Source of the DNA: Propionibacteriales bacterium
Lineage (GTDB): Bacteria; Actinomycetota; Actinomycetes; Propionibacteriales; Nocardioidaceae
Length of the DNA stretch: 64,000 nucleotides
Direction of reading: 5' to 3'
NCBI GenBank assembly: GCA_026392455.1
Contig: JAPLCB010000004.1
Coordinates: forward strand, 496,001 to 560,000
The notes under the pieces are model-generated. The model had not been told where the DNA came from, searched no databases, and saw only the letters and a list, made by a program, of their open reading frames with translations. Shown here in pieces: positions 1-64,000 of this stretch. The position numbers and the translations under genes are program-made. Position 1 is the first letter of the stretch. The number at the start of each line of letters is the position of its first letter.

Positions 1-420
1 GGCAGAGATCACGACGTCGGCGGTGACGGTGCCGGCGCTGGTCACGACGTTCCAGACCTGGTCGGTCTCGTCCCAGCTGGCGTCCTGGGCGGTGACCCCG
101 AACCGGAACCGGTCCAGCACGCCGGACTTCTGCGCGACGTCCTGGAGGTAGGCGTGGATCTCGGGCTGCGGTGAGAACGAGCGCGACCAGTTGGGGTTCG
201 GGGCGAACGAGAACGAGTACAGCTGGCTCGGTACGTCGCAGGCGGCACCGGGGTAGGTGTTGTCGCGCCAGGTCCCGCCGACGCTGTCGCCCTTGTCGAT
301 GACCAGGAAGTCGCCCTGGCCGGCCTCGTCCAGCTTGATCGCGGTGCCCAGGCCACCGAATCCGGCGCCGATCACGAGGACGCGGACGCGCGGGGGGAGG
401 GCGGTGTTCGTGGAGGTCAT
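1..420 (-). CDS. Flavin-dependent monooxygenase (Baeyer-Villiger/FMO type), N-terminal part
   Basis: The 140 residues visible are the N-terminus; the rest lies beyond the left edge. The dinucleotide-binding motif GAGFGG is at residues 18-23. It is followed by GGTWRDNTYPGAACD, the arrangement typical of flavin monooxygenases of the BVMO/FMO class, which insert oxygen into ketones or N/S substrates using NADPH and FAD. The substrate cannot be told. The ATG at 418-420 has no clear ribosome binding site. A TTGACG/TAGGAT promoter-like pair on the minus strand (450-455 and 428-433) would start transcription almost at the ATG. The gene is divergent from a TetR regulator, which probably controls it. 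Confidence 0.85.
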   Translation of the reverse strand, partial: MTSTNTALPPRVRVLVIGAGFGGLGTAIKLDEAGQGDFLVIDKGDSVGGTWRDNTYPGAACDVPSQLYSFSFAPNPNWSRSFSPQPEIHAYLQDVAQKSGVLDRFRFGVTAQDASWDETDQVWNVVTSAGTVTADVVISA

Positions 421-441
421 GGGACTGATCCTAACCCCTGT

Positions 442-477
442 TGAACGAACGTCAATAGCGTTGTTGACTGATGTTCA
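442..477. promoter_or_regulatory. Nested perfect palindrome, probable TetR operator
   Basis: Two inverted repeats share one centre (459.5). The outer arms are TGAAC (442-446) and GTTCA (473-477); the inner arms are GTCAA (451-455) and TTGAC (464-468). The inner left arm overlaps the -35-like TTGACG of the minus-strand monooxygenase. The outer right arm covers an upstream ATG (471) of the TetR frame, which favours the later start at 492. Its position between a regulator and its divergent neighbour fits a TetR operator; this is inference. Confidence 0.7.
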
Positions 478-491
478 GTAATGTGGCCCAC

Positions 492-1106
492 ATGAGCCAG
501 ACCAGCGCGGGCAAGGACGGACGTCGCAGGATGTCCCCGGAAGGTCGACGGGAGCAGCTGCTCGAGCTCGGGACCCGGCTGCTCTCCACCCGCACCCTGG
601 ACGAGATCTCGATCGAGGTGCTCGCCGAGGAGGCGGGGATCTCGCGCGGTCTGCTCTACCACTACTTCGGCAACAAGCAGGAGTTCCACCTCGCGGTCGT
701 CCGGCGTGCGGTCGAGGACCTGGTGGCGATCACGGCGCCCCGCGACATCGAGGACCCGGTCGAGCAGCTGGCGGTGTCGATCGGTGCGTACCTCGACTAC
801 GTGCGCGACAACTACACCGGCTACGTCTCGCTGGTCCATGCGGCCGCGGGCGGCAACGAGGACCTGCGTGCGATCTACGACCAGGGCCGGCGCGCGCTGA
901 CCGACCGGATCTTCGAGGTCACCGGCCCCGAAGGCCTCGAGGCCCTCGGGCTGGCGGACTCCGCGATGATGCGGATCCTGGTCAACGGCTGGGCGGCGAT
1001 GCTGGAGGTCGTCATCATCGACTGGGTCGCCGATCCGCGTGGGATCAGCCGTGAGGACCTGCTCGAACGGTTGGCACGGGCGCTCCCGGCCATCGTGCTG
1101 GCCTAG
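492..1106 (+). CDS. TetR/AcrR family transcriptional regulator
   Basis: This 204-residue protein has an N-terminal TetR helix-turn-helix: LLSTRTLDEISIEVLAEEAG followed by ISRGLLYHYFGNKQEF, residues about 25-65. A variable alpha-helical ligand domain follows. An in-frame ATG at 471 lies inside the nested palindrome, so I chose the ATG at 492. A TAATGT box at 479-484 would give a leaderless or nearly leaderless message from there. It is divergent from the flavin monooxygenase and probably represses it and itself, with the monooxygenase substrate or product as a plausible ligand. Which TetR subfamily it belongs to cannot be told from the sequence. Confidence 0.9.
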   Translation: MSQTSAGKDGRRRMSPEGRREQLLELGTRLLSTRTLDEISIEVLAEEAGISRGLLYHYFGNKQEFHLAVVRRAVEDLVAITAPRDIEDPVEQLAVSIGAYLDYVRDNYTGYVSLVHAAAGGNEDLRAIYDQGRRALTDRIFEVTGPEGLEALGLADSAMMRILVNGWAAMLEVVIIDWVADPRGISREDLLERLARALPAIVLA

Positions 1107-1136
1107 GTGTGGTCCGCGTGTCCGTCACCAGGTTTC

Positions 1137-1175
1137 GACGCGCCCAGCCACCATCAGTCAATCCGCTGGCGCGTC
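1137..1175. terminator. Hairpin between convergent genes
   Basis: Left arm GACGCGCCCAGC (1137-1148) pairs with GCTGGCGCGTC (1165-1175) with one bulged C, over a 16-nt loop. It lies between the stops of the TetR gene and the UDP-glucose dehydrogenase and could serve both strands. There is no T-tract. Confidence 0.45.
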
Positions 1176-1176
1176 C

Positions 1177-2346
1177 TCACTCGTCGTTGCCGTAGATGTC
1201 GCGGGTGTAGACCTTCTCGGGGACCAGGTCGAGATCCTCGGTGCGCCGGTTCGCGATGATCACGTCGGAACGCTTCAGGAACTCGTCGAGGTCGGTGACC
1301 ACCTCGGAGTTGAAGAACCGGTCCTCGTCGAAGGAAGGCTCGTAGATGATCACCTCGACGCCCTTGGCCTTGATCCGCTTCATCACGCCCTGGACCGAGG
1401 ACTCCCGGAAGTTGTCCGAACCGGCCTTCATGATCAGTCGGTAGATCCCCACGGTGCTCGGGCTCCGGCGCAGGATGTCGGTCGCGATGAAGTCCTTGCG
1501 GGTGGTGTTCGCCTCGACGATCGCGCTGATCAGGTTCTGCGGCACCTCTGAGTAGTTGGCCTGCAGCTGCTTGGTGTCCTTGGGCAGGCAGTAGCCGCCG
1601 TAGCCGAAGGACGGGTTGTTGTAGTGCTTGCCGACCCGGGGGTCGAGGCCGACGCCCTCGATGATCTGCCGGGTGTCGAGGCCGTGGCTCAGGGCGTAGG
1701 TGTCCAGCTCGTTGAAGTAGGCGACCCGCAGGGCCAGGTAGGTGTTCGCGAAGAGCTTGATCGCCTCGGCCTCGGTCGAGCCGGTGAAGAGCACCGGGAC
1801 GTCGGTGCTGGTCGCCCCCTCGACCAGGAGCTCGGCGAACCGGCGGGCGGCCTCGGTCTCCGAGCCGACCACGATCCGCGACGGGTGCAGGTTGTCGTGG
1901 AGAGCGTGCCCCTCGCGGAGGAACTCGGGGGAGAAGAAGATCGAGGCGCCGGGGTGCTCCTCGCGGATCCGGGCCGTGAAGCCCACCGGAACCGTCGACT
2001 TGATCACGATCGAGGCGGTCGGTTCGATCGCGACGACATCGGCGATCACCGACTCGACCGACCCGGTGTCGAAGTAGTTGTTGACCTCGTCGTAGTTGGT
2101 CGGTGTTGCCACCACGACGTACGCGGCGCCCTGGAACGCCTGGTGCTTGTCCAGGGTGGCGGTCAGGTCCAGCGACCGGGTGCTGAGGTAGTCCTCCAGC
2201 TCCGCTTCCGCGATCGGGGAGATGCGAGCGTTGATCTGGTCGACCTTCTCCGGGAGCAGGTCGAGGGCCCAGACCTCGTGGTGCTGCGCCAGGATCACCG
2301 CGTTGGAGAGACCCACGTAGCCCGTGCCCGCGATCGCGATCTTCAT
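1177..2346 (-). CDS. ugd: UDP-glucose 6-dehydrogenase
   Basis: This 389-residue enzyme oxidises UDP-glucose to UDP-glucuronate with two NAD+, supplying precursor for capsule or cell-wall glycans. The NAD-binding GTGYVGLS motif is at residues 7-14. The catalytic cysteine is C253 in [13 protein letters not shown]. Length and wording throughout (for example NNPSFGYGG and [12 protein letters not shown]) resemble the 388-residue enterobacterial Ugd more than the roughly 440-residue actinobacterial enzymes I know, which hints at horizontal transfer; this is from memory. A TACAAT box at 2354-2359 (minus strand) ends 7 nt before the ATG, so the message may be leaderless. No capsule genes are next to it. 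Confidence 0.95.
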
Positions 2347-2385
2347 GGCTCCGATTGTAGGGGCGCCCGGGGCTCGATCAGCCGG

Positions 2386-3843
2386 TCAGGGCAACGCCAC
2401 GGTGAACGTTGTGCTGCCGGGCCGTGACACCACCGAGGCGGTACCGCCGTGCGCTGCGGTGATCGCGCTGACCAGCGACAGGCCCAGGCCCGCCCCACCG
2501 GAGGCCCGGGTGCGGCTGGTGTCACCCCGGGTGAAGCGCTCGAACGCGGCCTCGGCGATTTCCGGGGGCAGTCCGGGTCCGTCGTCGTGGACCTCGATCC
2601 GGACGCCGCCGTCGGGACTTGGCGAGACCCCGACCGTGACCGTGGTGCCGGCCGGGGTGTGGTTGCGCGCGTTGTTGAGCAGGTTCGTGACCACCTGGTG
2701 GAGACGGTCGGCGTCGCCGGTCACCATCACCGGCTCGTCGGGGAGCCCGAGTCGCCAGTGGTGGTCCGGGGCGAGAACCCTGGCGTCGGCGACCGCCTCG
2801 AGCAGCAACCGGGTGAGGTCCACCTCGTCGGAGACCAGCGGACGGCCGGCATCCAGGCGTGCGAGCAGCAGCAGGTCCTCGACCAGGGCCGACATCCGGC
2901 CTGCCTCCGTCTCGACCTTGTTCAGGGCCGTCGCGAGCACCTCCGGGTCGTCGGGCGTGCGTCGGGAGAGTTCGGCGTACCCGTGGATGGTCGACAACGG
3001 CGTACGGAGCTCGTGCGAGGCGTCGGCGACGAACTGGCGGACCTGCTGCTCGCTGCGGTGCCGGGCGCTCAGGGCGGTGTCCACGTGGTCCAGCAGGGTG
3101 TTCAGGGCGGCGCCGACCTGGCCCACCTCGTTGCTGGTGTCCGCGAGCTCGGTCGGGACCCGGGTGGTGATGGAGGTGTCTCCGCTGGAGAGGTCCTGGG
3201 TGGCGACCTCCCGCGCGGCCTCCGCGACGGCGTGCAGCGGACGAAGCTGGTGCCGGACCAGGCCGGTGCCGGCGATGATCGCGATCCCGATCCCGAGCAG
3301 GGTGAGCAGGCCGAACGTCGAGACCAGGCTCTCCAGGGTGTCGTCGATGTCGGTGGTCGGGAGTCCGACGACCACCGCCTGGTTGGAGCCGACCGCGCTC
3401 ACGATCACCCGGTAGCTCTGGCCCGCGATGTCGACCGACCGCGGCTGCCGCCCGGCCGGAAGAGCACCGAGTCGGTCCAGGGCCGGCTCGTCGAGCGCGG
3501 CGCGGGTCCCGTCCTGCGTCACCACGGCGCCTGCCTGCGTCCCGGTGCCGCTGGTGACCACGACGGCGAACAGGGTGCCGATCGCTTGGGGGCTGAAGGA
3601 ATCCGTCCGGCCGATGCCGCCGGCGCCCGGGCCGATCGGTGATTCCGGACGGCCGGCACGGTCGAAGTCGGGTCCGGTCAGCCGACGGGCCGCCTCGGTG
3701 ACCTGCGCGTCGAGCCGGTCGGCCAGGATGTTGTGCATCACCAGGGTCGCGCTGAGGCCGACCAGGATTCCGACGACGGCCACCAGGGCCACGGCCGTCA
3801 CCACCAGTCGGGTGGTGAGGGTGCGGGGCAGGAACCGGATCAT
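2386..3843 (-). CDS. Two-component sensor histidine kinase (MprB/TcrY-like)
   Basis: This 485-residue membrane kinase has TM1 at about 12-36, an extracytoplasmic sensor region at about 37-172 and TM2 at about 174-197. A HAMP linker follows, then a HisKA domain with the phospho-acceptor H277 in FVADASHELRTP. The ATPase domain shows the N box (NLLNNARNHT, about 387-396), G1 (DDGPGLP, about 420-426) and G2 (GGAGLGLSLV). Its ATG overlaps the stop codon of the response regulator (ATGA, positions 3843-3840), so the pair is translationally coupled. The signal is unknown. The architecture matches envelope-stress kinases of the MprB/TcrY kind in other actinobacteria. Confidence 0.93.
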   Translation of the reverse strand: MIRFLPRTLTTRLVVTAVALVAVVGILVGLSATLVMHNILADRLDAQVTEAARRLTGPDFDRAGRPESPIGPGAGGIGRTDSFSPQAIGTLFAVVVTSGTGTQAGAVVTQDGTRAALDEPALDRLGALPAGRQPRSVDIAGQSYRVIVSAVGSNQAVVVGLPTTDIDDTLESLVSTFGLLTLLGIGIAIIAGTGLVRHQLRPLHAVAEAAREVATQDLSSGDTSITTRVPTELADTSNEVGQVGAALNTLLDHVDTALSARHRSEQQVRQFVADASHELRTPLSTIHGYAELSRRTPDDPEVLATALNKVETEAGRMSALVEDLLLLARLDAGRPLVSDEVDLTRLLLEAVADARVLAPDHHWRLGLPDEPVMVTGDADRLHQVVTNLLNNARNHTPAGTTVTVGVSPSPDGGVRIEVHDDGPGLPPEIAEAAFERFTRGDTSRTRASGGAGLGLSLVSAITAAHGGTASVVSRPGSTTFTVALP

Positions 3844-4568
3844 TCGACGGGCTTCAGGACGTAGCCGGCACCCCGCATGGTGTGGATCATCGGCTCCCGG
3901 CCGGCGTCGACCTTCTTGCGCAGGTAGGAGATGTAGAGCTCGACCACGTTGGCCTGCCCGCCGAAGTCGTAGTTCCAGACCCGGTCCAGGATCTGCGCCT
4001 TCGAGAGCACCCGCTTCGGGTTCCGCATCAGGTAGCGCAGCAGCTCGAACTCGGTGGCGGTCAAGGCGATCGCCGTTCCGTCCCGGGTGACGTCGTGGCT
4101 GTCCTCGTCCAGGGTGAGGTCCCCGACCCTGAGCTGGGACGCCGTCGCCGTCTGCTGGGCCCCCGACCTCCGCATCAGCGCCCGCAGCCGGGCGACGACC
4201 TCCTCCAACGAGAAGGGTTTGGTGACGTAGTCGTCCCCGCCGGCGGTGAGTCCGGCGACCCGGTCCTCGATGGCGTCGCGGGCCGTCAGGAAGAGCACCG
4301 GTACGTCGTTCGCGTCGGCGCGGACCTTGCGAAGCACCTCCATGCCGTCGAAGTCCGGGAGCATCATGTCGAGCACGATCGCGTCCGGTGAGTACGCCCG
4401 CGCTGCGGTCACCGCCTTGGTCCCGGAGTGCGCAACCTCGACGTCCCAGCCTTCGTAGCGCAGCGCCATCCGCAGCAGCTCGGCGATGTTGACCTCGTCG
4501 TCGACCACCAGGACGCGCAGTGGACTGCCGTCGATCCGGGTGAGCTCAGGTCCGCGTGCGGTACTCAT
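3840..4568 (-). CDS. OmpR-family response regulator (MprA/TcrA-like)
   Basis: This 242-residue protein is partner of the kinase that follows it. The receiver domain (about 18-130) has D23/D24, phospho-acceptor D67, T95 and K117 in YVTKPF. The C-terminal winged helix (about 148-240) contains ELLRYLMRNPKRVLSKAQIL and the recognition helix ELYISYLRKKVD. The reading frame stays open far upstream, but the receiver homology begins just after the ATG at 4566-4568, so that is the start. A GGAG ribosome binding site precedes it. It is divergent from a His-rich membrane protein, and shared direct repeats in the 128-bp gap suggest autoregulation. Confidence 0.94.
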   Translation of the reverse strand: MSTARGPELTRIDGSPLRVLVVDDEVNIAELLRMALRYEGWDVEVAHSGTKAVTAARAYSPDAIVLDMMLPDFDGMEVLRKVRADANDVPVLFLTARDAIEDRVAGLTAGGDDYVTKPFSLEEVVARLRALMRRSGAQQTATASQLRVGDLTLDEDSHDVTRDGTAIALTATEFELLRYLMRNPKRVLSKAQILDRVWNYDFGGQANVVELYISYLRKKVDAGREPMIHTMRGAGYVLKPVE

Positions 4569-4622
4569 GGCTCCAGCCTCCACCAGGAGCGGTCGGATTG
4601 CCCGTGTATTCACTGTGGGTTT

Positions 4623-4676
4623 CCTGTGAACGCCCTCCCACCCGACTGCTGGCGGGATCACAGGTCGCTGACAGGT
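4623..4676. promoter_or_regulatory. Candidate OmpR-type binding repeats in a divergent promoter
   Basis: Two ACAGGT direct repeats lie 11 bp apart (4660-4665 and 4671-4676), the usual phasing for OmpR-family dimers. An inverted CCTGTGA copy is at 4623-4629, facing TCACAGG at 4658-4664. They sit between the response regulator and the divergent membrane protein. Binding by that regulator is inference. Confidence 0.45.
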
Positions 4677-4696
4677 TCGTGGTGGATGCTGGTCCC

Positions 4697-5107
4697 ATGG
4701 CTGAGAACGAGAACCCGGAATCACCGGAGGCGCCCGAGGCGGCACCCACCACCGAGTCGCCGGCGGTGCCGGCTGCTGCGGCCACCGTTCCGCCTGGTCC
4801 ACGCGTACGCGACCGGCTGTACTCGTTCCGGGCTCTGGTGGCTGTCGCGGTGGCCACCCTTCTCCTCGGCGGTGCCGGTGGCGCGGCGGTCGTCGCAGCG
4901 ACCGATGACGGGCACGACGGGCACGACAGGCACGGCCGCCACGGTGACGGGCCCCGGATGTCGCGGTTCGACGGTCCCGGGTACCGGGACCAGGGTCGGC
5001 CCGGCCGAGGTGGCCCCCCGCCGATGATGGGCAACGGCACCCGGCAAGCCCCCGGGATCGGCGGCCAGCCGGACGACGCGCAACCGGACTCCGGCTCCAC
5101 GAGCTGA
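4697..5107 (+). CDS. Small single-pass membrane protein with His/Gly-rich tail
   Basis: I do not recognise the family. The 136 residues comprise a Pro/Ala/Glu-rich N-terminus (1-40), one hydrophobic segment at about 50-75 (ALVAVAVATLLLGGAGGAAV), then a polar tail with a His/Asp cluster (DDGHDGHDRHGRHGDG) and Gly/Pro/Met-rich sequence. The tail would face outside and could bind divalent metal. The gene is divergent from a response-regulator/kinase pair and is the obvious candidate target of that system. No clear ribosome binding site precedes the ATG; a GATGCT hexamer ends 6 nt before it. Confidence 0.7.
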   Translation: MAENENPESPEAPEAAPTTESPAVPAAAATVPPGPRVRDRLYSFRALVAVAVATLLLGGAGGAAVVAATDDGHDGHDRHGRHGDGPRMSRFDGPGYRDQGRPGRGGPPPMMGNGTRQAPGIGGQPDDAQPDSGSTS

Positions 5108-5177
5108 GCCGTCCCCTGCCCGCCGTCCGCACCGGGATTGGCGCGCGCGTGTTCCTGTTCGCCAGACTGGGTGGGTT

Positions 5178-8100
5178 GTGGATATCCAGTTCCCCGCCGA
5201 GCTCCCGGTCTCGGCCCGTCGCGATGACATCGCTGCTGCGATCCGTGACCACCCGGTGGTCATCGTCGCGGGTGAGACAGGATCGGGGAAGACCACCCAG
5301 CTGCCGAAGATCTGTCTCGAGCTCGGTCGCGGTGCCGGTGGCCGGGACGGCCGGCTGATCGGTCACACCCAGCCCCGGCGGATCGCTGCCCGCAGTGTCG
5401 CCGAGCGGATCGCCGAGGAGCTCGGCACCGAGCTGGGGGACGTGGTCGGCTACCAGGTTCGGTTCACCGACAAGACCTCGGCCGCCGGGCGGTTGAAGGT
5501 GATGACCGACGGCATCCTGCTCGCCGAGCTGCAGCGTGACCGCGACCTGCTGCGCTACGACACGCTCATCATCGACGAGGCTCACGAACGCAGTCTCAAC
5601 ATCGACTTCCTGCTCGGGTACCTCAAGCGTCTGCTCGCTCGCCGCGACGACCTCAAGGTGATCATCACCTCGGCGACGATCGACCCCGAGCGGTTCGCCG
5701 AGCACTTCGCGGCCCCGGACGGGACCCCGGCCCCGATCATCGAGGTCTCCGGGCGGACCTACCCCGTCGAGCTCCGGTACCGCCCGTTGGTGGCGCTGCC
5801 CGAGGACGCCGGCTCCGATGTCGACGGCGACGGTGAGGTCGTGGTCCGGGACCAGACCGAGGCGATCGTGGCCGCCGTCGACGAGCTCCGGGCCGACATC
5901 GACGGGGACATCCTGGTGTTCCTCCCCGGCGAGCGCGAGATCCGGGACACCGCCGAGGTCCTGGAGAAGCGGGCGTCCGGACTGGGCCCCGGACGGGGTT
6001 TCGACGTGGTCCCGCTCTTCTCCCGGCTCTCGGCCGCCGAGCAGCACCGGGTCTTCGAGCGGCACTCCCGCCGGCGTGTGGTGCTGGCCACCAACGTGGC
6101 CGAGACCTCGCTGACGGTGCCCGGGATCACCGCCGTCATTGATACCGGCGTGGCCAGGATCAGCCGGTACTCGACCCGGACCAAGGTCCAGCGGCTCCCG
6201 ATCGAACCGATCAGCCAGGCCTCGGCGAACCAGCGCTCGGGCCGGTGCGGCCGGGTCGAGGCCGGGATCGCGATCAGGCTCTACTCCGAGGAGGACTTCG
6301 AGGCCCGTCCGGAGTTCACCGAGCCGGAGATCCTGCGCACCACCCTGGCGAGCGTGATCCTGCAGATGACCTCGCTCGGCCTCGGCGACGTCGCGAGGTT
6401 CCCGTTCGTGGAACCCCCTGATGCCCGCAACGTCCGGGCGGGGATGACGTTGCTCGAGGAGCTCGGAGCCGTTGTTCCGGGTGCTGGGAAAGACCGTGGC
6501 CGGCCGCGGTTGACCCGGATCGGGAGGTCGCTGGCCGCGTTGCCGATCGATCCCCAGCTCGGTCGGATGCTGATCGAGGCCGACCGGCTCGACTGCCTGG
6601 CCGACGTGCTGGTGATCGCGTCCGCGCTGTCGATCCAGGACCCGCGGGAGCGCCCGGTCGAGCACCGGGCCCGTGCTGACGAGATGCACGCCCGGTTCAC
6701 CGACAAGACCTCGGACTTCCTGGCCTGGTTGAACCTGTGGGAGCACCTGCGCACCCAGCAGAAGGAGCTCGGGTCCAGCGCGTTCCGCCGGATGTGCCGG
6801 GCCGAACACCTCAACTACGTCCGGGTCCGGGAGTGGCAGGAGTTCGAGAGCCAGCTGCGCCAGGTCGCCAAGCGGGTCGGTCTGGTCCGCACAGGTGCGC
6901 GCCAGGGCCGCGACGAGGACCGGATCCACCAGGCGCTGCTCTCCGGTCTGCTGTCCCACATCGGGCTGCGGGACGCCGACCGGCGCGACTACCTGGGAGC
7001 GCGCGGCACCCGGTTCTCGGTCTTCCCCGGGTCGGGCCTCTTCAAGAAGCAGCCGGATTTCGTGGTCGCAGCCGAGCTTGTCGAGACCTCCAAGCTCTGG
7101 GGCCGGCAGTGCGCGGCGATCGATCCGCTGTGGGTCGAGCAGGTCGGCGGTCACCTGGTGAAGCGGACCTGGTCCGAGCCGCACTGGTCCAAGAAGCGAG
7201 CCGCGGTGATGGGCTACGAGCGGGTGACCCTGTACGGCGTACCGCTGGTCGCCGAGCGCCTGGTGGGCTACAGCGCCCAGGACCCGGTCGTCGCCCGTGA
7301 GCTCTTCATCCGGCACGCGCTGGTGTACGGCGAGTGGAACACCCGGCACCGGTTCCTCGCGACCAACCGGGACCTGCTGGAGGAGGCCGAGGAGCTCGAG
7401 CACCGGGCCCGTCGTCGCGACCTGGTGGTCGACGAGCACACCTTGTTCGACTTCTACGACGCCGTGATCCCGGCCGACGTCGTGTCGGGGGGGCACTTCG
7501 ACGGGTGGTGGAAGGTCGAGCGGCGCACCCGGCCGGACCTGCTCACCTTCGACCCGGCGATGCTGCTGCACAGCACGGCGGCAGAAGTCGCCGCGCAGGA
7601 CTTCCCCGACGAGTGGCGCGACGGGTCGACCACCCTGCCGCTGAGCTACCACTTCGAGCCGGGTTCGCCGCAGGACGGGGTTCGGGTCGACGTGCCGCTG
7701 GCGAGCCTGAACCACCTCGACGCCGATCCCTTCAGCTGGCACGTCCCGGGCCTCCGTGAGGAGCTGGTGGTCGCCCTGCTGCGGTCGCTCCCCAAACAGC
7801 TGCGGGTCAACTTCGTCCCCGCCCCGAACGTCGCGAAGGCATTCCTGACCACGGTCCCGCCGGGGGAGGAGTCCCTGGTCGAGGCGCTGACCCGGCACCT
7901 GCGAGCCGTCACCGGGGTTGCGGTGCCGGCCGAGGCGTGGGACCTGGCCAAGGTGCCCGAGCACCTCAAGCCGACCTTCCGGGTGGTCGACGAAGCCGGG
8001 AAGGTGCTGGGGGAGGGCAAGGACCTCGAGGCCCTCAAGCGGCCCCTTCGCCCGTCCTTCGAGGCCGCGATGGCCGACGCGGCGACGGAGTCCGGGATGA

Positions 8101-8942
8101 CGACCACCGGTCAGACGGCGTGGACGTTCGGGGCGATCCCCGAGTCGTTCCGCCAGGTGCGTGCCGGTCACGAGGTCCGCGGGTTCCCGGCGCTCGTCGA
8201 CGAGGGCGCGACCGTCGGGCTGCAGGTCTTCGCCAGCGAGCAGGAGCAGCAGGCCCAGCACCTGCGCGGGGTTCGCCGCCTGCTGGAGCTCGCCGTCCCG
8301 GCGCCCGACCTGCTGGCAGGTCTCGACAACGTCACCAAGCTGACCCTGGCCGGTTCCTCCTACCGCGACGTCAAGACGCTGCTCGCCGACTGCGTCCTGG
8401 CCGCCTTCGGTGACCTGGTCGAGCCCGTGCGGGACGAGGAGTCCTTCGCTGCCCTGGTGGCCGGCGTCCGGGCCCGGATCGACGAGCAGGCACGGCTGGT
8501 GCGCGACCTGGTGCTGCGGGTGCTGGCCGAGTCGCGGGAGGTGGACCGGTTGCTGCACGGGCGCGTGGAGCTTGCCGTGCTGGCCTCGATGAACGACATG
8601 CGCCAGCACCTGGGCCGCCTGGTCGCACCGGGCTTCGTGAGCGAGGCCGGGGCCGGGCAGCTGCGGGAGTACCCGCGCTACCTCGCCGCACTGGCACTGC
8701 GCCACCGCCGCCTGGCCGACTCCCCGGTCAAGGACCTGGAGCAGATGTCGAAGGTCGCGGAGTTCCAGGCGGGATGGGAGCAACGGCTCGCGGCGCTGCC
8801 CGCAGGACGACCACCGAGCGCGGCCCTGGTCCGGTTGCGCTGGCTGATCGAGGAGTACCGGGTCTCGTTGTGGGCCCAGCAGCTGGGGACCAAGGACACG
8901 GTCTCGGACGCACGACTGCGCTCGGCCATGAGCGAGGCTTGA
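5178..8942 (+). CDS. hrpA: ATP-dependent RNA helicase HrpA
   Basis: This 1254-residue DEAH-box helicase is close to the usual length of about 1300. Walker A GETGSGKTT is at 32-40, the DEAH box at 133-136 and SAT at 165-167. Motif VI is QRSGRCGR near residue 350. The HA2/OB region follows, and the long C-terminal part (beyond about 600) corresponds to the DUF3418 extension that marks HrpA rather than HrpB. In enterobacteria HrpA acts on mRNA processing and rescue of stalled ribosomes. The GTG at 5178 is chosen because the conserved DIQFP start follows it. The gene stands alone and converges on the sucrase/ferredoxin-like gene with a 6-bp gap. Confidence 0.95.
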   Translation: MDIQFPAELPVSARRDDIAAAIRDHPVVIVAGETGSGKTTQLPKICLELGRGAGGRDGRLIGHTQPRRIAARSVAERIAEELGTELGDVVGYQVRFTDKTSAAGRLKVMTDGILLAELQRDRDLLRYDTLIIDEAHERSLNIDFLLGYLKRLLARRDDLKVIITSATIDPERFAEHFAAPDGTPAPIIEVSGRTYPVELRYRPLVALPEDAGSDVDGDGEVVVRDQTEAIVAAVDELRADIDGDILVFLPGEREIRDTAEVLEKRASGLGPGRGFDVVPLFSRLSAAEQHRVFERHSRRRVVLATNVAETSLTVPGITAVIDTGVARISRYSTRTKVQRLPIEPISQASANQRSGRCGRVEAGIAIRLYSEEDFEARPEFTEPEILRTTLASVILQMTSLGLGDVARFPFVEPPDARNVRAGMTLLEELGAVVPGAGKDRGRPRLTRIGRSLAALPIDPQLGRMLIEADRLDCLADVLVIASALSIQDPRERPVEHRARADEMHARFTDKTSDFLAWLNLWEHLRTQQKELGSSAFRRMCRAEHLNYVRVREWQEFESQLRQVAKRVGLVRTGARQGRDEDRIHQALLSGLLSHIGLRDADRRDYLGARGTRFSVFPGSGLFKKQPDFVVAAELVETSKLWGRQCAAIDPLWVEQVGGHLVKRTWSEPHWSKKRAAVMGYERVTLYGVPLVAERLVGYSAQDPVVARELFIRHALVYGEWNTRHRFLATNRDLLEEAEELEHRARRRDLVVDEHTLFDFYDAVIPADVVSGGHFDGWWKVERRTRPDLLTFDPAMLLHSTAAEVAAQDFPDEWRDGSTTLPLSYHFEPGSPQDGVRVDVPLASLNHLDADPFSWHVPGLREELVVALLRSLPKQLRVNFVPAPNVAKAFLTTVPPGEESLVEALTRHLRAVTGVAVPAEAWDLAKVPEHLKPTFRVVDEAGKVLGEGKDLEALKRPLRPSFEAAMADAATESGMTTTGQTAWTFGAIPESFRQVRAGHEVRGFPALVDEGATVGLQVFASEQEQQAQHLRGVRRLLELAVPAPDLLAGLDNVTKLTLAGSSYRDVKTLLADCVLAAFGDLVEPVRDEESFAALVAGVRARIDEQARLVRDLVLRVLAESREVDRLLHGRVELAVLASMNDMRQHLGRLVAPGFVSEAGAGQLREYPRYLAALALRHRRLADSPVKDLEQMSKVAEFQAGWEQRLAALPAGRPPSAALVRLRWLIEEYRVSLWAQQLGTKDTVSDARLRSAMSEA

Positions 8943-8948
8943 CCGGGC

Positions 8949-9857
8949 TCAGCCCGTGGGTCCGCTGATGGTCCTGGCCGTGTGGATCCGCGAGGGGCTG
9001 GCGTCCTTGCCGCAGGACTCGGGCCGGTCGGGTCCGGTCCGGGTGCTGACGGCCACCCACCAGCTGCGTCCGTCCCGGTGGCGGACCGTCCAGGCATCGA
9101 CCGCCGGTTCCACGGTGAGGTCGTCGATCCCGAGAACCTGCTCGGTCCGCCGGATGTGGTCCTCGGCGACCTGGGCACCGCTCGACCAGGTCGAGCGACC
9201 CCGGTAGCCGTTCAGCTCGACCTGACCGCGGTCGACGGCGGTGAGCAGGGCGGTCGGGTCCAGGACGCGTCCGTGCAGCGTTCCGGACGGGAGCAGCACC
9301 GTGGTCGCGGCGAACCGGTGCCCCGAGGTGTGGGTAACCTCCCAGACCCTGCCGGGAAAGGTGATCGCCGCCTGGGCGGCTACCGGCCGGCCCAGCCTCG
9401 CGCAGCACGCGTCCCGGGTGCCGTTGGTGCAGACCAGGAGCTGGGCCGAGGCCGTCGGTGCCAGAGCTGGCAGTGATGCCTGGGCCGCTTCCAGGTCACC
9501 GGCTGCCACTGCTCGCCAGTCCAGCGTCAACAGGCTCTCCGCCGAGCTGACGGTTCCCGCGAGCAGCCACGACCGCTCCGGGTGGGTGTGCGCGACCAGG
9601 ACCGTGCGCGTTCCGGTCACGGCGACGTCCTCGGACCGACCGGGACGGCGGATCAGGGACGGTCGGACCCGGTGCGTCTCCGCAAGGGTCTCGATCTGCC
9701 GCCCGAGGTCGGCGTCCAGGTGCGACTCGGTCCACGCCCTTCTGCCCCAGGGGCCGTTCTGCTCCAGGCAGACCCAGGCGATCGCGTCCGGGGCGGAGCC
9801 GATCAGGGCCTCGCCGGTGGCGGACGTCGCCGCGGTGCACGCGGTAGCGGTCGTCAC
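8949..9857 (-). CDS. Sucrase/ferredoxin-like protein (thioredoxin-like Fe-S fold)
   Basis: This 302-residue protein resembles the sucraseferredoxin-like family. Conserved cysteines are C7, C30 (WVCLEQNGPWG), C143 (VCTNGTRDACC), C151 and C152, with TSGHRFA downstream. These are typical of the thioredoxin-like [2Fe-2S] ferredoxin fold. The biochemical role is not established. The GTG at 9855-9857 overlaps the TGA of the LprG-like gene (GTGA), which decides the start and puts it at the end of the parC-P55-lprG operon. Whether it takes part in lipid transport is unknown. Confidence 0.85.
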   Translation of the reverse strand: MTTATACTAATSATGEALIGSAPDAIAWVCLEQNGPWGRRAWTESHLDADLGRQIETLAETHRVRPSLIRRPGRSEDVAVTGTRTVLVAHTHPERSWLLAGTVSSAESLLTLDWRAVAAGDLEAAQASLPALAPTASAQLLVCTNGTRDACCARLGRPVAAQAAITFPGRVWEVTHTSGHRFAATTVLLPSGTLHGRVLDPTALLTAVDRGQVELNGYRGRSTWSSGAQVAEDHIRRTEQVLGIDDLTVEPAVDAWTVRHRDGRSWWVAVSTRTGPDRPESCGKDASPSRIHTARTISGPTG

Positions 9858-10546
9858 GGTGCTGAGATCGTGACGTTCTTGCCGTAGGCGTCGAAGCGCA
9901 AGTCGTAGGTGACGTCGCCCGAGGCGGTGAAGAAGTCGCCGGTCACCGTGAGCGTTGCCAGCCGGCCGTCGGAGTCGATTCCGATCTCGGTCCGGTAGGT
10001 CCCGTCGTCGGAGGCGCTGGGAATGATCGGGCTCACCAGCGATCCGGCCAGGCTGCCGCTGTAGGTCGTGAGGACCTGGTCGCCCTGGCGCTTCTTGCCG
10101 GACTGCTTCGGGTCCTCCAGCTTCAGCAGCAGGGCCGATACGCCCCGCTCCAGGTCGGCGAAATCGGCCGGGTCCGGCGCACCGTAGTCCGACGGGTCGA
10201 TGGGGGCGTAGTTCGGGCTCAGGATCTTCGCGTACACCTTCGCGCCGACCGAGATGACCGGGACGTCGACGTTGAACCCGTTCAGGACGACGGTCACCTG
10301 ACCCTCGAAAGCCGGTTGCTGGGTAAGAACGCCGTCGGCCCCCAGGACGGCGTCGCCCGAGGTGGGAACGGAGTCGGTCGACAGCACCAGGTGAACGCTC
10401 GCTGACTCGTCGAACAACGTCTTGGCGCGTCCGAGTACCTCTTCGGTGGAAGCGCCGGCGTTCGCATCGTCGCCGGCGCCGCACCCGGCGAGAGGGATGA
10501 CGAGCGCGAGCAGGATGCCAGCCAGGGCAGTGGTCCGGAGGTTCAT
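9854..10546 (-). CDS. lprG: LppX/LprA/LprF/LprG-family lipoprotein
   Basis: This 230-residue secreted lipoprotein has signal peptide 1-21 and lipobox LAGC with the modified cysteine at C22. The mature region (VLSTDSVPTSGDAVLGADG, SDDGTYRTEIGIDSDGRL) matches the LprG fold, which binds triacylated lipids in a hydrophobic pocket in mycobacteria. It follows a 14-TM MFS transporter directly (30-bp gap). That is the same partnership as LprG-P55 in mycobacteria, although there lprG comes first. It probably hands lipid from the exporter across the envelope. Orthology is inferred from family plus context. Confidence 0.88.
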   Translation of the reverse strand: MNLRTTALAGILLALVIPLAGCGAGDDANAGASTEEVLGRAKTLFDESASVHLVLSTDSVPTSGDAVLGADGVLTQQPAFEGQVTVVLNGFNVDVPVISVGAKVYAKILSPNYAPIDPSDYGAPDPADFADLERGVSALLLKLEDPKQSGKKRQGDQVLTTYSGSLAGSLVSPIIPSASDDGTYRTEIGIDSDGRLATLTVTGDFFTASGDVTYDLRFDAYGKNVTISAP

Positions 10547-10576
10547 GGTGATCAGCCTGCCACGCTGCCTCGAGTC

Positions 10577-12361
10577 CTACCCGAGGTCGGCCCCGAAAAC
10601 GGCTGTCTTGACCTCGCGCGTCTGGGCTCCTCGGAAGACCACCAGCGCCACCAGACCGGCGATCGCGCAGCAGATCGCGGCGCCCAGGAAGATCGTGTGC
10701 AGCTGGATCAGGCCCGATTCGCGCAGCAGCAGCGAGAACTCCGCGCACCGGCTCCGGCCGCCGGGGCAGATCTCCTGCGGTCCGGGCATGTCCGCCTGCT
10801 CCGCGTAGTAGCGACGCAGCCCGATCGTGGTCAGGGCGCTGATCCCGACGAGCTTGCCCACGGTGCGGGCCACCACCAGCAGGGCGCTGGTCACTCCGTG
10901 CACGGCGTTGTCGGTCGACGCCAGGAGGGCAGCGTTGACCGGCGCCATCGCCAAACCGATCCCGATGCCGGCCAGCAGCAGCGGGACGGTGGAGATCGGG
11001 TCGCGCAACGACTCCAGACCCCACTGGGTCATCCAGCCGAACCCGGATCCGGCGATCGCCATGCCGGCGGCCGTGACGACACCCGCGGGCGCGTGGTGGG
11101 TCCACCAGCCCCCCAGGAAGGCGCCGATCGGCAGGCCGACCAGGAAGCGGACCAGCACCAGCGCTGCCGCGACCTGGGAGTCGCTGTAGACGGTGATCCG
11201 GGCGAAGATCGGGATGTCGACCAGAGCCGCGATCAGGGCCGCCCCGACGAAGAAGCTGACCACCAGTGCGCCCCAGGCCGGAGTCGCGGCGAGGGAGGCG
11301 GGCGGGACCAACGGGTGCGGAGCCGTCCGGTTGCGCTGCCAGAACGCAGCGGCGGCGACCGCGCTGCCGGCGATCAACCACGGTCCTTCGGGTGCGAACA
11401 CCTGCACGGCGGGATCCGCGGTCGCGAACGCCAGGATCACTCCGGACAGTGCCAGCGTGAGCAGCACCGAACCGAGGACGTCGATCTGGGTCAACACCGT
11501 GCGCCACGAGCGGAGGTCGAGCAGCGGCGCTGAGGCGGTCAGACCGCGCAGGACCAGCAGGACCAGCAGGATCGCGGCCGTCAGGCCGAGCGGCGAGAAC
11601 CAGCGACTCCCGCCGAAGACCGGCAGGAAGGCAAGTCCCGCGGTCACGTCGTCGGTGAGACTCCGTGGCGCTCGCATCACCAGCAGCACCGTGGTCACCA
11701 GGCCCAGGGCCAGCAATACGCTGAGTAGGTCCAACCGCGAGGTCGGCCGCTCGGCAAGCAGGCCCCGGTCTCGGGTGCGCTGACGGATGACCGCGGCGAG
11801 GACGAGCCCGACGGCAAGATTGATCCAGAAGATGTCGCGCCAGGTTCCGAAGGCCAGGACGACGGCGCCGTACAGCGGGCCGACGACGTTGCCGAACTCC
11901 TGGACCGCGCCCACCACCCCGAGGGGAATGCCACGCTTCTGCGGCGGGTACATGTCGGCGACCAGGGAGAGCGTCGCCGGGAGCAGGCCACCGCCGCCGA
12001 CTCCCTGCAGGACCCGCCCGGTCACCATCGAGGGGAGGTCGTACGCCGCTGCCGTGACCAGCGAACCGATGGCGAAGACGATCAAGGACCCGATCAGGAC
12101 CGGCGCCCGGCCCCGGAGGTCGGCGATTCGTCCGACCAGCGGCAGTGCTGCCACGTACCCGAGCATGAACCCGGAAAGGATCGGCGCAGCTCGCTGGAGG
12201 TCCTCGGCGGAGAGGCCGACCCCGGCCATCATCTCGGGCAGCGCCAGGACGACGACGTACGTGTCCGCTGCGGAGAATGCCACCGCGAGGGCCGCGAGCG
12301 CCAGCAGCACCATCGCGGCGCGATCGCGGCTCTCTGGGGTGTCTTCCGGGTCCGCTGTCAT
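10577..12361 (-). CDS. MFS exporter, DHA2 type, P55-like
   Basis: This 594-residue protein has about 14 hydrophobic segments. The MFS signature GRIADLRGRAPVLIG is in the first cytoplasmic loop, and GRVLQGVGGGGLLPATLSL belongs to motif C of drug:H+ antiporters. The ATG at 12361 overlaps the parC stop (TGATG) and is preferred over an in-frame ATG 30 nt upstream. The neighbouring LprG-like lipoprotein points to the P55 role: export of triacylglycerides or phosphoinositide-type lipids, with drug efflux as a side effect. A large periplasmic segment with a Cys pair (near CPGGRSRCAEF) lies close to the C-terminus. Confidence 0.9.
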   Translation of the reverse strand: MTADPEDTPESRDRAAMVLLALAALAVAFSAADTYVVVLALPEMMAGVGLSAEDLQRAAPILSGFMLGYVAALPLVGRIADLRGRAPVLIGSLIVFAIGSLVTAAAYDLPSMVTGRVLQGVGGGGLLPATLSLVADMYPPQKRGIPLGVVGAVQEFGNVVGPLYGAVVLAFGTWRDIFWINLAVGLVLAAVIRQRTRDRGLLAERPTSRLDLLSVLLALGLVTTVLLVMRAPRSLTDDVTAGLAFLPVFGGSRWFSPLGLTAAILLVLLVLRGLTASAPLLDLRSWRTVLTQIDVLGSVLLTLALSGVILAFATADPAVQVFAPEGPWLIAGSAVAAAAFWQRNRTAPHPLVPPASLAATPAWGALVVSFFVGAALIAALVDIPIFARITVYSDSQVAAALVLVRFLVGLPIGAFLGGWWTHHAPAGVVTAAGMAIAGSGFGWMTQWGLESLRDPISTVPLLLAGIGIGLAMAPVNAALLASTDNAVHGVTSALLVVARTVGKLVGISALTTIGLRRYYAEQADMPGPQEICPGGRSRCAEFSLLLRESGLIQLHTIFLGAAICCAIAGLVALVVFRGAQTREVKTAVFGADLG

Positions 12362-14820
12362 CAGGTCAAGGGTGCCACGGGGCCCGAGCACGCCGTGATC
12401 GGTTGGCTGCCGGGGATGCCGGAACCGTCCCGACGTCCGTCCGCTGCCGGGAGGTCGACCGGTGCGCCACTGGCTGCCGCCGCCCGGGCGGGTGCCGGCC
12501 CGGCCCAGGCGAACACGAGGGTGTCCTCGCCCTTGAGGAAACGGTGGCAGCGGACGCCGCCGGTGGCTCGGCCCTTGGGCGGGTACTCGCTGAACGGCGT
12601 CACCTTCACCGAGCCGGACTCGGTGCCGGGCAGCGCGGAGCTCGCACCGGAGATCGTCACGACGACGTTGTCACCGGTGCCGGCGGTCGGCAGGGCGCCG
12701 AACCAGGTCGCCTCAGCGGCTCCGGTCAGCTTGATCCCGGCGATCCCGCCGCCGGACCGACCTTGGGGTCGAACGCTCCCGGCGCCGAAGTGCAGGAGCT
12801 GGGCGTCGTCGGTGATGAAGCAGAGCTCCTCCTCGCCGTCGTGGAGCTCCAGGGCCCCGACGACCCGGTCGCCGTCCTTGAGCGAGATCACCTCCCACTC
12901 GTCCTTGGCCGAGAGGTACTCGGGGTTGACCCGCTTCACCACGCCCTGGGCCGTTCCCAGCGCCAGGCCGGGGGAGTCGGTGGCGAAGGTGGTCAGACCC
13001 AGGGCCTTCTCACCCGCGCCCAGGGTCAGGAACTCCCCGACCGGGGCCCCGCCCTGGAGGTTCGGGTGGTTGGCCGTGCTCGGAAGGGTCGGCAGGTCCA
13101 GGACCCCGAGCTTGAGGACCCGTCCGGCACTGGTCAGGACGCCGACCTCGCCCCGAGCGGTCGCCGTCACCGTCGACACGATCACGTCATGACGCGCCCG
13201 CGCGCCCTCACCCCCCGGAGGCTCGAGGTCGGTGCTGCGGGCCAGCAGGCCGCTGGAGGACAGGAAGACCCGGCACGGGTCGTCTGCCACCTCCAGAGGG
13301 GTCGCAGAGGCGGTGGTGACCACACCCGAGGACTCCAGCAGCACCGTACGGCGGGGTGTCCCGTACGCCTTCGCGACGTCCGCCAGCTCCTCGGAGACGA
13401 CCTTGCGCAGCTTCGTCTCGTCCCCGAGGATCTCGTCGAGCCCGGCAATCGTGCTGACCAGCTCGTCACGTTCCTTGTCGAGCTCGAGCTTGGAGAACCG
13501 GGTCAGCCGGCGCAACGGCATCTCCAGGATGTAGTTGGCCTGGATCTCGCTGAGGTCGAAGACCGACCGCAGCCGCTCCCGGGCGGCCTCGGTGTTGTCG
13601 CTGGTCCGGATCAGCTGGATCACCTCGTCGATGTCGAGGATCGCCAGGATCAGTCCGTCGACCAGGTGCAACCGGTCGGCTGCCTTGGTGCGGCGGTGGT
13701 TGGAGCGGCGCCGCACCACGTCGTACCGGTGCTCCAGGAAGACCTCGAGCATCTCCTTCAGGCCGAGGGTGCGGGGTTGGCCGTCGACCAGGGCGACGGC
13801 GTTGATGCCGAACGAGTCCTCCAGCGGGGTGCTCTTGAAGAGCTGTTCGAGCAGCGCCTCGGGGTGGAAGCCGTTCTTGACCTCGATCACCAGCCGCAGG
13901 CCCTTCTCCCGGTCGGTGAGGTCCTTCACGTCGGCGATGCCCTGGAGCTTCTTGGCCTGGACCAGCTTCTTGATCGCCTCGATGACCCGCTCGGTCCCGA
14001 CGCCGTACGGCAGCTCGGTGACGACGATGCCCTTGCGACGGGTGCTCACCGACTCGATCCGGGTCGTGGCCCGCATCTTGAAGGTCCCGCGACCGGTCTC
14101 GTAGGCGTCCCGGATGCCGTCGAGGCCGATGATCTTGCCGCCGGTCGGCAGGTCCGGACCGGGGATGAACCGCATCAGGGCGTCGAGGTCGGCCTTCGGG
14201 TGGCTGATCAGGTGCCGCAGCGCCTGGATCGTCTCGATCAGGTTGTGCGGGGCGAGGTTGGTCGCCATCCCGACCGCGATCCCGGTGGCGCCGTTGACGA
14301 TCAGGTGCGGGATCGCCGCCGGCAGCACCGACGGCTCGATCTCGCGACCGTCGTAGTTCGGCCGGAAGTCGACCGTGTCCTCGTCGATGGTGGCGGTCAT
14401 CGCCACCGCTGCCGGAGCCATCCGGCACTCGGTGTACCGCATCGCGGCCGGCGGGTCGTCGGGCGAACCGAAGTTGCCGTGGCCGTCGATGGTCGGGACC
14501 CGCAGCGACCAGGACTGGGCCTGCCGCACCAAGGCGTCGTAGATGGCGGTGTCGCCGTGCGGGTGGAACCGACCCATGGTCTCGCCGACGACCCGGGACG
14601 ACTTGACGTGACCGCGGTCGGGGCGCAGGCCCATGTCGTGCATCGCGTACAGGATCCGGCGCTGGACCGGCTTGAGACCGTCGCGGGCGTCGGGCAGGGC
14701 CCGGGCGTAGATCACCGAGTAGGCGTACTCCAGGAAGCTGGCCCGCATCTCGTCGCCGACGTCGATGTCGACGATGTGCTCTTCGAAGTCTTCGGGGGGT
14801 GCGGGGGTGCGGCGGGCCAT
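12361..14820 (-). CDS. parC: DNA topoisomerase IV subunit A (ParC)
   Basis: This 819-residue type IIA topoisomerase A subunit has catalytic tyrosine Y129 in AAMRYTECRMA. The quinolone-region motif HPHGDTAIYDALVR carries T91 where E. coli GyrA has S83, and D95 at the D87 position. The C-terminal half is a beta-pinwheel with irregular repeats. The wording (RPDRGHVKSSRVVGETMG, DGHGNFGSPDDPPAAMR) and the lack of a gyrB neighbour favour the actinobacterial ParC over GyrA. It would pair with a ParE encoded elsewhere to separate daughter chromosomes. An alternative in-frame ATG at 14829 has a better-spaced AGGAG. It heads a four-gene minus-strand operon. Confidence 0.9.
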   Translation of the reverse strand: MARRTPAPPEDFEEHIVDIDVGDEMRASFLEYAYSVIYARALPDARDGLKPVQRRILYAMHDMGLRPDRGHVKSSRVVGETMGRFHPHGDTAIYDALVRQAQSWSLRVPTIDGHGNFGSPDDPPAAMRYTECRMAPAAVAMTATIDEDTVDFRPNYDGREIEPSVLPAAIPHLIVNGATGIAVGMATNLAPHNLIETIQALRHLISHPKADLDALMRFIPGPDLPTGGKIIGLDGIRDAYETGRGTFKMRATTRIESVSTRRKGIVVTELPYGVGTERVIEAIKKLVQAKKLQGIADVKDLTDREKGLRLVIEVKNGFHPEALLEQLFKSTPLEDSFGINAVALVDGQPRTLGLKEMLEVFLEHRYDVVRRRSNHRRTKAADRLHLVDGLILAILDIDEVIQLIRTSDNTEAARERLRSVFDLSEIQANYILEMPLRRLTRFSKLELDKERDELVSTIAGLDEILGDETKLRKVVSEELADVAKAYGTPRRTVLLESSGVVTTASATPLEVADDPCRVFLSSSGLLARSTDLEPPGGEGARARHDVIVSTVTATARGEVGVLTSAGRVLKLGVLDLPTLPSTANHPNLQGGAPVGEFLTLGAGEKALGLTTFATDSPGLALGTAQGVVKRVNPEYLSAKDEWEVISLKDGDRVVGALELHDGEEELCFITDDAQLLHFGAGSVRPQGRSGGGIAGIKLTGAAEATWFGALPTAGTGDNVVVTISGASSALPGTESGSVKVTPFSEYPPKGRATGGVRCHRFLKGEDTLVFAWAGPAPARAAAASGAPVDLPAADGRRDGSGIPGSQPITACSGPVAPLT

Positions 14821-14938
14821 GTGGCGCATTCTCCCAACTCCTGGGGACGATCCGGCGCAGGGGCACGCCTGGGGGACCCACAAGATCCGAGGAAACCGGG
14901 TTGTTCGTTCCCGACACCCGCCGGTTACCTGCGCCCGG

Positions 14939-14954
14939 TAGATTGCCGGGTGTG
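14939..14954 (+). promoter_or_regulatory. -10 box and leaderless GTG start
   Basis: TAGATT at 14939-14944 ends 7 nt before the GTG at 14952, and there is no ribosome binding site. This fits a leaderless transcript. No convincing -35 is visible. Confidence 0.45.
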
Positions 14955-17657
14955 ACCGACCCCGAGTCCTGGCCCGCCCACTGGGAGGCCGACGTCGTCC
15001 TGCGCGACGGCCGGACGGCGCACATCCGGCCGATCACCCCCGAGGACAGCGACGGGCTGGTCACGTTCTACGCCGACGTCTCCGACCGGTCGAAGTACTT
15101 CCGCTTCTTCGCGCCGATGCCGACGCTGTCGGAGAAGGACCTGCGCCGGTTCACCGAGGTCGACCACCACACCCGCGTCGCGTTCGTGCTGACCGTGGCC
15201 GAGAAGATCCTCGCGGTCGCCAGCTACGAGCTCCTCCCCTCCGGGGAGGCGGAGGTCGCCTTCCTGGTCCAGGACGCCCACCAGGGCCGGGGGATCGGCC
15301 AGATGCTGCTCGAGCACCTCGGCCAGGCTGCGCGGGAGCGCGGTGTCCACCGGTTCGTCGCGGAGGTTCTTCCCGACAACCAACGGATGCTGCAGGTGTT
15401 CCACGAGCAGGGCTACCAGGTGGCCGGCGACTGGGACGAGGGCGTGATGCACCTCGAGTTCAACATCGACCCGACCGACACCGCGATGGGTGTGATGGCC
15501 GCCCGCGAGCACCGCGCCGAGGCCGCCTCGATCGCGTCCTTCCTCAACGCTCGCAGCGTCGCGGTGATCGGTGCGTCCCGACGCTCGGACACGATCGGTG
15601 CCGCCCTGGTGCGCAACCTCGTCCTGGGCGACTACTCGGGCCGGGTCTACGTCGTGAACCCCACCGCGGACGCGGTGGCCGGGATGCCGGCCTACGCCCG
15701 GGTCGGGGACATCCCCGGCGACGTCGACGTGGCAATCGTCGCCGTCCCCGCGGAGGCCGTGCAGGACGTCGTCCTGGACTGCGCCGCGAAGGGCGTGCAC
15801 GGCCTGATCGTGATCTCGTCGGGCTTCGCGGAGACCGGCGAGGACGGTCGCAACCGGCAGCGCCGCCTGGTCGGGCTGGCCCGGTCCTACGGCCTGCGCC
15901 TGATCGGCCCGAACGCGCTCGGGGTGATCAACACCGCCGTCGACGTCTCCCTGAACGCCTCGCTCTCGCCGGTGATGCCGCCCCGGGGTCGAGCCGGGTT
16001 CTTCTGCCAGTCCGGCGCGCTCGGTTCCGCGATCCTGGAGAAGGTCCGGGGACGCGGTCTGGGTCTCTCCACCTTCGTCAGCGCCGGTAACCGCGCCGAC
16101 GTCTCCGGCAACGACCTCCTGCAGTACTGGGAGGAGGACGACGCCACCGAGGTGGTGCTGCTCTACCTGGAGTCGATCGGAAACCCGCGCAAGTTCTCCC
16201 GGATCGCCCGTCGGGTCTCCCGCACGAAGCCGGTGATCGCGGTGCGTTCCGGGCGGACCACCCAGGGTGTCCCGATGGGTCACGTGGTGCGGGCCATCGA
16301 GGCTCCCCAGGCAGCGGTCGATGCGATGTTCCGCCAGGCCGGGGTGATCCAGGTCGACACCCTCGACGAGATGTTCGACGTTGCCCAGCTGCTGGCTCAC
16401 CAGCCCCTCCCGCGCGGGCCCCGGGTCGGGGTCGTCGGCAACTCCGACGCGCTCGGGCTGCTCGCGGCCGACGCGGCCGCAGCGAGCGGTCTGGACGTCA
16501 CCCGGTCGGTGGCGCTGGGCTCCGACGCCGGCGCCGAGGACTTCGAGCAGGCCCTCGATACGCTCATCGACGACCGCGACGTCGACGGTGTCGTCGCGAT
16601 CTACATCCCTCCGCTCAACGCGGGAGGTGCCGAGGTCGCCAACGCCCTGGCAGCCGTCTCCGAGCAGTCCGACAAACCGATCGTCGCGACGTTCCTCGGC
16701 CGCGAAGGCGTCCCCGAGCTGCTGCGGGTCCCCGACCTCGCGGGCAACACGGCCGGTCGTGGTTCGGTGCCGTCGTACCCGGCTGTCGAGCAGGCGGTGC
16801 GGGCGTTGTCCCGGGTGGTGGAGTACCGCTCCTGGCTCGACCGGCAGCCCGACGAGGACGAGATCCTGGACGGGGTCGACCACGACAGCGCCGCCCGGAT
16901 GCTGGCCGAGTTCCTGGTGGCGGAGCCGGACGGGCGCACCCTGTCGTTTGCCGAGTCCAAGCAGCTCCTGGGCCACTACGGCATCGACCTCTGGGACCGC
17001 ATCGCGGTCAGCTCGGCCACCGAGGCGGTGGCTGCCGCGGTCGAGCTCGGCTGGGACGTGGTGCTGAAGGCGACCGCCGAGTCGCTGCGCCAGCGCCCCG
17101 ACCTCGCCCACGTCTGGCGCAACATCGCCGACGCCGATGAGATGGCGCACGCCTACGACGAGCTGACCAAGGTCGCGGCCAACGTCTCGGACCCGGAGTT
17201 CGTGGTGATGAAGACGGCTCCGCCCGGCGTACCGGTCCAGCTCGACGGTCTGGAGGACCCGCTCTTCGGTCCGGCGGTCTCGTTCTCGGTGGCCGGTGCG
17301 ATCACCGAGCTCCTCGGCGACGTCGCCTACCGGATCCCGCCGATCACCAGCCTGGATGCCGCCGAGGCGATCCGGTCGGTCAAGGCAGCTCCGCTGCTGT
17401 TCGGCCACCGGGGGAGCGAGCCGGTCGACGTCGAGGCGGTCGAGGACCTGTTCCGCAGGGTCGCCCACCTGAAGAACGACCTCCAGCAGGTCGCCGCGAT
17501 CGACCTGAGCCTGGTCCACGCCACCGGGGACGGCGTCGCCGTACTCGATGCCACGATCCGGGTGGCCCCGGTCGTGGACCCCCGTTCGGGCTGGTTCACC
17601 CGCCGGATGAACGTGCACCCCGGGGACACCATTCCGGACGGCGTCCTGACAGACTGA
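14952..17657 (+). CDS. Fused GNAT acetyltransferase / NDP-forming acyl-CoA synthetase-like protein (Pat family)
   Basis: This 901-residue fusion has an N-terminal GNAT domain at about 18-175, with acetyl-CoA motif QDAHQGRGIGQMLL. It is followed by the three parts of an ADP-forming acyl-CoA synthetase: CoA-binding (SVAVIGASRRSDTIG, near 200), the two flavodoxin-like ligase domains, and a C-terminal ATP-grasp (about 670-895). Salmonella Pat has the GNAT at the C-terminus; GNAT-first proteins are known from Streptomyces. Such proteins acetylate lysines of acyl-CoA synthetases to shut them off. The GTG at 14952 is chosen over the longer open frame because GNAT homology starts there. DUF5998 follows 4 bp later, as an operon. 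Confidence 0.9.
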   Translation: MTDPESWPAHWEADVVLRDGRTAHIRPITPEDSDGLVTFYADVSDRSKYFRFFAPMPTLSEKDLRRFTEVDHHTRVAFVLTVAEKILAVASYELLPSGEAEVAFLVQDAHQGRGIGQMLLEHLGQAARERGVHRFVAEVLPDNQRMLQVFHEQGYQVAGDWDEGVMHLEFNIDPTDTAMGVMAAREHRAEAASIASFLNARSVAVIGASRRSDTIGAALVRNLVLGDYSGRVYVVNPTADAVAGMPAYARVGDIPGDVDVAIVAVPAEAVQDVVLDCAAKGVHGLIVISSGFAETGEDGRNRQRRLVGLARSYGLRLIGPNALGVINTAVDVSLNASLSPVMPPRGRAGFFCQSGALGSAILEKVRGRGLGLSTFVSAGNRADVSGNDLLQYWEEDDATEVVLLYLESIGNPRKFSRIARRVSRTKPVIAVRSGRTTQGVPMGHVVRAIEAPQAAVDAMFRQAGVIQVDTLDEMFDVAQLLAHQPLPRGPRVGVVGNSDALGLLAADAAAASGLDVTRSVALGSDAGAEDFEQALDTLIDDRDVDGVVAIYIPPLNAGGAEVANALAAVSEQSDKPIVATFLGREGVPELLRVPDLAGNTAGRGSVPSYPAVEQAVRALSRVVEYRSWLDRQPDEDEILDGVDHDSAARMLAEFLVAEPDGRTLSFAESKQLLGHYGIDLWDRIAVSSATEAVAAAVELGWDVVLKATAESLRQRPDLAHVWRNIADADEMAHAYDELTKVAANVSDPEFVVMKTAPPGVPVQLDGLEDPLFGPAVSFSVAGAITELLGDVAYRIPPITSLDAAEAIRSVKAAPLLFGHRGSEPVDVEAVEDLFRRVAHLKNDLQQVAAIDLSLVHATGDGVAVLDATIRVAPVVDPRSGWFTRRMNVHPGDTIPDGVLTD

Positions 17658-17661
17658 ATCC

Positions 17662-18246
17662 ATGCCCGTCACTGACGACCAGACCGCTGAGCTGGCCAGC
17701 ACCATCGAACAGAGTGGTTACTACCCTGCGGTGGTCCGCGCCGGCGTCGACGCGGCGCTGTCGGGGGAGTCGGTGACGTCCTACCTGGTCCACCACGAGC
17801 CGACGATCGACCGTGACGAGGTACGCCGGCACATCACCGTCGTGGTCCTGACTCCCACCCGGCTGATCCTGTGCCACACCGACGAGCACGCCCCTGACGA
17901 CCTGCTGCCCGAGCCGTACACGTCGACCTCGACCGAGGCGGTCAAGCTGAGCCAGGTGAAGTCGGTGGTGGTCAACCGGATGGTGGCCAACCCGGCCACG
18001 GTCACCGCGGCCGCCGTGCCGAAGCCTGCCGAAGCCGTGCTGACGATCGGGTGGGGCGGCATCAACCGGGTCGACCTGGAGCCCGCCTCCTGCTCGGACC
18101 CGCAGTGCGAGGCCGACCACGGGTACACCGGCGTGGTCGCGTCCGACGACTTCTCGATCCGGGTGAGCTCGGCCGCGGACGGGCAGGCCTCCGTCGACCG
18201 ACTGCTCGCGTTCGCCCAGAGCCTGTCGGCCAGCACCCACAGTTGA
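17662..18246 (+). CDS. DUF5998 family protein
   Basis: This 194-residue protein is of the actinobacterial DUF5998 type; its function is unknown. It has no signal peptide or membrane segment. The most conserved-looking stretches are YLVHHEPTIDRDEVRRHITV and SCSDPQCEADHGYTG, the latter with two cysteines and a histidine that could bind metal. It lies 4 bp after the acetyltransferase fusion and directly before a phosphodiesterase, a grouping I recall from Streptomyces as well, so the three are likely co-transcribed and functionally linked. Confidence 0.85.
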   Translation: MPVTDDQTAELASTIEQSGYYPAVVRAGVDAALSGESVTSYLVHHEPTIDRDEVRRHITVVVLTPTRLILCHTDEHAPDDLLPEPYTSTSTEAVKLSQVKSVVVNRMVANPATVTAAAVPKPAEAVLTIGWGGINRVDLEPASCSDPQCEADHGYTGVVASDDFSIRVSSAADGQASVDRLLAFAQSLSASTHS

Positions 18247-18251
18247 CCGAC

Positions 18252-19400
18252 GTGAGCAGTCCCGGTTTCGTCGAGCCCGGTTTCGTGGAGCCCGCCTACG
18301 GCGGCCGTTCCCTGGGGGACGTCCTGCCCGCGGTCGCGACCGCCCTCGGCGTCGACGTGGGCTTCCACGACACGTCCCTGGTGCTGCCGCCGGCCCAGCG
18401 CTACGTGATCTTCCTGGTCGACGGCCTCGGCCACCGGCTGATCGAAGCTCACCGGGACCACGCTCCGTACCTGCACTCGCTGTTGGCGGAACCCAGGAAC
18501 CAGCACGGCCTCGCCGGGGTGCCGTCGACGACGGCCACGAGCCTGACCTCGTTGGGCACGGCCCTGAGTCCCGGTCAGCACGGCCTGGTCGGGTTCACCT
18601 CCCGGGTCCCGGGGACCGAGAAGCTGCTGAACGCGCTGTTCTGGGACAAGCAGCTGGTCGACCCGCTCGAGTGGCAGCCCAACCCGAGTGCCTTCGCCCG
18701 GCTCCGCAGTGTCGGCGTCGGTGCCACGGTCGTCAGCAAGAGCGAGTTCATGGAGTCCGGCCTGACGCTGAGCGGCTTCCGCGGGGCCGACTTCCTCGAG
18801 GGCGACAAGATCGGGGAGCGGATCGCCGCGGCGGTGACGGCCTCGGCCGAGAGCCCTTCGGTGACCTACGTCTACGACGGTGACCTGGACTGGACGGGTC
18901 ACCGCTACGGCGTCGACTCGCCGCAGTGGCGGGCACAGCTCTCGGCGGTCGACGGGAGCGTCGAGCAGCTCCGGGAGTCGCTGGACCCCGGGGTGCGGCT
19001 GGTGGTGCTGGCCGACCACGGGATGATCGACTGCCCGCCCGAGGCCAGGATCGACATCGACGAGCACCCCGAGCTCCGCTCCGGTGTCCAGCTGCTCGGC
19101 GGCGAGGCCCGGTTCCGGCACCTGTACTGCTCCGGCCGTGCGGTCGACGACGTGCTGGCGACCTGGCGGGAGTTCCTCGGCGACCGTGCGGAGGTGCTCG
19201 CCCGGGACGAAGCGATCGAGCGCGGCTGGTTCGGCGGTGTCGTGCCGCAGGTCCGTCCGCGGTTGGGCGACGTCGTCGTGGCAGCCCGAGGGCGGACCGC
19301 ACTGATCAGCATGACCGACTTCCCGTACGAGAACATGCTCGTCGGCTTCCACGGTTCGCTGACGGCTGTCGAGATGGAGATCCCGATCCTCGTCTGTTGA
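18252..19400 (+). CDS. Type I phosphodiesterase / nucleotide pyrophosphatase family (alkaline phosphatase superfamily)
   Basis: This 382-residue enzyme has the metal and nucleophile motifs of the superfamily in order: FLVDGLGHRL (metal Asp), VPSTTATSLTSLGTAL (nucleophile Thr), DLDWTGHRYG (Asp/His), LADHGMID (Asp-His) and GFHGSLT (His). It would hydrolyse a phosphodiester or pyrophosphate; the substrate is unknown. No signal peptide is visible, so it is probably cytoplasmic. The GTG at 18252 starts 5 bp after the DUF5998 stop; a TTG at 18243 overlapping that stop is an alternative. A 22-bp tandem repeat begins right after its stop codon. Confidence 0.88.
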   Translation: MSSPGFVEPGFVEPAYGGRSLGDVLPAVATALGVDVGFHDTSLVLPPAQRYVIFLVDGLGHRLIEAHRDHAPYLHSLLAEPRNQHGLAGVPSTTATSLTSLGTALSPGQHGLVGFTSRVPGTEKLLNALFWDKQLVDPLEWQPNPSAFARLRSVGVGATVVSKSEFMESGLTLSGFRGADFLEGDKIGERIAAAVTASAESPSVTYVYDGDLDWTGHRYGVDSPQWRAQLSAVDGSVEQLRESLDPGVRLVVLADHGMIDCPPEARIDIDEHPELRSGVQLLGGEARFRHLYCSGRAVDDVLATWREFLGDRAEVLARDEAIERGWFGGVVPQVRPRLGDVVVAARGRTALISMTDFPYENMLVGFHGSLTAVEMEIPILVC

Positions 19401-19402
19401 GT

Positions 19403-19451
19403 CGGGCCCGCCGCGCGGTTGAACCGGGCCCGCCGCGCGGTTGAACCGGGC
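19403..19451. repeat. 22-bp tandem repeat, left array
   Basis: Two exact 22-bp copies (19403-19424 and 19425-19446) and the start of a third are present. The core is GGGCCCGCCGCGCGGTTGAA. The array directly follows the phosphodiesterase stop codon. The same core occurs in inverse orientation at 19886-19951. Confidence 0.9.
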
Positions 19452-19458
19452 TCATTGG

Positions 19459-19836
19459 TCAGAGGCAGCGCAACCAGACGACTTTCTCGAACCAGCCGCC
19501 GCCTGGGGAGGAAATCCGGATGAACCCTGCTTCGACGCGCGCCTTGCGGTGTGGTTCTCGTACGCAGTCCGGGGACCGCTCACCGCCAGAATCCGCGGAG
19601 GACCACCAGATGTCGTCGGACCAGATCGTCGCCTGGGCGCCGTCATCGGCGTCGAAGAGGATCAAACCGTTCTCGTCGTTGGCGCGCATGGCGATGCCGG
19701 TCTTGGTATCGGGGTACTTGGTGCCGAACGACGATCGCTGGCCGAGGTGAAAGCCGAGTGCCACGAGTGCAAGGCCGACCACCAGGCCGGCTACGACCTT
19801 GCGGCGTCGTACGGCGACTGTCACCTCAGAGTGCAC
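19459..19836 (-). CDS. Small membrane-anchored hypothetical protein
   Basis: I do not recognise the family. The 125 residues have a basic N-terminus (AVRRRK), one hydrophobic segment at about 14-30 (VVAGLVVGLALVALGF), then an exported polar region with a Trp/Asp-rich stretch (TIWSDDIWWSSADSGG) and single cysteines near the C-terminus (SPDCVREP and VWLRCL) that could form a disulfide. The GTG at 19836 is preceded by TACGGT (minus strand, 19843-19848) with a 6-nt gap, so the message is probably leaderless; this supports it being a real gene. It is bracketed by inverted 22-bp arrays on both sides. Confidence 0.7.
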   Translation of the reverse strand: MHSEVTVAVRRRKVVAGLVVGLALVALGFHLGQRSSFGTKYPDTKTGIAMRANDENGLILFDADDGAQATIWSDDIWWSSADSGGERSPDCVREPHRKARVEAGFIRISSPGGGWFEKVVWLRCL

Positions 19837-19885
19837 CGGCGAACCGTAACCGCCCGACCCGTATCCGACAAGGCCGGATCCGAAA

Positions 19886-19951
19886 GGCGCGGCGGGCCCT
19901 TCTCAACGGCGCGGCGGACCCTTCTCAACGGCGCGGCGGCCCCGTCTCAGC
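19886..19951. repeat. 22-bp tandem repeat, right array (inverted relative to the left one)
   Basis: Three 22-bp copies (19886-19907, 19908-19929, 19930-19951) are present, the last degenerate. The unit GGCGCGGCGGGCCCTTCTCA is, read in reverse, close to the left-array unit. The third copy runs into the stop codon of tdk, so the last two codons of tdk derive from the repeat. Confidence 0.88.
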
Positions 19952-20618
19952 TGAAGGGGAGGGGCTCGCTGATCATGGTGATCGCCCGGGCGCGCGCCGA
20001 GGTCATCCGGCGGCGGTGGTGCTGTCGGCAGAGCACCTCGTAGGCGACCTCGGGCGTCGCCGCGGAGTCGTCGAGCTGGTCACCGAGCTCACCGACGTCC
20101 CCGACCACGATGACCTCGCCCTCGGTGACCATCTCGCCGTTCTCGGTCCGGGCATTGTGGGTCGCCCGCTTGCCGCACCAGCACAGTGCCTCGACCTGGA
20201 GCACGTGGGTCCGGTCGGCCAGCTCGACCAGCCGGCGGGAGCCGTCGAAGAGCTGGGTCCGGAAGTCGCTGAGGATCCCGAAGGCGAAGACGTCGATCTG
20301 GAGCTCGTCCACGATCCGTGCGAGCTGGTCGATCTGACCGGGGGCGTAGAACTGGGCCTCGTCGCAGATCAGGTAGTCGATCCGGGCTCCGTGGGTCAAG
20401 GAGTCGACGACGTAGCGCCAGAAGTCGAAGTCCTCGGCGACCTCGAGGGCCTCGTGCTCCAGACCGAGCCGGGAGGAGATCGTCGCGGCGCCGGCGCGGT
20501 CGTGGGTCGTGAAGATCCGACCGATCCTGCCGCGGGCAGCGTGGTTGTGGTTGGTCTGCAGCGCGAGGGTGCTCTTCCCGGAATCCATGGTCCCGGTGAA
20601 GAAGTGGAGTTCAGCCAT
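19947..20618 (-). CDS. tdk: Thymidine kinase
   Basis: This 223-residue type II thymidine kinase phosphorylates thymidine to dTMP for nucleotide salvage. The P-loop GTMDSGKST is at 9-17. DEAQFY carries the catalytic Glu, and CWCGKRATH plus VLCRQHHRRR supply the zinc-binding Cys/His pairs of the lasso domain. The start codons of tdk and the sulfurtransferase are divergent and only 16 bp apart, so each promoter must lie inside the other gene or be shared and tight. The C-terminus is extended into a 22-bp repeat array. Confidence 0.96.
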   Translation of the reverse strand: MAELHFFTGTMDSGKSTLALQTNHNHAARGRIGRIFTTHDRAGAATISSRLGLEHEALEVAEDFDFWRYVVDSLTHGARIDYLICDEAQFYAPGQIDQLARIVDELQIDVFAFGILSDFRTQLFDGSRRLVELADRTHVLQVEALCWCGKRATHNARTENGEMVTEGEVIVVGDVGELGDQLDDSAATPEVAYEVLCRQHHRRRMTSARARAITMISEPLPFS

Positions 20619-20634
20619 CGGGGAGGATCATGCC

Positions 20635-21453
20635 ATGAGCGTTCTGATCTCAGCCGCCGAACTGCACGAGGTCCTCGGCGACGTGACCGTCCTCGACGTC
20701 CGCTACAAGATGGGGGGAGCCCCGGGCGGGGAGGAGTTCGTCCGCGGGCACATCCCGGATGCCCAGTACGTCGACCTCGACCACTCCCTGGCCGGCGTGC
20801 CGGGGCCACGGGGCCGGCACCCGCTGCCGGACCCGGCGGCCTTCGGCAACGCGATGCGCTGGGCGGGGGTGTTCGCCGAGCTGCCGGTCGTTGTCTACGA
20901 CGACTGGGAAGGTCGTGCGGCTGCCCGCGCCTGGTGGCTGCTGCGGCACCACGGGCACCGCGACGTCCGGGTGCTCGACGGCGGCTGGTCGGCCTGGGTC
21001 GCAGCAGGAGGCGCTGTCGAGACCGGGATGCGGCTGCCGATGAAGGGTGACTTCGAGCCTGGTCCGGGGACGCTCCCGGTCGTCGAGGTCGACGAGGTGA
21101 TCGGCTTTGCGGAACGTGCGGTCCTGGTCGACGCCCGCAACCCGGAGCGGTTTGCCGGCGAGGTCGAGCCGGTCGACCCCGTGGCCGGTCACGTTCCCGG
21201 GGCGGTCAACGTGCCGACCGGGACCAACCTGCGTGCCGACGGTACCTTCCGCAGCGGCGCCGAGATCGCGGCCCTGTACGCCGCGTCGGGGGTCACTGGC
21301 CAGACGGAGGTCGGGGTCTACTGCGGGTCCGGGGTGACCGCTGCTCACGACATCCTCGCTCTCGCGCACGCCGGCATCGGGGCCGCGCTGTACCCGGGCT
21401 CGTGGAGTGAGTGGGTCGCCGACCCGAGCAGGCCGGTCGCGACCGGCCGCTAG
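20635..21453 (+). CDS. sseA: 3-mercaptopyruvate/thiosulfate sulfurtransferase (tandem rhodanese)
   Basis: This 272-residue protein has two rhodanese domains. The N-terminal one (about 1-125) is inactive, with D90 in the cysteine position region (VVYDDWEGRAAARAW). The C-terminal one (about 150-270) has catalytic C230 in YCGSGVTAAHD. The CGSGVT loop is the mercaptopyruvate-type signature, so 3-mercaptopyruvate is the likely donor. The ATG at 20635 has a GGGAGG ribosome binding site at 20621-20626. It converges with the next small gene so that the two stop codons share CTAG. Confidence 0.92.
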   Translation: MSVLISAAELHEVLGDVTVLDVRYKMGGAPGGEEFVRGHIPDAQYVDLDHSLAGVPGPRGRHPLPDPAAFGNAMRWAGVFAELPVVVYDDWEGRAAARAWWLLRHHGHRDVRVLDGGWSAWVAAGGAVETGMRLPMKGDFEPGPGTLPVVEVDEVIGFAERAVLVDARNPERFAGEVEPVDPVAGHVPGAVNVPTGTNLRADGTFRSGAEIAALYAASGVTGQTEVGVYCGSGVTAAHDILALAHAGIGAALYPGSWSEWVADPSRPVATGR

Positions 21454-21668
21454 GCGGGTGCGAGCCGCCGCAGCACGAGCACGACCCCGGCGACCCCTGC
21501 GACGAGGCCGATCAGGCCGCCGACGAACGGACCCCAGGCGGTCCCGGTGGCACCGCCGAGCTCGGCGGCGCCGTACGAGACCAGCATGGCCGCCAGGACC
21601 AGCCCGATCCGCAGCAGCATCTGCCGGAAGAAGACCCGGCTGAACGACCCTTCGGTGGTACCGGCCAC
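21450..21668 (-). CDS. Small two-helix membrane protein
   Basis: I do not recognise the family. The 72 residues have two hydrophobic helices (about 15-35 and 44-68) joined by a Gly-rich turn (GGATGTAWGPFVGG) and a short basic end (LRRLAPA). It lies just after the fatty acyl-CoA reductase on the same strand (15-bp gap) and is probably in its operon. Its TAG overlaps the TAG of the opposite-strand sulfurtransferase. Short length makes the call moderately certain. Confidence 0.65.
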   Translation of the reverse strand: MAGTTEGSFSRVFFRQMLLRIGLVLAAMLVSYGAAELGGATGTAWGPFVGGLIGLVAGVAGVVLVLRRLAPA

Positions 21669-21683
21669 GACGTCAGCCCCGGA

Positions 21684-23690
21684 TCACCAGTGCACGCCCT
21701 TGAGCACCCGCGCCATCAACGCCTGCTCGCTGGTCGGTGCGCCGGTGGCGTCGCCGCGCGCAGCAGCCGAGTCCGGGAAGATCTGGTACGCCAGGTGCAG
21801 CACCCGGAAGGCGACCTTGGGCGCGAGGGTGTGTGCCAGCGAGCCGAGGTTGCCGGTGAGGGTGTTGATCTCGTGCGGCCGGTCCACCAGGGCGGAGATG
21901 ACCTTCTCGGCCGCTTGGCCAGGACTGATCGTCGGGAAGCGGTCGTACATCTTCGTCGGCGCGATCATCGGGGTGCGGACCAGTGGCATGTGGATGGACG
22001 TGAACGAGACGCCGTCGCCGACCAGCTCGCTGGAGACCACGTTGCTCCACGCGTCCAGCGCAGCCTTCGACGCGACGTAGGCGCTGAACCGCGGCGGGTT
22101 GGTCAGGACGCCGATCGAGGAGATGTTCACGATGTGCCCGGACTTCTGCTCGCGCATCTTCGGCAGCAGGCCCATGATCAGCCGGATCGCCCCGAAGTAG
22201 TTGAGCTGCATGGTCCGCTCGAAGTCGTGGAACCGGTCATCGGACAGCTTCAGCGAGCGCCGGATCGATCGGCCGGCGTTGTTGACCACGTAATCGATGT
22301 GCTCGAAGTCGGCCGACAGCTGGGTGGTCAGTGCGTCGATCGCCTGGAGGTCGGACAGGTCGCACCCGTACGCGTGGGCGGTCCCGCCCTGGCTCTCGAT
22401 CAGGGCCTTGGTCTGCTCGAGCTTGTCCTTGCCACGGGCTACCAGGATCGGGATCGCGCCCGCCTTGGCGACCTGGACCGCTGTCACCAGGCCGATGCCC
22501 GAGGACGCGCCGGTGATCACCACGGTCTTGCCCTTCAGGGCGGCCACGGTGGAGCGGTCGCCGGTGATGGAGTCGTCGAGCATCTCTTCCCAGTACGACC
22601 ACAACGTGCTGGCGTAGGACTCCAGGTCGGGGACGGCGATGCCCGATCCGGCCAGCGCCTTCTGGGTCGCCTTGGAGACGTAGACCGACGGGAACGAGGC
22701 GTGCTCGAGCACCTCGGCCGGGATGCCGAAGCGTCCGAGCGTCTGGTTGAGCGCGAGGTGGGCCGGCGGGGTCCGCAGCGCGGCCGCCACCAGCGCGCCG
22801 GGGCGGAACTGGCGCGGGAGCAGGGCCGTGGGGAGTCGGTTCGTGAAGCTCCGGTCGATCGGGACCGCGAACTGAGGTGCCTTCGCTGCGGCTGCGAAGG
22901 TGTTGACCAGGTCGACGGTGTTCTGCGGCTCGGGGTTGACCAGGTGGAACGCCTCGCCGTCACGGTCGGGCAGGTGGGCGAGGTAGTCCATCGCCTTGGC
23001 GACGTAGTCGACCGGGACGACGTTGGTGTCGCCGAGGTCCACGCCGACCAGGGGCAGCCAGGACGGCAGGTTGTCGCGCATGACCTTGAACGCGGGGAAG
23101 AAGTAGTACGGCCCGTCGATCTTGTCCATGGCGCCGGTCTCGGAGTGACCGACCACGACCGCCGGCCGGTAGACCCGCCAGGGGACCGGGGACTCGTCGC
23201 GGACGATCCGCTCGGACTCGAACTTCGTCCGGTGGTACGCCGACGGCAGCTTCTGGCCCTCGTCGAACATCGACTCGTCGAAGAGACCCCGGTAGTCGCC
23301 GGAGGCAGCCACCGAGGAGACCTGGTGGAAGATGCCCGCCTTCACGGCGGCGGCCAGGGAGAGGGCAGCCCTGGTCCCGCCGACGTTGAGCTCCTCGTTC
23401 ATCTCGTCGCTGGCGGTCATGTCGTAGATGGCCGCGAGGTGGAAGAAGTGGTCGATCTTCCCGGTGTTCTCCTTGATCCAGGCAGCGTCGACCCCCAGCT
23501 GGTCCGCCCGCAGGTCACCGATCACCGGGACCAGGCGCGAGCTGCCGCCCCACAGGGTGATCAGCGCGTCGAGGCGGGCGCGTGAGCCCTCTCGGCACAA
23601 CAGGTAGATGGTGCCTTCACGGTTCTCGAGCAGTTCGGTGACCAGGTAGCGACCGATGAAACCGGTAGCGCCGGTGACGAAGTAGGACAT
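21684..23690 (-). CDS. Bifunctional fatty acyl-CoA reductase (alcohol-forming, FcrA/FAR type)
   Basis: This 668-residue protein consists of two fused SDR domains. The N-terminal extended SDR (GATGFIG 7-13, active Y152/K156 in YHRTK) reduces the aldehyde. The C-terminal classical SDR (GASSGIG 394-400, Y538/K542 in YVASK) belongs to the acyl-CoA-reducing half. The sequence closely follows the 660-residue Marinobacter FAR and mycobacterial FcrA/AcrA1, including NNAGRSIRRSL and the C-terminal KGVHW. These make fatty alcohols from acyl-CoA for wax-ester synthesis. The assignment of each half is from family knowledge. An AGAGG site precedes the ATG, and a GTTAC dyad lies about 90 bp upstream. Confidence 0.93.
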   Translation of the reverse strand: MSYFVTGATGFIGRYLVTELLENREGTIYLLCREGSRARLDALITLWGGSSRLVPVIGDLRADQLGVDAAWIKENTGKIDHFFHLAAIYDMTASDEMNEELNVGGTRAALSLAAAVKAGIFHQVSSVAASGDYRGLFDESMFDEGQKLPSAYHRTKFESERIVRDESPVPWRVYRPAVVVGHSETGAMDKIDGPYYFFPAFKVMRDNLPSWLPLVGVDLGDTNVVPVDYVAKAMDYLAHLPDRDGEAFHLVNPEPQNTVDLVNTFAAAAKAPQFAVPIDRSFTNRLPTALLPRQFRPGALVAAALRTPPAHLALNQTLGRFGIPAEVLEHASFPSVYVSKATQKALAGSGIAVPDLESYASTLWSYWEEMLDDSITGDRSTVAALKGKTVVITGASSGIGLVTAVQVAKAGAIPILVARGKDKLEQTKALIESQGGTAHAYGCDLSDLQAIDALTTQLSADFEHIDYVVNNAGRSIRRSLKLSDDRFHDFERTMQLNYFGAIRLIMGLLPKMREQKSGHIVNISSIGVLTNPPRFSAYVASKAALDAWSNVVSSELVGDGVSFTSIHMPLVRTPMIAPTKMYDRFPTISPGQAAEKVISALVDRPHEINTLTGNLGSLAHTLAPKVAFRVLHLAYQIFPDSAAARGDATGAPTSEQALMARVLKGVHW

Positions 23691-23780
23691 GGTGCCTCTT
23701 CACTGTCTGGGGAGTACGGGGTCCTGACGGGAGATTTCATTCAACTCTCAACGCGAGCCCACGTCACGCGTTGGGAGGAG

Positions 23781-23796
23781 GTTACCGACGAGTAAC
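23781..23796. promoter_or_regulatory. Dyad GTTAC-N6-GTAAC upstream of the acyl-CoA reductase
   Basis: GTTAC (23781-23785) and GTAAC (23792-23796) form a perfect 5-bp dyad. It lies between the sepH stop and the acyl-CoA reductase start, about 90 bp upstream of the latter. GTAAC half-sites also occur upstream of fadA2 (54382-54400). A TetR-type regulator of lipid metabolism is a plausible binder; this is inference. Confidence 0.45.
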
Positions 23797-23840
23797 AAAG
23801 TACGCCACCGTAAGTTTCCAGCAGCCCGGCCTGGACAGCA

Positions 23841-24854
23841 CTACTCGTGCTTGCCGCCGCCGAACATGATCTCGTCCCAGCTCGGGACCGACGAGCGGCC
23901 CTTCTTCTTGGCCGGCGCCGGTTCGGCAGCAACCGGTTCGGTGGGCTCCGCCGCGTCCTGCTCGGCGGCCGGCGCCACGTCGGTCGGCTCGGTCGGCTCG
24001 GTGACGATCCAGTCGGCGTCGGCATGGTCGCTGGCGAGGTCGTCGACGACCGGTTCGGCCTGCACGACGGGCTCGGCGACCATCGCCTCGACGACGGGCT
24101 CGACAACGGGCTCGATCTCGGGCTCGATCTCGGGCTCAGCGTCGGGCTCGACCTCGGCAGCCGGCTCGGGCTCCCGGACCAGGGCGATCGCATCGTCGCC
24201 CAGCGGGAGCTCGTCGTCGGTGCCGGTGGGCACCGAGCTCAACCGGCGGCCCGGCTCCGGCGCGGGCGCGGCGTGCACGGTCTCCCCGGTCAGCAGCCTG
24301 GCCTGGTCGTTCTCGGCGAGCACGTAGCGCCCCGGAGGGTCGTAGACGAACTCGGCGCGGTGCAGGTCGTTGCCGGCGATGTACTCGGCCACCAGGCTCC
24401 ACCGGCCGTCCTCACGACGCCAGGCGTCCCACTCGACGTCGTCGGAGCGGACCCCGACGGTGGTCAGGTGCTGGCGCGAGGCCTCGTCGAGGGTCCGGGC
24501 GACCGGGCTGGCCTCGGTGGTCGCTCGCCGGATCGAGGACTTCAACGCGGTCTGGGCGACGTGGGCCCGTTCGGCGAGCACCGGAGCAGCGAAGGCCATG
24601 ATCGCGTCGACCGTTGTCTGGGCGGCCGCGGCCACCTGCTCGGCAGTCTCTCCGCCCCGGATGCGGGACTGGATATCGCGCGGTCGCAGTGCGCTTTCCA
24701 TCTTCATCTCCAACTGGCCGAGTCGTGCCTGATCGCCGCGAAGGGCGGTGCGGAACCGGTGGTCGACCGGTACGGCGAACTCCTCGCCCGTATCGCTGAC
24801 CAGGACGAGCTCGCTGCCGTCCCTGCTCAGCCCCACGGGGGTGAGGTGCTGCAT
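23841..24854 (-). CDS. sepH: Cell division protein SepH (DUF3071)
   Basis: This 337-residue protein has an N-terminal DUF3071/HTH-like domain at about 1-190, beginning MQHLTPVGLSRDGSELVLVS. A long acidic linker of Glu/Pro/Val repeats (EPEIEPEIEPVVEPVVE) follows, and then the conserved C-terminal tail KKKGRSSVPSWDEIMFGG. In Streptomyces SepH binds FtsZ directly and promotes filament assembly at septa. The start has an AAGGAG site, and TAGGCT (minus strand, 24886-24891) as -10 with a leader of about 25 nt. Neighbouring tdk and sseA recall the Streptomyces arrangement. Confidence 0.93.
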   Translation of the reverse strand: MQHLTPVGLSRDGSELVLVSDTGEEFAVPVDHRFRTALRGDQARLGQLEMKMESALRPRDIQSRIRGGETAEQVAAAAQTTVDAIMAFAAPVLAERAHVAQTALKSSIRRATTEASPVARTLDEASRQHLTTVGVRSDDVEWDAWRREDGRWSLVAEYIAGNDLHRAEFVYDPPGRYVLAENDQARLLTGETVHAAPAPEPGRRLSSVPTGTDDELPLGDDAIALVREPEPAAEVEPDAEPEIEPEIEPVVEPVVEAMVAEPVVQAEPVVDDLASDHADADWIVTEPTEPTDVAPAAEQDAAEPTEPVAAEPAPAKKKGRSSVPSWDEIMFGGGKHE

Positions 24855-24939
24855 CCCTGCCGACTCCTTAGTTCTGCGTGCGCCGAGCCTACCGTTCGCA
24901 GGGCCCCTCGGATCTACCCCACGAGGTCGACACGCCCTC

Positions 24940-24954
24940 TAGGCTCGCGGCATG
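24940..24954 (+). promoter_or_regulatory. -10 box and leaderless ATG start
   Basis: TAGGCT (24940-24945) ends 6 nt before the ATG at 24952, with no ribosome binding site. Confidence 0.5.
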
Positions 24955-25581
24955 GTCGTCGATTCACCGTTGCTGCTCGTCTTCGAGCTCGTCGGGATCT
25001 TCGTCTTCGCGATCTCGGGCGGTCTGGTCGCGGTCCGCAAGCAGCTCGACGTCTTCGGTGTCGTGGTCCTCGCCGGTGCCACCGGACTGGGCGGCGGGTT
25101 CCTGCGCGACGTGCTCATCGGGGCGACCCCGCCCACGGCGCTCGCGGAGTGGCCGTACCTCCTGGTTCCGCTGGTCGCCGGCCTGACGACCTTCGTCTTC
25201 CACCCGACGCTGGGCCGCCTGGAGCGGGTGGTCAGCATCTTCGACGCTGCCGGGGTGGCCCTCTTCTGCGTCACCGGCGCGTTGAAGGCCCTGGACTACG
25301 GCCTGGGTCCGGTCCCTGCAGCCCTGATGGGGATGCTGACCGGGATCGGCGGCGGGATCGTCCGTGACCTGCTCGCCAGCCGGGTCCCGGTGATCTTCTC
25401 CAGCGAGCTCTACGCGACCCCGGCACTGGCGGGGGCCGCGTGGGCGGTGCTTGCCCACGAGCAGGGCTGGTCGCTGGCGGTGATCGCGCTCCCCGGCATG
25501 CTGGTCTGCTTCGTGTGGCGGGTGCTGGCGATCACCCGGAACTGGCGGGCCCCGATCGCCAAGGGGCCAGCGAGCGTCTGA
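24952..25581 (+). CDS. TRIC-type cation channel family protein (UPF0126)
   Basis: This 209-residue protein has seven hydrophobic segments made of two repeats, each with the signature GGG-x2-RD (GLGGGFLRDVL, near 42-52, and GIGGGIVRDLL, near 123-133). This is the prokaryotic trimeric intracellular cation (TRIC) channel family, which passes monovalent cations. It is a single-gene unit that converges on the lactone oxidase. Confidence 0.9.
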   Translation: MVVDSPLLLVFELVGIFVFAISGGLVAVRKQLDVFGVVVLAGATGLGGGFLRDVLIGATPPTALAEWPYLLVPLVAGLTTFVFHPTLGRLERVVSIFDAAGVALFCVTGALKALDYGLGPVPAALMGMLTGIGGGIVRDLLASRVPVIFSSELYATPALAGAAWAVLAHEQGWSLAVIALPGMLVCFVWRVLAITRNWRAPIAKGPASV

Positions 25582-25606
25582 CGGTCGTCGCAGCTGCTGG
25601 CGGGTC

Positions 25607-26920
25607 TCAGCTCCCGAGCACCCGGCGCAGGTAGGTGTTGCTGAAGACCCGGTCCGGATCGAGCCGGTCGCGCACGGCGTGGAACTCCGACCAGCGCGGG
25701 TACGACGGCTCCAGGTCCGCCGCGGTCCGGGTGTTCAGCTTCCCCCAGTGCGGACGACCGTCGTAGCCGCGCAGGATCTCCTCGACGCCGGCGAAGTAGG
25801 CCGTGTGATCGGTCTGGGCGTTCATGTGGAAGGCCAGGTACATCGACGCGCGCCCCGACGAGGTCGACAGCGCGATGTCGTCGGCGGGGGTGGTGCGGAC
25901 CTCGATCGGGAAGCTGATGCTGATCCCGGACGCGTCGATCCAGCGGCGGACCTCGCGGAGCGCCTCGAGACCGACCTCGCGCGGGACGGCGTACTCCATC
26001 TCCCGGAACACCACGCTGCGGGACGAGGTGAAGACCTTGTGCGGTACGTCGGAGTAGGTGCGCGCCGACAGCATCTGGCCGGACAGGTTGTTGATCCGCG
26101 GGATCCAGGAAGGACGGGCGTTGCCGATCCGGTTGACCACGCCGAAGAGGGTGTTGGACAGCAGCTCGTCGTCCAGCCAGCCGCGGAACGCGCCGAGCGG
26201 CTCGGCCTCGTCGAGGACGCGGTTGTTCTCCTTCGCCAGGACCCGGTCGGTGTGCGGGAACCAGTACAGCTCGGCGTGGTGGTTCTCGTCGGCCATCTGC
26301 TCGAAACGCTCCAGCGCCTCGTCCCACAGCATCGGGAACTCGTGGGCCTCCAGCACGAACAGCGGCTCGATCCGGAAGGTGATCCTGGTCAGGATGCCGA
26401 GGGCGCCGAGGCCGAGGCGGGCGACCGCGAACACGTCCGGGTTCTCGGTCGGGTCGGCCCGCACGACCTCGCCGGTACCGGTGACCAGCTCGAGGCCTGC
26501 GATCTGGGCGCTCAGCGAGGCGACGACGCCGCCGGTCCCGTGGGTGCCCGTGGAGGTCGCCCCGGCGATCGTCTGCTCGGCGATGTCGCCCATGTTGTGG
26601 AGCGAGTAGCCCTGGGCCGCCAGCGTCGCGTTCAGCAGGTGCAGAGGGGTGCCCGCGTACGCGGTCGCGGTGAGGTTCGCGGCATCGATCTCGATCAGAC
26701 CGCTCAGGCCTGCCGGGTCGAGCATGATCCCCTCGGGCGCAGCGATGCCGGTGAAGGAGTGTCCGGTACCCGGCATCTTGACGGTGCTGCCGAGCTCGCG
26801 TGCCCGGGTGACCGCGGCCACCACGTCCTCGACGCTGCCCGGACGCAGCACCTCCGAAGGGCGGGCGCTGGTCAGACCGGACCAGTTGCTCCAGGACGTG
26901 GCGGGGGACGGAGACCTCAT
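25607..26920 (-). CDS. FAD-linked aldonolactone (D-arabinono-1,4-lactone-type) oxidase
   Basis: This 437-residue protein has the vanillyl-alcohol-oxidase fold. The N-terminal PCMH FAD-binding domain (about 15-185) contains PGTGHSFTGIA, where the His can attach FAD in some relatives. The C-terminal ALO domain carries the HWGK motif near residue 395. Homologues oxidise L-gulono- or D-arabinono-1,4-lactone or alditols, and one is used by mycobacteria for vitamin C-like synthesis. The actual substrate cannot be told. It starts 9 bp after the stop of an MFS transporter gene, so they are probably one operon and may share a sugar or lactone substrate. Confidence 0.85.
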   Translation of the reverse strand: MRSPSPATSWSNWSGLTSARPSEVLRPGSVEDVVAAVTRARELGSTVKMPGTGHSFTGIAAPEGIMLDPAGLSGLIEIDAANLTATAYAGTPLHLLNATLAAQGYSLHNMGDIAEQTIAGATSTGTHGTGGVVASLSAQIAGLELVTGTGEVVRADPTENPDVFAVARLGLGALGILTRITFRIEPLFVLEAHEFPMLWDEALERFEQMADENHHAELYWFPHTDRVLAKENNRVLDEAEPLGAFRGWLDDELLSNTLFGVVNRIGNARPSWIPRINNLSGQMLSARTYSDVPHKVFTSSRSVVFREMEYAVPREVGLEALREVRRWIDASGISISFPIEVRTTPADDIALSTSSGRASMYLAFHMNAQTDHTAYFAGVEEILRGYDGRPHWGKLNTRTAADLEPSYPRWSEFHAVRDRLDPDRVFSNTYLRRVLGS

Positions 26921-26929
26921 GGCGGCAGG

Positions 26930-28111
26930 CTAGTCGCTGGTCGGGGCGGCCCGGCAGCACAGTGCCGCTACCAGGGTCAGCACCCCGGCACCCACCGGCA
27001 CCCAGTACGTCGTCGCTCCCTGGACGTGGTCGGCCACCAGTCCGGTCAGGAACGCGCCGGGAGCCAGTCCCGCGGAGACGCCGGTCTGGAACACCGCCAT
27101 CGCCTCGGTCAGGCGCGACCGCGGGGTGGAGGACTCCAGCAGCGAGACGACCGCGATCAGGGTCGGGGCCAGGGCCGAGCCGATCACGAACAGGATCACG
27201 CCGAGACCGACCAGGCCGAAGCCGATCGGCAGCACGAAGAGCCCGATCGAGAGCAGGGCGATGCCGGACTGGAACCGGCGCAGCGGGTCGGACCTCCAGC
27301 GCACGGCGCCGGTGACCACGCCGGCGATCAGGCTGCCGAAGGAGAACACGGCGAGCAGTGCCCCGGACGCGGCCTTGTGCCCGGCGTCCTCGGCCACGGC
27401 CACGGTGCCGACCTCGAGGCCGCCGAACAGCGCGCCGAGCGCGACCGCGGCGATCCCGATCGGCACCACCCGAGCCCACGGCATCGGTTCGCGCAGCTCG
27501 GACTCCGTCACCGGGTGGGCCGGTGGCGCGGTCGCCGGCTGGGCGACCAGCGCCAGGGTGCCGAAGGTTCCCAGACCGAGCGCGACCAGCAGGCCGGTCT
27601 GCGGGGCGTACAACGTCGACAGGAAGGTGACCAGTGCCGGGCCGGTCACGAAGACCACCTCGTCGGCCACGGCCTCCACCGCGAACGCGGTGTGGCGCTC
27701 CTGGTCCCCGTCGACGAGGTTCGCCCACCGGCCCCGGACCATCGAGCCGATCTGGGGCATGGTGGCCCCGGAGAGCACGGCGAACAGGTGCGGCAGCGGC
27801 CTCGACCAGTCCTCGGTGACGGCGGTGACCAGCAGCCCGGTCGCCAGGGCCCAGGCCAGGGCATCGACGAAGAGCACCGGGGTCTGCCCGAAGCGGTCGG
27901 CGAGCCGTCCGTGCGGGATCGCCACCACCGCGTTGCCGATCACGAAGGCGGCCGAGACCTGGCCCGCCAGGCCGTAGGAGCCGGTCAGCTCGCTGACCAG
28001 GATCACGATCCCGAGCGTCATCATCGAGATCGGGAGCCGGGCCACCAGGCCCGTCACCGAGAACGCGGCGGACCCGTGGTGGGCGAAGACGCGGCGGTAG
28101 GACTCGAGCAT
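26930..28111 (-). CDS. MFS transporter, 12-TM
   Basis: This 393-residue protein has twelve predicted membrane segments and the first-loop motif GRLADRFGQTP. It looks like sugar- or drug-efflux MFS members of short type, with no distinctive substrate motif. A TAGTCT box (minus strand, 28121-28126) lies 9 nt upstream of the ATG, so the leader is at most a few nt. It precedes the lactone oxidase in an apparent two-gene operon, divergent from ferrochelatase. Confidence 0.85.
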   Translation of the reverse strand: MLESYRRVFAHHGSAAFSVTGLVARLPISMMTLGIVILVSELTGSYGLAGQVSAAFVIGNAVVAIPHGRLADRFGQTPVLFVDALAWALATGLLVTAVTEDWSRPLPHLFAVLSGATMPQIGSMVRGRWANLVDGDQERHTAFAVEAVADEVVFVTGPALVTFLSTLYAPQTGLLVALGLGTFGTLALVAQPATAPPAHPVTESELREPMPWARVVPIGIAAVALGALFGGLEVGTVAVAEDAGHKAASGALLAVFSFGSLIAGVVTGAVRWRSDPLRRFQSGIALLSIGLFVLPIGFGLVGLGVILFVIGSALAPTLIAVVSLLESSTPRSRLTEAMAVFQTGVSAGLAPGAFLTGLVADHVQGATTYWVPVGAGVLTLVAALCCRAAPTSD

Positions 28112-28169
28112 GACCAGCCGAGACTACGGGTTCGAGCGGTCCGGGCTCACCCGACTTTCCCGGCCTCCC

Positions 28170-28184
28170 TAGGATTCAGGCATG
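28170..28184 (+). promoter_or_regulatory. -10 box and leaderless ATG start
   Basis: TAGGAT (28170-28175) ends 6 nt before the ATG at 28182 of the ferrochelatase gene. Confidence 0.5.
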
Positions 28185-29267
28185 TCACCGGATCCCGCAC
28201 CGTACGACGCACTGCTGCTGGTCTCGTTCGGAGGCCCGGAGAAGCCCGCCGACGTGGTTCCGTTCCTCAGGAACGTCACGACCGGCAAGAACATCCCCGA
28301 CGAGCGCCTCGTCGAGGTCGGCGCGCACTACGACCTCTTCGGGGGACGCAGCCCGATCAACGACCAGAACCGGGCCCTGCTGCAGGCGATCCGTGAGGAT
28401 CTCGCCGCCGCCGGCATCGACCTCCCGGTCTACTGGGGCAACCGGAATTGGGACCCGTACCTGACCGACGCGCTCGAGCAGATGAAGGCCGACGGGATCA
28501 CCCGGGCTGCCTGCATCGTGACCTCGGCCTACTCCTCCTACTCGGGCTGCCGGCAGTACCGCGAGAACCTTGCCGAGGCGGTGGCCGCCGTTCCGGGTGC
28601 ACCGCGACTCGACAAGCTCCGGGCGTACTTCAACCACCCCGGCTTCGTGGAGTCCAACGTCGACGCGACGCTGACCGCTCTGGCGCAGCTGCCGACCGGG
28701 CTCCAGCGCGAGGCGCACCTGGTCTTCGTCACCCACTCGGTCCCGACCACCATGAACGAGACCTCCGGTCCCACCGGCGGCGCCTACGTCCACCAGCACC
28801 GCACCGTGATGGAGGAGATCACCGAGCGGATCCGGGAGGAGACCGGGCACCGCTACCCGGCCGAGCTGGTCTTCTGCTCCCGGTCCGGACCGCCGTCCAT
28901 GCCGTGGCTCGAACCCGATGTCAACGACCACCTCGAGGAGCTCCACGAGGCGGGGGTCCGTGCCGTCGTGACGGTGCCGATCGGTTTCGTCTCCGACCAC
29001 ATGGAGGTGATCTACGACCTGGACACCGAGGCGGCCGCGACCGCCGAGAAGCTGGGCCTGGCCTTCGAGCGTGCAGCCACCGCCGGGATCGACCCCCGGT
29101 TCGTGGCGATGGTGCGTGACCTCCTGCTCGAACGGGCCGCCTCGGAGCGCGGCGAGGAGCCGGAGCGTCAGGTGGTGGGTCCGGTCCCGCCGATCTGGGA
29201 CGTCTGCGCAGCCGGTTGCTGCCCCAACCCGCGGGGGCCGAGGCCGGCTCTCTGCGGCTCGGACTGA
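28182..29267 (+). CDS. cpfC: Ferrochelatase (coproporphyrin type)
   Basis: This 361-residue enzyme inserts Fe2+ into coproporphyrin III in the Gram-positive haem pathway. The catalytic His is in [12 protein letters not shown] and the Glu-rich metal path in [16 protein letters not shown]. The C-terminal tail [20 protein letters not shown] has C342, C346, C347 and C358. Together with the internal Cys in SYSGCRQY, this matches the [2Fe-2S] cluster of actinobacterial ferrochelatases. The next gene, an inositol phosphatase, begins 6 bp after the stop and is probably co-transcribed. Confidence 0.95.
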
Positions 29268-29273
29268 TCCCGG

Positions 29274-30098
29274 GTGCAGCCAGCCGACCCCGGGCTCGAG
29301 GCTCTCGAAGCTCTCGCCGTGGACATCGCCCGGGAGGCCGGCGACCTGGTCCGGTCGGCCCGGGTCGACGGCGTGCAGATCGCCGAGACCAAGAGCAGCG
29401 GCACTGACATCGTCACCGCGGCCGACCGTGCCAGCGAGGCCCTGATCACCCGCAGGATCCGGGCCGCCCGGCCCGACGACGGCATCCTCGGGGAGGAAGG
29501 TGCCGACGCCGAGGGGTCCTCGGGAGTCCGCTGGGTCGTCGACCCCATCGACGGGACCGTCAACTACGCCCACGGGTTGCCGGCGTACGCCGTCTCGATC
29601 GGCATCGAGGTCGGCGGCGAACCGGCCGTCGGGGTGGTGCTGAACCCGGCAACGGGCGTCGAGTACACCGCGGTTCGGGGAGGAGGCGCCCGCCGCAACG
29701 GCGAGCCGATCCGGGCAGCCGCACCGGTCCCGCTGGAGTCCGCGCTGGTGGGCACCGGGTTCTCCTACGAGCGCGACCTGCGGATCAGCCAGACCAGGAC
29801 GTTCGCCGAGCTGCTCCCGCGGATCGCGGACGTCCGGCGGTTCGGCTCGTGCGCCCTCGACCTCTGCGCGGTCGCCGAAGGCTCGCTGGACGGTTACGTG
29901 GAAGAAGGCATCGGCGGAGCCTGGGACTATGCCGCCGGGGTGGTGATCGCCACCGAGGCCGGCGCCCGGGTGGAGGTGCTGACCGGGACGTACGGCCGGA
30001 TCCTGGTCGTCGCGGCGCCGACCGCCGGCTACCCGGAGTTCCGGCGCCTGGTCGCGGAGTGCGGCTTTCTGTCAGCTGCCGGCAGCGCCGACCGATAG
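29274..30098 (+). CDS. suhB: Inositol monophosphatase family protein
   Basis: This 274-residue Mg2+-dependent phosphatase has the metal motifs GEEG (73-76), DPIDGTVNYAHG (90-101) and GAWDYAAG near 217. In actinobacteria such enzymes dephosphorylate inositol-1-phosphate for phosphatidylinositol and mycothiol synthesis, but histidinol phosphatase and other paralogues share the motifs. The GTG at 29274 is used, immediately downstream of the ferrochelatase stop. Confidence 0.9.
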   Translation: MQPADPGLEALEALAVDIAREAGDLVRSARVDGVQIAETKSSGTDIVTAADRASEALITRRIRAARPDDGILGEEGADAEGSSGVRWVVDPIDGTVNYAHGLPAYAVSIGIEVGGEPAVGVVLNPATGVEYTAVRGGGARRNGEPIRAAAPVPLESALVGTGFSYERDLRISQTRTFAELLPRIADVRRFGSCALDLCAVAEGSLDGYVEEGIGGAWDYAAGVVIATEAGARVEVLTGTYGRILVVAAPTAGYPEFRRLVAECGFLSAAGSADR

Positions 30099-30161
30099 GT
30101 CGGGAACAAGCGGGGCCCGAAACCGGTTGACGCCTTCCGCAGGGCGGCTCGCCGACCGAAC

Positions 30162-30187
30162 GTGCACTTTCGGTCCAGGTGGTGCAC
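30162..30187. promoter_or_regulatory. Paired GTGCAC sites in the DUF4193 promoter region
   Basis: Two palindromic GTGCAC sites (30162-30167 and 30182-30187) are 20 bp apart, about two helical turns, in the 204-bp gap upstream of the DUF4193 gene. They could be a dimeric operator. No regulator is indicated. Confidence 0.3.
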
Positions 30188-30302
30188 AATCTGCGCGCCG
30201 TCACATTGCGGCGGCGCGGGGACGATATTTCCTGGTACGGGACGCTGGAACCCCCAGGATCCAGCTGGGGTACCCCGAGAAGACGGGGGAAGGAGAGGGA
30301 CG

Positions 30303-30593
30303 ATGGCAACCGATTACGACGCACCACGCAAGACTGAAGAAGAGCAGAACGAGGACAGCCTCGAAGAGCTCAAGGCGCGGCGGCACGACAAGAACTCCGG
30401 CAAGGTCGACGAGGACGAGACCGAGGCTGCGGAGTCGTTCGAGCTTCCCGGCGCTGACCTCAGCCACGAGGAGCTCGCGGTCGAGGTGATGCCTCGCCAG
30501 GACGACGAGTTCACCTGCATGAGCTGCTTCCTGGTCCACCACCGCAGCCAGCTCGCAGATCCGAAGAAGAAGATCTGCCGGGACTGCGTCTGA
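30303..30593 (+). CDS. DUF4193 family zinc-ribbon protein
   Basis: This 96-residue, strongly acidic protein has an actinobacteria-wide DUF4193 domain. Its C-terminal zinc ribbon is CMSC near 77-80 and CRDC at the end (92-95). The N-terminus is charged and probably disordered (EEEQNEDSLEELKARRHD). Its function is unknown. An excellent AGGAGAGG site precedes the ATG, which suggests high expression, and a strong terminator follows directly. Confidence 0.9.
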   Translation: MATDYDAPRKTEEEQNEDSLEELKARRHDKNSGKVDEDETEAAESFELPGADLSHEELAVEVMPRQDDEFTCMSCFLVHHRSQLADPKKKICRDCV

Positions 30594-30609
30594 ACCACGC
30601 ACGAACCGA

Positions 30610-30642
30610 AACGGCCGCTGACCCCTGGGGTCAGCGGCCGTT
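30610..30642. terminator. Strong bidirectional hairpin terminator
   Basis: AACGGCCGCTGACCCC (30610-30625) pairs perfectly with 30627-30642, a 16-bp stem with a near-zero loop. It lies between the convergent DUF4193 and DUF4235 genes. Confidence 0.85.
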
Positions 30643-30659
30643 CGTCGTTGTTCTGGTGG

Positions 30660-30974
30660 TCAGGCGCGTGCCTGGACGCCCGGCGGTACCTTGCCGGTGG
30701 ACTTGGCGTAGTAACCGGCAGCACGTCGGGTGGCCAGCATCTTGACCACCGCGACCAGGGTCCCCGAGAGCGCGGCGAACAGCAGCGCCTCGCTCAGGTC
30801 GACCTCGGGGTCGGCCGGGTTGGCAGGGGGCTCCTTGCCGGCAGCGGCCTTCCAGGTGGCGTTCAGCCCCTTGCGGGCAACCGTCGCGGCCAGCAGCGCG
30901 GCCACGACCGAGAAGGCGCTCCAGACCTTCGAGTTGTCCTGCGCTTCGTGCTCGGTGATCGCTTTCTTGGACAT
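30660..30974 (-). CDS. DUF4235 family membrane protein
   Basis: This 104-residue protein has two hydrophobic segments (about 20-38 and 66-83) and the DUF4235 pattern WSAFSVVAALLAATVARKGL and KMLATRRAAGYYAKSTGKVP. It is common in actinobacteria, of unknown function. It converges on the DUF4193 gene across a shared terminator. Confidence 0.85.
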   Translation of the reverse strand: MSKKAITEHEAQDNSKVWSAFSVVAALLAATVARKGLNATWKAAAGKEPPANPADPEVDLSEALLFAALSGTLVAVVKMLATRRAAGYYAKSTGKVPPGVQARA

Positions 30975-31041
30975 GCCACCTCATCGGTTCGGAGATCGGG
31001 CTCGGGCTCAGAGTACCCAGCGCTCACGGCGCCCACACGGG

Positions 31042-31515
31042 TCAGGCTTCGGCGGCGGACGTCCGGGTCAGGGCAGCTGCCAGGGTGCGAGGGTGCCGGG
31101 TCGAGATCAGCCAGTACGGCGTCGGGTCGCTCGGGTCGTCGATCGGCACCCGCACGGCTCGGGAGATGTACGGCCGGGTGTGCAGGAAGGCACGCGCGTT
31201 CGCCTCGACACCGTGCACCCGGCGGGTGGCGTCCTTGTCCAGCGCCTCGGCCGCCCCCAGGTGCTCCAGGGCGATCTGGGCGGGTCCGGCGTACAGGACA
31301 CCGTCGCGCACCTCCACCCTGGACGAGCCCACCCACGCGAAGATCCCGAACACGGCCGCGAGCAGGGCGCCGCTGGCCGCCCACGCGAGCCAGGGGGGCA
31401 GAGCCACCGTGAACGCCAGCCAGACGGTGGCGAGGAACATGGTCGCTTGGACCCACCAACGGAGCGGTACGTGCAGTCGTTCGGCGTACTCAGTGGTTCC
31501 GGTCCCGGTCGACAT
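31042..31515 (-). CDS. DUF3093 family membrane protein
   Basis: This 157-residue protein has two adjacent hydrophobic helices (about 22-55) followed by a soluble domain (VEVRDGVLYAGPAQIALEHL, then AFLHTRPYISRAVRVPIDDP). It is usually found divergent from dut in actinobacteria, as here. Its function is unknown. The ATG at 31513-31515 has GGAAGGAG as ribosome binding site. A longer reading of the frame into the upstream repeats is not credible. Confidence 0.88.
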   Translation of the reverse strand: MSTGTGTTEYAERLHVPLRWWVQATMFLATVWLAFTVALPPWLAWAASGALLAAVFGIFAWVGSSRVEVRDGVLYAGPAQIALEHLGAAEALDKDATRRVHGVEANARAFLHTRPYISRAVRVPIDDPSDPTPYWLISTRHPRTLAAALTRTSAAEA

Positions 31516-31599
31516 CTCGCTCCTTCCCCTGGTCGGTGATCGGGTGGCAAGCCTGTCATCCCGCTCGGCGGTGGTCGCAGGTAGGGTCCCCCTGCGCGA

Positions 31600-31754
31600 T
31601 CCTCGCTCCGCTCGTCGACGAGTTCTCGGCCACTCGGTCACGAGCAAGCTCGGACACTCGGTAGCCTCGACTCGTGCTCCTCGCTCCGCTCGTCGACGAG
31701 TTCTCGGCCACTCGGTCACGAGCAAGCTCGGACACTCGGTAGCCTCGACTCGTG
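31600..31754. repeat. 78-bp tandem repeat carrying promoter, mini-ORF and start codon (dut array)
   Basis: Two identical 77-bp stretches (31600-31676 and 31678-31754) repeat with a 78-bp period. Each starts TCCTCGCTCCGCTCGTC and ends with TAGCCT, 6 nt and GTG. The GTG of copy 1 (31674) opens a 22-codon ORF ending at the TAG (31740-31742) that is also the first half of the copy-2 TAGCCT. The GTG of copy 2 is the start of dut. A more degenerate upstream module has TAGGGT at 31582-31587, but GCG replaces GTG. CGAGC-AA-GCTCG forms a hairpin in each unit. Related units occur inverted at 35263-35440. Confidence 0.9.
31674..31742 (+). CDS. Putative leader mini-ORF upstream of dut
   Basis: A 22-codon ORF (peptide MLLAPLVDEFSATRSRASSD then TR) starts at a GTG 6 nt after TAGCCT (31662-31667). 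Its TAG is part of the next TAGCCT box. Related peptides are encoded upstream of trkA, where the first six residues and the SPTRPRD-like section recur. Translation is unproven; it may be only a by-product of repeat structure. Confidence 0.3.
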   Translation: MLLAPLVDEFSATRSRASSDTR

Positions 31755-32192
31755 GTGGCTATTCAGATCCTCAGACTCGATCCCGAGCTCGCAGTACCGG
31801 CGTACGCCAATCCCGGCGACGCCGGGGCCGACCTGTTCGCTCGGGTCGACGTGCGGCTGGAGCCGGGGGAGCGGAAGCTCGTTCCGACCGGGATCGCCGT
31901 GGCCCTGCCCGACGGGTACGTCGCCCTGGTGCACCCGCGATCGGGGTTGGCCCACAAGGTCGGTCTGTCGATCGTCAATGCGCCGGGCACGATCGACGCG
32001 GGGTACCGTGGCGAGATCCAGGTGTGCCTGGTGAATCTCGACCCGACGACCCCGATCGCGCTGGAACGCGGCGACCGGATCGCCCAGCTGGTCATCCAGC
32101 GCTTCGAGACCGCCGAGTTCGTCGAGGTCGACACGTTGCCCGACTCCGCCCGGGGTACTGGCGGATATGGCTCAACCGGAGGATTTGCATGA
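31752..32192 (+). CDS. dut: dUTP diphosphatase (dUTPase)
   Basis: This 146-residue trimeric dUTPase converts dUTP to dUMP and PPi. The five motifs are present: [45 protein letters not shown] and [11 protein letters not shown]. The GTG at 31752 is 6 nt after TAGCCT (31740-31745) and belongs to the last copy of a tandem promoter repeat; a second GTG at 31755 is also possible. There is no ribosome binding site, so the message is probably leaderless. The stop overlaps the DUF3710 start (ATGA). Confidence 0.95.
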
Positions 32193-32833
32193 GATTGCGG
32201 CGCAAGAACGTCGAGAACGACCTCCCCGAGGTCACTGACGGGATGGACGAGACGCACGAGGACGCAGGGACCCCGGCCGCAGCCGCGGCGGGTCCCCTCG
32301 ACGTGGCGGACCTCGACCCGGCGGCCACCTACATCGACCTGGGCAGCCTGCTGTTCGTGCCCGGCCCCGACCTCGAGCTGCGGCTCCAGGTCGAGGAGGA
32401 CACCGGCGAGGTGGTCTCGGTGCTGCTGGTGGCCGACGAGGGCGTCCTGGAGACGCGGGCGTTCGCCTCGTCGCGGGGCGGTGACCTGTGGGCCGAGGCC
32501 CGGACCGAGATCGCGGCCGACACCGTGCAGCGCGGTGGTACCGCTGTGGAAGCCGAAGGTCCGTTCGGGACCGAGCTGCACTGCGAGGTCCCGGTCGTCG
32601 ACGCCCAGGGAACCGAGCTGGTCCAGCCCTCGCGGGTGATCGGCTACACGGGCCCGCGCTGGTTCCTGCGCGCCACCATCGCCGGCCGTCCGGCCAAGGA
32701 CCCCGCCTACGCCGTGCCGTTCGAGGAAGCGATCCGGACGATGGCGGTCCGGCGCGGTCACGAGGCGATGGCCCCCGGCGAAGCCCTGCCGCTGCGGCTT
32801 CCGCCCGAGGCGCGACCGCAGGCCGCCGAGTAG
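32189..32833 (+). CDS. DUF3710 family protein
   Basis: This 214-residue soluble protein has an acidic, Ala-rich N-terminus (about 1-45) and a DUF3710 core ([20 protein letters not shown], then [17 protein letters not shown]). It is typical of the dut neighbourhood in actinobacteria and of unknown function. The ATG overlaps the dut stop by ATGA, with GGAGG just upstream, so it is coupled to dut. Confidence 0.9.
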
Positions 32834-32840
32834 AGCGGTC

Positions 32841-32855
32841 TACGCTGGAGTCATG
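32841..32855 (+). promoter_or_regulatory. -10 box and leaderless ATG start
   Basis: TACGCT (32841-32846) ends 6 nt before the ATG at 32853 of the OB-fold gene. It may give that gene a second promoter inside the dut operon. Confidence 0.45.
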
Positions 32856-33227
32856 GCAAACACCAAGGGGCGGCTGCGCAGCGGGATCCGGCAGTGGGCG
32901 AGTCAGGCGCACGCGGAAGCAGTGGACCTGCAGCGGGACACTGCCAAGGCCGCCAAGGCCGGTTGCCTGCGGATCGAGGACGCTCCTGATCGGGAGATGG
33001 TCACGGTGCAAGGGACCCTGCGGACGGTGACGCTGCGGCCGCGCGGCGGCGTACCGGCCCTCGAGGCCGAGCTGTACGACGGCACCGGCACCATCACGGT
33101 GCTCTGGCTCGGTCGACGCCGGATCGCCGGCATCTTCCCGGGACGAGCGATCCGGGTGACCGGTCGGATCGGTGTGCACGGCGGCGAGCGGACCCTGTAC
33201 AACCCTCGCTACGACCTTCGGTACTGA
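32853..33227 (+). CDS. OB-fold nucleic acid-binding protein
   Basis: This 124-residue protein has a RecG-wedge-like OB fold at about 45-120 (MVTVQGTLRTVTLRP, LEAELYDGTGTITVLWLGRR, GRAIRVTGRIGV) and a helical N-terminus. It probably binds single-stranded nucleic acid. It sits in the dut-DUF3710-DUF3159 cluster, 19 bp after DUF3710. Confidence 0.85.
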   Translation: MANTKGRLRSGIRQWASQAHAEAVDLQRDTAKAAKAGCLRIEDAPDREMVTVQGTLRTVTLRPRGGVPALEAELYDGTGTITVLWLGRRRIAGIFPGRAIRVTGRIGVHGGERTLYNPRYDLRY

Positions 33228-33236
33228 GGGGATCGG

Positions 33237-33950
33237 GTGCAGAACCCAGAGTCGGCGGCAGCGGAGCTGACGGTCGAGGAGGTCGTCCGGGGCCAGCTCG
33301 CGAAGGCGCTTGGCGGTCGTCGCGGAATGCTGGAGGCGGCGGTCCCGACGATCGCCTTCACGGTGCTCTTCCTGACCACCCACCAGCTGCGGATCGCGGT
33401 CGCGATCTCGGTCGGGAGCGCGCTGGTCCTCCTCGCCGTCCGGCTGGTCCAGCGCAGCACGCCGCAGTTCGTGCTGAACAGTCTGTTCGGGATCGGGATC
33501 GGCGCCTTCTTCGCCTACCGGGCCGCCAAGGGCGGGGGTGACGCCAACGACCAGGCACTGGCGTACTTCCTGCCGGGGATCCTCTACAACGCCGTCTACT
33601 CGGTCGTGATCGCCGTCTCGGTCCTGGTCCGCTGGCCGCTGGTCGGCTTCCTGGTCGGCAGTGTCACCGGTGACCCGACCGCCTGGCGGTCGGACCCGGC
33701 GGTGGTGCGGCTCTGCAGCCGGCTGACCTGGATCCTGGTGCTGCCCTGCCTGGTGCGGGTCGTGGTGCAGGCTCCGATCTACCTGGCCGGCCGCAACCAC
33801 TGGTGGGACCAGGAGTCGGCGGTCGCCGCGCTGGGGTTCACCAAGCTCGCGATGGGCTGGCCGCTCCAGATCGCAGCGCTCGCCGGGATGGTCTGGCTGC
33901 TCAGCCGGAACCGGACCCCGGTCGTCGTTACTGGTGACCGCCAGGATTGA
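33237..33950 (+). CDS. DUF3159 family membrane protein
   Basis: This 237-residue protein has about six hydrophobic segments and belongs to the actinobacterial DUF3159 family, with markers GGRRGMLEAAVPTIAFTVLF and SVTGDPTAWRSDPAVVRLC. Its function is unknown. The GTG at 33237 follows the OB-fold gene by 9 bp. Its 3' end overlaps the opposite-strand trkA gene by 23 bp. Confidence 0.87.
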   Translation: MQNPESAAAELTVEEVVRGQLAKALGGRRGMLEAAVPTIAFTVLFLTTHQLRIAVAISVGSALVLLAVRLVQRSTPQFVLNSLFGIGIGAFFAYRAAKGGGDANDQALAYFLPGILYNAVYSVVIAVSVLVRWPLVGFLVGSVTGDPTAWRSDPAVVRLCSRLTWILVLPCLVRVVVQAPIYLAGRNHWWDQESAVAALGFTKLAMGWPLQIAALAGMVWLLSRNRTPVVVTGDRQD

Positions 33951-34596
33951 GCAGGCGCTCCAGGTCTTCCTCGACGTCGGCGTTGCAGACGAACAACAGC
34001 TCGTCGCCGATCTCGACCGGCTGCTCCGGTGCCGGCGTGTAGACCTGGCCGTCCCGGACGATGGTGACCAGGGTGCAGTTCTCCGGGAACGGGATCAGGC
34101 CGGACGGCTTGCCGACGTACGGCGAGTCGGCGGGCAGGGTCATCTCGACCAGGTTGGCGTTGCCCCGGCCCAGGGTGAAGAGCCGGACGACGTCGCCGAC
34201 GGTGACGGCCTCCTCGACCAGCGCCGACATGATCCGAGGGGTGGAGACGTTGACGTCGACCCCCCAGGCCTCGGTGAACAGCCATTCGTTGTTCGGGTGG
34301 TTGACCCGGCCGACGGTCCGGGGCACGCCGAACTCGGTCTTCGCCAGCAGTGAGGTGACCAGGTTGGCCTTGTCGTCACCGGTGGCAGCGATCACCACGT
34401 CGCAGTGCTCCAGACGGGCCTCCTCCAACGAGGACAGCTCGCACGAGTCGGCCAGCAGCCACTCGGCGTCGGGGACCCGCTCGGGCTTGATCGACGAGGG
34501 GTCCTTGTCGATCAGCAGCACGTGGTGCCCGTTGCCGATCAGCTCGCGGGCGATGGAGCGGCCGACAGCACCGGCTCCGGCGATTGCAACGCGCAT
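33928..34596 (-). CDS. TrkA-type potassium regulator (RCK domains), second of two
   Basis: This 222-residue protein has an N-terminal RCK_N Rossmann domain (GAGAVGRSIARELI, 7-20; LIDKDPSSI) that binds NAD(H) or nucleotides, and a C-terminal RCK_C domain at about 135-215. It resembles CeoC/TrkB of mycobacteria. Such proteins gate potassium transporters from the cytoplasmic side. It follows the other trkA gene by 6 bp, and its 3' end overlaps the DUF3159 gene tail-to-tail. No TrkH-type pore is in view, but a KimA-like importer is divergently encoded. Confidence 0.9.
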   Translation of the reverse strand: MRVAIAGAGAVGRSIARELIGNGHHVLLIDKDPSSIKPERVPDAEWLLADSCELSSLEEARLEHCDVVIAATGDDKANLVTSLLAKTEFGVPRTVGRVNHPNNEWLFTEAWGVDVNVSTPRIMSALVEEAVTVGDVVRLFTLGRGNANLVEMTLPADSPYVGKPSGLIPFPENCTLVTIVRDGQVYTPAPEQPVEIGDELLFVCNADVEEDLERLLNPGGHQ

Positions 34597-34602
34597 CTCA
34601 GC

Positions 34603-35265
34603 TCACTCTTCTTCCGGGCCGCGCTCGATGACCGTGTACGCGTGTCCGGCGTTCTCCTCGCGGAGCACCACGTGCAGGATGTCGCCCTCCTGGATGACCG
34701 ATTCCCGGGTCGGCAGCATGCCCTCTCCGAGGCGGTCGATCCAGGCGATCCGGCAGCGGGACTGCTCCTGGAACATGACCGTGCGCTCACCGATCCACGG
34801 CTCACCGGCCGGGACCTGGTCGAGCCGGATGGTGCCCGAGGGGTCGCGGAAGTCCGGCTCGGCGCCAGCCGGCAGCAACCGGCGCAGCACCTGGTCAGCA
34901 GTCCACTTGACCGTCGCGACCGTGGTGATGCCGAGGCGCTGGTAGACCTCGGCTCGGCCCGGGTCGTAGATCCGGGCGACGACCTGCTGGATACCGAAGG
35001 TCTCCCGAGCCACCCGCGCGGCGATGATGTTGGAGTTGTCACCGCTGCTCACGGCCGCGAACGCGTCAGCGCGTTCGATCCCGGCGTCCTCGAGGACCTT
35101 CTGGTCGAACCCGTAGCCGGTGACCTTGAGGCCGTTGAACGACGGACCGAGGCGCCGGAAGGCGTCCGGGTTGCTGTCGATCACGCTGACGGTGTGGTTC
35201 CGGTCCTCCAGCGAGCGCGCCAGGGTCGATCCGACCCGGCCGCATCCCATGATCACCACGTGCAC
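34603..35265 (-). CDS. TrkA-type potassium regulator (RCK domains), first of two
   Basis: This 220-residue protein resembles CeoB/TrkA. RCK_N has GCGRVGSTLARSL (7-19) and VIDSNPDAF; RCK_C is at about 135-215. The start is a GTG at 35265, 6 nt after TAGGCT (minus strand, 35272-35277), without a ribosome binding site. That promoter and start codon are the last unit of an 81-bp tandem repeat. It and the following RCK gene probably act together on one transporter. The divergent KimA-like protein, whose start lies 236 bp away, is the nearest candidate. Confidence 0.9.
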   Translation of the reverse strand: MHVVIMGCGRVGSTLARSLEDRNHTVSVIDSNPDAFRRLGPSFNGLKVTGYGFDQKVLEDAGIERADAFAAVSSGDNSNIIAARVARETFGIQQVVARIYDPGRAEVYQRLGITTVATVKWTADQVLRRLLPAGAEPDFRDPSGTIRLDQVPAGEPWIGERTVMFQEQSRCRIAWIDRLGEGMLPTRESVIQEGDILHVVLREENAGHAYTVIERGPEEE

Positions 35266-35274
35266 GTGCGGAGC

Positions 35275-35346
35275 CTATCGAGCGCCCGAGACGAAGTCTC
35301 GTGGCCGAGTGGGCGAAAGCACGATGACGAGCGGAGTGAGGATCAC
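35275..35346 (-). CDS. Putative leader mini-ORF upstream of trkA (proximal)
   Basis: A 23-residue ORF starts at GTG 35346 (MILTPLVIVL, then SPTRPRDFVSGAR) and ends in the TAG shared with TAGGCT 35277-35272. It is similar to the distal copy. Translation is unproven. Confidence 0.3.
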   Translation of the reverse strand: MILTPLVIVLSPTRPRDFVSGAR

Positions 35347-35355
35347 GTGCGGAGC

Positions 35356-35427
35356 CTATCGAGCGCCCGAGACGAAGTCTCGTGGCTGAGTGGGCGAGGT
35401 CGCGTTGACGAGCGGAGCGAGGATCAC
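35356..35427 (-). CDS. Putative leader mini-ORF upstream of trkA (distal)
   Basis: A 23-residue ORF starts at GTG 35427 (MILAPLVNAT, then SPTQPRDFVSGAR), 7 nt after TAGCGT, and ends in the TAG of TAGGCT 35358-35353. The C-terminal PRDFVSGAR is identical to the proximal copy. Confidence 0.3.
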   Translation of the reverse strand: MILAPLVNATSPTQPRDFVSGAR

Positions 35428-35500
35428 GGGTCGAACGCTACTGCACCCGCGAGGCGGTCGAGGCCAGGGAACAGCTCTTCGTGGTCTACCGTTTCCCGTC

Positions 35501-37522
35501 ATGGGCGTAGGCGGCGTATCCAAGCGGATCATCCTCGGTCGCAAGCTCCGGAGCTCTCAGCTCGGGGAGACCTTGCTGCCGAAGCGGATCGCGCTCCCGG
35601 TTTTCGCCAGCGACGCGCTCTCCTCGGTGGCGTACGCACCGGACGAGGTCTTCATCATGCTCTCGGTGGCCGGCGCCTCGGCGTACGCGTTCAGCTGGAA
35701 GATCGGCCTGGCGGTCGCCCTGGTGATGGCGACGGTGGTCACGTCGTACCGGCAGAACGTGCACGCCTACCCCAGCGGCGGTGGCGACTACGAGGTGGCG
35801 AGCGTCAACCTCGGCCGCCGGGCCGGGGTGACGGTGGCCAGCGCCCTGCTCGTCGACTACGTGCTGACCGTGGCCGTCTCCATCTCGTCCGGCGTCCAGA
35901 ACGCAGCCGCTGCGCTGCCCTTCGTCGACGGTCACGAGACCGAGTGGGCCTGCGTCCTGGTCGCGATCCTGGCTGCCCTGAACCTGCGCGGTATCCGCGA
36001 GTCCGGTGCTGCGTTCGCCATCCCGACGTACGGATTCATGCTCGGGGTGATCGGGATGGCGATCTACGCCGTCATCCGAGCCGCCGAGGGCAACCTGCCG
36101 GACGTCGAGAGTGCGAACCTCCAGCTCACTCCGGCGCCGGGCTACGAGGGTGACATCAGCCAGATCGCGATGATCTTCCTGCTGGCGCGCGCGTTCTCGT
36201 CCGGGTGTGCTGCGCTGACCGGGGTGGAGGCCATCTCCAACGGGGTGCCGGCCTTCCAGAAGCCGAAGAGCAAGAACGCCGCGACCACGTTGCTGCTGCT
36301 CGGGGCGATCGCGATCACGATGCTGATCAGCATCATCATCCTGGCGCGGAACATGGGCCTTCGCTACGTCGACCCGCACGACCTGGAACGGCTGCGCCAG
36401 GGTGACGGGTCGCCCCTGCCGGACGACTTCGACCAGCACACCGTGATCGCCCAGATCGCCCGGGCCGTGTTCAGCGACTTCTCGCCGGGCTTCTACTTCG
36501 TCATCTCGATGACCGGGATCATCCTGATCCTGGCCGCGAACACCGCGTTCAACGGGTTCCCGGTGCTCGGCTCGATCCTGGCCCGGGACGGGTTCGCCCC
36601 GCGTGCACTGGGGTCCCGCGGCGACCGGCTCGCCTACAGCAACGGCATCCTCTTCCTCGCGGCGATCGCGATCGTCCTGATCGTCGCGTTCCAGGCGGAG
36701 CCGACCCGGCTGATCCAGCTCTACATCGTCGGGGTGTTCGTCTCCTTCAACCTCAGCCAGCTCGGGATGATCCTGCACTGGACCCGGCACCTGAAGACCG
36801 AGACGAACCCGGCCGAACGTCGGCGGATGTTCCGGTCGCGGATCATCAACACCTTCGGGCTCGCGATGACCGCGGTGGTCTTCGTGATCGTGCTGCTCAC
36901 CAAGTTCCTGGCCGGTGCCTGGATCGCGATCCTGGCGATGATCGTCTTCTACGTCATCATGATGCGGATCCGTCAGCACTACGACCGGGTCGAGGCAGAG
37001 CTGGTGATCGGTGACTCTGACCCGATCATGCCGACCAGGGTGCACGCGATCGTGCTGGTCTCCAAGCTGCACAAGCCGACGATGCGGGCGCTGGCGTTCG
37101 CGAAGGCGACCCGGCCGAACCTGCTCGAGGCGATCTACGTCGGGTTCGACCAGGAGGACACCGACCGGCTGCTCGAGGACTGGGACCAACGCCGGATCGA
37201 CGTTCCGCTGAAGGTGCTCTACTCGCCGTACCGGGAGATCATCCGACCGATCGTCCAGTACGCCGTGGAGATCCGGGAGGCCAACCCGCGCGGGGTGGTC
37301 GCGGTGTACATCCCCGAGTACGTCGTCGGCAAGTGGTGGGAGCAGCTCCTGCACAACCAGACCGCGCTGCGGCTCAAGGGCAGGCTCCTGTTCACCCCGG
37401 GCGTCATGGTCACCTCGGTGCCCTACCAGCTGCGCGGGTCCGAGATCGGCAAGGAACGCACGGACTGGGAGCTGCTCCGATCGCGCCCCGGTGACATCCG
37501 ACGAGGAGGACGCGACCGATGA
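35501..37522 (+). CDS. KimA-like potassium importer (APC superfamily)
   Basis: This 673-residue protein has about 12 TM segments at 25-500 and a C-terminal cytoplasmic USP-like domain at about 520-650. Sequence blocks closely follow Bacillus KimA (YdaO): ASDALSSVAYAPDE, AYPSGGGDYEVAS, SSGCAALTGVEAISNGVPAF and RGDRLAYSNGI. KimA is a proton-coupled high-affinity K+ importer inhibited by c-di-AMP. The divergent pair of RCK proteins supports a potassium role; many genomes list such proteins only as amino acid permeases. TACCGT (35487-35492) lies 8 nt upstream of the ATG. The stop overlaps the methyltransferase start (ATGA). Confidence 0.85.
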   Translation: MGVGGVSKRIILGRKLRSSQLGETLLPKRIALPVFASDALSSVAYAPDEVFIMLSVAGASAYAFSWKIGLAVALVMATVVTSYRQNVHAYPSGGGDYEVASVNLGRRAGVTVASALLVDYVLTVAVSISSGVQNAAAALPFVDGHETEWACVLVAILAALNLRGIRESGAAFAIPTYGFMLGVIGMAIYAVIRAAEGNLPDVESANLQLTPAPGYEGDISQIAMIFLLARAFSSGCAALTGVEAISNGVPAFQKPKSKNAATTLLLLGAIAITMLISIIILARNMGLRYVDPHDLERLRQGDGSPLPDDFDQHTVIAQIARAVFSDFSPGFYFVISMTGIILILAANTAFNGFPVLGSILARDGFAPRALGSRGDRLAYSNGILFLAAIAIVLIVAFQAEPTRLIQLYIVGVFVSFNLSQLGMILHWTRHLKTETNPAERRRMFRSRIINTFGLAMTAVVFVIVLLTKFLAGAWIAILAMIVFYVIMMRIRQHYDRVEAELVIGDSDPIMPTRVHAIVLVSKLHKPTMRALAFAKATRPNLLEAIYVGFDQEDTDRLLEDWDQRRIDVPLKVLYSPYREIIRPIVQYAVEIREANPRGVVAVYIPEYVVGKWWEQLLHNQTALRLKGRLLFTPGVMVTSVPYQLRGSEIGKERTDWELLRSRPGDIRRGGRDR

Positions 37523-38661
37523 GCCGACAGACGACCTACGCGGTCGGGGACCGGGTCGAGGCCACCGTCGGACCGGTGGCCCACGGTGGCCACATGGTTG
37601 CGCGGGTGCCGGTGCCGGCCGGACCGGATCACGAGGCGAGCACCGTGGTGGTCTTCGTCCGGCACGCCCTCCCCGACGAGCGCGTGGTCATCGAGATCAC
37701 CGACGTGGCCAAGCGTTTCCTGCGCGGTGACGCGGTCGAGGTCCTGGAGCCGTCACCGGACCGGGTCCCCGCCCCGTGCTCGCTGTCCGGACCCGGTGGC
37801 TGCGGCGGCTGCGACTTCCAGCACGTAGCGCTCCCGGCCCAACGCCGGCTGAAGGCGGCGGTGGTCGCCGAGCAGCTCCAGCGACTGGCCGGTCTGGAGG
37901 TCCCGGTCGACGTGAAGATGGTGCCGGGCGCTCCGGACGGTCTGCACTGGCGGACCCGGATGCAGTACGTCGGTCTGCCCGGCGGCGGCCACGGGTTGCG
38001 CAAGAACCACTCGCACGACGTCGTCCCGGTGCCTGAGTGCCTGATCGAGGCGCCGGGGGCACGGATCGTCCTGGCCGGGGAGCCGCCCTCACGGGGCACC
38101 ATCACCGAGACCGTCCGGGACCGCACGTTCGAGGTTGCCGCCGACGGTTTCTGGCAGGTTCACCCCGGAGCGCCCGAGACCCTGGTGAGCGCCGTGCTCG
38201 GGCTGCTCGCCCCGCAGCCGGGCGAGCGCGCGATGGACCTGTACGCCGGCGTGGGCCTGTTCACGGCCTTCCTCGCCGAAGCGGTGGGTCCGACCGGCAG
38301 CGTGGTCAGCATCGAGGGCGACCGCCGGGCGAGCGATCTCGCCGTCAGCAACCTGGCGGACCTGCGCAACGTGAAGATCAAGGCTGGTCGGGTGGACCGG
38401 GTGCTGATCGATCTCGACACGATGGCCGACATCGTGGTGCTGGACCCGCCGCGCGAGGGTGCTCGCAAGCAGGTCGTCGACGCTGTCGTGGATCTCGCGC
38501 CCCGGGCGGTTGCCTACGTGGCGTGCGATCCGGCGGCACTGGCGCGGGACCTGAGCTACTTCGCGGCCCGCGGGTACCGGTTGGCCGAGCTGCGGTCCTT
38601 CGACCTGTTCCCGATGACCCACCACGTCGAGTGCGTGGCGCTGGTCGAGCGCAGCTACTGA
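37519..38661 (+). CDS. TRAM-domain RNA uracil-5 methyltransferase (RumA/TrmA family)
   Basis: This 380-residue SAM-dependent methyltransferase has an N-terminal TRAM domain (about 1-78) and [4Fe-4S] ligands C87, C95, C98 and C174. The SAM site is MDLYAGVGLF (239-248), followed by DPPREG (309-314) and catalytic C336 in YVACDPAAL. It makes m5U in rRNA or tRNA; which RNA cannot be told. The start codon overlaps the KimA-like stop, so expression is coupled. Confidence 0.9.
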   Translation: MSRQTTYAVGDRVEATVGPVAHGGHMVARVPVPAGPDHEASTVVVFVRHALPDERVVIEITDVAKRFLRGDAVEVLEPSPDRVPAPCSLSGPGGCGGCDFQHVALPAQRRLKAAVVAEQLQRLAGLEVPVDVKMVPGAPDGLHWRTRMQYVGLPGGGHGLRKNHSHDVVPVPECLIEAPGARIVLAGEPPSRGTITETVRDRTFEVAADGFWQVHPGAPETLVSAVLGLLAPQPGERAMDLYAGVGLFTAFLAEAVGPTGSVVSIEGDRRASDLAVSNLADLRNVKIKAGRVDRVLIDLDTMADIVVLDPPREGARKQVVDAVVDLAPRAVAYVACDPAALARDLSYFAARGYRLAELRSFDLFPMTHHVECVALVERSY

Positions 38662-38698
38662 CGCGTCTCGTCGGGCACCGGTCGTCGGCGGGTGCGGC

Positions 38699-38713
38699 TA
38701 GGGTGCGGCCATG
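38699..38713 (+). promoter_or_regulatory. -10 box and leaderless ATG start
   Basis: TAGGGT (38699-38704) ends 6 nt before the ATG at 38711, with no ribosome binding site. Confidence 0.5.
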
Positions 38714-39931
38714 GTTCTCGTGGTCTCCCTGGCTGGGCTCGTCGCGGTCCTGGCTCTCGGGTTGGTGCTGGTCGTGCGCGGTCGTCGGTCGGCCGCGGAC
38801 CGGAGCGAGCCGGAGTCCTCGCCGATGATGCGACTGGAGCCGGGAGAGCTGGCGGCCCTGGACGTGACCTCGATCGATCTGGAGACCGTGCTCGGCCAGG
38901 CCGACGTGACGATGTACATCCCGGTCGACGGCCGGCGGACGTTCCTGGCCGTCTCCGGGCCGGGTGCTGCCGTCGAGGGGCGGTCGTCGGCCGTCCCGTC
39001 GCAGCTCGCGGCGGCTGCGGTCGCGGGCCAGTCCGGGATCGAGGCCATGGTCCGGGCCGGCCAGCTGACCGGGAAGCTGGTGCTGGTCGACGACAAGACG
39101 GCGGCGGCGATCAAGGCCGGGAAGTTGGTCGAGGACCAGTTCGGCAACCTGCTCGGGATCATCCGCGAGCGCGGGAAGTTCGCCGGGGTGACCCGCATCA
39201 AGCCGTTGTCCGGCTCCCTGGTGAAGAGCGCCGCTGCCGGTCCAGCGATGCTGAGCGCGATCGCGATGCAGGCGCAGCTCGCCGAGGTCGAGAAGGCGAT
39301 CAGCGAGGTGCGGGACTCGGTCAACGCGGTGCGGGGCTACCTCGAGGCGGCGGAGAGGGCGTCGGTCGAGGGGCGTCGTCAGACGATCAGCACGGTCTAC
39401 CGGACCGCGAGCGAAGCCGGTGAGATGACCCAGTCGCTGTGGGACCAGATCAACGGGCTCGAGTCCGACCTGCGGCGCGACGTCCGGCTCGCCGACGAGA
39501 ACCTGGCCGTGCAGGTGACGAAGCTCCAGGACGGCGCGTCCGGGCTGGTCGGACCGCGGCTCAGGTGGCTCCAGGACGCGTCAGGTCCGATCGCTGGCGC
39601 TGTGGCCGGGGTGGCGGACGCACGCCGGGCGCTGGTGCAGTTCTCGATGCTGCGGCTGTGGTGGCTCGCGGTGACCGGCGACCCGACGTTGACGAGTCGG
39701 CAGAACCAGCTGCGCGAGCTCCTCGCCGAGCTCCCCGCGCACGACGACGAGCGGGAGCGGGTCGCCGCGGCCCTGATGTCCGCCGGCAGGATCAACCTGG
39801 GCCATCGCGTGCTGGCGCCACGCAAGCACAAGACGGTCGGGAGCGAGGTCGAGAGCGCGCTCGACGAGCTCGTGCACCTGCCGTGGGCCGTCGTCGACGT
39901 CCAGCGCACGGCCGAGCTCGAGAACGACTAG
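38711..39931 (+). CDS. Membrane-anchored coiled-coil protein of unknown function
   Basis: I do not recognise the family. The 406 residues have one N-terminal hydrophobic helix (about 2-22) and then a soluble region. It includes an Ala-rich segment (QLAAAAVAGQSGIEAMVRAG), LSGSLVKSAAAGPAMLSAIA at about 175-195, and a long helical, probably coiled-coil stretch at about 185-275 (LAEVEKAISEVRDSVNAV, EGRRQTISTVYRTASEAG). The C-terminal third is mainly helical. The type I anchor puts the body in the cytoplasm or periplasm depending on topology. Its stop shares CTAG with the convergent ion channel gene. Confidence 0.75.
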   Translation: MVLVVSLAGLVAVLALGLVLVVRGRRSAADRSEPESSPMMRLEPGELAALDVTSIDLETVLGQADVTMYIPVDGRRTFLAVSGPGAAVEGRSSAVPSQLAAAAVAGQSGIEAMVRAGQLTGKLVLVDDKTAAAIKAGKLVEDQFGNLLGIIRERGKFAGVTRIKPLSGSLVKSAAAGPAMLSAIAMQAQLAEVEKAISEVRDSVNAVRGYLEAAERASVEGRRQTISTVYRTASEAGEMTQSLWDQINGLESDLRRDVRLADENLAVQVTKLQDGASGLVGPRLRWLQDASGPIAGAVAGVADARRALVQFSMLRLWWLAVTGDPTLTSRQNQLRELLAELPAHDDERERVAAALMSAGRINLGHRVLAPRKHKTVGSEVESALDELVHLPWAVVDVQRTAELEND

Positions 39932-40596
39932 TTCTGCTCGCGCGCCTTGCGCGAAGCGTTCATCCCGACCAGTCGGGTCACGACCATGGCGATGTAGAAC
40001 AGCCCGGCGACCTGCTCGAGCATCACCACGCTCCGGGCGTGCCCGGTGATCGGCACGATGTCCGACAGGCCGGTGCTCGACAGCGTGGTGACCGAGAGGA
40101 AGAGCAGCTCGGTCCAGGTCCGGTCCGCAGTGGGGTTCACGGCGGCGGTGAAGGCGCCGGGGTCGAGGGCCTGCACCACGACGTACAGGTGCGCGAAGGC
40201 CCAGGCGAGCAGCGTGAAGACAGCCCCGATGGCGAAGAGCTCGTCGGTGGTGACGTGGTCGTCGTCGAGCATGTAGATCAGCATGGCGGCCGCCGCGTAG
40301 AGGTAGAGCGCGAACTCGAAGCCCGAGGCCCAGGGGGCCAGGTCCTCGTTGCTGACCGCGACCTGGACGACCAGCAGCCCGACGGCGGGGACGGCGAGCA
40401 GACCGGCTACCCAGGAGAGCAGGGGAGTGGCGCGGACCGCCAGGATGGTGAGCCCGAGCACGACCAGGCCGAAGAGCGCGAACAGCTGTCGACCGGCGAA
40501 GGACTCCTCCAGGAAGGGGTAGAGCAGCACGCCGCCGAGCTGGGCAGCCAGAAGCACTGCGCACGGGGTGCGGCGTACGAACCGGATCAGCGTCAT
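39928..40596 (-). CDS. Ion channel family protein with atypical selectivity filter
   Basis: This 222-residue protein has five or six hydrophobic segments and a C-terminal pore unit (about 160-215): TWTELLFLSVTTLSSTGLSD, then IVPITGHARSVVMLEQVAGL. This is the Ion_trans_2 pore-helix-filter-TM2 layout, but the filter reads STGLSD where K+ channels have TVGYGD. No cytoplasmic RCK domain is attached. A TAACCT box (minus strand, 40603-40608) ends 6 nt before the ATG. The ion specificity cannot be assigned. Confidence 0.8.
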   Translation of the reverse strand: MTLIRFVRRTPCAVLLAAQLGGVLLYPFLEESFAGRQLFALFGLVVLGLTILAVRATPLLSWVAGLLAVPAVGLLVVQVAVSNEDLAPWASGFEFALYLYAAAAMLIYMLDDDHVTTDELFAIGAVFTLLAWAFAHLYVVVQALDPGAFTAAVNPTADRTWTELLFLSVTTLSSTGLSDIVPITGHARSVVMLEQVAGLFYIAMVVTRLVGMNASRKAREQN

Positions 40597-40656
40597 GGGG
40601 CGAGGTTAGACGCTGGGCCGCTGGTTGCTGGGACCGGCGAAGAAAGTTTGATATCG

Positions 40657-40678
40657 TGTATCTTGACATCAAGATACA
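40657..40678. promoter_or_regulatory. Perfect palindrome upstream of acnA
   Basis: TGTATCTTGA (40657-40666) and its inverse TCAAGATACA (40669-40678) flank CA. It overlaps a TTGACA hexamer (40664-40669) and follows TTGATA (40648-40653). It is AT-rich against the background, in a 228-bp gap, so it is a strong operator candidate. It serves acnA, the divergent channel gene, or both. Confidence 0.7.
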
Positions 40679-40702
40679 TTCCGATGGGCCCAAGGTTCGT
40701 CT

Positions 40703-40721
40703 CGAAGTTAGGCAAACCTTC
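40703..40721. promoter_or_regulatory. DtxR/IdeR-like iron box upstream of acnA
   Basis: The segment contains GTTAGGCAAACCTTC (40707-40721). It matches the core of the actinobacterial iron box (consensus GTTAGGCTAACCTAA) at 12 of 15 positions. It lies about 105 bp before the aconitase start. Confidence 0.5.
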
Positions 40722-40824
40722 CTTACGCCGGACCGGTGTGGGTGGGCAAGATGAACCCGAGGACCTGCGCCACCTCCGTGGTGCGGACCGACAACGAACT
40801 TCCTGACCTGCGAGGAGACCGCCG

Positions 40825-43509
<2,685 letters not shown>

Positions 43510-43519
43510 CCTGTTCGAG

Positions 43520-43562
43520 CATCGAGCCGGCCCGTCACCTGTGGTGGCGGGCCGGCTCGATG
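43520..43562 (+). terminator. Long hairpin terminator after acnA
   Basis: CATCGAGCCGGCCCG (43520-43534) pairs with 43548-43562. The stem extends inward through TCACC/GGTGG (one T-G pair) to a TGT loop. Confidence 0.85.
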
Positions 43563-43601
43563 TCGTTCGTGACCCCGCGACGGGTGCCGACAGTCCGTCG
43601 G

Positions 43602-43616
43602 TACCGTGAGCCCATG
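43602..43616 (+). promoter_or_regulatory. -10 box and leaderless ATG start
   Basis: TACCGT (43602-43607) ends 6 nt before the ATG at 43614. Confidence 0.45.
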
Positions 43617-43931
43617 CAGGTAGCCATCAGCATCTCGCCCAGTGCCAGTGCGGACGACGGATCGGTCAGTGCCACGGTCGCCGAGGCGGTCAGGATCATC
43701 CGGGAGTCCGGACTTCCCAACGAGACCAACGCGATGTTCACCAACATCGAGGGCGAGTGGGACGAGGTGATGGCGGTGGTCAAGGCCGCCGTCTTCACGG
43801 TGGCCGAGACCTCGGCGCGGGTCGGGCTCGTCCTGAAGGCCGACATCAGGCAGGGCTTCGAGACCGGTCAGCTCCAGGCCAAGGTCGAGCGGATCGAGCA
43901 GGCGCTCCAGCTGGACGCCAGGCCCGACTGA
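43614..43931 (+). CDS. Thiamine-binding-like protein (MTH1187/YkoF, DUF77 family)
   Basis: This 105-residue ferredoxin-like protein shows the family pattern: VAISISPS at the start, VAEAVRIIRESGLPNETNAM, TNIEGEWDEVMAVVKAA and SARVGLVLKADIR. Family members bind thiamine or a related small molecule as dimers. It is a single gene between two terminators, with no thiamine genes nearby, so the ligand is uncertain. Confidence 0.85.
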   Translation: MQVAISISPSASADDGSVSATVAEAVRIIRESGLPNETNAMFTNIEGEWDEVMAVVKAAVFTVAETSARVGLVLKADIRQGFETGQLQAKVERIEQALQLDARPD

Positions 43932-43964
43932 ACCGCGCGCCAGGCCCAATTCGACGGAAAACGC

Positions 43965-43997
43965 GAACTGAGCCGTCCCCCCAGGGCGGCTCAGTTC
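43965..43997. terminator. Bidirectional hairpin terminator
   Basis: GAACTGAGCCG (43965-43975) and the inverse CGGCTCAGTTC (43987-43997) form the stem, extended inward by TCC/GGG with one wobble pair. It lies between the convergent DUF77 and SsgA-like genes. Confidence 0.8.
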
Positions 43998-44043
43998 GTG
44001 TGGTGCTCCGACAGGAATCGGAAGATTGTGCGTTGCTGGGACC

Positions 44044-44463
44044 TCAGGCGTCGGTGCCGAGCAGGTTCTCGAGCCAGGAGTCGATGTCGGTCTGCTCCTC
44101 GCCGAGCGGAACGGTCTCGAGCGAGGCGTAGACGAAGTCCTGGATGGCGCGGGTCGGGAACTGCAGCAGGGTCTCGCCGGCCGGCGAGTCGAGCTCGACG
44201 ATGACGACGGCCTCGCCGCACGGGCTCAGGCAGGGCCAGACGTGGACGTCACCGTCACCGGTCGGCTCGAACTGTCCCTCGATCAGGAGGTCGCGGGCGA
44301 AGGTCCAGGTGACCGGCCCGGTGACGGTGGCCAGGGTCATGGCGACGGCCCACGGGTCGGCGGGGTCGAAGCTGAAGTCGGCGGACAGGTCGTGGTCCTG
44401 CTCGGCGTCGACGGTTGCGATCTGAACGGCCTTGGTGCTGACGGTCGTGGTGTTCTGGTTCAT
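44044..44463 (-). CDS. SsgA/SsgB-family sporulation and cell division regulator
   Basis: This 139-residue protein matches the SsgA-like family in length and pattern: DLSADFSFDPADPWAVAMTL, GPVTWTFARDLLIEGQ, GDGDVHVWPC and ETLLQFPTRAIQDFVYASL. In Streptomyces such proteins recruit or localise FtsZ during septation; non-sporulating actinobacteria carry one, usually SsgB-like. The ATG at 44461-44463 is chosen because family homology begins soon after it and AGGGACAAGG precedes it. A cluster of ACTGGAC/GTCCAGT sites lies 83-120 bp upstream. Confidence 0.88.
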   Translation of the reverse strand: MNQNTTTVSTKAVQIATVDAEQDHDLSADFSFDPADPWAVAMTLATVTGPVTWTFARDLLIEGQFEPTGDGDVHVWPCLSPCGEAVVIVELDSPAGETLLQFPTRAIQDFVYASLETVPLGEEQTDIDSWLENLLGTDA

Positions 44464-44836
44464 CGCCTTGTCCCTGTCGGTCGGTGTTGCGTGGTGAGTT
44501 CTTCGGCACTGGAACGGGCCACTTGCAGGTTCCTGACGCGAAAGGACTGGACTGGTCCAGTGAAATCGCCAGGTGGTCCAGTTTCGGCGACCCATGTGTC
44601 CGCTTTCACACTGATATGTCCGCAAGCACGCTCAAATCCACGACCTGGGCACGCGCCAGGACTCAGCCGATTGGCTGAGCCCCGGCGAGGGACTGTCGGC
44701 GGGACCTCCGCCCCTGGGCAGCCAGGCCGTGGCGTGCAGGGCCCCGATCGGGCCGAGGATCGGCTCGGATCTCGGGGAGGATCGGTGGGGAAGGGTCGCC
44801 CTAGCCCTGTTCGAACATGTGTGCGAACATGAGGGC
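44464..44836. other. 373-bp intergenic region with two regulatory clusters
   Basis: No ORF here has convincing coding character and no tRNA-like fold was seen. It holds the ACTGGAC/GTCCAGT cluster (44546-44582), a direct repeat of TGTCCGC near 44600-44625, and the SOS-like box with GAACATG half-sites (44808-44842). It separates the SsgA-like gene (minus) from an unknown gene (plus), so it must contain both promoters. Confidence 0.7.
44546..44582. promoter_or_regulatory. Operator cluster upstream of the SsgA-like gene
   Basis: ACTGGAC (44546-44552) and GTCCAGT (44555-44561) form a perfect dyad over TG. A further TGGTCCAGT (44574-44582) repeats 44553-44561 exactly 21 bp away, two helical turns. 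This is strong evidence for a cooperative binding site; the regulator is unknown. Confidence 0.65.
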
Positions 44837-44842
44837 ATGTTC
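44808..44842. promoter_or_regulatory. SOS (LexA)-like box and GAACATG half-sites
   Basis: TCGAACATGTGTGCGA (44811-44826) differs at one position from the actinobacterial LexA pattern TCGAACN4GTTCGA. The 10-bp palindrome TGTTCGAACA (44808-44817) overlaps it. A second dyad, GAACATG-AGGG-CATGTTC (44825-44842), covers the start codon of the next gene. Confidence 0.55.
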
Positions 44843-45295
44843 AGCCCTCGCTCCGAACCCGGCCCCGTCCCTCGGTCCGTGCCCGCTGGGCCCGCGCTGG
44901 TCGCTCCGCCCGGCTGGCCGAGCCAGGTGCGCCCACCGGACGCTCCGGACTGGGAGCACACTGCCACCAACTGGCTGCTCGACATCTGTCCGCCGGAGTA
45001 CCGCGAGTACCCGGGCCTGCGCCGTCACCCGGCGATCCTGGCACGGTTCGCTGTCCTGCACGTCGAGGCGGGTCAGGCGGCGGTCCAGCGTGGCTTGAGC
45101 GAGGTCCGCGGCCTGCTGCGTGACATCGCCTCGCACACCGAGGTCGCCGCCGCGGTCGACGTTTGGCAGTACGAGGGCGCACGGCTGCTGGCCACCCGGC
45201 GCGCGGTCGGTCTGGTGGAGGACGCGCTCCGCGGGCAGCGGTACGCAGCGCGGATGGCGGACAGGTTCGCGGACAGGGTGGCCGACGCCGGCTGA
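44837..45295 (+). CDS. Hypothetical protein, candidate SOS-regulated
   Basis: I do not recognise the family. The 152-residue protein has a Pro-rich N-terminus (about 1-38) and a helical body at about 40-148 (WLLDICPPEYREYPGLRRHP, VLHVEAGQAAVQRGLSEVRG, VWQYEGARLLATRRAVGLVE). There is no membrane segment or LysM domain, so it is unlike the known division inhibitor Rv2719c. The ATG at 44837 lies inside a GAACATG dyad, directly after a LexA-like box; an earlier in-frame ATG (44729) would put the box inside the gene and is less likely. A Nudix gene follows 19 bp later. Confidence 0.7.
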   Translation: MFSPRSEPGPVPRSVPAGPALVAPPGWPSQVRPPDAPDWEHTATNWLLDICPPEYREYPGLRRHPAILARFAVLHVEAGQAAVQRGLSEVRGLLRDIASHTEVAAAVDVWQYEGARLLATRRAVGLVEDALRGQRYAARMADRFADRVADAG

Positions 45296-45314
45296 CCCTG
45301 GCAGAGTCCGCACC

Positions 45315-45773
45315 ATGGCGACCTCTCCGCAGGCGACGACCCCGCACGCCAGCCTCGCTGTTCTGCTCCTGGTGGACCCGCGCGGCTGGGTGCTGCTGCA
45401 GGAGCGCGACGAGTTCGCGCCCCGTGCCGCGAACCAGTGGGGCATGGTCGGCGGTCACGTCGAGGACGGCGAGGACTTCGAGCCGGCGGCGTACCGCGAG
45501 CTGGCCGAGGAGACCGGGATCGTGCTTGCTCCAGGTGCGCTCCGGCTCTGGCGAGACGCCGAGTACACCTACCCCGACGGGCACCGCGGGCGGTACCAGA
45601 TCTACGCCGCAGCCACCGACCTGACCGATGCGGACGTCGTCGTCGGCGAGGGCCGCCGGATCGTCTTCGTCGCGCCCACGGAGATTCCCGGGCTGGACCT
45701 GGCTGGCTCCTCGCGGCACTTCGTCCCGGACTTCGTGTCCTCCGACCTCTACCGCGAGCTGGTGACCCGATGA
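45315..45773 (+). CDS. Nudix hydrolase
   Basis: This 152-residue protein has a complete Nudix box, G47-x5-E53-x7-R61-E62-x2-E65-E66-x-G68 (GHVEDGEDFEPAAYRELAEE). It hydrolyses a nucleoside diphosphate linked to another moiety; the substrate cannot be told. Placement after a putative SOS gene would fit nucleotide-pool cleaning but is not proof. Its stop overlaps the next start (ATGA). Confidence 0.9.
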   Translation: MATSPQATTPHASLAVLLLVDPRGWVLLQERDEFAPRAANQWGMVGGHVEDGEDFEPAAYRELAEETGIVLAPGALRLWRDAEYTYPDGHRGRYQIYAAATDLTDADVVVGEGRRIVFVAPTEIPGLDLAGSSRHFVPDFVSSDLYRELVTR

Positions 45774-46717
45774 CCCCCTCGACCCCGACCACCCGACTCC
45801 CCGTCGAGGTTGTGCCGGTTCCTGCGCACGGCGCCGAGGACGTCGTGGTCGCCGACAACGGCCTCGTGTACACCGGGACCGAGGACGGCAGCATCTTCGC
45901 GGTCCGTCCCGACGGCTCCGGGGTGGACCTGGTCGGGTCCACCGGCGGCCGGCCGCTCGGCATCGAGCTTCTCGGCGACGACCGGTTGCTGATCGCGGAC
46001 GCGCACCACGGGTTGCTGGCCATGGAGCTGCGCACGGGGGCGCTGGAGACCCTGGTCGACGCCGTCGAGGGCCAACCCCTGGTCTTCTGCAACAACGCCG
46101 CGGTGGCGGCCAACGGTGACATCTGGTTCTCGGACTCCTCGACCCTGTTCGGGATCGAGAAGTGGAAGAACGACTTCGTCCAGAACACCCGTACCGGCCG
46201 GTTGTTCTGCCGGCGTACCGACGGGACCGTGGAGACCCACCTCGACGGTCTGGCCTTCGCCAACGGGGTGGCCCTGGCAGCAGACGAGTCGTACGTCGCC
46301 GTCGCTGAGACCGCTGCCCGGACCGTCGTCCGGCTGTGGCTCACCGGGCCTCGCGCCGGTGAGCGTGACCTGTTGGCCTCCGACCTGCCCGGTTACCCCG
46401 ACAACATCGCGCGTGGTTCCGACGGGTTGATCTGGGTCAGCATCGCCTCGCCGGTCGACCCGGTGGTCGAGCGGATCCAGCGGGCCCCGCTGGCGCTGCG
46501 CAAGGTGGTCACCGCGGTCCCGGAGGTTCTCCAGCCGAAGCCCAAGCAGACGGTCAGGGCGATGGCCTTCGCGGGCGACGGCGCCGTGGTCCACGACGTC
46601 AGCGGCGACGTGGACGGGTTCCACATGGTCACCGGTGTCCGCGAGCACGAGGGTCGGCTGTGGCTCGGCAGCCTCCACGAGCCGGCGGTTGCCGTGATCT
46701 CACTGCCGGGCGACTAG
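45770..46717 (+). CDS. SMP-30/gluconolactonase or strictosidine-synthase-like beta-propeller
   Basis: This 315-residue protein has the six-bladed propeller pattern: GAEDVVVADNGLVYTGTEDG, GRPLGIELLGDDRLLIADAH, NNAAVAANGDIWFSDSST and YPDNIARGSDGLIWVSIASP. Such enzymes are metal-dependent lactonases or related hydrolases. It has no signal peptide. It is translationally coupled to the Nudix gene. The TAG stop is part of a TAGACT box that may serve dxs. Confidence 0.85.
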   Translation: MTPSTPTTRLPVEVVPVPAHGAEDVVVADNGLVYTGTEDGSIFAVRPDGSGVDLVGSTGGRPLGIELLGDDRLLIADAHHGLLAMELRTGALETLVDAVEGQPLVFCNNAAVAANGDIWFSDSSTLFGIEKWKNDFVQNTRTGRLFCRRTDGTVETHLDGLAFANGVALAADESYVAVAETAARTVVRLWLTGPRAGERDLLASDLPGYPDNIARGSDGLIWVSIASPVDPVVERIQRAPLALRKVVTAVPEVLQPKPKQTVRAMAFAGDGAVVHDVSGDVDGFHMVTGVREHEGRLWLGSLHEPAVAVISLPGD

Positions 46718-46774
46718 ACTTTCGCAGACGGCCCGACCGAGGGCCGGCACGTCGGACGAGCGGGAGGCGGGGCT

Positions 46775-48676
46775 GTGGGGGGCCATCTCAAGTCGATCAC
46801 CGGACCGCAGGACCTCCGCGGTCTCGACGATCGGCAGCTCAGCGAGCTCGCTACCGAGATCCGTGACGAGCTGGTCCGCACCTGTGCGCCGCGCGGCGGT
46901 CATCTCGGCCCCAACCTGGGCGTGGTGGAGCTGACCCTGGCGATCCACCGGGTCTTCGACTCCCCGCGCGACAAGATCGTCTTCGACACCGGCCACCAGG
47001 CCTACGTCCACAAGATGCTCACCGGTCGGGCCGACCAGTTCGACTCGCTGCGCACCGAGGGCGGGTTGTCGGGCTACCCGAGCCGCGCCGAGTCCGCCCA
47101 CGACCTCGTCGAGAACTCGCACGCCTCGACCTCGCTCTCCTACGCCGACGGCCTGGCCAAGGCCTACGCGATCCGCGGCGAGAAGCGGCACGTCGTCGCC
47201 GTCGTCGGTGATGGCGCCCTCACGGGCGGGATGGCGTGGGAGGCCCTGAACAACATCGCGATCGGCAAGGACCGGTCGCTGGTGATGATCGTCAACGACA
47301 ACGGCCGCTCGTACCAGCCGACGGTCGGCGGTCTGGCCAGCGCTCTGACGGCGTTGCGGACCAACCCGCGGTACGAGCAGGTGCTCGACCAGGTGAAGCG
47401 TCGACTCCAGGGCGTCGGTGGGGTCGGTGCCGCGGCCTACGACGCCCTGCACGCGATGAAGAAGGGCATGAAGGACGCACTGGCGCCCCAAGGCCTCTTC
47501 GAGGACCTCGGCCTGAAGTACGTCGGACCCATCGACGGCCACGACCGGGTCGCCGTCGAGCACGCGCTGACCCAGGCGAAGCGCTTCGGCGGACCGGTGA
47601 TCGTGCACGTGATGACCCAGAAGGGTTTTGGCTACCACCCCGCCGAGCGCAACGAGAACGACCAGATGCACCAGGTCGGGCCGATGGACCCGGAGACCGG
47701 TGAGCCCCGGCCCAAGGGTCGGATCTGGACCGACTTCTTCACCGACGAGATCGTCAAGATCGGCGAGGAGCGCCAGGACATCGTCGCGATCACCGCCGCG
47801 ATGCTCTACCCGGTCGGCCTCGACCGGTTCGCAGCCCGGTTCCCCGAGCGCACCTTCGACGTCGGGATCGCCGAGCAGCACGCGGTCACCAGTGCCGCCG
47901 GCCTGGCCATGGGTGGCCTCCACCCCGTGGTGGCGATCTACGCGACCTTCCTCAACCGGGCCTTCGACCAGGTGCTGATGGACGTGGCCCTGCACAACCT
48001 CGGTGTCACCTTCGTGATCGACCGGGCCGGCGTGACCGGCGACGACGGGGCCAGCCACAACGGGATGTGGGACATGTCGATCTTCCAGGTCGTCCCCGGG
48101 CTGCGGCTGGCCGCTCCGCGGGACGGTGCCCGGGTCCGTGAGCTGCTTCGCGAAGCGGTCGCGGTCGAGGACGCGCCGACCATCGTGCGTCTGCCCAAGG
48201 GCGTGCCGCCCGAGCACGACATCCCGACCGTCAGCACCATCGGCGGCGTGGATGTCCTGGTCCGGCGGGGGAGCAAGGACGTCCTGATCGTGGCCGCGGG
48301 CTCGATGGCATCGGTCGCGGTCGACGTGGCGGCGCGGCTCGAGGACCAGGGGATCGGCGTGACCGTGGTCGACCCTCGCTGGGTCAAGCCGATCGATCGG
48401 GCGCTCGCACCGCTGGCAGTCGAGCACCGACTGGTCGTGAGCCTCGAGGACAACGGCAAGATCGGCGGTTTCGGTGCCAATCTCCTGCACGTCCTCAACG
48501 ACGCCGGGGTGGCCACGCCGTTCCGGCTGCACGGCATCCCGCAACGCTTCCTCGACCACGCCAAGCGGGACTCGATCCTGGACCAGATCGGGCTGACGGC
48601 GCAGTCGCTGGCCCGTCAGATCGTCGAGGACGTGACGGCCCTGGACGCGGGTCACTCCCTGGTCGACATCGACTAG
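46775..48676 (+). CDS. dxs: 1-deoxy-D-xylulose-5-phosphate synthase
   Basis: This 633-residue ThDP enzyme condenses pyruvate and glyceraldehyde-3-phosphate, the first step of the MEP isoprenoid pathway. [27 protein letters not shown] and the ThDP motif GDGALTGG to NDNGRSYQP are all present, with [15 protein letters not shown] in the Pyr domain. The GTG at 46775 has GGGAGG upstream. TAGACT (46715-46720), overlapping the previous stop codon, may be the -10. Confidence 0.96.
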
Positions 48677-48684
48677 CACCGACG

Positions 48685-50079
48685 ATGAACGTGAGACGCG
48701 GACCCGGAACCGCACGGCTCGTCCCTCTCGTCCTGGTCGTCGTCCTCACCCTGGTCGGCGGGCTGCTCGCCGGGTGCGCCGACGGCGACGAGCAGGGCCT
48801 GCTCGGCGGGGGTACCGGTTCCGGGGCAGTCACGCTGGCGGAGGCCCAGCAGCTCCTCGACACCCGGGCCGCGGCGGTCCGCGACGGGGACCGTGCCGCG
48901 TTCCTGGGCACCCTCGTCCGGAACGACACGGCCCTGGTCAAGCGTCAGCGCCGGTTGTTCGCGAACCTCCAGGACCTCCCGCTGGCAACCTTCAGCTACA
49001 CCGTCCTCCCGGCGACCTGGCCGACGCCGCTGCTGTCACCGGACTGGGGGAGTGAGGTCTCGCTGCCGCAGGTCCGGGTGACCACCCAGCTCGACGGCTT
49101 CGACGCGGTACCGGTCAACCGGATCACCGGGTTCGCCTTCGTCCGCGTGGACGGGGCGCCCCGGATCGTCTCGGAGCTGACCGGCTCCGGCGAGCAGTTC
49201 CCGGGTTCCGGCCCGGCCCCGTGGGACCTGGTCCGGGTGCGGGTGCGGACCGAGGGGGGAACGCTCCAGCTCTTCGACAACGACACCTGGGCGTCCCGGG
49301 AGCAGGTCGCGTCCGTGGTCCGGCGGGGGGTGGTCGACGTGCAGCAGGGGTTGCCGTTCGACTGGGACGGGCACGCCGTGGTGTACGTGTTCTCGCGGCA
49401 GGTCGTCCTGGACAGCTTCGAGGGTGTCCCCGGCGGCAACATCACCCACCTCGGGGCGATGACGTTCCCGGTGTACGCCGACCCGGGCCAGCCAACGGTG
49501 GCCGGGACGCGCTTCACCTTGCTGCCCAGCTCGATCCGCGCCGGCCAGCCCTTCCTGGACCGGATCACCCGCCACGAGCTGACCCACGTGGCGGTCGGTG
49601 ATCGTGACGACGGCGCGCCGGTCTGGTTCGCCGAAGGCCTGGCGGAGTACATGGGCGCGCGCTCGATCCGGAAGTTCAACCGCAAGATCGCTACGGTTGC
49701 AGTCAGCCGAGCCCGCGACGGGGTCCGCGCCCTGCCGCGGTCGGCGACCTTCAACGGGGACAACCAGGCGTGGCACTACGCCCTGAGCTGGATGGCGTGC
49801 GACTACATCGCCGCGACCCAGGGGGAGCCCCGGCTGTGGGAGCTCATGGAGGCCTTCCACAACTCCGGGGCCGGCACCCCGGACGAGCTGCAGGACGGGG
49901 TCCTGCTCACGGTCCTCGGGATCGACGGTCGGGAGCTGGCCGAGGCCGCCGGGCGGCGGATCCTGGACATCTACGACAAGGCCGGGAGTCTCACGGAGTC
50001 GCCGGTCGTGCCTCCGGTCGAGCCAGCGCCGTCCTTGGCCAGCCCTGCCACCTCGGGCAGCACCGCCTCCGCGATGTGA
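48685..50079 (+). CDS. Secreted lipoprotein zinc metallopeptidase (MA-like)
   Basis: This 464-residue protein has signal peptide 1-30 and lipobox LLAGC with C31. The body includes a domain at about 45-200 resembling a lipoprotein NTF2-like module, then the zincin motif HELTH (297-301) with a downstream WFAEGLAEY (E317/E321). It is a gluzincin of the peptidase-MA type acting outside the membrane; the substrate is unknown. The Pro/Ser-rich C-terminus is probably disordered. It starts 8 bp after dxs and may be co-transcribed. Confidence 0.85.
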   Translation: MNVRRGPGTARLVPLVLVVVLTLVGGLLAGCADGDEQGLLGGGTGSGAVTLAEAQQLLDTRAAAVRDGDRAAFLGTLVRNDTALVKRQRRLFANLQDLPLATFSYTVLPATWPTPLLSPDWGSEVSLPQVRVTTQLDGFDAVPVNRITGFAFVRVDGAPRIVSELTGSGEQFPGSGPAPWDLVRVRVRTEGGTLQLFDNDTWASREQVASVVRRGVVDVQQGLPFDWDGHAVVYVFSRQVVLDSFEGVPGGNITHLGAMTFPVYADPGQPTVAGTRFTLLPSSIRAGQPFLDRITRHELTHVAVGDRDDGAPVWFAEGLAEYMGARSIRKFNRKIATVAVSRARDGVRALPRSATFNGDNQAWHYALSWMACDYIAATQGEPRLWELMEAFHNSGAGTPDELQDGVLLTVLGIDGRELAEAAGRRILDIYDKAGSLTESPVVPPVEPAPSLASPATSGSTASAM

Positions 50080-50129
50080 ATCACCCCGCGTGCCGGGCAT
50101 ATCCGCTGCTCCCGGGGCGTTGGGGACTC

Positions 50130-50170
50130 TAGGCTGGTCCTGAACGGCTGAGACTGAGGAGCAACTAGTG
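50130..50170 (+). promoter_or_regulatory. -10 box and ribosome binding site of the PAC2-tesB operon
   Basis: TAGGCT (50130-50135) as -10 gives a leader of about 26 nt containing GAGGAG before the GTG at 50168. This contrasts with the leaderless layout of many neighbours. Confidence 0.45.
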
Positions 50171-51097
50171 ACGCAGGCACGGTTCGTGCACATCGTGGAC
50201 GACGTCCCCGAGCTCGAGGGGATGAGTGACGGGCCCGTCCTGCTCACCGCGCTCGACGGGTTCCTCGACGCCGGAAGCGCGTCCGCGCTCGCGTCCGGGC
50301 ACCTCCTGGAGAACTCCAGCAGCCGGGTGGTAGCGAGCTTCGAGGTCGATGAGTTCTTCGACTACCGGGCCCGTCGGCCACCGATGACCTTCCACGAGGA
50401 CCACTACACCGACTACGACGCCCCGCGGCTGGTGGTGCGGCTGCTGCACGACCAGGTCAACACCCCCTACCTGCTGCTGACCGGCCCGGAGCCGGACATG
50501 CGCTGGGAGGGTTTCGCCGACGCGGTGCGCAAGGTGGTCGAGCACTTCGACGTGCGGCTCACGGTCTCGATGGGCTCGGTCCCGATGGCGGTCCCGCACA
50601 CCCGACCGATCCAGCTGACCAACCACGCCACCGCGAAGCGGCTGCTGATCTCGGACAACGTCTGGGCCGGTGAGATCCGGATCCCGTCGAGCGCGCAGTC
50701 GCTGCTCGAGCTGCGTCTGGGCGAGTGGGGCCACGACGCGACCGGTTTCGTGGCGCACATCCCGCACTACGTCGCCCAGTTCGGGTACCCCGAGGCGGCT
50801 GCGGCGATGCTGACCCAGGTCGGTCTGGTGACCGGGTTGAGCTGGGACACCAGCGAGCTCGACGAGGCCGCGGACGAGCGCCGTACCGAGATCGGCAGTC
50901 AGGTCGCCGACTCCGACGAGGTGCGTGCCGTGGTCGAGGGTCTCGAGCAGCAGTACGACGCGTTCCACTCGGCCGGCGCCGCGAACCTGTTGGACGCCGA
51001 TTCGGGGGCGTTGAGCGGCGAGCTGCCGACCGGGGACGAGCTCGGGGCCCAGTTCGAGCAGTTCCTGGCCGGCCTCGACCAGGCAGGCGAGGACTGA
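50168..51097 (+). CDS. PAC2 family protein (proteasome assembly chaperone-like)
   Basis: This 309-residue protein has a PAC2 domain at about 20-215 (VLLTALDGFLDAGSASALAS, YLLLTGPEPDMRWEGFADAV, VSMGSVPMAVPHTRP) and a helical C-terminus. In actinobacteria PAC2 proteins are suspected partners of proteasome or protein-quality systems; the function here is not shown. TGATG overlap couples it to tesB. Confidence 0.9.
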   Translation: MTQARFVHIVDDVPELEGMSDGPVLLTALDGFLDAGSASALASGHLLENSSSRVVASFEVDEFFDYRARRPPMTFHEDHYTDYDAPRLVVRLLHDQVNTPYLLLTGPEPDMRWEGFADAVRKVVEHFDVRLTVSMGSVPMAVPHTRPIQLTNHATAKRLLISDNVWAGEIRIPSSAQSLLELRLGEWGHDATGFVAHIPHYVAQFGYPEAAAAMLTQVGLVTGLSWDTSELDEAADERRTEIGSQVADSDEVRAVVEGLEQQYDAFHSAGAANLLDADSGALSGELPTGDELGAQFEQFLAGLDQAGED

Positions 51098-51966
51098 TGC
51101 CGGCAACGATCGAGGAGTTCCTCGAGCTGCTCGACCTCGAGGCGATCGAGGACAACTTGTTCCGTGGCCGTCAGCCGAAGACGTCGATGCAGCGCGTCTT
51201 CGGCGGCCAGGTAGCGGCGCACGCACTGGTCGCCGCCACCAGGACGGTCGACCCGGCGTACGCGGTGCACTCGCTGCACTCGTACTTCCTGCGGCCCGGT
51301 GACACCTCGGTGCCGATCGTCTACGACGTCGAGGCCGTTCGCGACGGTCGCTCGTTCGCCACCCGCCGGGTTCTGGCCCGCCAGCACGGCCGGCCGATCT
51401 TCGCGATGACCCTGAACTTCCAGGTCCCCGAGGAGGGGCTCGAGCACCAGGACACCATGCCCGAGGTGCCGGCCCCCGAGGACTGCATGGACCTGGCGGA
51501 GATCTTCAGGGAGCGGTTCACGTCGGTCGACAACATCTTCGCCTCCGAGTGGGGAGCGCTGGAGGTCCGCTTCGCCGGCAATTCGCGTCCGGGCGGCGAG
51601 CTGCACGACCCGGCAAGGCCCGCCCAGTCGCGGCTGTGGATTCGGGTGGCCGGCGGGTTGCCCGATGACCCGTTGTGCCACACGGCCGCCTTCACCTACG
51701 CCAGCGACATGACGTTGCTGGGCGCGACCCTGACGCCGCACGGCGTGCACATCGAGACCCCCGGGATGCAGGCTGCGTCGCTGGACCACACCATCTGGTT
51801 CCACCGGCCGTTCCGGGCCGACGAGTGGTGGCTCTACGACCAGACCAGTCCGTCGGCCTCCGGTGGCCGCGGACTCGCGATCGCCCGGATCTTCACCGCT
51901 GACGGCCGACTGGTGGCCAGCGTGGCGCAGGAGGGCTTGATCCGGCTGCACGCCGATCAGGCCTGA
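51097..51966 (+). CDS. tesB: Acyl-CoA thioesterase II
   Basis: This 289-residue double-hotdog thioesterase hydrolyses medium- to long-chain acyl-CoA. The N-terminal hotdog has RVFGGQVAAHALVAATRTV and VHSLHSYFLRPGD. The C-terminal hotdog has TYASDMTLL and SLDHTIWFHRPF, in which the catalytic Asp and the Gln/Thr partners of the family fall. It is coupled to the PAC2 gene and ended by a strong hairpin. Confidence 0.94.
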   Translation: MPATIEEFLELLDLEAIEDNLFRGRQPKTSMQRVFGGQVAAHALVAATRTVDPAYAVHSLHSYFLRPGDTSVPIVYDVEAVRDGRSFATRRVLARQHGRPIFAMTLNFQVPEEGLEHQDTMPEVPAPEDCMDLAEIFRERFTSVDNIFASEWGALEVRFAGNSRPGGELHDPARPAQSRLWIRVAGGLPDDPLCHTAAFTYASDMTLLGATLTPHGVHIETPGMQAASLDHTIWFHRPFRADEWWLYDQTSPSASGGRGLAIARIFTADGRLVASVAQEGLIRLHADQA

Positions 51967-51975
51967 GGACACCGA

Positions 51976-52014
51976 CGACGAAGGGGCCCCGCGCGGTGCG
52001 GGGCCCCTTCGTCG
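51976..52014. terminator. Strong bidirectional hairpin terminator
   Basis: A perfect 17-bp stem (51976-51992 with 51998-52014) with a 5-nt loop lies between convergent tesB and htdX. Confidence 0.88.
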
Positions 52015-52058
52015 GTACCGGACTCGGAGAGGCCGGGTTCAGCAGACGCGAACGGTGA

Positions 52059-52943
52059 TCAGCGAACGCGTCCGACGACGTGCGGTGCGCCGTTCTTCGG
52101 GTTGGTCATCGAGAAGTCCAGCCCACCGTCGACGATGCGGGACCCGAAGGCCACCTTGGTCGGGAGGATCACCGGCTTCTTGAACTCGACCTCGACGGTC
52201 GCCGCATCGGGGATCCGGCTCTCCATCGCAGCGACGCAGCGGGCCTTGGTCCAGATGCCGTGGGCGATCTGGCTGGGGAACCCGAACGCCTTTGCGGTAA
52301 GCGGGTAGAGGTGGATCGGGTTGTAGTCGCCCGACACGGCCGCGAAGCGCCGACCGAGATCACCCTTGAGCTTCCAGACGGTGCCGTTGCCCGGAACCAC
52401 GTCGAACGGCTCGCCTTCCGGCTGCGCCTCCTTGTCGCCCCGACCGGGCCGCAGGTAGGTCGAGACGGCGTCCCAGACGAGCTCGTCGCCACTGGTGACC
52501 GTGGTGACGAAGTCGAACAAGGTGCCCTTGCTGTGGGCCCGCTTGTTGGTGGCCGTCGCGCTGACGCTCAACCGCTCGCTCGGGGCGATCGGCCGGTGCT
52601 GGGTCATGGTGTTGCGCAGGTGCACGCTGCCGATGGCGGCGTACGGGAAGGAGCTGTCGGTCATGATCCCCATGTGCAGGCCGAAGGCGAGCATGTGCGG
52701 GTAGGTCAGCGGCAGGTGCTGACCCGGGCCGAAGCCACACACGTCCCGGTACGCAGCGAGGTGCTCGGGATCGATGGCGACGTCCTTGCGGGTCAGCACC
52801 AGGTCGGGGATGTCCCCGCCCTTCTTGGCGATGCCGGGGATCTGGTTGACGCCCGGGATGACCGGCAGCGCCGCCTTCAGCATCGACGGCAGTGCCGAGG
52901 GCTGGCCCTCGATCAGGCGCTCCACCGCGGCGTTCTTCGTCAC
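52059..52943 (-). CDS. htdX: MaoC-like (3R)-hydroxyacyl-CoA dehydratase, HtdX-like
   Basis: This 294-residue protein has two hotdog halves; the C-terminal one carries the hydratase-2 motif SGDYNPIHLYPLTAKAFGFP with IAHGIWTKARC. It dehydrates (3R)-hydroxyacyl thioesters or hydrates the enoyl form. The GTG at 52941-52943 begins 1 nt after the fabG4 stop. The order fabG4-htdX beside divergent fadA2 equals Rv0241c-Rv0243 in Mycobacterium tuberculosis, from memory. Confidence 0.93.
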   Translation of the reverse strand: MTKNAAVERLIEGQPSALPSMLKAALPVIPGVNQIPGIAKKGGDIPDLVLTRKDVAIDPEHLAAYRDVCGFGPGQHLPLTYPHMLAFGLHMGIMTDSSFPYAAIGSVHLRNTMTQHRPIAPSERLSVSATATNKRAHSKGTLFDFVTTVTSGDELVWDAVSTYLRPGRGDKEAQPEGEPFDVVPGNGTVWKLKGDLGRRFAAVSGDYNPIHLYPLTAKAFGFPSQIAHGIWTKARCVAAMESRIPDAATVEVEFKKPVILPTKVAFGSRIVDGGLDFSMTNPKNGAPHVVGRVR

Positions 52944-52944
52944 G

Positions 52945-54297
52945 TCAGGCGCCCAGCATCATCTGGCCGCAGACGCGGACGACGTTGCCGTTGACGGCCG
53001 ACGAGCCCGGGGAGGCGTACCAGGCGATCGCCTCGGCGACGTCGACCGGCAGACCGCCCTGGGCCATCGCGTTCATCCGCTGGCCGACCTCGCGGGTGGC
53101 GAACGGAACGGCGGCAGTCATCGCGGTGATGATGAAGCCGGGCGCGACGGCGTTGATGGTGATGTCGTTCTTCAGCGTCGGGGCGACCGCGTCGACGAAA
53201 CCGATCACGCCGGCCTTGGAGGCGGCGTAGTTCGTCTGGCCCACGTTGCCGGCGATGCCCGCGATCGAGGAGACGCCGACGATCCGGCCGTTCTTGTTGA
53301 TCAGGCCCTGCTCGAGCAGCTCGGCGGTGATCCGCTCGGGCGCCGAGAGGTTGACCGCGATCACCGAGTTCCAGCGGTCGTCGGCCATGTTGGCGAGCTT
53401 CTTGTCCCGGGTGATGCCGGCGTTGTGGACGACGATGTCGACCCCGCCGTGCTTCTCCTTGACGTGGTGCGCGATCCGCTGGGCCGCGTCCTTGCCGGTG
53501 ATGTCCAGGGTCAGCTGGTCGCCGTCGAGCTCCTTCATCAGGACCTGGAGCTCACTGGCGGCCTGCGGTACGTCGATGCCGAGCACCGTCGCGCCGTCGC
53601 GGTGCAGCACCCGGGCGATCTGCTCGCCGATGCCGCGGGAGGCGCCGGTGACGATCGCGACCTTGCCGGCCAACGGCTTCGCCTGGTCGGTGACCTTGGC
53701 GGCCTTCTTGGTACCGGTGAGGCCCAGCCGGGCCACCTGGCCGGAGACGTAGGCGGACTTGGGGGAGAGGAAGAACGCGAGGGTGGACTCGAGGGTCGAC
53801 TCGGCGCCGGGGGCGACGTACACCAGGTTCGCGGTGCTGCCGTTACCGATCTCCTTGCCGAGGGAGCGGGTGAAGCCCTCAAGGGCGCGCTGGGCGATCT
53901 GCTCGTCGGTGCTCCCGGTCTGGGTCGGGTTGGTGCCGATCACGACGACCCGGGCGCAGACCTTGAGACTGCGCAGCAGCGGGGTGAAGAACTCCTGGAG
54001 CGCGATCAGCTCCTCGGGCGAGCTGATCCCGGTGGCATCGAAGACGAGGCCCTTGTACTTCTCCTCCTTGCTCGCCGTACTGCCCGCTGCGAGGTGAACC
54101 GCAGCGATGCCAAGGTTGTCCAGGGCCGTGGTCAGCGTCTCGGTGAGCCGGCCGTGACCGCCGACGACCACGGTGCCGTCCACCAGGGGAGCACCTTCGG
54201 TGTAGCGGTCGAGCTTCTGCGGGCTCGGGAGGCCCAGGTTCTTGACGAACAGCTGGCCGATCGGGCTCTTGCTGAAGGACTGGTAGCGGTCGCTCAT
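52945..54297 (-). CDS. fabG4: High-molecular-weight 3-oxoacyl-[ACP/CoA] reductase FabG4
   Basis: This 450-residue protein has an N-terminal flavodoxin-like, degenerate SDR domain (1-205) and a catalytic SDR domain with TGASRGIG (217-224), S343/S344, Y357 and K361. This two-domain form is FabG4 of actinobacteria, which reduces 3-oxoacyl-CoA with NADH. It is first in the operon with htdX and divergent from the thiolase gene, so reduction, dehydration and thiolysis or condensation steps are linked here. Confidence 0.95.
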   Translation of the reverse strand: MSDRYQSFSKSPIGQLFVKNLGLPSPQKLDRYTEGAPLVDGTVVVGGHGRLTETLTTALDNLGIAAVHLAAGSTASKEEKYKGLVFDATGISSPEELIALQEFFTPLLRSLKVCARVVVIGTNPTQTGSTDEQIAQRALEGFTRSLGKEIGNGSTANLVYVAPGAESTLESTLAFFLSPKSAYVSGQVARLGLTGTKKAAKVTDQAKPLAGKVAIVTGASRGIGEQIARVLHRDGATVLGIDVPQAASELQVLMKELDGDQLTLDITGKDAAQRIAHHVKEKHGGVDIVVHNAGITRDKKLANMADDRWNSVIAVNLSAPERITAELLEQGLINKNGRIVGVSSIAGIAGNVGQTNYAASKAGVIGFVDAVAPTLKNDITINAVAPGFIITAMTAAVPFATREVGQRMNAMAQGGLPVDVAEAIAWYASPGSSAVNGNVVRVCGQMMLGA

Positions 54298-54381
54298 GGG
54301 TGATCCTTGCTTGACGTCAGGCGGGTGGAGGAAGCAGGTCGAGGGGAATCGACGGCCGATTGGCAGCGTTGCTCATGGAAA

Positions 54382-54400
54382 TGTAACTTCAGGTGTAACT
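54382..54400. promoter_or_regulatory. TGTAACT direct repeats in the fabG4-fadA2 divergent promoter
   Basis: TGTAACT at 54382-54388 and 54394-54400 (12-bp phase), plus an inverse GTTAC at 54450-54454. The first 15 bp resemble the dyad before the nearby TetR gene (56549-56567), so one regulator may bind both. Confidence 0.45.
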
Positions 54401-54497
54401 CAGTGTCCAAAAATCGTGACGTGCGCCTCAGGGCGTATCCATCCCAGATGTTACCTGCCAGTATTGGCAGACCGTCCCGTTGATCAGGAGTCCCGTT

Positions 54498-55778
54498 ATG
54501 CAGGCCAAGACCCGCCGCGTCGCCGTTCTCGGTGGCAACCGCATCCCGTTCGCCCGCTCGAACAGCGTCTACGCAACCGCCTCGAACCAGGAGATGCTGA
54601 CCGCCGCGCTCGACGGCCTGGTCGCCCGGTTCAAGCTCGAGGGTGAGCAGCTCGGCGAGGTCGCTGCCGGTGCCGTCCTGAAGCACTCCCGTGATTTCAA
54701 CCTGACCCGCGAGGCCGTCCTCGACACCCGGCTGGCACCGGAGACCCCGGCGGTCGACCTGCAGCAGGCGTGCGGCACCGGCCTCCAGGCGATCATCTAC
54801 GTCGCCAACAAGATCGCGCTCGGCCAGATCGACTCCGGTATCGGTGGCGGCACGGACACCACCTCGGACGCCCCGATCGCGATCGGTGAGCGTCTGCGCA
54901 AGAAGCTGATCAAGCTCAACAACGCCAAGACCAACGCTGACCGGGTCAAGATCCTGGCCTCGATCCGTCCGGGAGACGTCAGCCTGGCGATCCCGTCGAA
55001 CGGCGAGCCGCGGACCGGACTGTCGATGGGCGAGCACCAGGCCCTGACCGCGCTGGAGTGGCAGATCACCCGCGAGGCCCAGGACGAGCTGGCCGTGAAC
55101 TCGCACCACAACCTCTTCGCCTCGTACGAGGCCGGCTGGCAGGACGACCTGATCACGCCGTTCAACGGGATCGAGCGCGACACCAACATGCGCGGCGACT
55201 CCAAGCTGGAGAAGCTGGCCACCCTCAAGCCGGTGTTCGGCAAGGGTGAGGCGGCGACGATGACGGCCGCCAACTCCACGCCGCTGACCGACGGCGCCTC
55301 GGTGGTGCTGCTCGGGTCGGAGGACTGGGCCGCCGAGCACGGCCTCGAGCCGCTGGCGTACCTGGCTGACTACGAGACCGCAGCGGTCGACTTCGTGCAC
55401 GGTGGCGAGGGTCTGCTGATGGCGCCGGCGTACGCGGTGCCGCGGATGCTCGCCCGGGCCGGGCTGACGCTGCAGGACTTCGACTACTACGAGATCCACG
55501 AGGCGTTCGCCTCGCAGGTGCTCTCGACGCTGGCCTCGTGGGAGGACCCGGTGTTCTGCAAGGAGCGCCTGGGCCTGGACGCGCCGCTCGGTTCGATCGA
55601 CCGCAGCAAGCTGAACGTCAAGGGTTCATCGCTCGCCGCGGGCCACCCGTTCGCCGCGACCGGTGGCCGGATCGTCGCCAACGCCGCGAAGCTTCTCGCC
55701 GAGAAGGGTTCCGGCCGGGCGCTGATCTCGGTCTGCGCAGCGGGCGGCCAGGGCGTCGTGGCGATCCTGGAGCGCTGA
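54498..55778 (+). CDS. fadA2: Acetyl-CoA acetyltransferase / 3-ketoacyl-CoA thiolase FadA2
   Basis: This 426-residue thiolase has nucleophile C92 in LQQACGTGLQA, His in YEIHEAFASQ and a second Cys in ISVCAAGGQGVV. AGGAG precedes the ATG. It cleaves or forms 3-ketoacyl-CoA, the partner reaction to FabG4 and HtdX on the other side of a 200-bp divergent promoter region. It ends in a palindromic terminator. Confidence 0.94.
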   Translation: MQAKTRRVAVLGGNRIPFARSNSVYATASNQEMLTAALDGLVARFKLEGEQLGEVAAGAVLKHSRDFNLTREAVLDTRLAPETPAVDLQQACGTGLQAIIYVANKIALGQIDSGIGGGTDTTSDAPIAIGERLRKKLIKLNNAKTNADRVKILASIRPGDVSLAIPSNGEPRTGLSMGEHQALTALEWQITREAQDELAVNSHHNLFASYEAGWQDDLITPFNGIERDTNMRGDSKLEKLATLKPVFGKGEAATMTAANSTPLTDGASVVLLGSEDWAAEHGLEPLAYLADYETAAVDFVHGGEGLLMAPAYAVPRMLARAGLTLQDFDYYEIHEAFASQVLSTLASWEDPVFCKERLGLDAPLGSIDRSKLNVKGSSLAAGHPFAATGGRIVANAAKLLAEKGSGRALISVCAAGGQGVVAILER

Positions 55779-55793
55779 ATCCCAGCAACCTGA

Positions 55794-55829
55794 AGAACGC
55801 CCCCGGTGCAGCTGCACCGGGGGCGTTCT
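55794..55829. terminator. Perfect palindrome terminator
   Basis: An 18-bp inverted repeat with no central spacer (55794-55829, arms around GAACGCCCCCGGTGCAG) lies between convergent fadA2 and the TetR gene. Confidence 0.88.
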
Positions 55830-55851
55830 GCGTTCCCGGGTCTGTTTCGTC

Positions 55852-56535
55852 TCAGGCGGCTGATCGGCCGGTCGCGAGGGCAACCGCTGTGTCGGTGAGG
55901 AACTCGCGCACCTGCTCCCCGGAGACGTGCGAGATCGTCGGGATGCCGGGTGAGCTCTCCTTGACCAGCAGTCCGATCCGGGCGAGCTGGAGGGCTCCGA
56001 GTCCGGAGGCGTACATGTAGTTGGCGGCCAGCACGCTGTCCTGGTCCTTGAACTGGCCGCTGGCGATGCCCTCGTCGAGCGTCTCCTTGAGGGTGCGCAG
56101 GCACGCAGAGATCGCTCGACCGAGACGGAAGAGCGCGCCCTCGCTGACCTGCTCGAGCAGCTCGGGGCCGGGGCGGCGCATCAACGTCTGCGCGCAGTCG
56201 ACGAAGGCGGGGTACTCCAGGCCGTAGTCGACGAAGGCGCCCACGACGGCTCGCAGGCGATCGGTGGTGGTAGCGGCGTCGGTGGCGGCGGCTGCCTCGA
56301 GGCGGGACTTCAGCTCTTCGAGGTAGCTCTCCACGGCGAGCGCGAAGAGTTCTTCCTTCCCGCTGAAGTGCCGGTAGATGATCGCCCGGTTGATACCGAC
56401 CGCCCGCGCGATGTCATCGATCTGCGCGTCCCGGACGCCGGACTCGTCGAACAGCTGTCGGGTCGCGGCCAAGATCTGCTGCTCGCGCGCGCGCCGGCGC
56501 GCGGCTGCAGCGGACTGTCGGCTCGGGGTCGCCAT
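55852..56535 (-). CDS. TetR family transcriptional regulator
   Basis: This 227-residue protein has a basic N-terminus (ARRRAREQQ) and HTH at about 20-63 (IDDIARAVGINRAIIYRHFS). The ligand domain has cysteines in FVDCAQTLM and ISACLRTL. A TetR gene also accompanies this fatty-acid cluster in mycobacteria. A dyad at 56549-56567, 14 nt before its start, fits autoregulation, and a similar sequence lies in the fabG4-fadA2 promoter. An acyl-CoA ligand is plausible. Confidence 0.9.
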   Translation of the reverse strand: MATPSRQSAAAARRRAREQQILAATRQLFDESGVRDAQIDDIARAVGINRAIIYRHFSGKEELFALAVESYLEELKSRLEAAAATDAATTTDRLRAVVGAFVDYGLEYPAFVDCAQTLMRRPGPELLEQVSEGALFRLGRAISACLRTLKETLDEGIASGQFKDQDSVLAANYMYASGLGALQLARIGLLVKESSPGIPTISHVSGEQVREFLTDTAVALATGRSAA

Positions 56536-56548
56536 GGTGGTGACTGTA

Positions 56549-56567
56549 GTGCAACTTCGGTTTACAC
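56549..56567. promoter_or_regulatory. Dyad upstream of the TetR gene
   Basis: GTGCAACTTCGGTTTACAC: outer GTG/CAC and inner AA/TT pair about a central C58. It lies 13 nt before the TetR ATG. It shares TGYAACTTCRG with the fabG4-fadA2 region. Confidence 0.5.
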
Positions 56568-56654
56568 ACTTGTCGCATCAGGTATCCGTGGTCTCGGACC
56601 CGGTCGTGCGGCGCTGTCGCCCGTCGGTTGCGGGGCCCGGCAGACCCCGGGGCC

Positions 56655-58157
56655 CTACCTCTGCCAGGCTCGCACGCTCTCCAGAGTGTCCGCCTCGGCG
56701 GCGGACTTGTCCTCCCGGTATCGCAGCACCCGGGCGAAGCGGAGCGCGACCCCACCCGGGTAGCGGGTGGACCGCTGGACGCCGTCGAAGGCGATCTCCA
56801 CGACCTGCTCGGGGCGCACCGTGACGACCCAGCCGTCGTCGGAGACCTGGAGCTCGCGGAACCGCTCGGTCTGCCACCTCAGCATCTCGTCGGTCATGCC
56901 CTTGAAGGTCTTGCCGAGCATGACGAACCCGCCGTCGGGATCACGTGCCCCGAGATGGATGTTCGACAGCATTCCGCGCCGGCGTCCGCTGCCGTGCTCG
57001 ACCGCCAGGACCACCAGGTCCAGGGTGTGCCGCGGCTTGACCTTCACCCACGCGGCACCCCGGCGCCCCGCGGCGTACGGCGCGCCAGGGTCCTTGAGGA
57101 TCACGCCCTCGTGGCCGCTGGCGACGACCCGGTCGAAGAACGCGACACCGGCGTCGGGGGCAGAGGCGTGGAGCCGTTCGGTTCGCAGCCCTGCGGGAAC
57201 CAGGGCATCGAGCCTGGCCCAGCGGTCGGCGGCGGGGAGCTCGATCAACGACTCTCCCTGGTCGGCAAGGATGTCGAAGAAGAACGGCTGAGCGCCCTGT
57301 CCGGAGGCCGAGGACGTCGCGGAGGCGGTCTCCTGGAACGGGCGCGGCGAGCCGACCGCGTCGAGCACGAGGGCCTCCCCGTCGAGGACCAGCAGGTCGG
57401 ACGGCAGGTCGCGTACGGCCTGGACGACCGCCGGCAGGCGGGCGCTGATCTCCTCGAGGCTGCGGGTGAAGATCAGGACGTCGTCACCGCGCTTGTGCAC
57501 CTGGATCCGGATCCCGTCGAGCTTGGTGTCGACCACGACAGTCTCGGCACCGAGTGCAGCGACTCCCGCCCCGACGTCGGGCGCCGAGGAGGCCAGCATC
57601 GGTCTGATCGGGCGCCCGACCTCCAGCGTGAACAAGGCCAGTGCCTCAGCGCCGCCGGTCAGGGCGGCGACCGCGACAGGTCCCGTCGGGGCGCTGAACA
57701 TCGCTGCCCGCCGCACGGCAGCCACCGGGACCCCGGCAGCTTCCGCGATCGCGTCGAGCATCACCGAGTCCAGGGCGCCTTGGCGTACGCCACCGGTGAT
57801 CAACGCGCGCAGGAAGGCCTGCTCCTCGCTGGTGAGCGCGGCGAACAGGGCGGCTACCTGATCGGTGCGCCGGCCGGCGGAGCCAGGTCCGCCGAGGCCG
57901 GCGATCGCCTCCAGGGCCGCATCGACCTCGAGCAGGCTCAACGAGGGCTCCTGCGCCGCGGCAGGCAGGTCGCTCAGTCCTCGCCACCCGACACCGGTAC
58001 GCCGCTGCGGCAGCGTCCCGGACAGGTACGTCGCAGCGAGCTCGACCTCCTCGATCTCGGTGGTGCCCAGCAGCTCGGCCAGCAGGTTTCGCTTCTCGAT
58101 CCGGGATCGGGTCGCGGCGAGCGCGGCGGACGTGGCGGCCAGGTGGGCGAGCTGCAT
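56655..58157 (-). CDS. ATP-dependent DNA ligase (LigB-like)
   Basis: This 500-residue ligase has an N-terminal DNA-binding domain (about 1-185) and an adenylation domain with K212 in DTKLDGIRIQ. Motif III is LVLDGEAL, motif IV HEGVILKD and motif V AAWVKVKPRHTLD. The C-terminal OB fold begins near residue 390. The ATG at 58157 is preferred to a TTG 30 nt upstream because related ligases begin close to it and AGGA precedes it. It is divergent from a 3-methyladenine glycosylase with a 44-bp gap, suggesting joint use in base-excision repair. Confidence 0.92.
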   Translation of the reverse strand: MQLAHLAATSAALAATRSRIEKRNLLAELLGTTEIEEVELAATYLSGTLPQRRTGVGWRGLSDLPAAAQEPSLSLLEVDAALEAIAGLGGPGSAGRRTDQVAALFAALTSEEQAFLRALITGGVRQGALDSVMLDAIAEAAGVPVAAVRRAAMFSAPTGPVAVAALTGGAEALALFTLEVGRPIRPMLASSAPDVGAGVAALGAETVVVDTKLDGIRIQVHKRGDDVLIFTRSLEEISARLPAVVQAVRDLPSDLLVLDGEALVLDAVGSPRPFQETASATSSASGQGAQPFFFDILADQGESLIELPAADRWARLDALVPAGLRTERLHASAPDAGVAFFDRVVASGHEGVILKDPGAPYAAGRRGAAWVKVKPRHTLDLVVLAVEHGSGRRRGMLSNIHLGARDPDGGFVMLGKTFKGMTDEMLRWQTERFRELQVSDDGWVVTVRPEQVVEIAFDGVQRSTRYPGGVALRFARVLRYREDKSAAEADTLESVRAWQR

Positions 58158-58188
58158 GGAGCCATCCTGCCCTGGGGGTACCGACAAC

Positions 58189-58204
58189 TATCGTGAGGAC
58201 CGTG
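58189..58204 (+). promoter_or_regulatory. -10 box and leaderless GTG start
   Basis: TATCGT (58189-58194) ends 7 nt before the GTG at 58202. Confidence 0.4.
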
Positions 58205-59116
58205 AGCCCACCTGAGTCGCGCGTCTGGAAACCGGCGTGGCCGTGTCCGGTCGGGGCGGTCCTGGGGGTTCACCGACGCGGCGCCGGCGACCCGACGTAC
58301 CGGATCCTGCCGGACGGATCCCACGTCCGGGCGATCCGGACGCCGCTCGGGCCTGCGTCCTTGCAGGTGTTCCCGCTCGACCTGGGCGGGGTCGTTCACG
58401 CCCGGGCCTGGGGGAGCGGTGCAGGTTGGGCGCTGGACGCGCTCCCGCAGATGCTCGGTGCGGACGACGACATCGCCGGCTTCGAGCCCCGGCACCCGGT
58501 CCTGGCAGCGGCCTGGAAGGCCCAACCGCACCGCAGGCTCGGCCGGACCGGCCTGGTCCTGGAGTCGTTGGTGCCGACGATCATCGAGCAGAAGGTCACC
58601 GGCCAGGAGGCCTTCGGAGCGTTCCGGGCTCTGGTCCAGCGGTTCGGCGAGTCGGCCCCGGGGGACTTCGGTCTGCGGCTGCAGCCGACTCCCGAGCAGC
58701 TGCGCGCGATCCCGTCCTGGGAGTGGCTGCGACTGCCGGTCGACGGTGGACGATCACGTCCCCTGCTGGGCGCTGCTCGGGTGGCGGCGTCCCTGGAGCG
58801 CGCGGGCGAGCAGTCCTTCGACGAGTTCGACCGACGGCTGCGCACCCTGCCGGGGATCGGGGTGTGGACCAGCGCCGAGGTGCGGGCGACGGCGCTGGGG
58901 GATGTCGACGCGGTCAGCTTCGGTGACTACCACGTGGCCAAGAACATCGGGTGGGCGCTGACGGGTGAGGCCGTCGACGACGACGGTCTGGCCGAGCTGC
59001 TCGAGCCCTACCGACCGCACCGGCACCGAGTGCAGCAACTGCTCGCGAACAGCGGAAGACCCCGGCGGGGGCCGCGGATGGCTCCGCGGACGCACCTGCC
59101 GGGGTCTTCCCGTTAG
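58202..59116 (+). CDS. DNA-3-methyladenine glycosylase, AlkA-like
   Basis: This 304-residue HhH-GPD glycosylase has the helix-hairpin-helix LPGIGVWTS (216-224) and catalytic Asp D242 in FGDYHVAKN. The tail RGPRMAPRTHLP looks like that of actinobacterial relatives. It removes alkylated purines. A second in-frame GTG at 58193 is possible. The last 20 codons lie within a nested hairpin that is probably also the terminator. Confidence 0.9.
   Translation: MSPPESRVWKPAWPCPVGAVLGVHRRGAGDPTYRILPDGSHVRAIRTPLGPASLQVFPLDLGGVVHARAWGSGAGWALDALPQMLGADDDIAGFEPRHPVLAAAWKAQPHRRLGRTGLVLESLVPTIIEQKVTGQEAFGAFRALVQRFGESAPGDFGLRLQPTPEQLRAIPSWEWLRLPVDGGRSRPLLGAARVAASLERAGEQSFDEFDRRLRTLPGIGVWTSAEVRATALGDVDAVSFGDYHVAKNIGWALTGEAVDDDGLAELLEPYRPHRHRVQQLLANSGRPRRGPRMAPRTHLPGSSR
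59054..59110. terminator. Nested hairpin inside the end of the AlkA gene
   Basis: GGAAGACCCCGGC (59054-59066) pairs perfectly with 59098-59110. Inside is a second hairpin, CCGCGGA-tggc-TCCGCGG. The outer arm ends 6 nt before the last base of the stop codon. Confidence 0.75.
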
Positions 59117-59138
59117 CGCTGGATCAGAGGATCCCTGA

Positions 59139-60407
59139 TCAGATGAAGACGTAGCTGCTGGCCACACCGACGTGGATGTCGGCGCCGATCGGGAGGCCGA
59201 ACTTCTTGGTCGACAGCGTGACCCGCAGACCGACCACGGCGGAGTAGCCGGGCTTGGTCAGCTGCTGGTTGATGTAGACCTGCCCGATCCCGAGGATGTA
59301 GATCTGGGTGTTCGGGGCCACGTTGATCGGGATCTTCTTGCCGGCGACCACCAGGTTGACCAGGTTCGTCGTGGCCTCGGCGACGTTGTCGGCCGCTGAG
59401 GTCGTGACATGGGCGGTCACGTCGACGGCATCCGCCTTGATCAGTCCGCCGAGCAGGTTGATCTTGGCGAGTCTCGCCCCGGTGGTGACGTCGGAGTAGC
59501 CCGGGATCGTCTTCGCGTTCGCCCGGGTCGTGATCGCACCGACCTCGGCGACCCCGGGGATGTTGGCAGCGGCGATGGTGACGCTGTACTCCTGGCCGTC
59601 GGTGCCGGTGGACGGCAGCATCACGATGCCGGTCGGCTGGGCGAGGACCTTGATGCTGTCACCGGCCGCGATCCCGGCAAAGGTGGCGTAGGCGAAGCCG
59701 CCCACGGCCGACGGGGTCGCGTTGTCACCGATCGGAACGATCAGAGCCTGGGTCGGGTTCAGCTTGATCTCGGCACCGGCGGGCGCCTGTCCCTGCTGCT
59801 TGAGCAGGGTCAGGTGCAGGGCGGTGCCCCTCGTGCGGACCGTCTTGCCCGGGATCGACTTGTCGACCCGCTGCTCGTTGATGACGACCTCGACCAGGCC
59901 CGGGATCTCGACCTTGGTGTTCGGCGGGACGTTGAGCGGGTAGGCCTTGCCGCCGATGGTCAGGCGGACGAAGGTGGTCGAGGTGCCGCCGTCGAGGCCG
60001 GCGGAGCTCGCGCTGGCGAACGAGGTGCTTTCGATCGCGTCCGCCTTGATGGCGCCGCCGAGCAGGCTGATGCCAGCGATCTTCACACCGGAGGTGATCT
60101 TCACGCCGTCACCGCTGGCCACCGCTTGCTGGCCGCTGGTGATGGCACCGAGGTCGACCAGGCCGGCAACCTGGACCGAGGCGACCGAGACCGAGGACTG
60201 GTTGGGCACAACCGAGTCGGAGAGGTTCGAGGACGCGGTGAGGCCCGAGCTGATGGTGCTGCCGAGGGCGGTGATCTGGCTGCCGCCGGACGAGCCCTGG
60301 TAGGTGTACTTCTGCGGGTCGGCGGCGCTGGCCGGCTGGGCGACGGCGGCGATGCCGGCGCTGGCGACGAGTGCTGAAACGCTGAGGAGGGATACAAGTC
60401 GGCGCAC
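59139..60407 (-). CDS. Secreted choice-of-anchor P family protein
   Basis: This 422-residue exported protein has a signal peptide at about 1-28 (SVSALVASAGIAAVAQPASA). The mature part is two homologous beta-rich repeats, about 85-205 and 290-405. Each contains VGAIT or LGAIT, an LLGG-x-IKADA motif, then NVPPNT or NVAPNT and VYINQQ-like endings. There is no LPXTG or TM anchor. Its role at the cell surface is unknown. The GTG at 60405-60407 has GGAGG; CATACT (minus strand, 60469-60474) is a possible -10, with a CCCGGTT/AACCGGG dyad just upstream. Confidence 0.85.
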   Translation of the reverse strand: MRRLVSLLSVSALVASAGIAAVAQPASAADPQKYTYQGSSGGSQITALGSTISSGLTASSNLSDSVVPNQSSVSVASVQVAGLVDLGAITSGQQAVASGDGVKITSGVKIAGISLLGGAIKADAIESTSFASASSAGLDGGTSTTFVRLTIGGKAYPLNVPPNTKVEIPGLVEVVINEQRVDKSIPGKTVRTRGTALHLTLLKQQGQAPAGAEIKLNPTQALIVPIGDNATPSAVGGFAYATFAGIAAGDSIKVLAQPTGIVMLPSTGTDGQEYSVTIAAANIPGVAEVGAITTRANAKTIPGYSDVTTGARLAKINLLGGLIKADAVDVTAHVTTSAADNVAEATTNLVNLVVAGKKIPINVAPNTQIYILGIGQVYINQQLTKPGYSAVVGLRVTLSTKKFGLPIGADIHVGVASSYVFI

Positions 60408-60602
60408 GAGGCACCTCCGTTGGATAGACGACGGGTTCGCCGAGGACGACCCGAGTGGGAGGAGTCCGAGTATGTCACTGATCCCGGTTGCCGACGAAAC
60501 CGGGAGCGAGAAAGTAGGCAGTGGCGTATTCCCTTCTGTAAACCGCTGTGACAGTCTCCGTTACACAAATCGTGACCGGGGTGCGATGTGAAGGGGTTTC
60601 TG

Positions 60603-61409
60603 GTGACGCTACGTCCTGCTCTGCCGGCCTTCGGTCCGCTCACGCTCGAACGCCTGGTTGCGGAGCTGGTCGCCGGCCTGGACGCAGCACCCCCGGGGCC
60701 GACGGGCGTCCTGCGGGTCGAGGTCGTCACCGAGGACGACCAGGTGATCGGCTGGTCGCTGGGGTTCGGGCCGGACCGGGTGGCAGTCGTCGACGATCCC
60801 GCCGACGCTGCAGTGCGGATCCGGCACGATGACGCTCGGCGACTCGCGTCCGGGCACGCTGACGGGGCCTTGCTGTACCTCGGTGGACAGATCGAGGTCG
60901 TCGGCGACGAGCAGCTGGTCCTCGCCCTGGGCTCGGCGCTGCGCAACCCGGGTGACGGCCGGCCGCTGATCGATCCGGCTGCCCTGGACCCGGTGGCCGT
61001 CGCCACGGCGATCTCGCGGGTCGACCTGGACCACCTGTCCCGGGTGATGGCGGGCGGCTTTCGCGACGTCGTCCTGACCGAGGTCTTCGGTCGGCTCCCC
61101 GATTTCCTGATCGCCGAGAAGGCCCGCGGTGTCAGGGTCGCGATCATGTTCGAGGTGGAGCGGGACCACCCAGGTGAACCGGACCGGTACCTCGTCCGAG
61201 TGGCTGACGGCGTCTGCACCGTTCAGCCCGGTGCGCCAGCCGATGCCCCCGTCGACGCGACCCTGGTCCTGGCTGGGCACGAGCTCTTGTGCCTGGTGCT
61301 GGGGCGCCTGAATCCCGTGCGCGCAGTGCTCTCCGGACAGCTCCGGGTGCGTGGCCAGGTGCTCAAGGCGCTCGGTTTCAACGCGGTCATGCGGATTCCG
61401 GGAAACTGA
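60603..61409 (+). CDS. Tandem SCP2 sterol-binding-domain protein
   Basis: The protein (268 residues from this start) has two SCP2-like units: about 30-120 (VIGWSLGFGPDRVAVVDDPA, LYLGGQIEVVGDEQ) and about 170-268 (YLVRVADGVCTVQPGAPADA, VLAGHELLCLVLGRLNPVRA, SGQLRVRGQVLKALG). The domain binds sterols or fatty acyl chains. AAGGGG lies 6 nt before the GTG at 60603; an in-frame GTG at 60588 is also possible. It precedes the mce operon by 124 bp on the same strand and may receive imported lipid. Confidence 0.85.
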   Translation: MTLRPALPAFGPLTLERLVAELVAGLDAAPPGPTGVLRVEVVTEDDQVIGWSLGFGPDRVAVVDDPADAAVRIRHDDARRLASGHADGALLYLGGQIEVVGDEQLVLALGSALRNPGDGRPLIDPAALDPVAVATAISRVDLDHLSRVMAGGFRDVVLTEVFGRLPDFLIAEKARGVRVAIMFEVERDHPGEPDRYLVRVADGVCTVQPGAPADAPVDATLVLAGHELLCLVLGRLNPVRAVLSGQLRVRGQVLKALGFNAVMRIPGN

Positions 61410-61533
61410 CAGTTGCCGTGATGACATCTTTACTGGCACAGTTCCGCTGCAATCGTCATGTGACCTGCGTAACTCTCCACGGCCAGCGCCGTTGTGAAGT
61501 CGTCGGACCACGATCGAGTAGGGGGAGGCAACG

Positions 61534-62361
61534 TTGAGCTCGTTAGCAGTTGCCGGTCGAGCAGGCATCGCCTCGATGAAGGACCGCACCCGCACCGGGG
61601 TGGAGACCAGCGGGAACCTCGTGGTTCTCGGGGTTGCTTCGCTGTGGGCCCTGATCACCGACATCGTGAGCCGCAGGTTCTCCTGGCAGGAGTTCATGCT
61701 GCAGGCCTGGTTCATGACCCGGGTCTCGCTGCTCCCGACGATCCTGGTCGCGATTCCGTTCGGCGTGATCACCTCGGTCCAGATCGGTGCCGTGGCCAAC
61801 CAGATCGGTGCCACCTCGTTCAGCGGGGCCGTCAACGGGATCGGCGTCCTGCGCCAGGGCGCCCCGCTGGTCACGTCGTTGATGATCGCCGGAGCCGTCG
61901 GCTCGGCGATCTGCTCCGACCTCGGGGCGCGCAACGTCCGGGAGGAGATCGACGCCCTCAAGGTGATGGGCATCTCGCCAATCCAGCGCCTCGTGGCGCC
62001 TCGGATCCTGGCCTCCGCCGTCGTCGCGCTGCTCCTGACCGTCATCGTCGCCATGACCGCGATGACCACCGCGTTCATCATGAACGTCGGCAGCGGCACC
62101 ATCTCGTCAGGCGCCTACCTCGACTCGTTCGTCAGCTTCTCCCGACCAGCCGACTTCGTCCTCGCTGAGATCAAGGCACTGGTCTTCGGGTTCATCGCGA
62201 CCGTGGTCGCTGCGCACAAGGGCCTCAACGCCAGCGGTGGCCCCAAGGGCGTTGCCGACGCGGTCAACCAAGCCGTCGTCCTCAGTGTCATCCTGCTGGC
62301 CGGTACGAACGTGGCGATCACCCAGGCCTACGTGATGCTCTTCCCCCAGGGGTCGGTGTGA
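61534..62361 (+). CDS. yrbEA: YrbE/MlaE-family permease of an Mce system, first
   Basis: This 275-residue permease with about six TM segments has the family motif region DLGARNVREEIDALKVMGIS (EIDALKVMG is the coupling-helix-like signature). It forms the membrane part of an ABC-type lipid importer with Mce proteins outside and an MceG-type ATPase encoded elsewhere. The start is TTG at 61534 with a strong GGGGGAGG 6 nt upstream. The stop overlaps the next gene (GTGA). Confidence 0.93.
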   Translation: MSSLAVAGRAGIASMKDRTRTGVETSGNLVVLGVASLWALITDIVSRRFSWQEFMLQAWFMTRVSLLPTILVAIPFGVITSVQIGAVANQIGATSFSGAVNGIGVLRQGAPLVTSLMIAGAVGSAICSDLGARNVREEIDALKVMGISPIQRLVAPRILASAVVALLLTVIVAMTAMTTAFIMNVGSGTISSGAYLDSFVSFSRPADFVLAEIKALVFGFIATVVAAHKGLNASGGPKGVADAVNQAVVLSVILLAGTNVAITQAYVMLFPQGSV

Positions 62362-63257
62362 GCGCCCCGGCCCCGGAGCTGCCCGTGAAGGCGGCAGCGG
62401 AGGAAGCCCTACCGCCACGTCGACAGCCCTCCGACGTCCTGGTCGGTGCTCTGGACCGGGTGCTGACCAGCCTCGCCCAGGTCGGTGACTTCGGCACCTT
62501 CGTGTGGCAGACCCTGGCCTCGGTGCTCGCCACGGTCCGGCTCTACCACAAGGAAGTCCTGCGCCAGCTCAAGGACATCGCCTGGGGCAGTGGCGCGATC
62601 ATCGTCGGTGGCGGCACGATCGGCGTGATGATCCTGCTGGCGCTGTCCGCCGGCACCTCGCTCGGGATCGAGGGCTTCAGCGGTCTGGAGATCATCGGCC
62701 TGGCCCCGCTGACCGGCTTCATCTCGGCCAGCGCCAACACCCGTGAGCTGGCGCCGATCATCGCCGCGCTCGCGCTGGCCTCGCAGGTCGGCTGCCGGTT
62801 CACGGCCCAGCTCGGGTCGATGAAGATCTCCGAAGAGGTCGACGCCCTCGAGGTGATGGCGATCCCTCCGATGCGCTACCTGGTCACCACCCGGGTGATC
62901 GCCACCAGCATCGCGATCCTGCCGCTGTACCTGATCGGGCTGATCGGCTCGTACATGGCCTCGATGTTCTCGGTGGTCGTCATCTTCGGCCAGTCGCCGG
63001 GCCAGTACGACCACTACTTCTCCACCTTCATCCTGGGCCGCGACGTCTTCCTCTCGGTGATCAAGATCCTGGTCTTCGCGACGGCCGTCACCCTGGTTCA
63101 CTGCTGGTACGGCATGCGCGCTTCCGGCGGCCCGCAGGCCGTGGGCGAGGCCACCGGACGGGCGATCCGGGCGAGCATCGTGCTCGTCGTCATCCTCGAC
63201 ATGATCATGACGCTGCTCTTCTGGGGCGGCGACTCCGGCTTCAGGGTCTCGGGGTGA
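62358..63257 (+). CDS. yrbEB: YrbE/MlaE-family permease of an Mce system, second
   Basis: This 299-residue partner permease has an N-terminal cytoplasmic extension (about 1-65) and the signature QLGSMKISEEVDALEVMAIP. The GTG at 62358 overlaps the previous stop, and its own stop overlaps the MCE gene, so the three are one translationally coupled unit. Confidence 0.93.
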   Translation: MSAPAPELPVKAAAEEALPPRRQPSDVLVGALDRVLTSLAQVGDFGTFVWQTLASVLATVRLYHKEVLRQLKDIAWGSGAIIVGGGTIGVMILLALSAGTSLGIEGFSGLEIIGLAPLTGFISASANTRELAPIIAALALASQVGCRFTAQLGSMKISEEVDALEVMAIPPMRYLVTTRVIATSIAILPLYLIGLIGSYMASMFSVVVIFGQSPGQYDHYFSTFILGRDVFLSVIKILVFATAVTLVHCWYGMRASGGPQAVGEATGRAIRASIVLVVILDMIMTLLFWGGDSGFRVSG

Positions 63258-64000
63258 TGAGGATGGCCAAGGCAACTGAACGTCGGGTCCTGACCCGCGC
63301 CGACCTCGCCAAGCGCGGCCTCGTGGTCGTGATGGCGGTGTCGGTGCTGCTGAGCCTGCTGTTCCTGCGCTCGACCGGAACCTTCGGCGGTCCTGCGCGG
63401 TTGGAGGCACAGCTGGCCGACGCGGGCGGCTCGCTCGGCCAGGACGCTGACGTCAAGGTGCGCGGCGTGATCGTGGGCAAGGTGACCGGCATCGACCGCG
63501 GTCCCGAGTCCGGGGTCCGGGTCAAGCTCTCCATCCCCGGCGACCAGCTGGACATGATCCCGGCCAACGTGGTTGCTCGGATCCTGCCCGCCACGGTCTT
63601 CGGGACGTCCTTCGTGGATCTGACCACGAACGGCAGGACGTCCAGCGGGATCCTCCGGGCCGGAGCGGTCATCCCGGCCGACAGCACCCAGGGAACCCTG
63701 GAGCTGCAGCAGGCGCTCGACGACATCGACGTCCTGGTGAAGGCCGTCGGGCCGGCCGAGCTGGCCTCGGCCATCGGCTCCGCAGCGCAGGCGCTCAAGG
63801 GCCGGGGCGAGAACATCGGCGCCAGCATCGACCTGGCCAATTCCTACTTGCGCAAGCTGAACCCGAAGCTCCCGCTCGCCCGCCAGGACCTCCGCAAGCT
63901 GGTCCAGAACCTCGAGATCGCCCGCGACGTTGCGCCCGACCTGCTCCAGGCGACCGATGACGCCCTGGTGGCAGCGCGGACGATCGTCGACCAGCAGGCC
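63257..64000 (+). CDS. mceA: MCE family lipid-transport protein, N-terminal part
   Basis: 248 codons are visible, open to the right edge. A basic N-terminus and one TM anchor (LVVVMAVSVLLSLLFLRS, about 22-40) precede the MlaD/MCE domain at about 50-125 (SLGQDADVKVRGVIVGKVTG, FGTSFVDLT). The helical needle region then begins (QQALDDIDVLVKAVGPAELA). It would be the first MCE subunit of the importer. Starts at GTG 63254, ATG 63257 or ATG 63263 share the frame; the TGATG overlap with the permease favours 63257. Confidence 0.92.
   Translation, partial: MRMAKATERRVLTRADLAKRGLVVVMAVSVLLSLLFLRSTGTFGGPARLEAQLADAGGSLGQDADVKVRGVIVGKVTGIDRGPESGVRVKLSIPGDQLDMIPANVVARILPATVFGTSFVDLTTNGRTSSGILRAGAVIPADSTQGTLELQQALDDIDVLVKAVGPAELASAIGSAAQALKGRGENIGASIDLANSYLRKLNPKLPLARQDLRKLVQNLEIARDVAPDLLQATDDALVAARTIVDQQA

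Follow-up and report, generated by a model that had tools for sequence, protein, structure and literature searches.

By likeness of description, the repeat reported here appears closest to the MIRUs, the REP sequences and the hairpin elements of the IS200/IS605 type. MITEs and the 'mobile promoters' of prokaryotes are non-autonomous and carry promoter-like sequence into new genes. MIRU units contain a small ORF and overlap start and stop codons, and we know of no settled mechanism for their movement. In the M. tuberculosis complex they are described as short intergenic tandem units, of 77 and 53 bp, that can drive the downstream regX3 (PMC4213456). REP sequences and REPINs are presented as small, taxon-specific hairpin repeats with many copies, GTAG/GTGG feet and RAYT partners (PMC2817692, PMC6006769), while the account given for IS608 is one of insertion 3' of a motif that the left flank retains, each hairpin having on its 5' side a guide that matches the cleavage site (PMC5934647).

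Here we describe a repeat of about 80 bases that opens genes in a Propionibacteriales genome (Nocardioidaceae; assembly GCA_026392455.1). Among the matches listed for the open-licence literature, no paper describes such a repeat in its title or at the start of its abstract. That the repeat exists, forms a family, occupies the position reported below and has empty sites in congeners we hold to be very likely; that it is a small non-autonomous mobile repeat of one Nocardioidaceae genus we propose with moderate confidence, jointly with the explanation developed in the Discussion.

Results

Two arrays of the repeat lead into trkA and dut

The window, a stretch of 64,000 nucleotides (contig JAPLCB010000004.1, positions 496,001 to 560,000), holds two arrays of the repeat. 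Read directly on the minus strand, 35263-35440 consists of TAGCGT-N7-GTG followed by two 81-bp units, each with a TAGGCT-N6-GTG end. Three -10/start modules thus stand in a row, the last GTG being the start of trkA, as the initial annotation had proposed. Tandem Repeats Finder reports 2.0 copies x 81 bp with 91% matches at 35263-35428. The first unit (35344..35424, minus strand) begins immediately behind the outer GTG and closes with a GTG of its own, and the second (35263..35343, minus strand) ends on the trkA start codon; both match the covariance model described below (G000:C3:531344-531433, E 4e-17, and G000:C3:531263-531352, E 5e-17, respectively). The gene itself (34603..35265, minus strand; 220 aa) is an ORF that is presumably trkA, a name given to it from reading the protein; it opens at the last GTG (35265-35263), and the position of this start is corroborated by 14 orthologue rows in which the coding match begins at the same codon.

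On the plus strand, two 78-bp units (31599..31676 and 31677..31754), both recognised by sequence, Tandem Repeats Finder (2.0 copies x 78 bp, 100% matches, 31600-31754) and model match, precede the dut ORF, the second ending on the dut start GTG (31752-31754). They are preceded by an outer TAGGGT module (31582..31598, plus strand) in which the start-codon position reads GCG; the expectation of an RTG in every module therefore holds for the trkA array and fails at the outermost position of dut. The two arrays are related yet clearly diverged, as had been noted from the letters alone (76% identity over query bases 1-131 of 166 by BLAST, E 7e-21). The trkA array had also been called inverted, and it does lie on the strand opposite to dut; this is no more than the strand of trkA, and both arrays point into their own genes. 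Upstream of trkA, the start of the divergent permease-like gene (TACCGT...ATG; 35484..35503, plus strand) is an empty site, the same start being filled in G004, G015, G016 and G019 (G and L numbers are our handles for genomes and loci). In G015 both divergent genes of this intergenic region carry the element (L122/L208); in the window trkA alone does.

The repeat forms a dispersed family restricted to one genus

The 17-mer TCCTCGCTCCGCTCGTC, searched with at most one mismatch, occurs at 17 sites in this genome, compared to none for the reversed control, which rules out a chance repeat. BLAST with the array returned 24 matches in the genome, the weakest of them probably due to chance. A covariance model was built from an alignment of 15 copies and used with a threshold of E<=0.01; it finds 37 matches in this genome. 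When 58 genomes were searched, this one among them, 12 had matches, and these 12 belong to a single genus. The matches sum to 173 over 12 of the 24 congeners, this genome counted, and the other 12 congeners gave no match at the same threshold, G002, G003, G009, G010, G011 and G013 being copy-free. In the family-wide search at E<=1e-4, whose strict filters can lose weak matches, 185 of 197 genomes had none; the 12 that matched are the same 12, from one of 26 genera. With an exact 24-base pattern searched in one genome per species (84,980 species), all 36 of the 36 stretches found came from Nocardioides, Marmoricola or Nocardioidaceae records. A 24-base pattern had no exact match in viral contigs, and carriage by phage was rejected on that ground. 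An Rfam search of 30000-37000 gave just two weak miRNA matches, which lie outside the repeats (at about 30592-30659) and do not reach the gathering score; as the repeats themselves had no Rfam match, a known Rfam RNA was likewise rejected.

From start codon to start codon the unit commonly measures 78-84 bp, with variants up to about 140 bp. There is also a second module, with head RTGATCGTCGCTNCGCTCCTCAACGCTCCTCGCTACGCC, hairpin GGAGCAAGCTCC and tail GCGTAACCTCGACCCGTG, that is found as a solitary copy, as tandem copies, or joined to the rear of a truncated first module (L071:1501-1586, L068:1501-1588, L020:1397-1593, L058, L060, L239, L240, L242 and L257). Remnant-like sequences that consist of the tail only lie directly before the start codon of mutM in G019 and G020 (L150, L154) and of dtd in G019 (L156). 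A second thyA-like gene of G004, cut by a contig end (L227, G004:C46), carries a copy of the ATCGTC/CTCCTC subfamily.

Most copies end on the start codons of coding genes

We read the placement of 127 copies, including 22 of the 37 in this genome. An ATG or GTG lies within 3 bases of the model end in 117 of them, and 108 open an ORF of at least 60 aa at the element end; all 108 of these ORFs are coding as judged by codon-position GC, and none is so in either shifted frame. Asked whether the boundary of the element is always the start codon, the survey thus returns 108 of 127 copies that end on the start codon of a coding ORF. Among the remaining 19, by our reading, eight are followed by a further tandem copy and seven are composites fused to a second module; L227 is cut by the contig end inside thyA, the model overshoots the end of L264, which probably falls on the start of a pyruvate-kinase-like ORF, and two copies lie at 3' ends, L265 at a tRNA-Gln gene and L267 at an opposite-strand ORF. 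Copies do not, then, usually lie in 3' regions, the placement that would have spoken against a promoter-like element. L267 (601-686, in G007) is a weak copy of 42.6 bits without an inner RTG that points into the 3' end of the opposite-strand ORF; at protein genes it is the only copy read that clearly departs from placement at a start codon. By ARAGORN, a copy abuts the 3' end of tRNA-Gln both in this genome (L067:1501-1590) and in G019 (L265:601-694), and CCCCGGGTR from the tRNA-Gln end recurs beyond the opposite edge of the element.

On the upstream side, ATG or GTG stands directly before the element in 88 of 95 standard-length copies, and TANNNT is found 4-9 nt before this outer RTG in 76 of the 95, compared to 2.3 (maximum 8) after shuffling; it is absent in the other 19. 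In a Pfam search of ten downstream proteins, nine matched, for example thymidylate synthase, D-Tyr-tRNA deacylase and DsrE-like families, a PdtaS-like kinase and fructosamine kinase, a mixture in which no common function is visible.

Congeners carry empty sites

The upstream regions of seven genes were compared across congeners, and 97 orthologue rows were scored as filled or empty by eye. The element fills 17 of them: trkA 2/15, thyA 4/17, nadA 2/13, mutM 1/16, dtd 1/11, yaaA 2/8 (one of the two carrying the second module) and nucA 5/17. A scripted search for the head (<=4 mismatches) recovers 15 of the 17, missing nucA in G000 and G019, and also returns two element-free rows (nucA in G009 and G010), which were read as lying inside the upstream gene; six more matches at 5 mismatches are taken as chance or remnants.

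At trkA, where the element is present as one unit in G015 and as two in the window, TAGCGT-N6/7-GTG runs straight into the gene in eight unfilled congeners (G004, G007, G008, G014, G016, G018, G019 and G021), while five more unfilled congeners lack TAGCGT. At nadA, GGACCCATG continues directly into ACCACG in G016 and G021, without an element, whereas in G000 and G004 GGACCCATG is followed by the element and then by the gene; G004 and G016 have 141 of 150 coding bases in common here. Clean empty sites of this kind, a host -10-like box and start codon followed by the gene, occur in sister species at trkA, nadA, thyA and nucA. Since the site is uninterrupted in sister species, the outer module would be the promoter and start codon of the ancestral gene, from which the element now separates the coding sequence. 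In the window, the outer TAGCGT (35435..35440, minus strand), which recurs 6-7 nt before the trkA GTG in the eight congeners named above, would accordingly be the ancestral trkA promoter box, and the outer GTG (35425..35427, minus strand) the ancestral trkA start position, now outside the element.

The comparison of trkA upstream regions in sister species had been suggested as a check on the initial annotation, which saw in the two arrays a mobile or copy-spreading promoter element fused at the start codon. It yielded no repeats in the sisters and an ordinary promoter that corresponds to the outer module, as insertion predicts; together with the genus-restricted family and the 108 of 127 copies on start codons, the empty sites support that proposal, with the element being promoter-like. 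The alternative offered at the same time, a regulatory device for housekeeping genes, is not borne out, given the patchy presence of the element and the mixed functions of the genes behind it. Gain would be the simple reading of filled versus empty sites, and precise loss of the element may have occurred at single sites.

Two hairpins covary in the manner of DNA

In the 15 copies of the model alignment, 96% of the cells of the predicted structure are paired, compared to 84% after shuffling and at most 52% when the pairs are slid. Over 95 copies, Watson-Crick cells number 1728 of 1891, compared to 1419 (maximum 1448) shuffled and at most 38% slid. When a single copy represents each downstream-gene group, they number 1113 of 1213, compared to 920 (maximum 945); alignment and tested pairs come from the same data, and these Watson-Crick counts are not probabilities. 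The mutual-information list for the 95 copies is likewise led by pairs of the two hairpins, with some indirect pairs among them. RNA structure usually has more G-T. At the 21 pairs, G-T cells number 39 and A-C cells 50 (105 and 116 after shuffling), and as G-T shows no excess over A-C, the hairpins behave like DNA; we infer that they act as such. Single copies mostly fold no better than shuffles, either as RNA (z -1.28 to 0.50, 4 copies) or as DNA (z -1.93 to 0.07, 6 copies), which counts against a very stable structure. Plain RNA structure was rejected for both reasons, the missing G-U excess and the weak single-copy folding.

A guide matches the bases at the inner start codon

Columns 33-37 of the alignment, here termed the guide, covary with the bases before the inner start codon and with the first base of that codon (columns 87-92; 95 copies). 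In unit 2 of the trkA array the guide lies at 35319..35323 (minus strand) and is complementary to 35265-35269, a stretch made up of the start codon's first base and the bases that precede it. The inner -10-like TAGGCT of this unit (35272..35277, minus strand), assigned as a match to the consensus, would have its GGC paired with 35312-35314 in the hairpin, in line with the covariation of the -10 helix (columns 42-44 with 81-83). Between the guide and the first base of the inner start codon the combinations are CG in 73, TA in 11 and CA in 8 of 94 copies.

Guide matches were scored in 80 non-tandem copies. On the inner side 73 guides match the base at -2 (26 expected), 73 that at -3 (43 expected) and 76 that at -1 (70.5 expected), and 74 match the first base of the start codon (57 expected). 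On the outer side the match is clearly above chance at -2 only (44, 21 expected), being weak at -3 (42, 36.5 expected) and without excess at -1 (61, 62.5 expected); the first base of the outer codon is matched in 54 (48 expected). Outer and inner bases are themselves identical at -2 in 47 of the 80 copies (22 expected) and at -5 in 47 (28.5 expected), a likeness that extends into the -10 box (position -9, 49/81 versus 32 expected). Outer and inner base differ at -2 in 33 copies; 30 of these have a guide that fits the inner base, and 1 has a guide that fits the outer one.

The match between guide and outer base would fit a choice of target by guide pairing, followed by drift on the outer side; a duplication, or homogenisation at a later time, would explain it equally well. 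Duplication is favoured by the tRNA-Gln sites: the right-hand repeat is part of the tRNA gene there, and the right-hand flank, being host sequence, looks less like a fixed end of the element than like a duplicated target. In the nadA copy of G004, which the close relative G016 lacks, the guide does not fit the target CCC. Guides also differ among species at one gene (nucA, the VSAGLF... group), which may reflect either a single insertion coevolving in place or repeated insertions.

Candidate movers in the congeners

The Y1 transposase family (PF01797) was found in none of the 24 congeners, the copy-rich ones included, its control being positive in 5 of 14. Reverse transcriptase (PF00078) is present in 3 of 24 (G008, G009 and G014), none of them copy-rich. 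Both negative results, for Y1 transposase throughout the congeners and for reverse transcriptase in the copy-rich genomes, count against the explanation that we favour. The IS110 transposase (PF01548) occurs in 8 of 24, including the copy-rich G004 and G016, and is absent from the copy-rich G000, G015 and G019. The search for PF04986 (Y2) was uninformative, as its control matched nowhere.

Discussion

The explanation that we favour, with moderate confidence in it as a whole, is that of a mobile repeat that swaps promoter and start codon with its host gene and spreads as a guided, folded single strand. Nearly all standard copies lie directly behind a start codon, mostly one with its own -10-like box, and end in a new -10-like box and an RTG that opens the gene; the host gene would thereby exchange its leaderless promoter and start for those of the element. 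This replacement is the likely reason why insertion into a very sensitive spot would be tolerated; promoter activity and leaderlessness of the element modules are predictions from their layout. As to how it spreads, the element would do so as a single strand in folded form, its guide pairing with NNN-RTG at the target. This target may be the non-template strand of a leaderless promoter, which is single-stranded while the promoter is open, and an enzyme would insert the element 3' of the RTG. Guided single-strand insertion, taken by itself, is a tentative proposal to which we would give somewhat less than an even chance. We think it unlikely that the repeat goes further and is a retargetable mini-element, landing where leaderless genes begin to be transcribed and translated, in which a guide of 4-5 nt on the folded single strand would pair with NNN-RTG in the open promoter and a new transposase family would insert the element 3' of the start codon, guide and carried start codon coevolving to reach new start-codon contexts.

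The repeat might instead spread without an enzyme. Template switching during replication or repair, between leaderless promoters that have TAGNCT-N6-RTG microhomology, would copy the unit into a new promoter, and the covariation would come from quasipalindrome-type template switching within the hairpin and from slippage between outer and inner promoters rather than from selection. Such a process would account for the lack of a candidate transposase in the searches for Y1 and reverse transcriptase, for Watson-Crick covariation without G-T excess and for the likeness of outer and inner promoters, which exceeds chance at several positions from -13 to -2 and at some loci amounts to identity with a species-specific sequence (nucA in G019 and G021). 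Leaderless promoters are presumably common in the family, and yet 185 of its 197 genomes have no match. The homology is moreover short and imperfect, it would be unusual for a unit to be copied ectopically to dozens of genes that are unrelated, and in a single clade only, and copies mostly stop exactly at the RTG and not elsewhere in the common promoter. Hairpins are reported to be created and maintained by template switching, as set out in PMC8794818; all in all we judge spread of this kind improbable.

More doubtful still is a regulatory leader, in which transcripts from the outer promoter would form a hairpin that ties up the inner start codon, a 22-codon upstream ORF would end in the TAG of the inner -10 box, and outer transcription or translation would control the gene. 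The covariation of the guide with the first base of the inner start codon is what such a leader would call for, and of 102 copies, 78 have a frame from the outer codon that stops at the -10 TAG/TAA, while in another 13 this frame overlaps with the start of the gene. However, this common frame may stem from common descent, the spacing being 78 nt in 72 of the 102 copies; G-U shows no excess over A-C, contrary to what is expected of RNA, and presence is patchy among close species. The upstream peptide, too, varies at first codon positions among copies, and for this reason a conserved leader peptide was rejected. Finally, it is exceedingly improbable that there is no mobile family and that each gene has ordinary conserved promoter DNA or a tandem duplication of local origin: for all the likeness of the tandem copies (100% at dut, 91% at trkA), the same sequence precedes many unrelated genes and has clean empty sites in congeners.

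If a mobile repeat that swaps promoter and start codon is the right explanation, insertion at a start codon by an element that brings its own would be an uncommonly neat means of persisting where genes are densely packed. Core genes (dut, trkA, thyA and nadA) would have their promoters rewired by the repeat, one species at a time. Guide and target vary naturally from copy to copy, which opens the targeting rule to direct tests, and the way in which MIRUs and other small hairpin repeats move could become testable too.

How does this element compare with the systems from which we set out? It shares with MIRUs its size, its tandem arrangement and its position at gene junctions, and resembles them in its placement at start codons; the promoter activity described for MIRUs is a prediction for the repeat. 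The likeness is one of description. The host is different, the boundary of the repeat is a start codon behind a -10-like box, and the covarying guide/start-codon foot and the empty sites are features of the repeat as characterised here. With REP sequences and REPINs it has in common that it is a small, multi-copy, taxon-specific hairpin repeat; it differs in having no RAYT-type (PF01797) transposase in any of the 24 congeners, and in lying at start codons in one orientation, whereas REP sequences are extragenic at large. By eye, GTAG is present in many copies, but in the tail, where it belongs to the -10 box, and not 5' of the second hairpin.

The layout is also like that of the IS200/IS605 elements, the repeat having hairpins, apparent insertion 3' of a short left-flank motif, and a guide 5' of the hairpin foot that would match a predicted cleavage site; the order of guide, hairpin and NNNRTG is accompanied by covariation. 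Insertion of the IS200/IS605 kind agrees with the left RTG in 88 of 95 copies and with the clean site at nadA, while the likeness of outer and inner sequence and the tRNA-Gln site resemble duplication. The repeat departs from these elements in the absence of a Y1 transposase from the 24 congeners, in the single guide that serves the right end and perhaps the target too, in its target, NNN-RTG at gene starts, and in a right end that holds a -10-like box and a start codon. We therefore describe the element as resembling IS200/IS605 or REP-type hairpin elements in layout and do not file it with either. No terminal inverted repeats were seen by eye at the ends of the aligned copies, as in IS200/IS605 elements, and the mover searches above pointed to no parent IS. 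Akin to MITEs and 'mobile promoters', the repeat appears to be non-autonomous and has promoter-like sequence; what would set it apart from them is that its insertion replaces the start codon itself.
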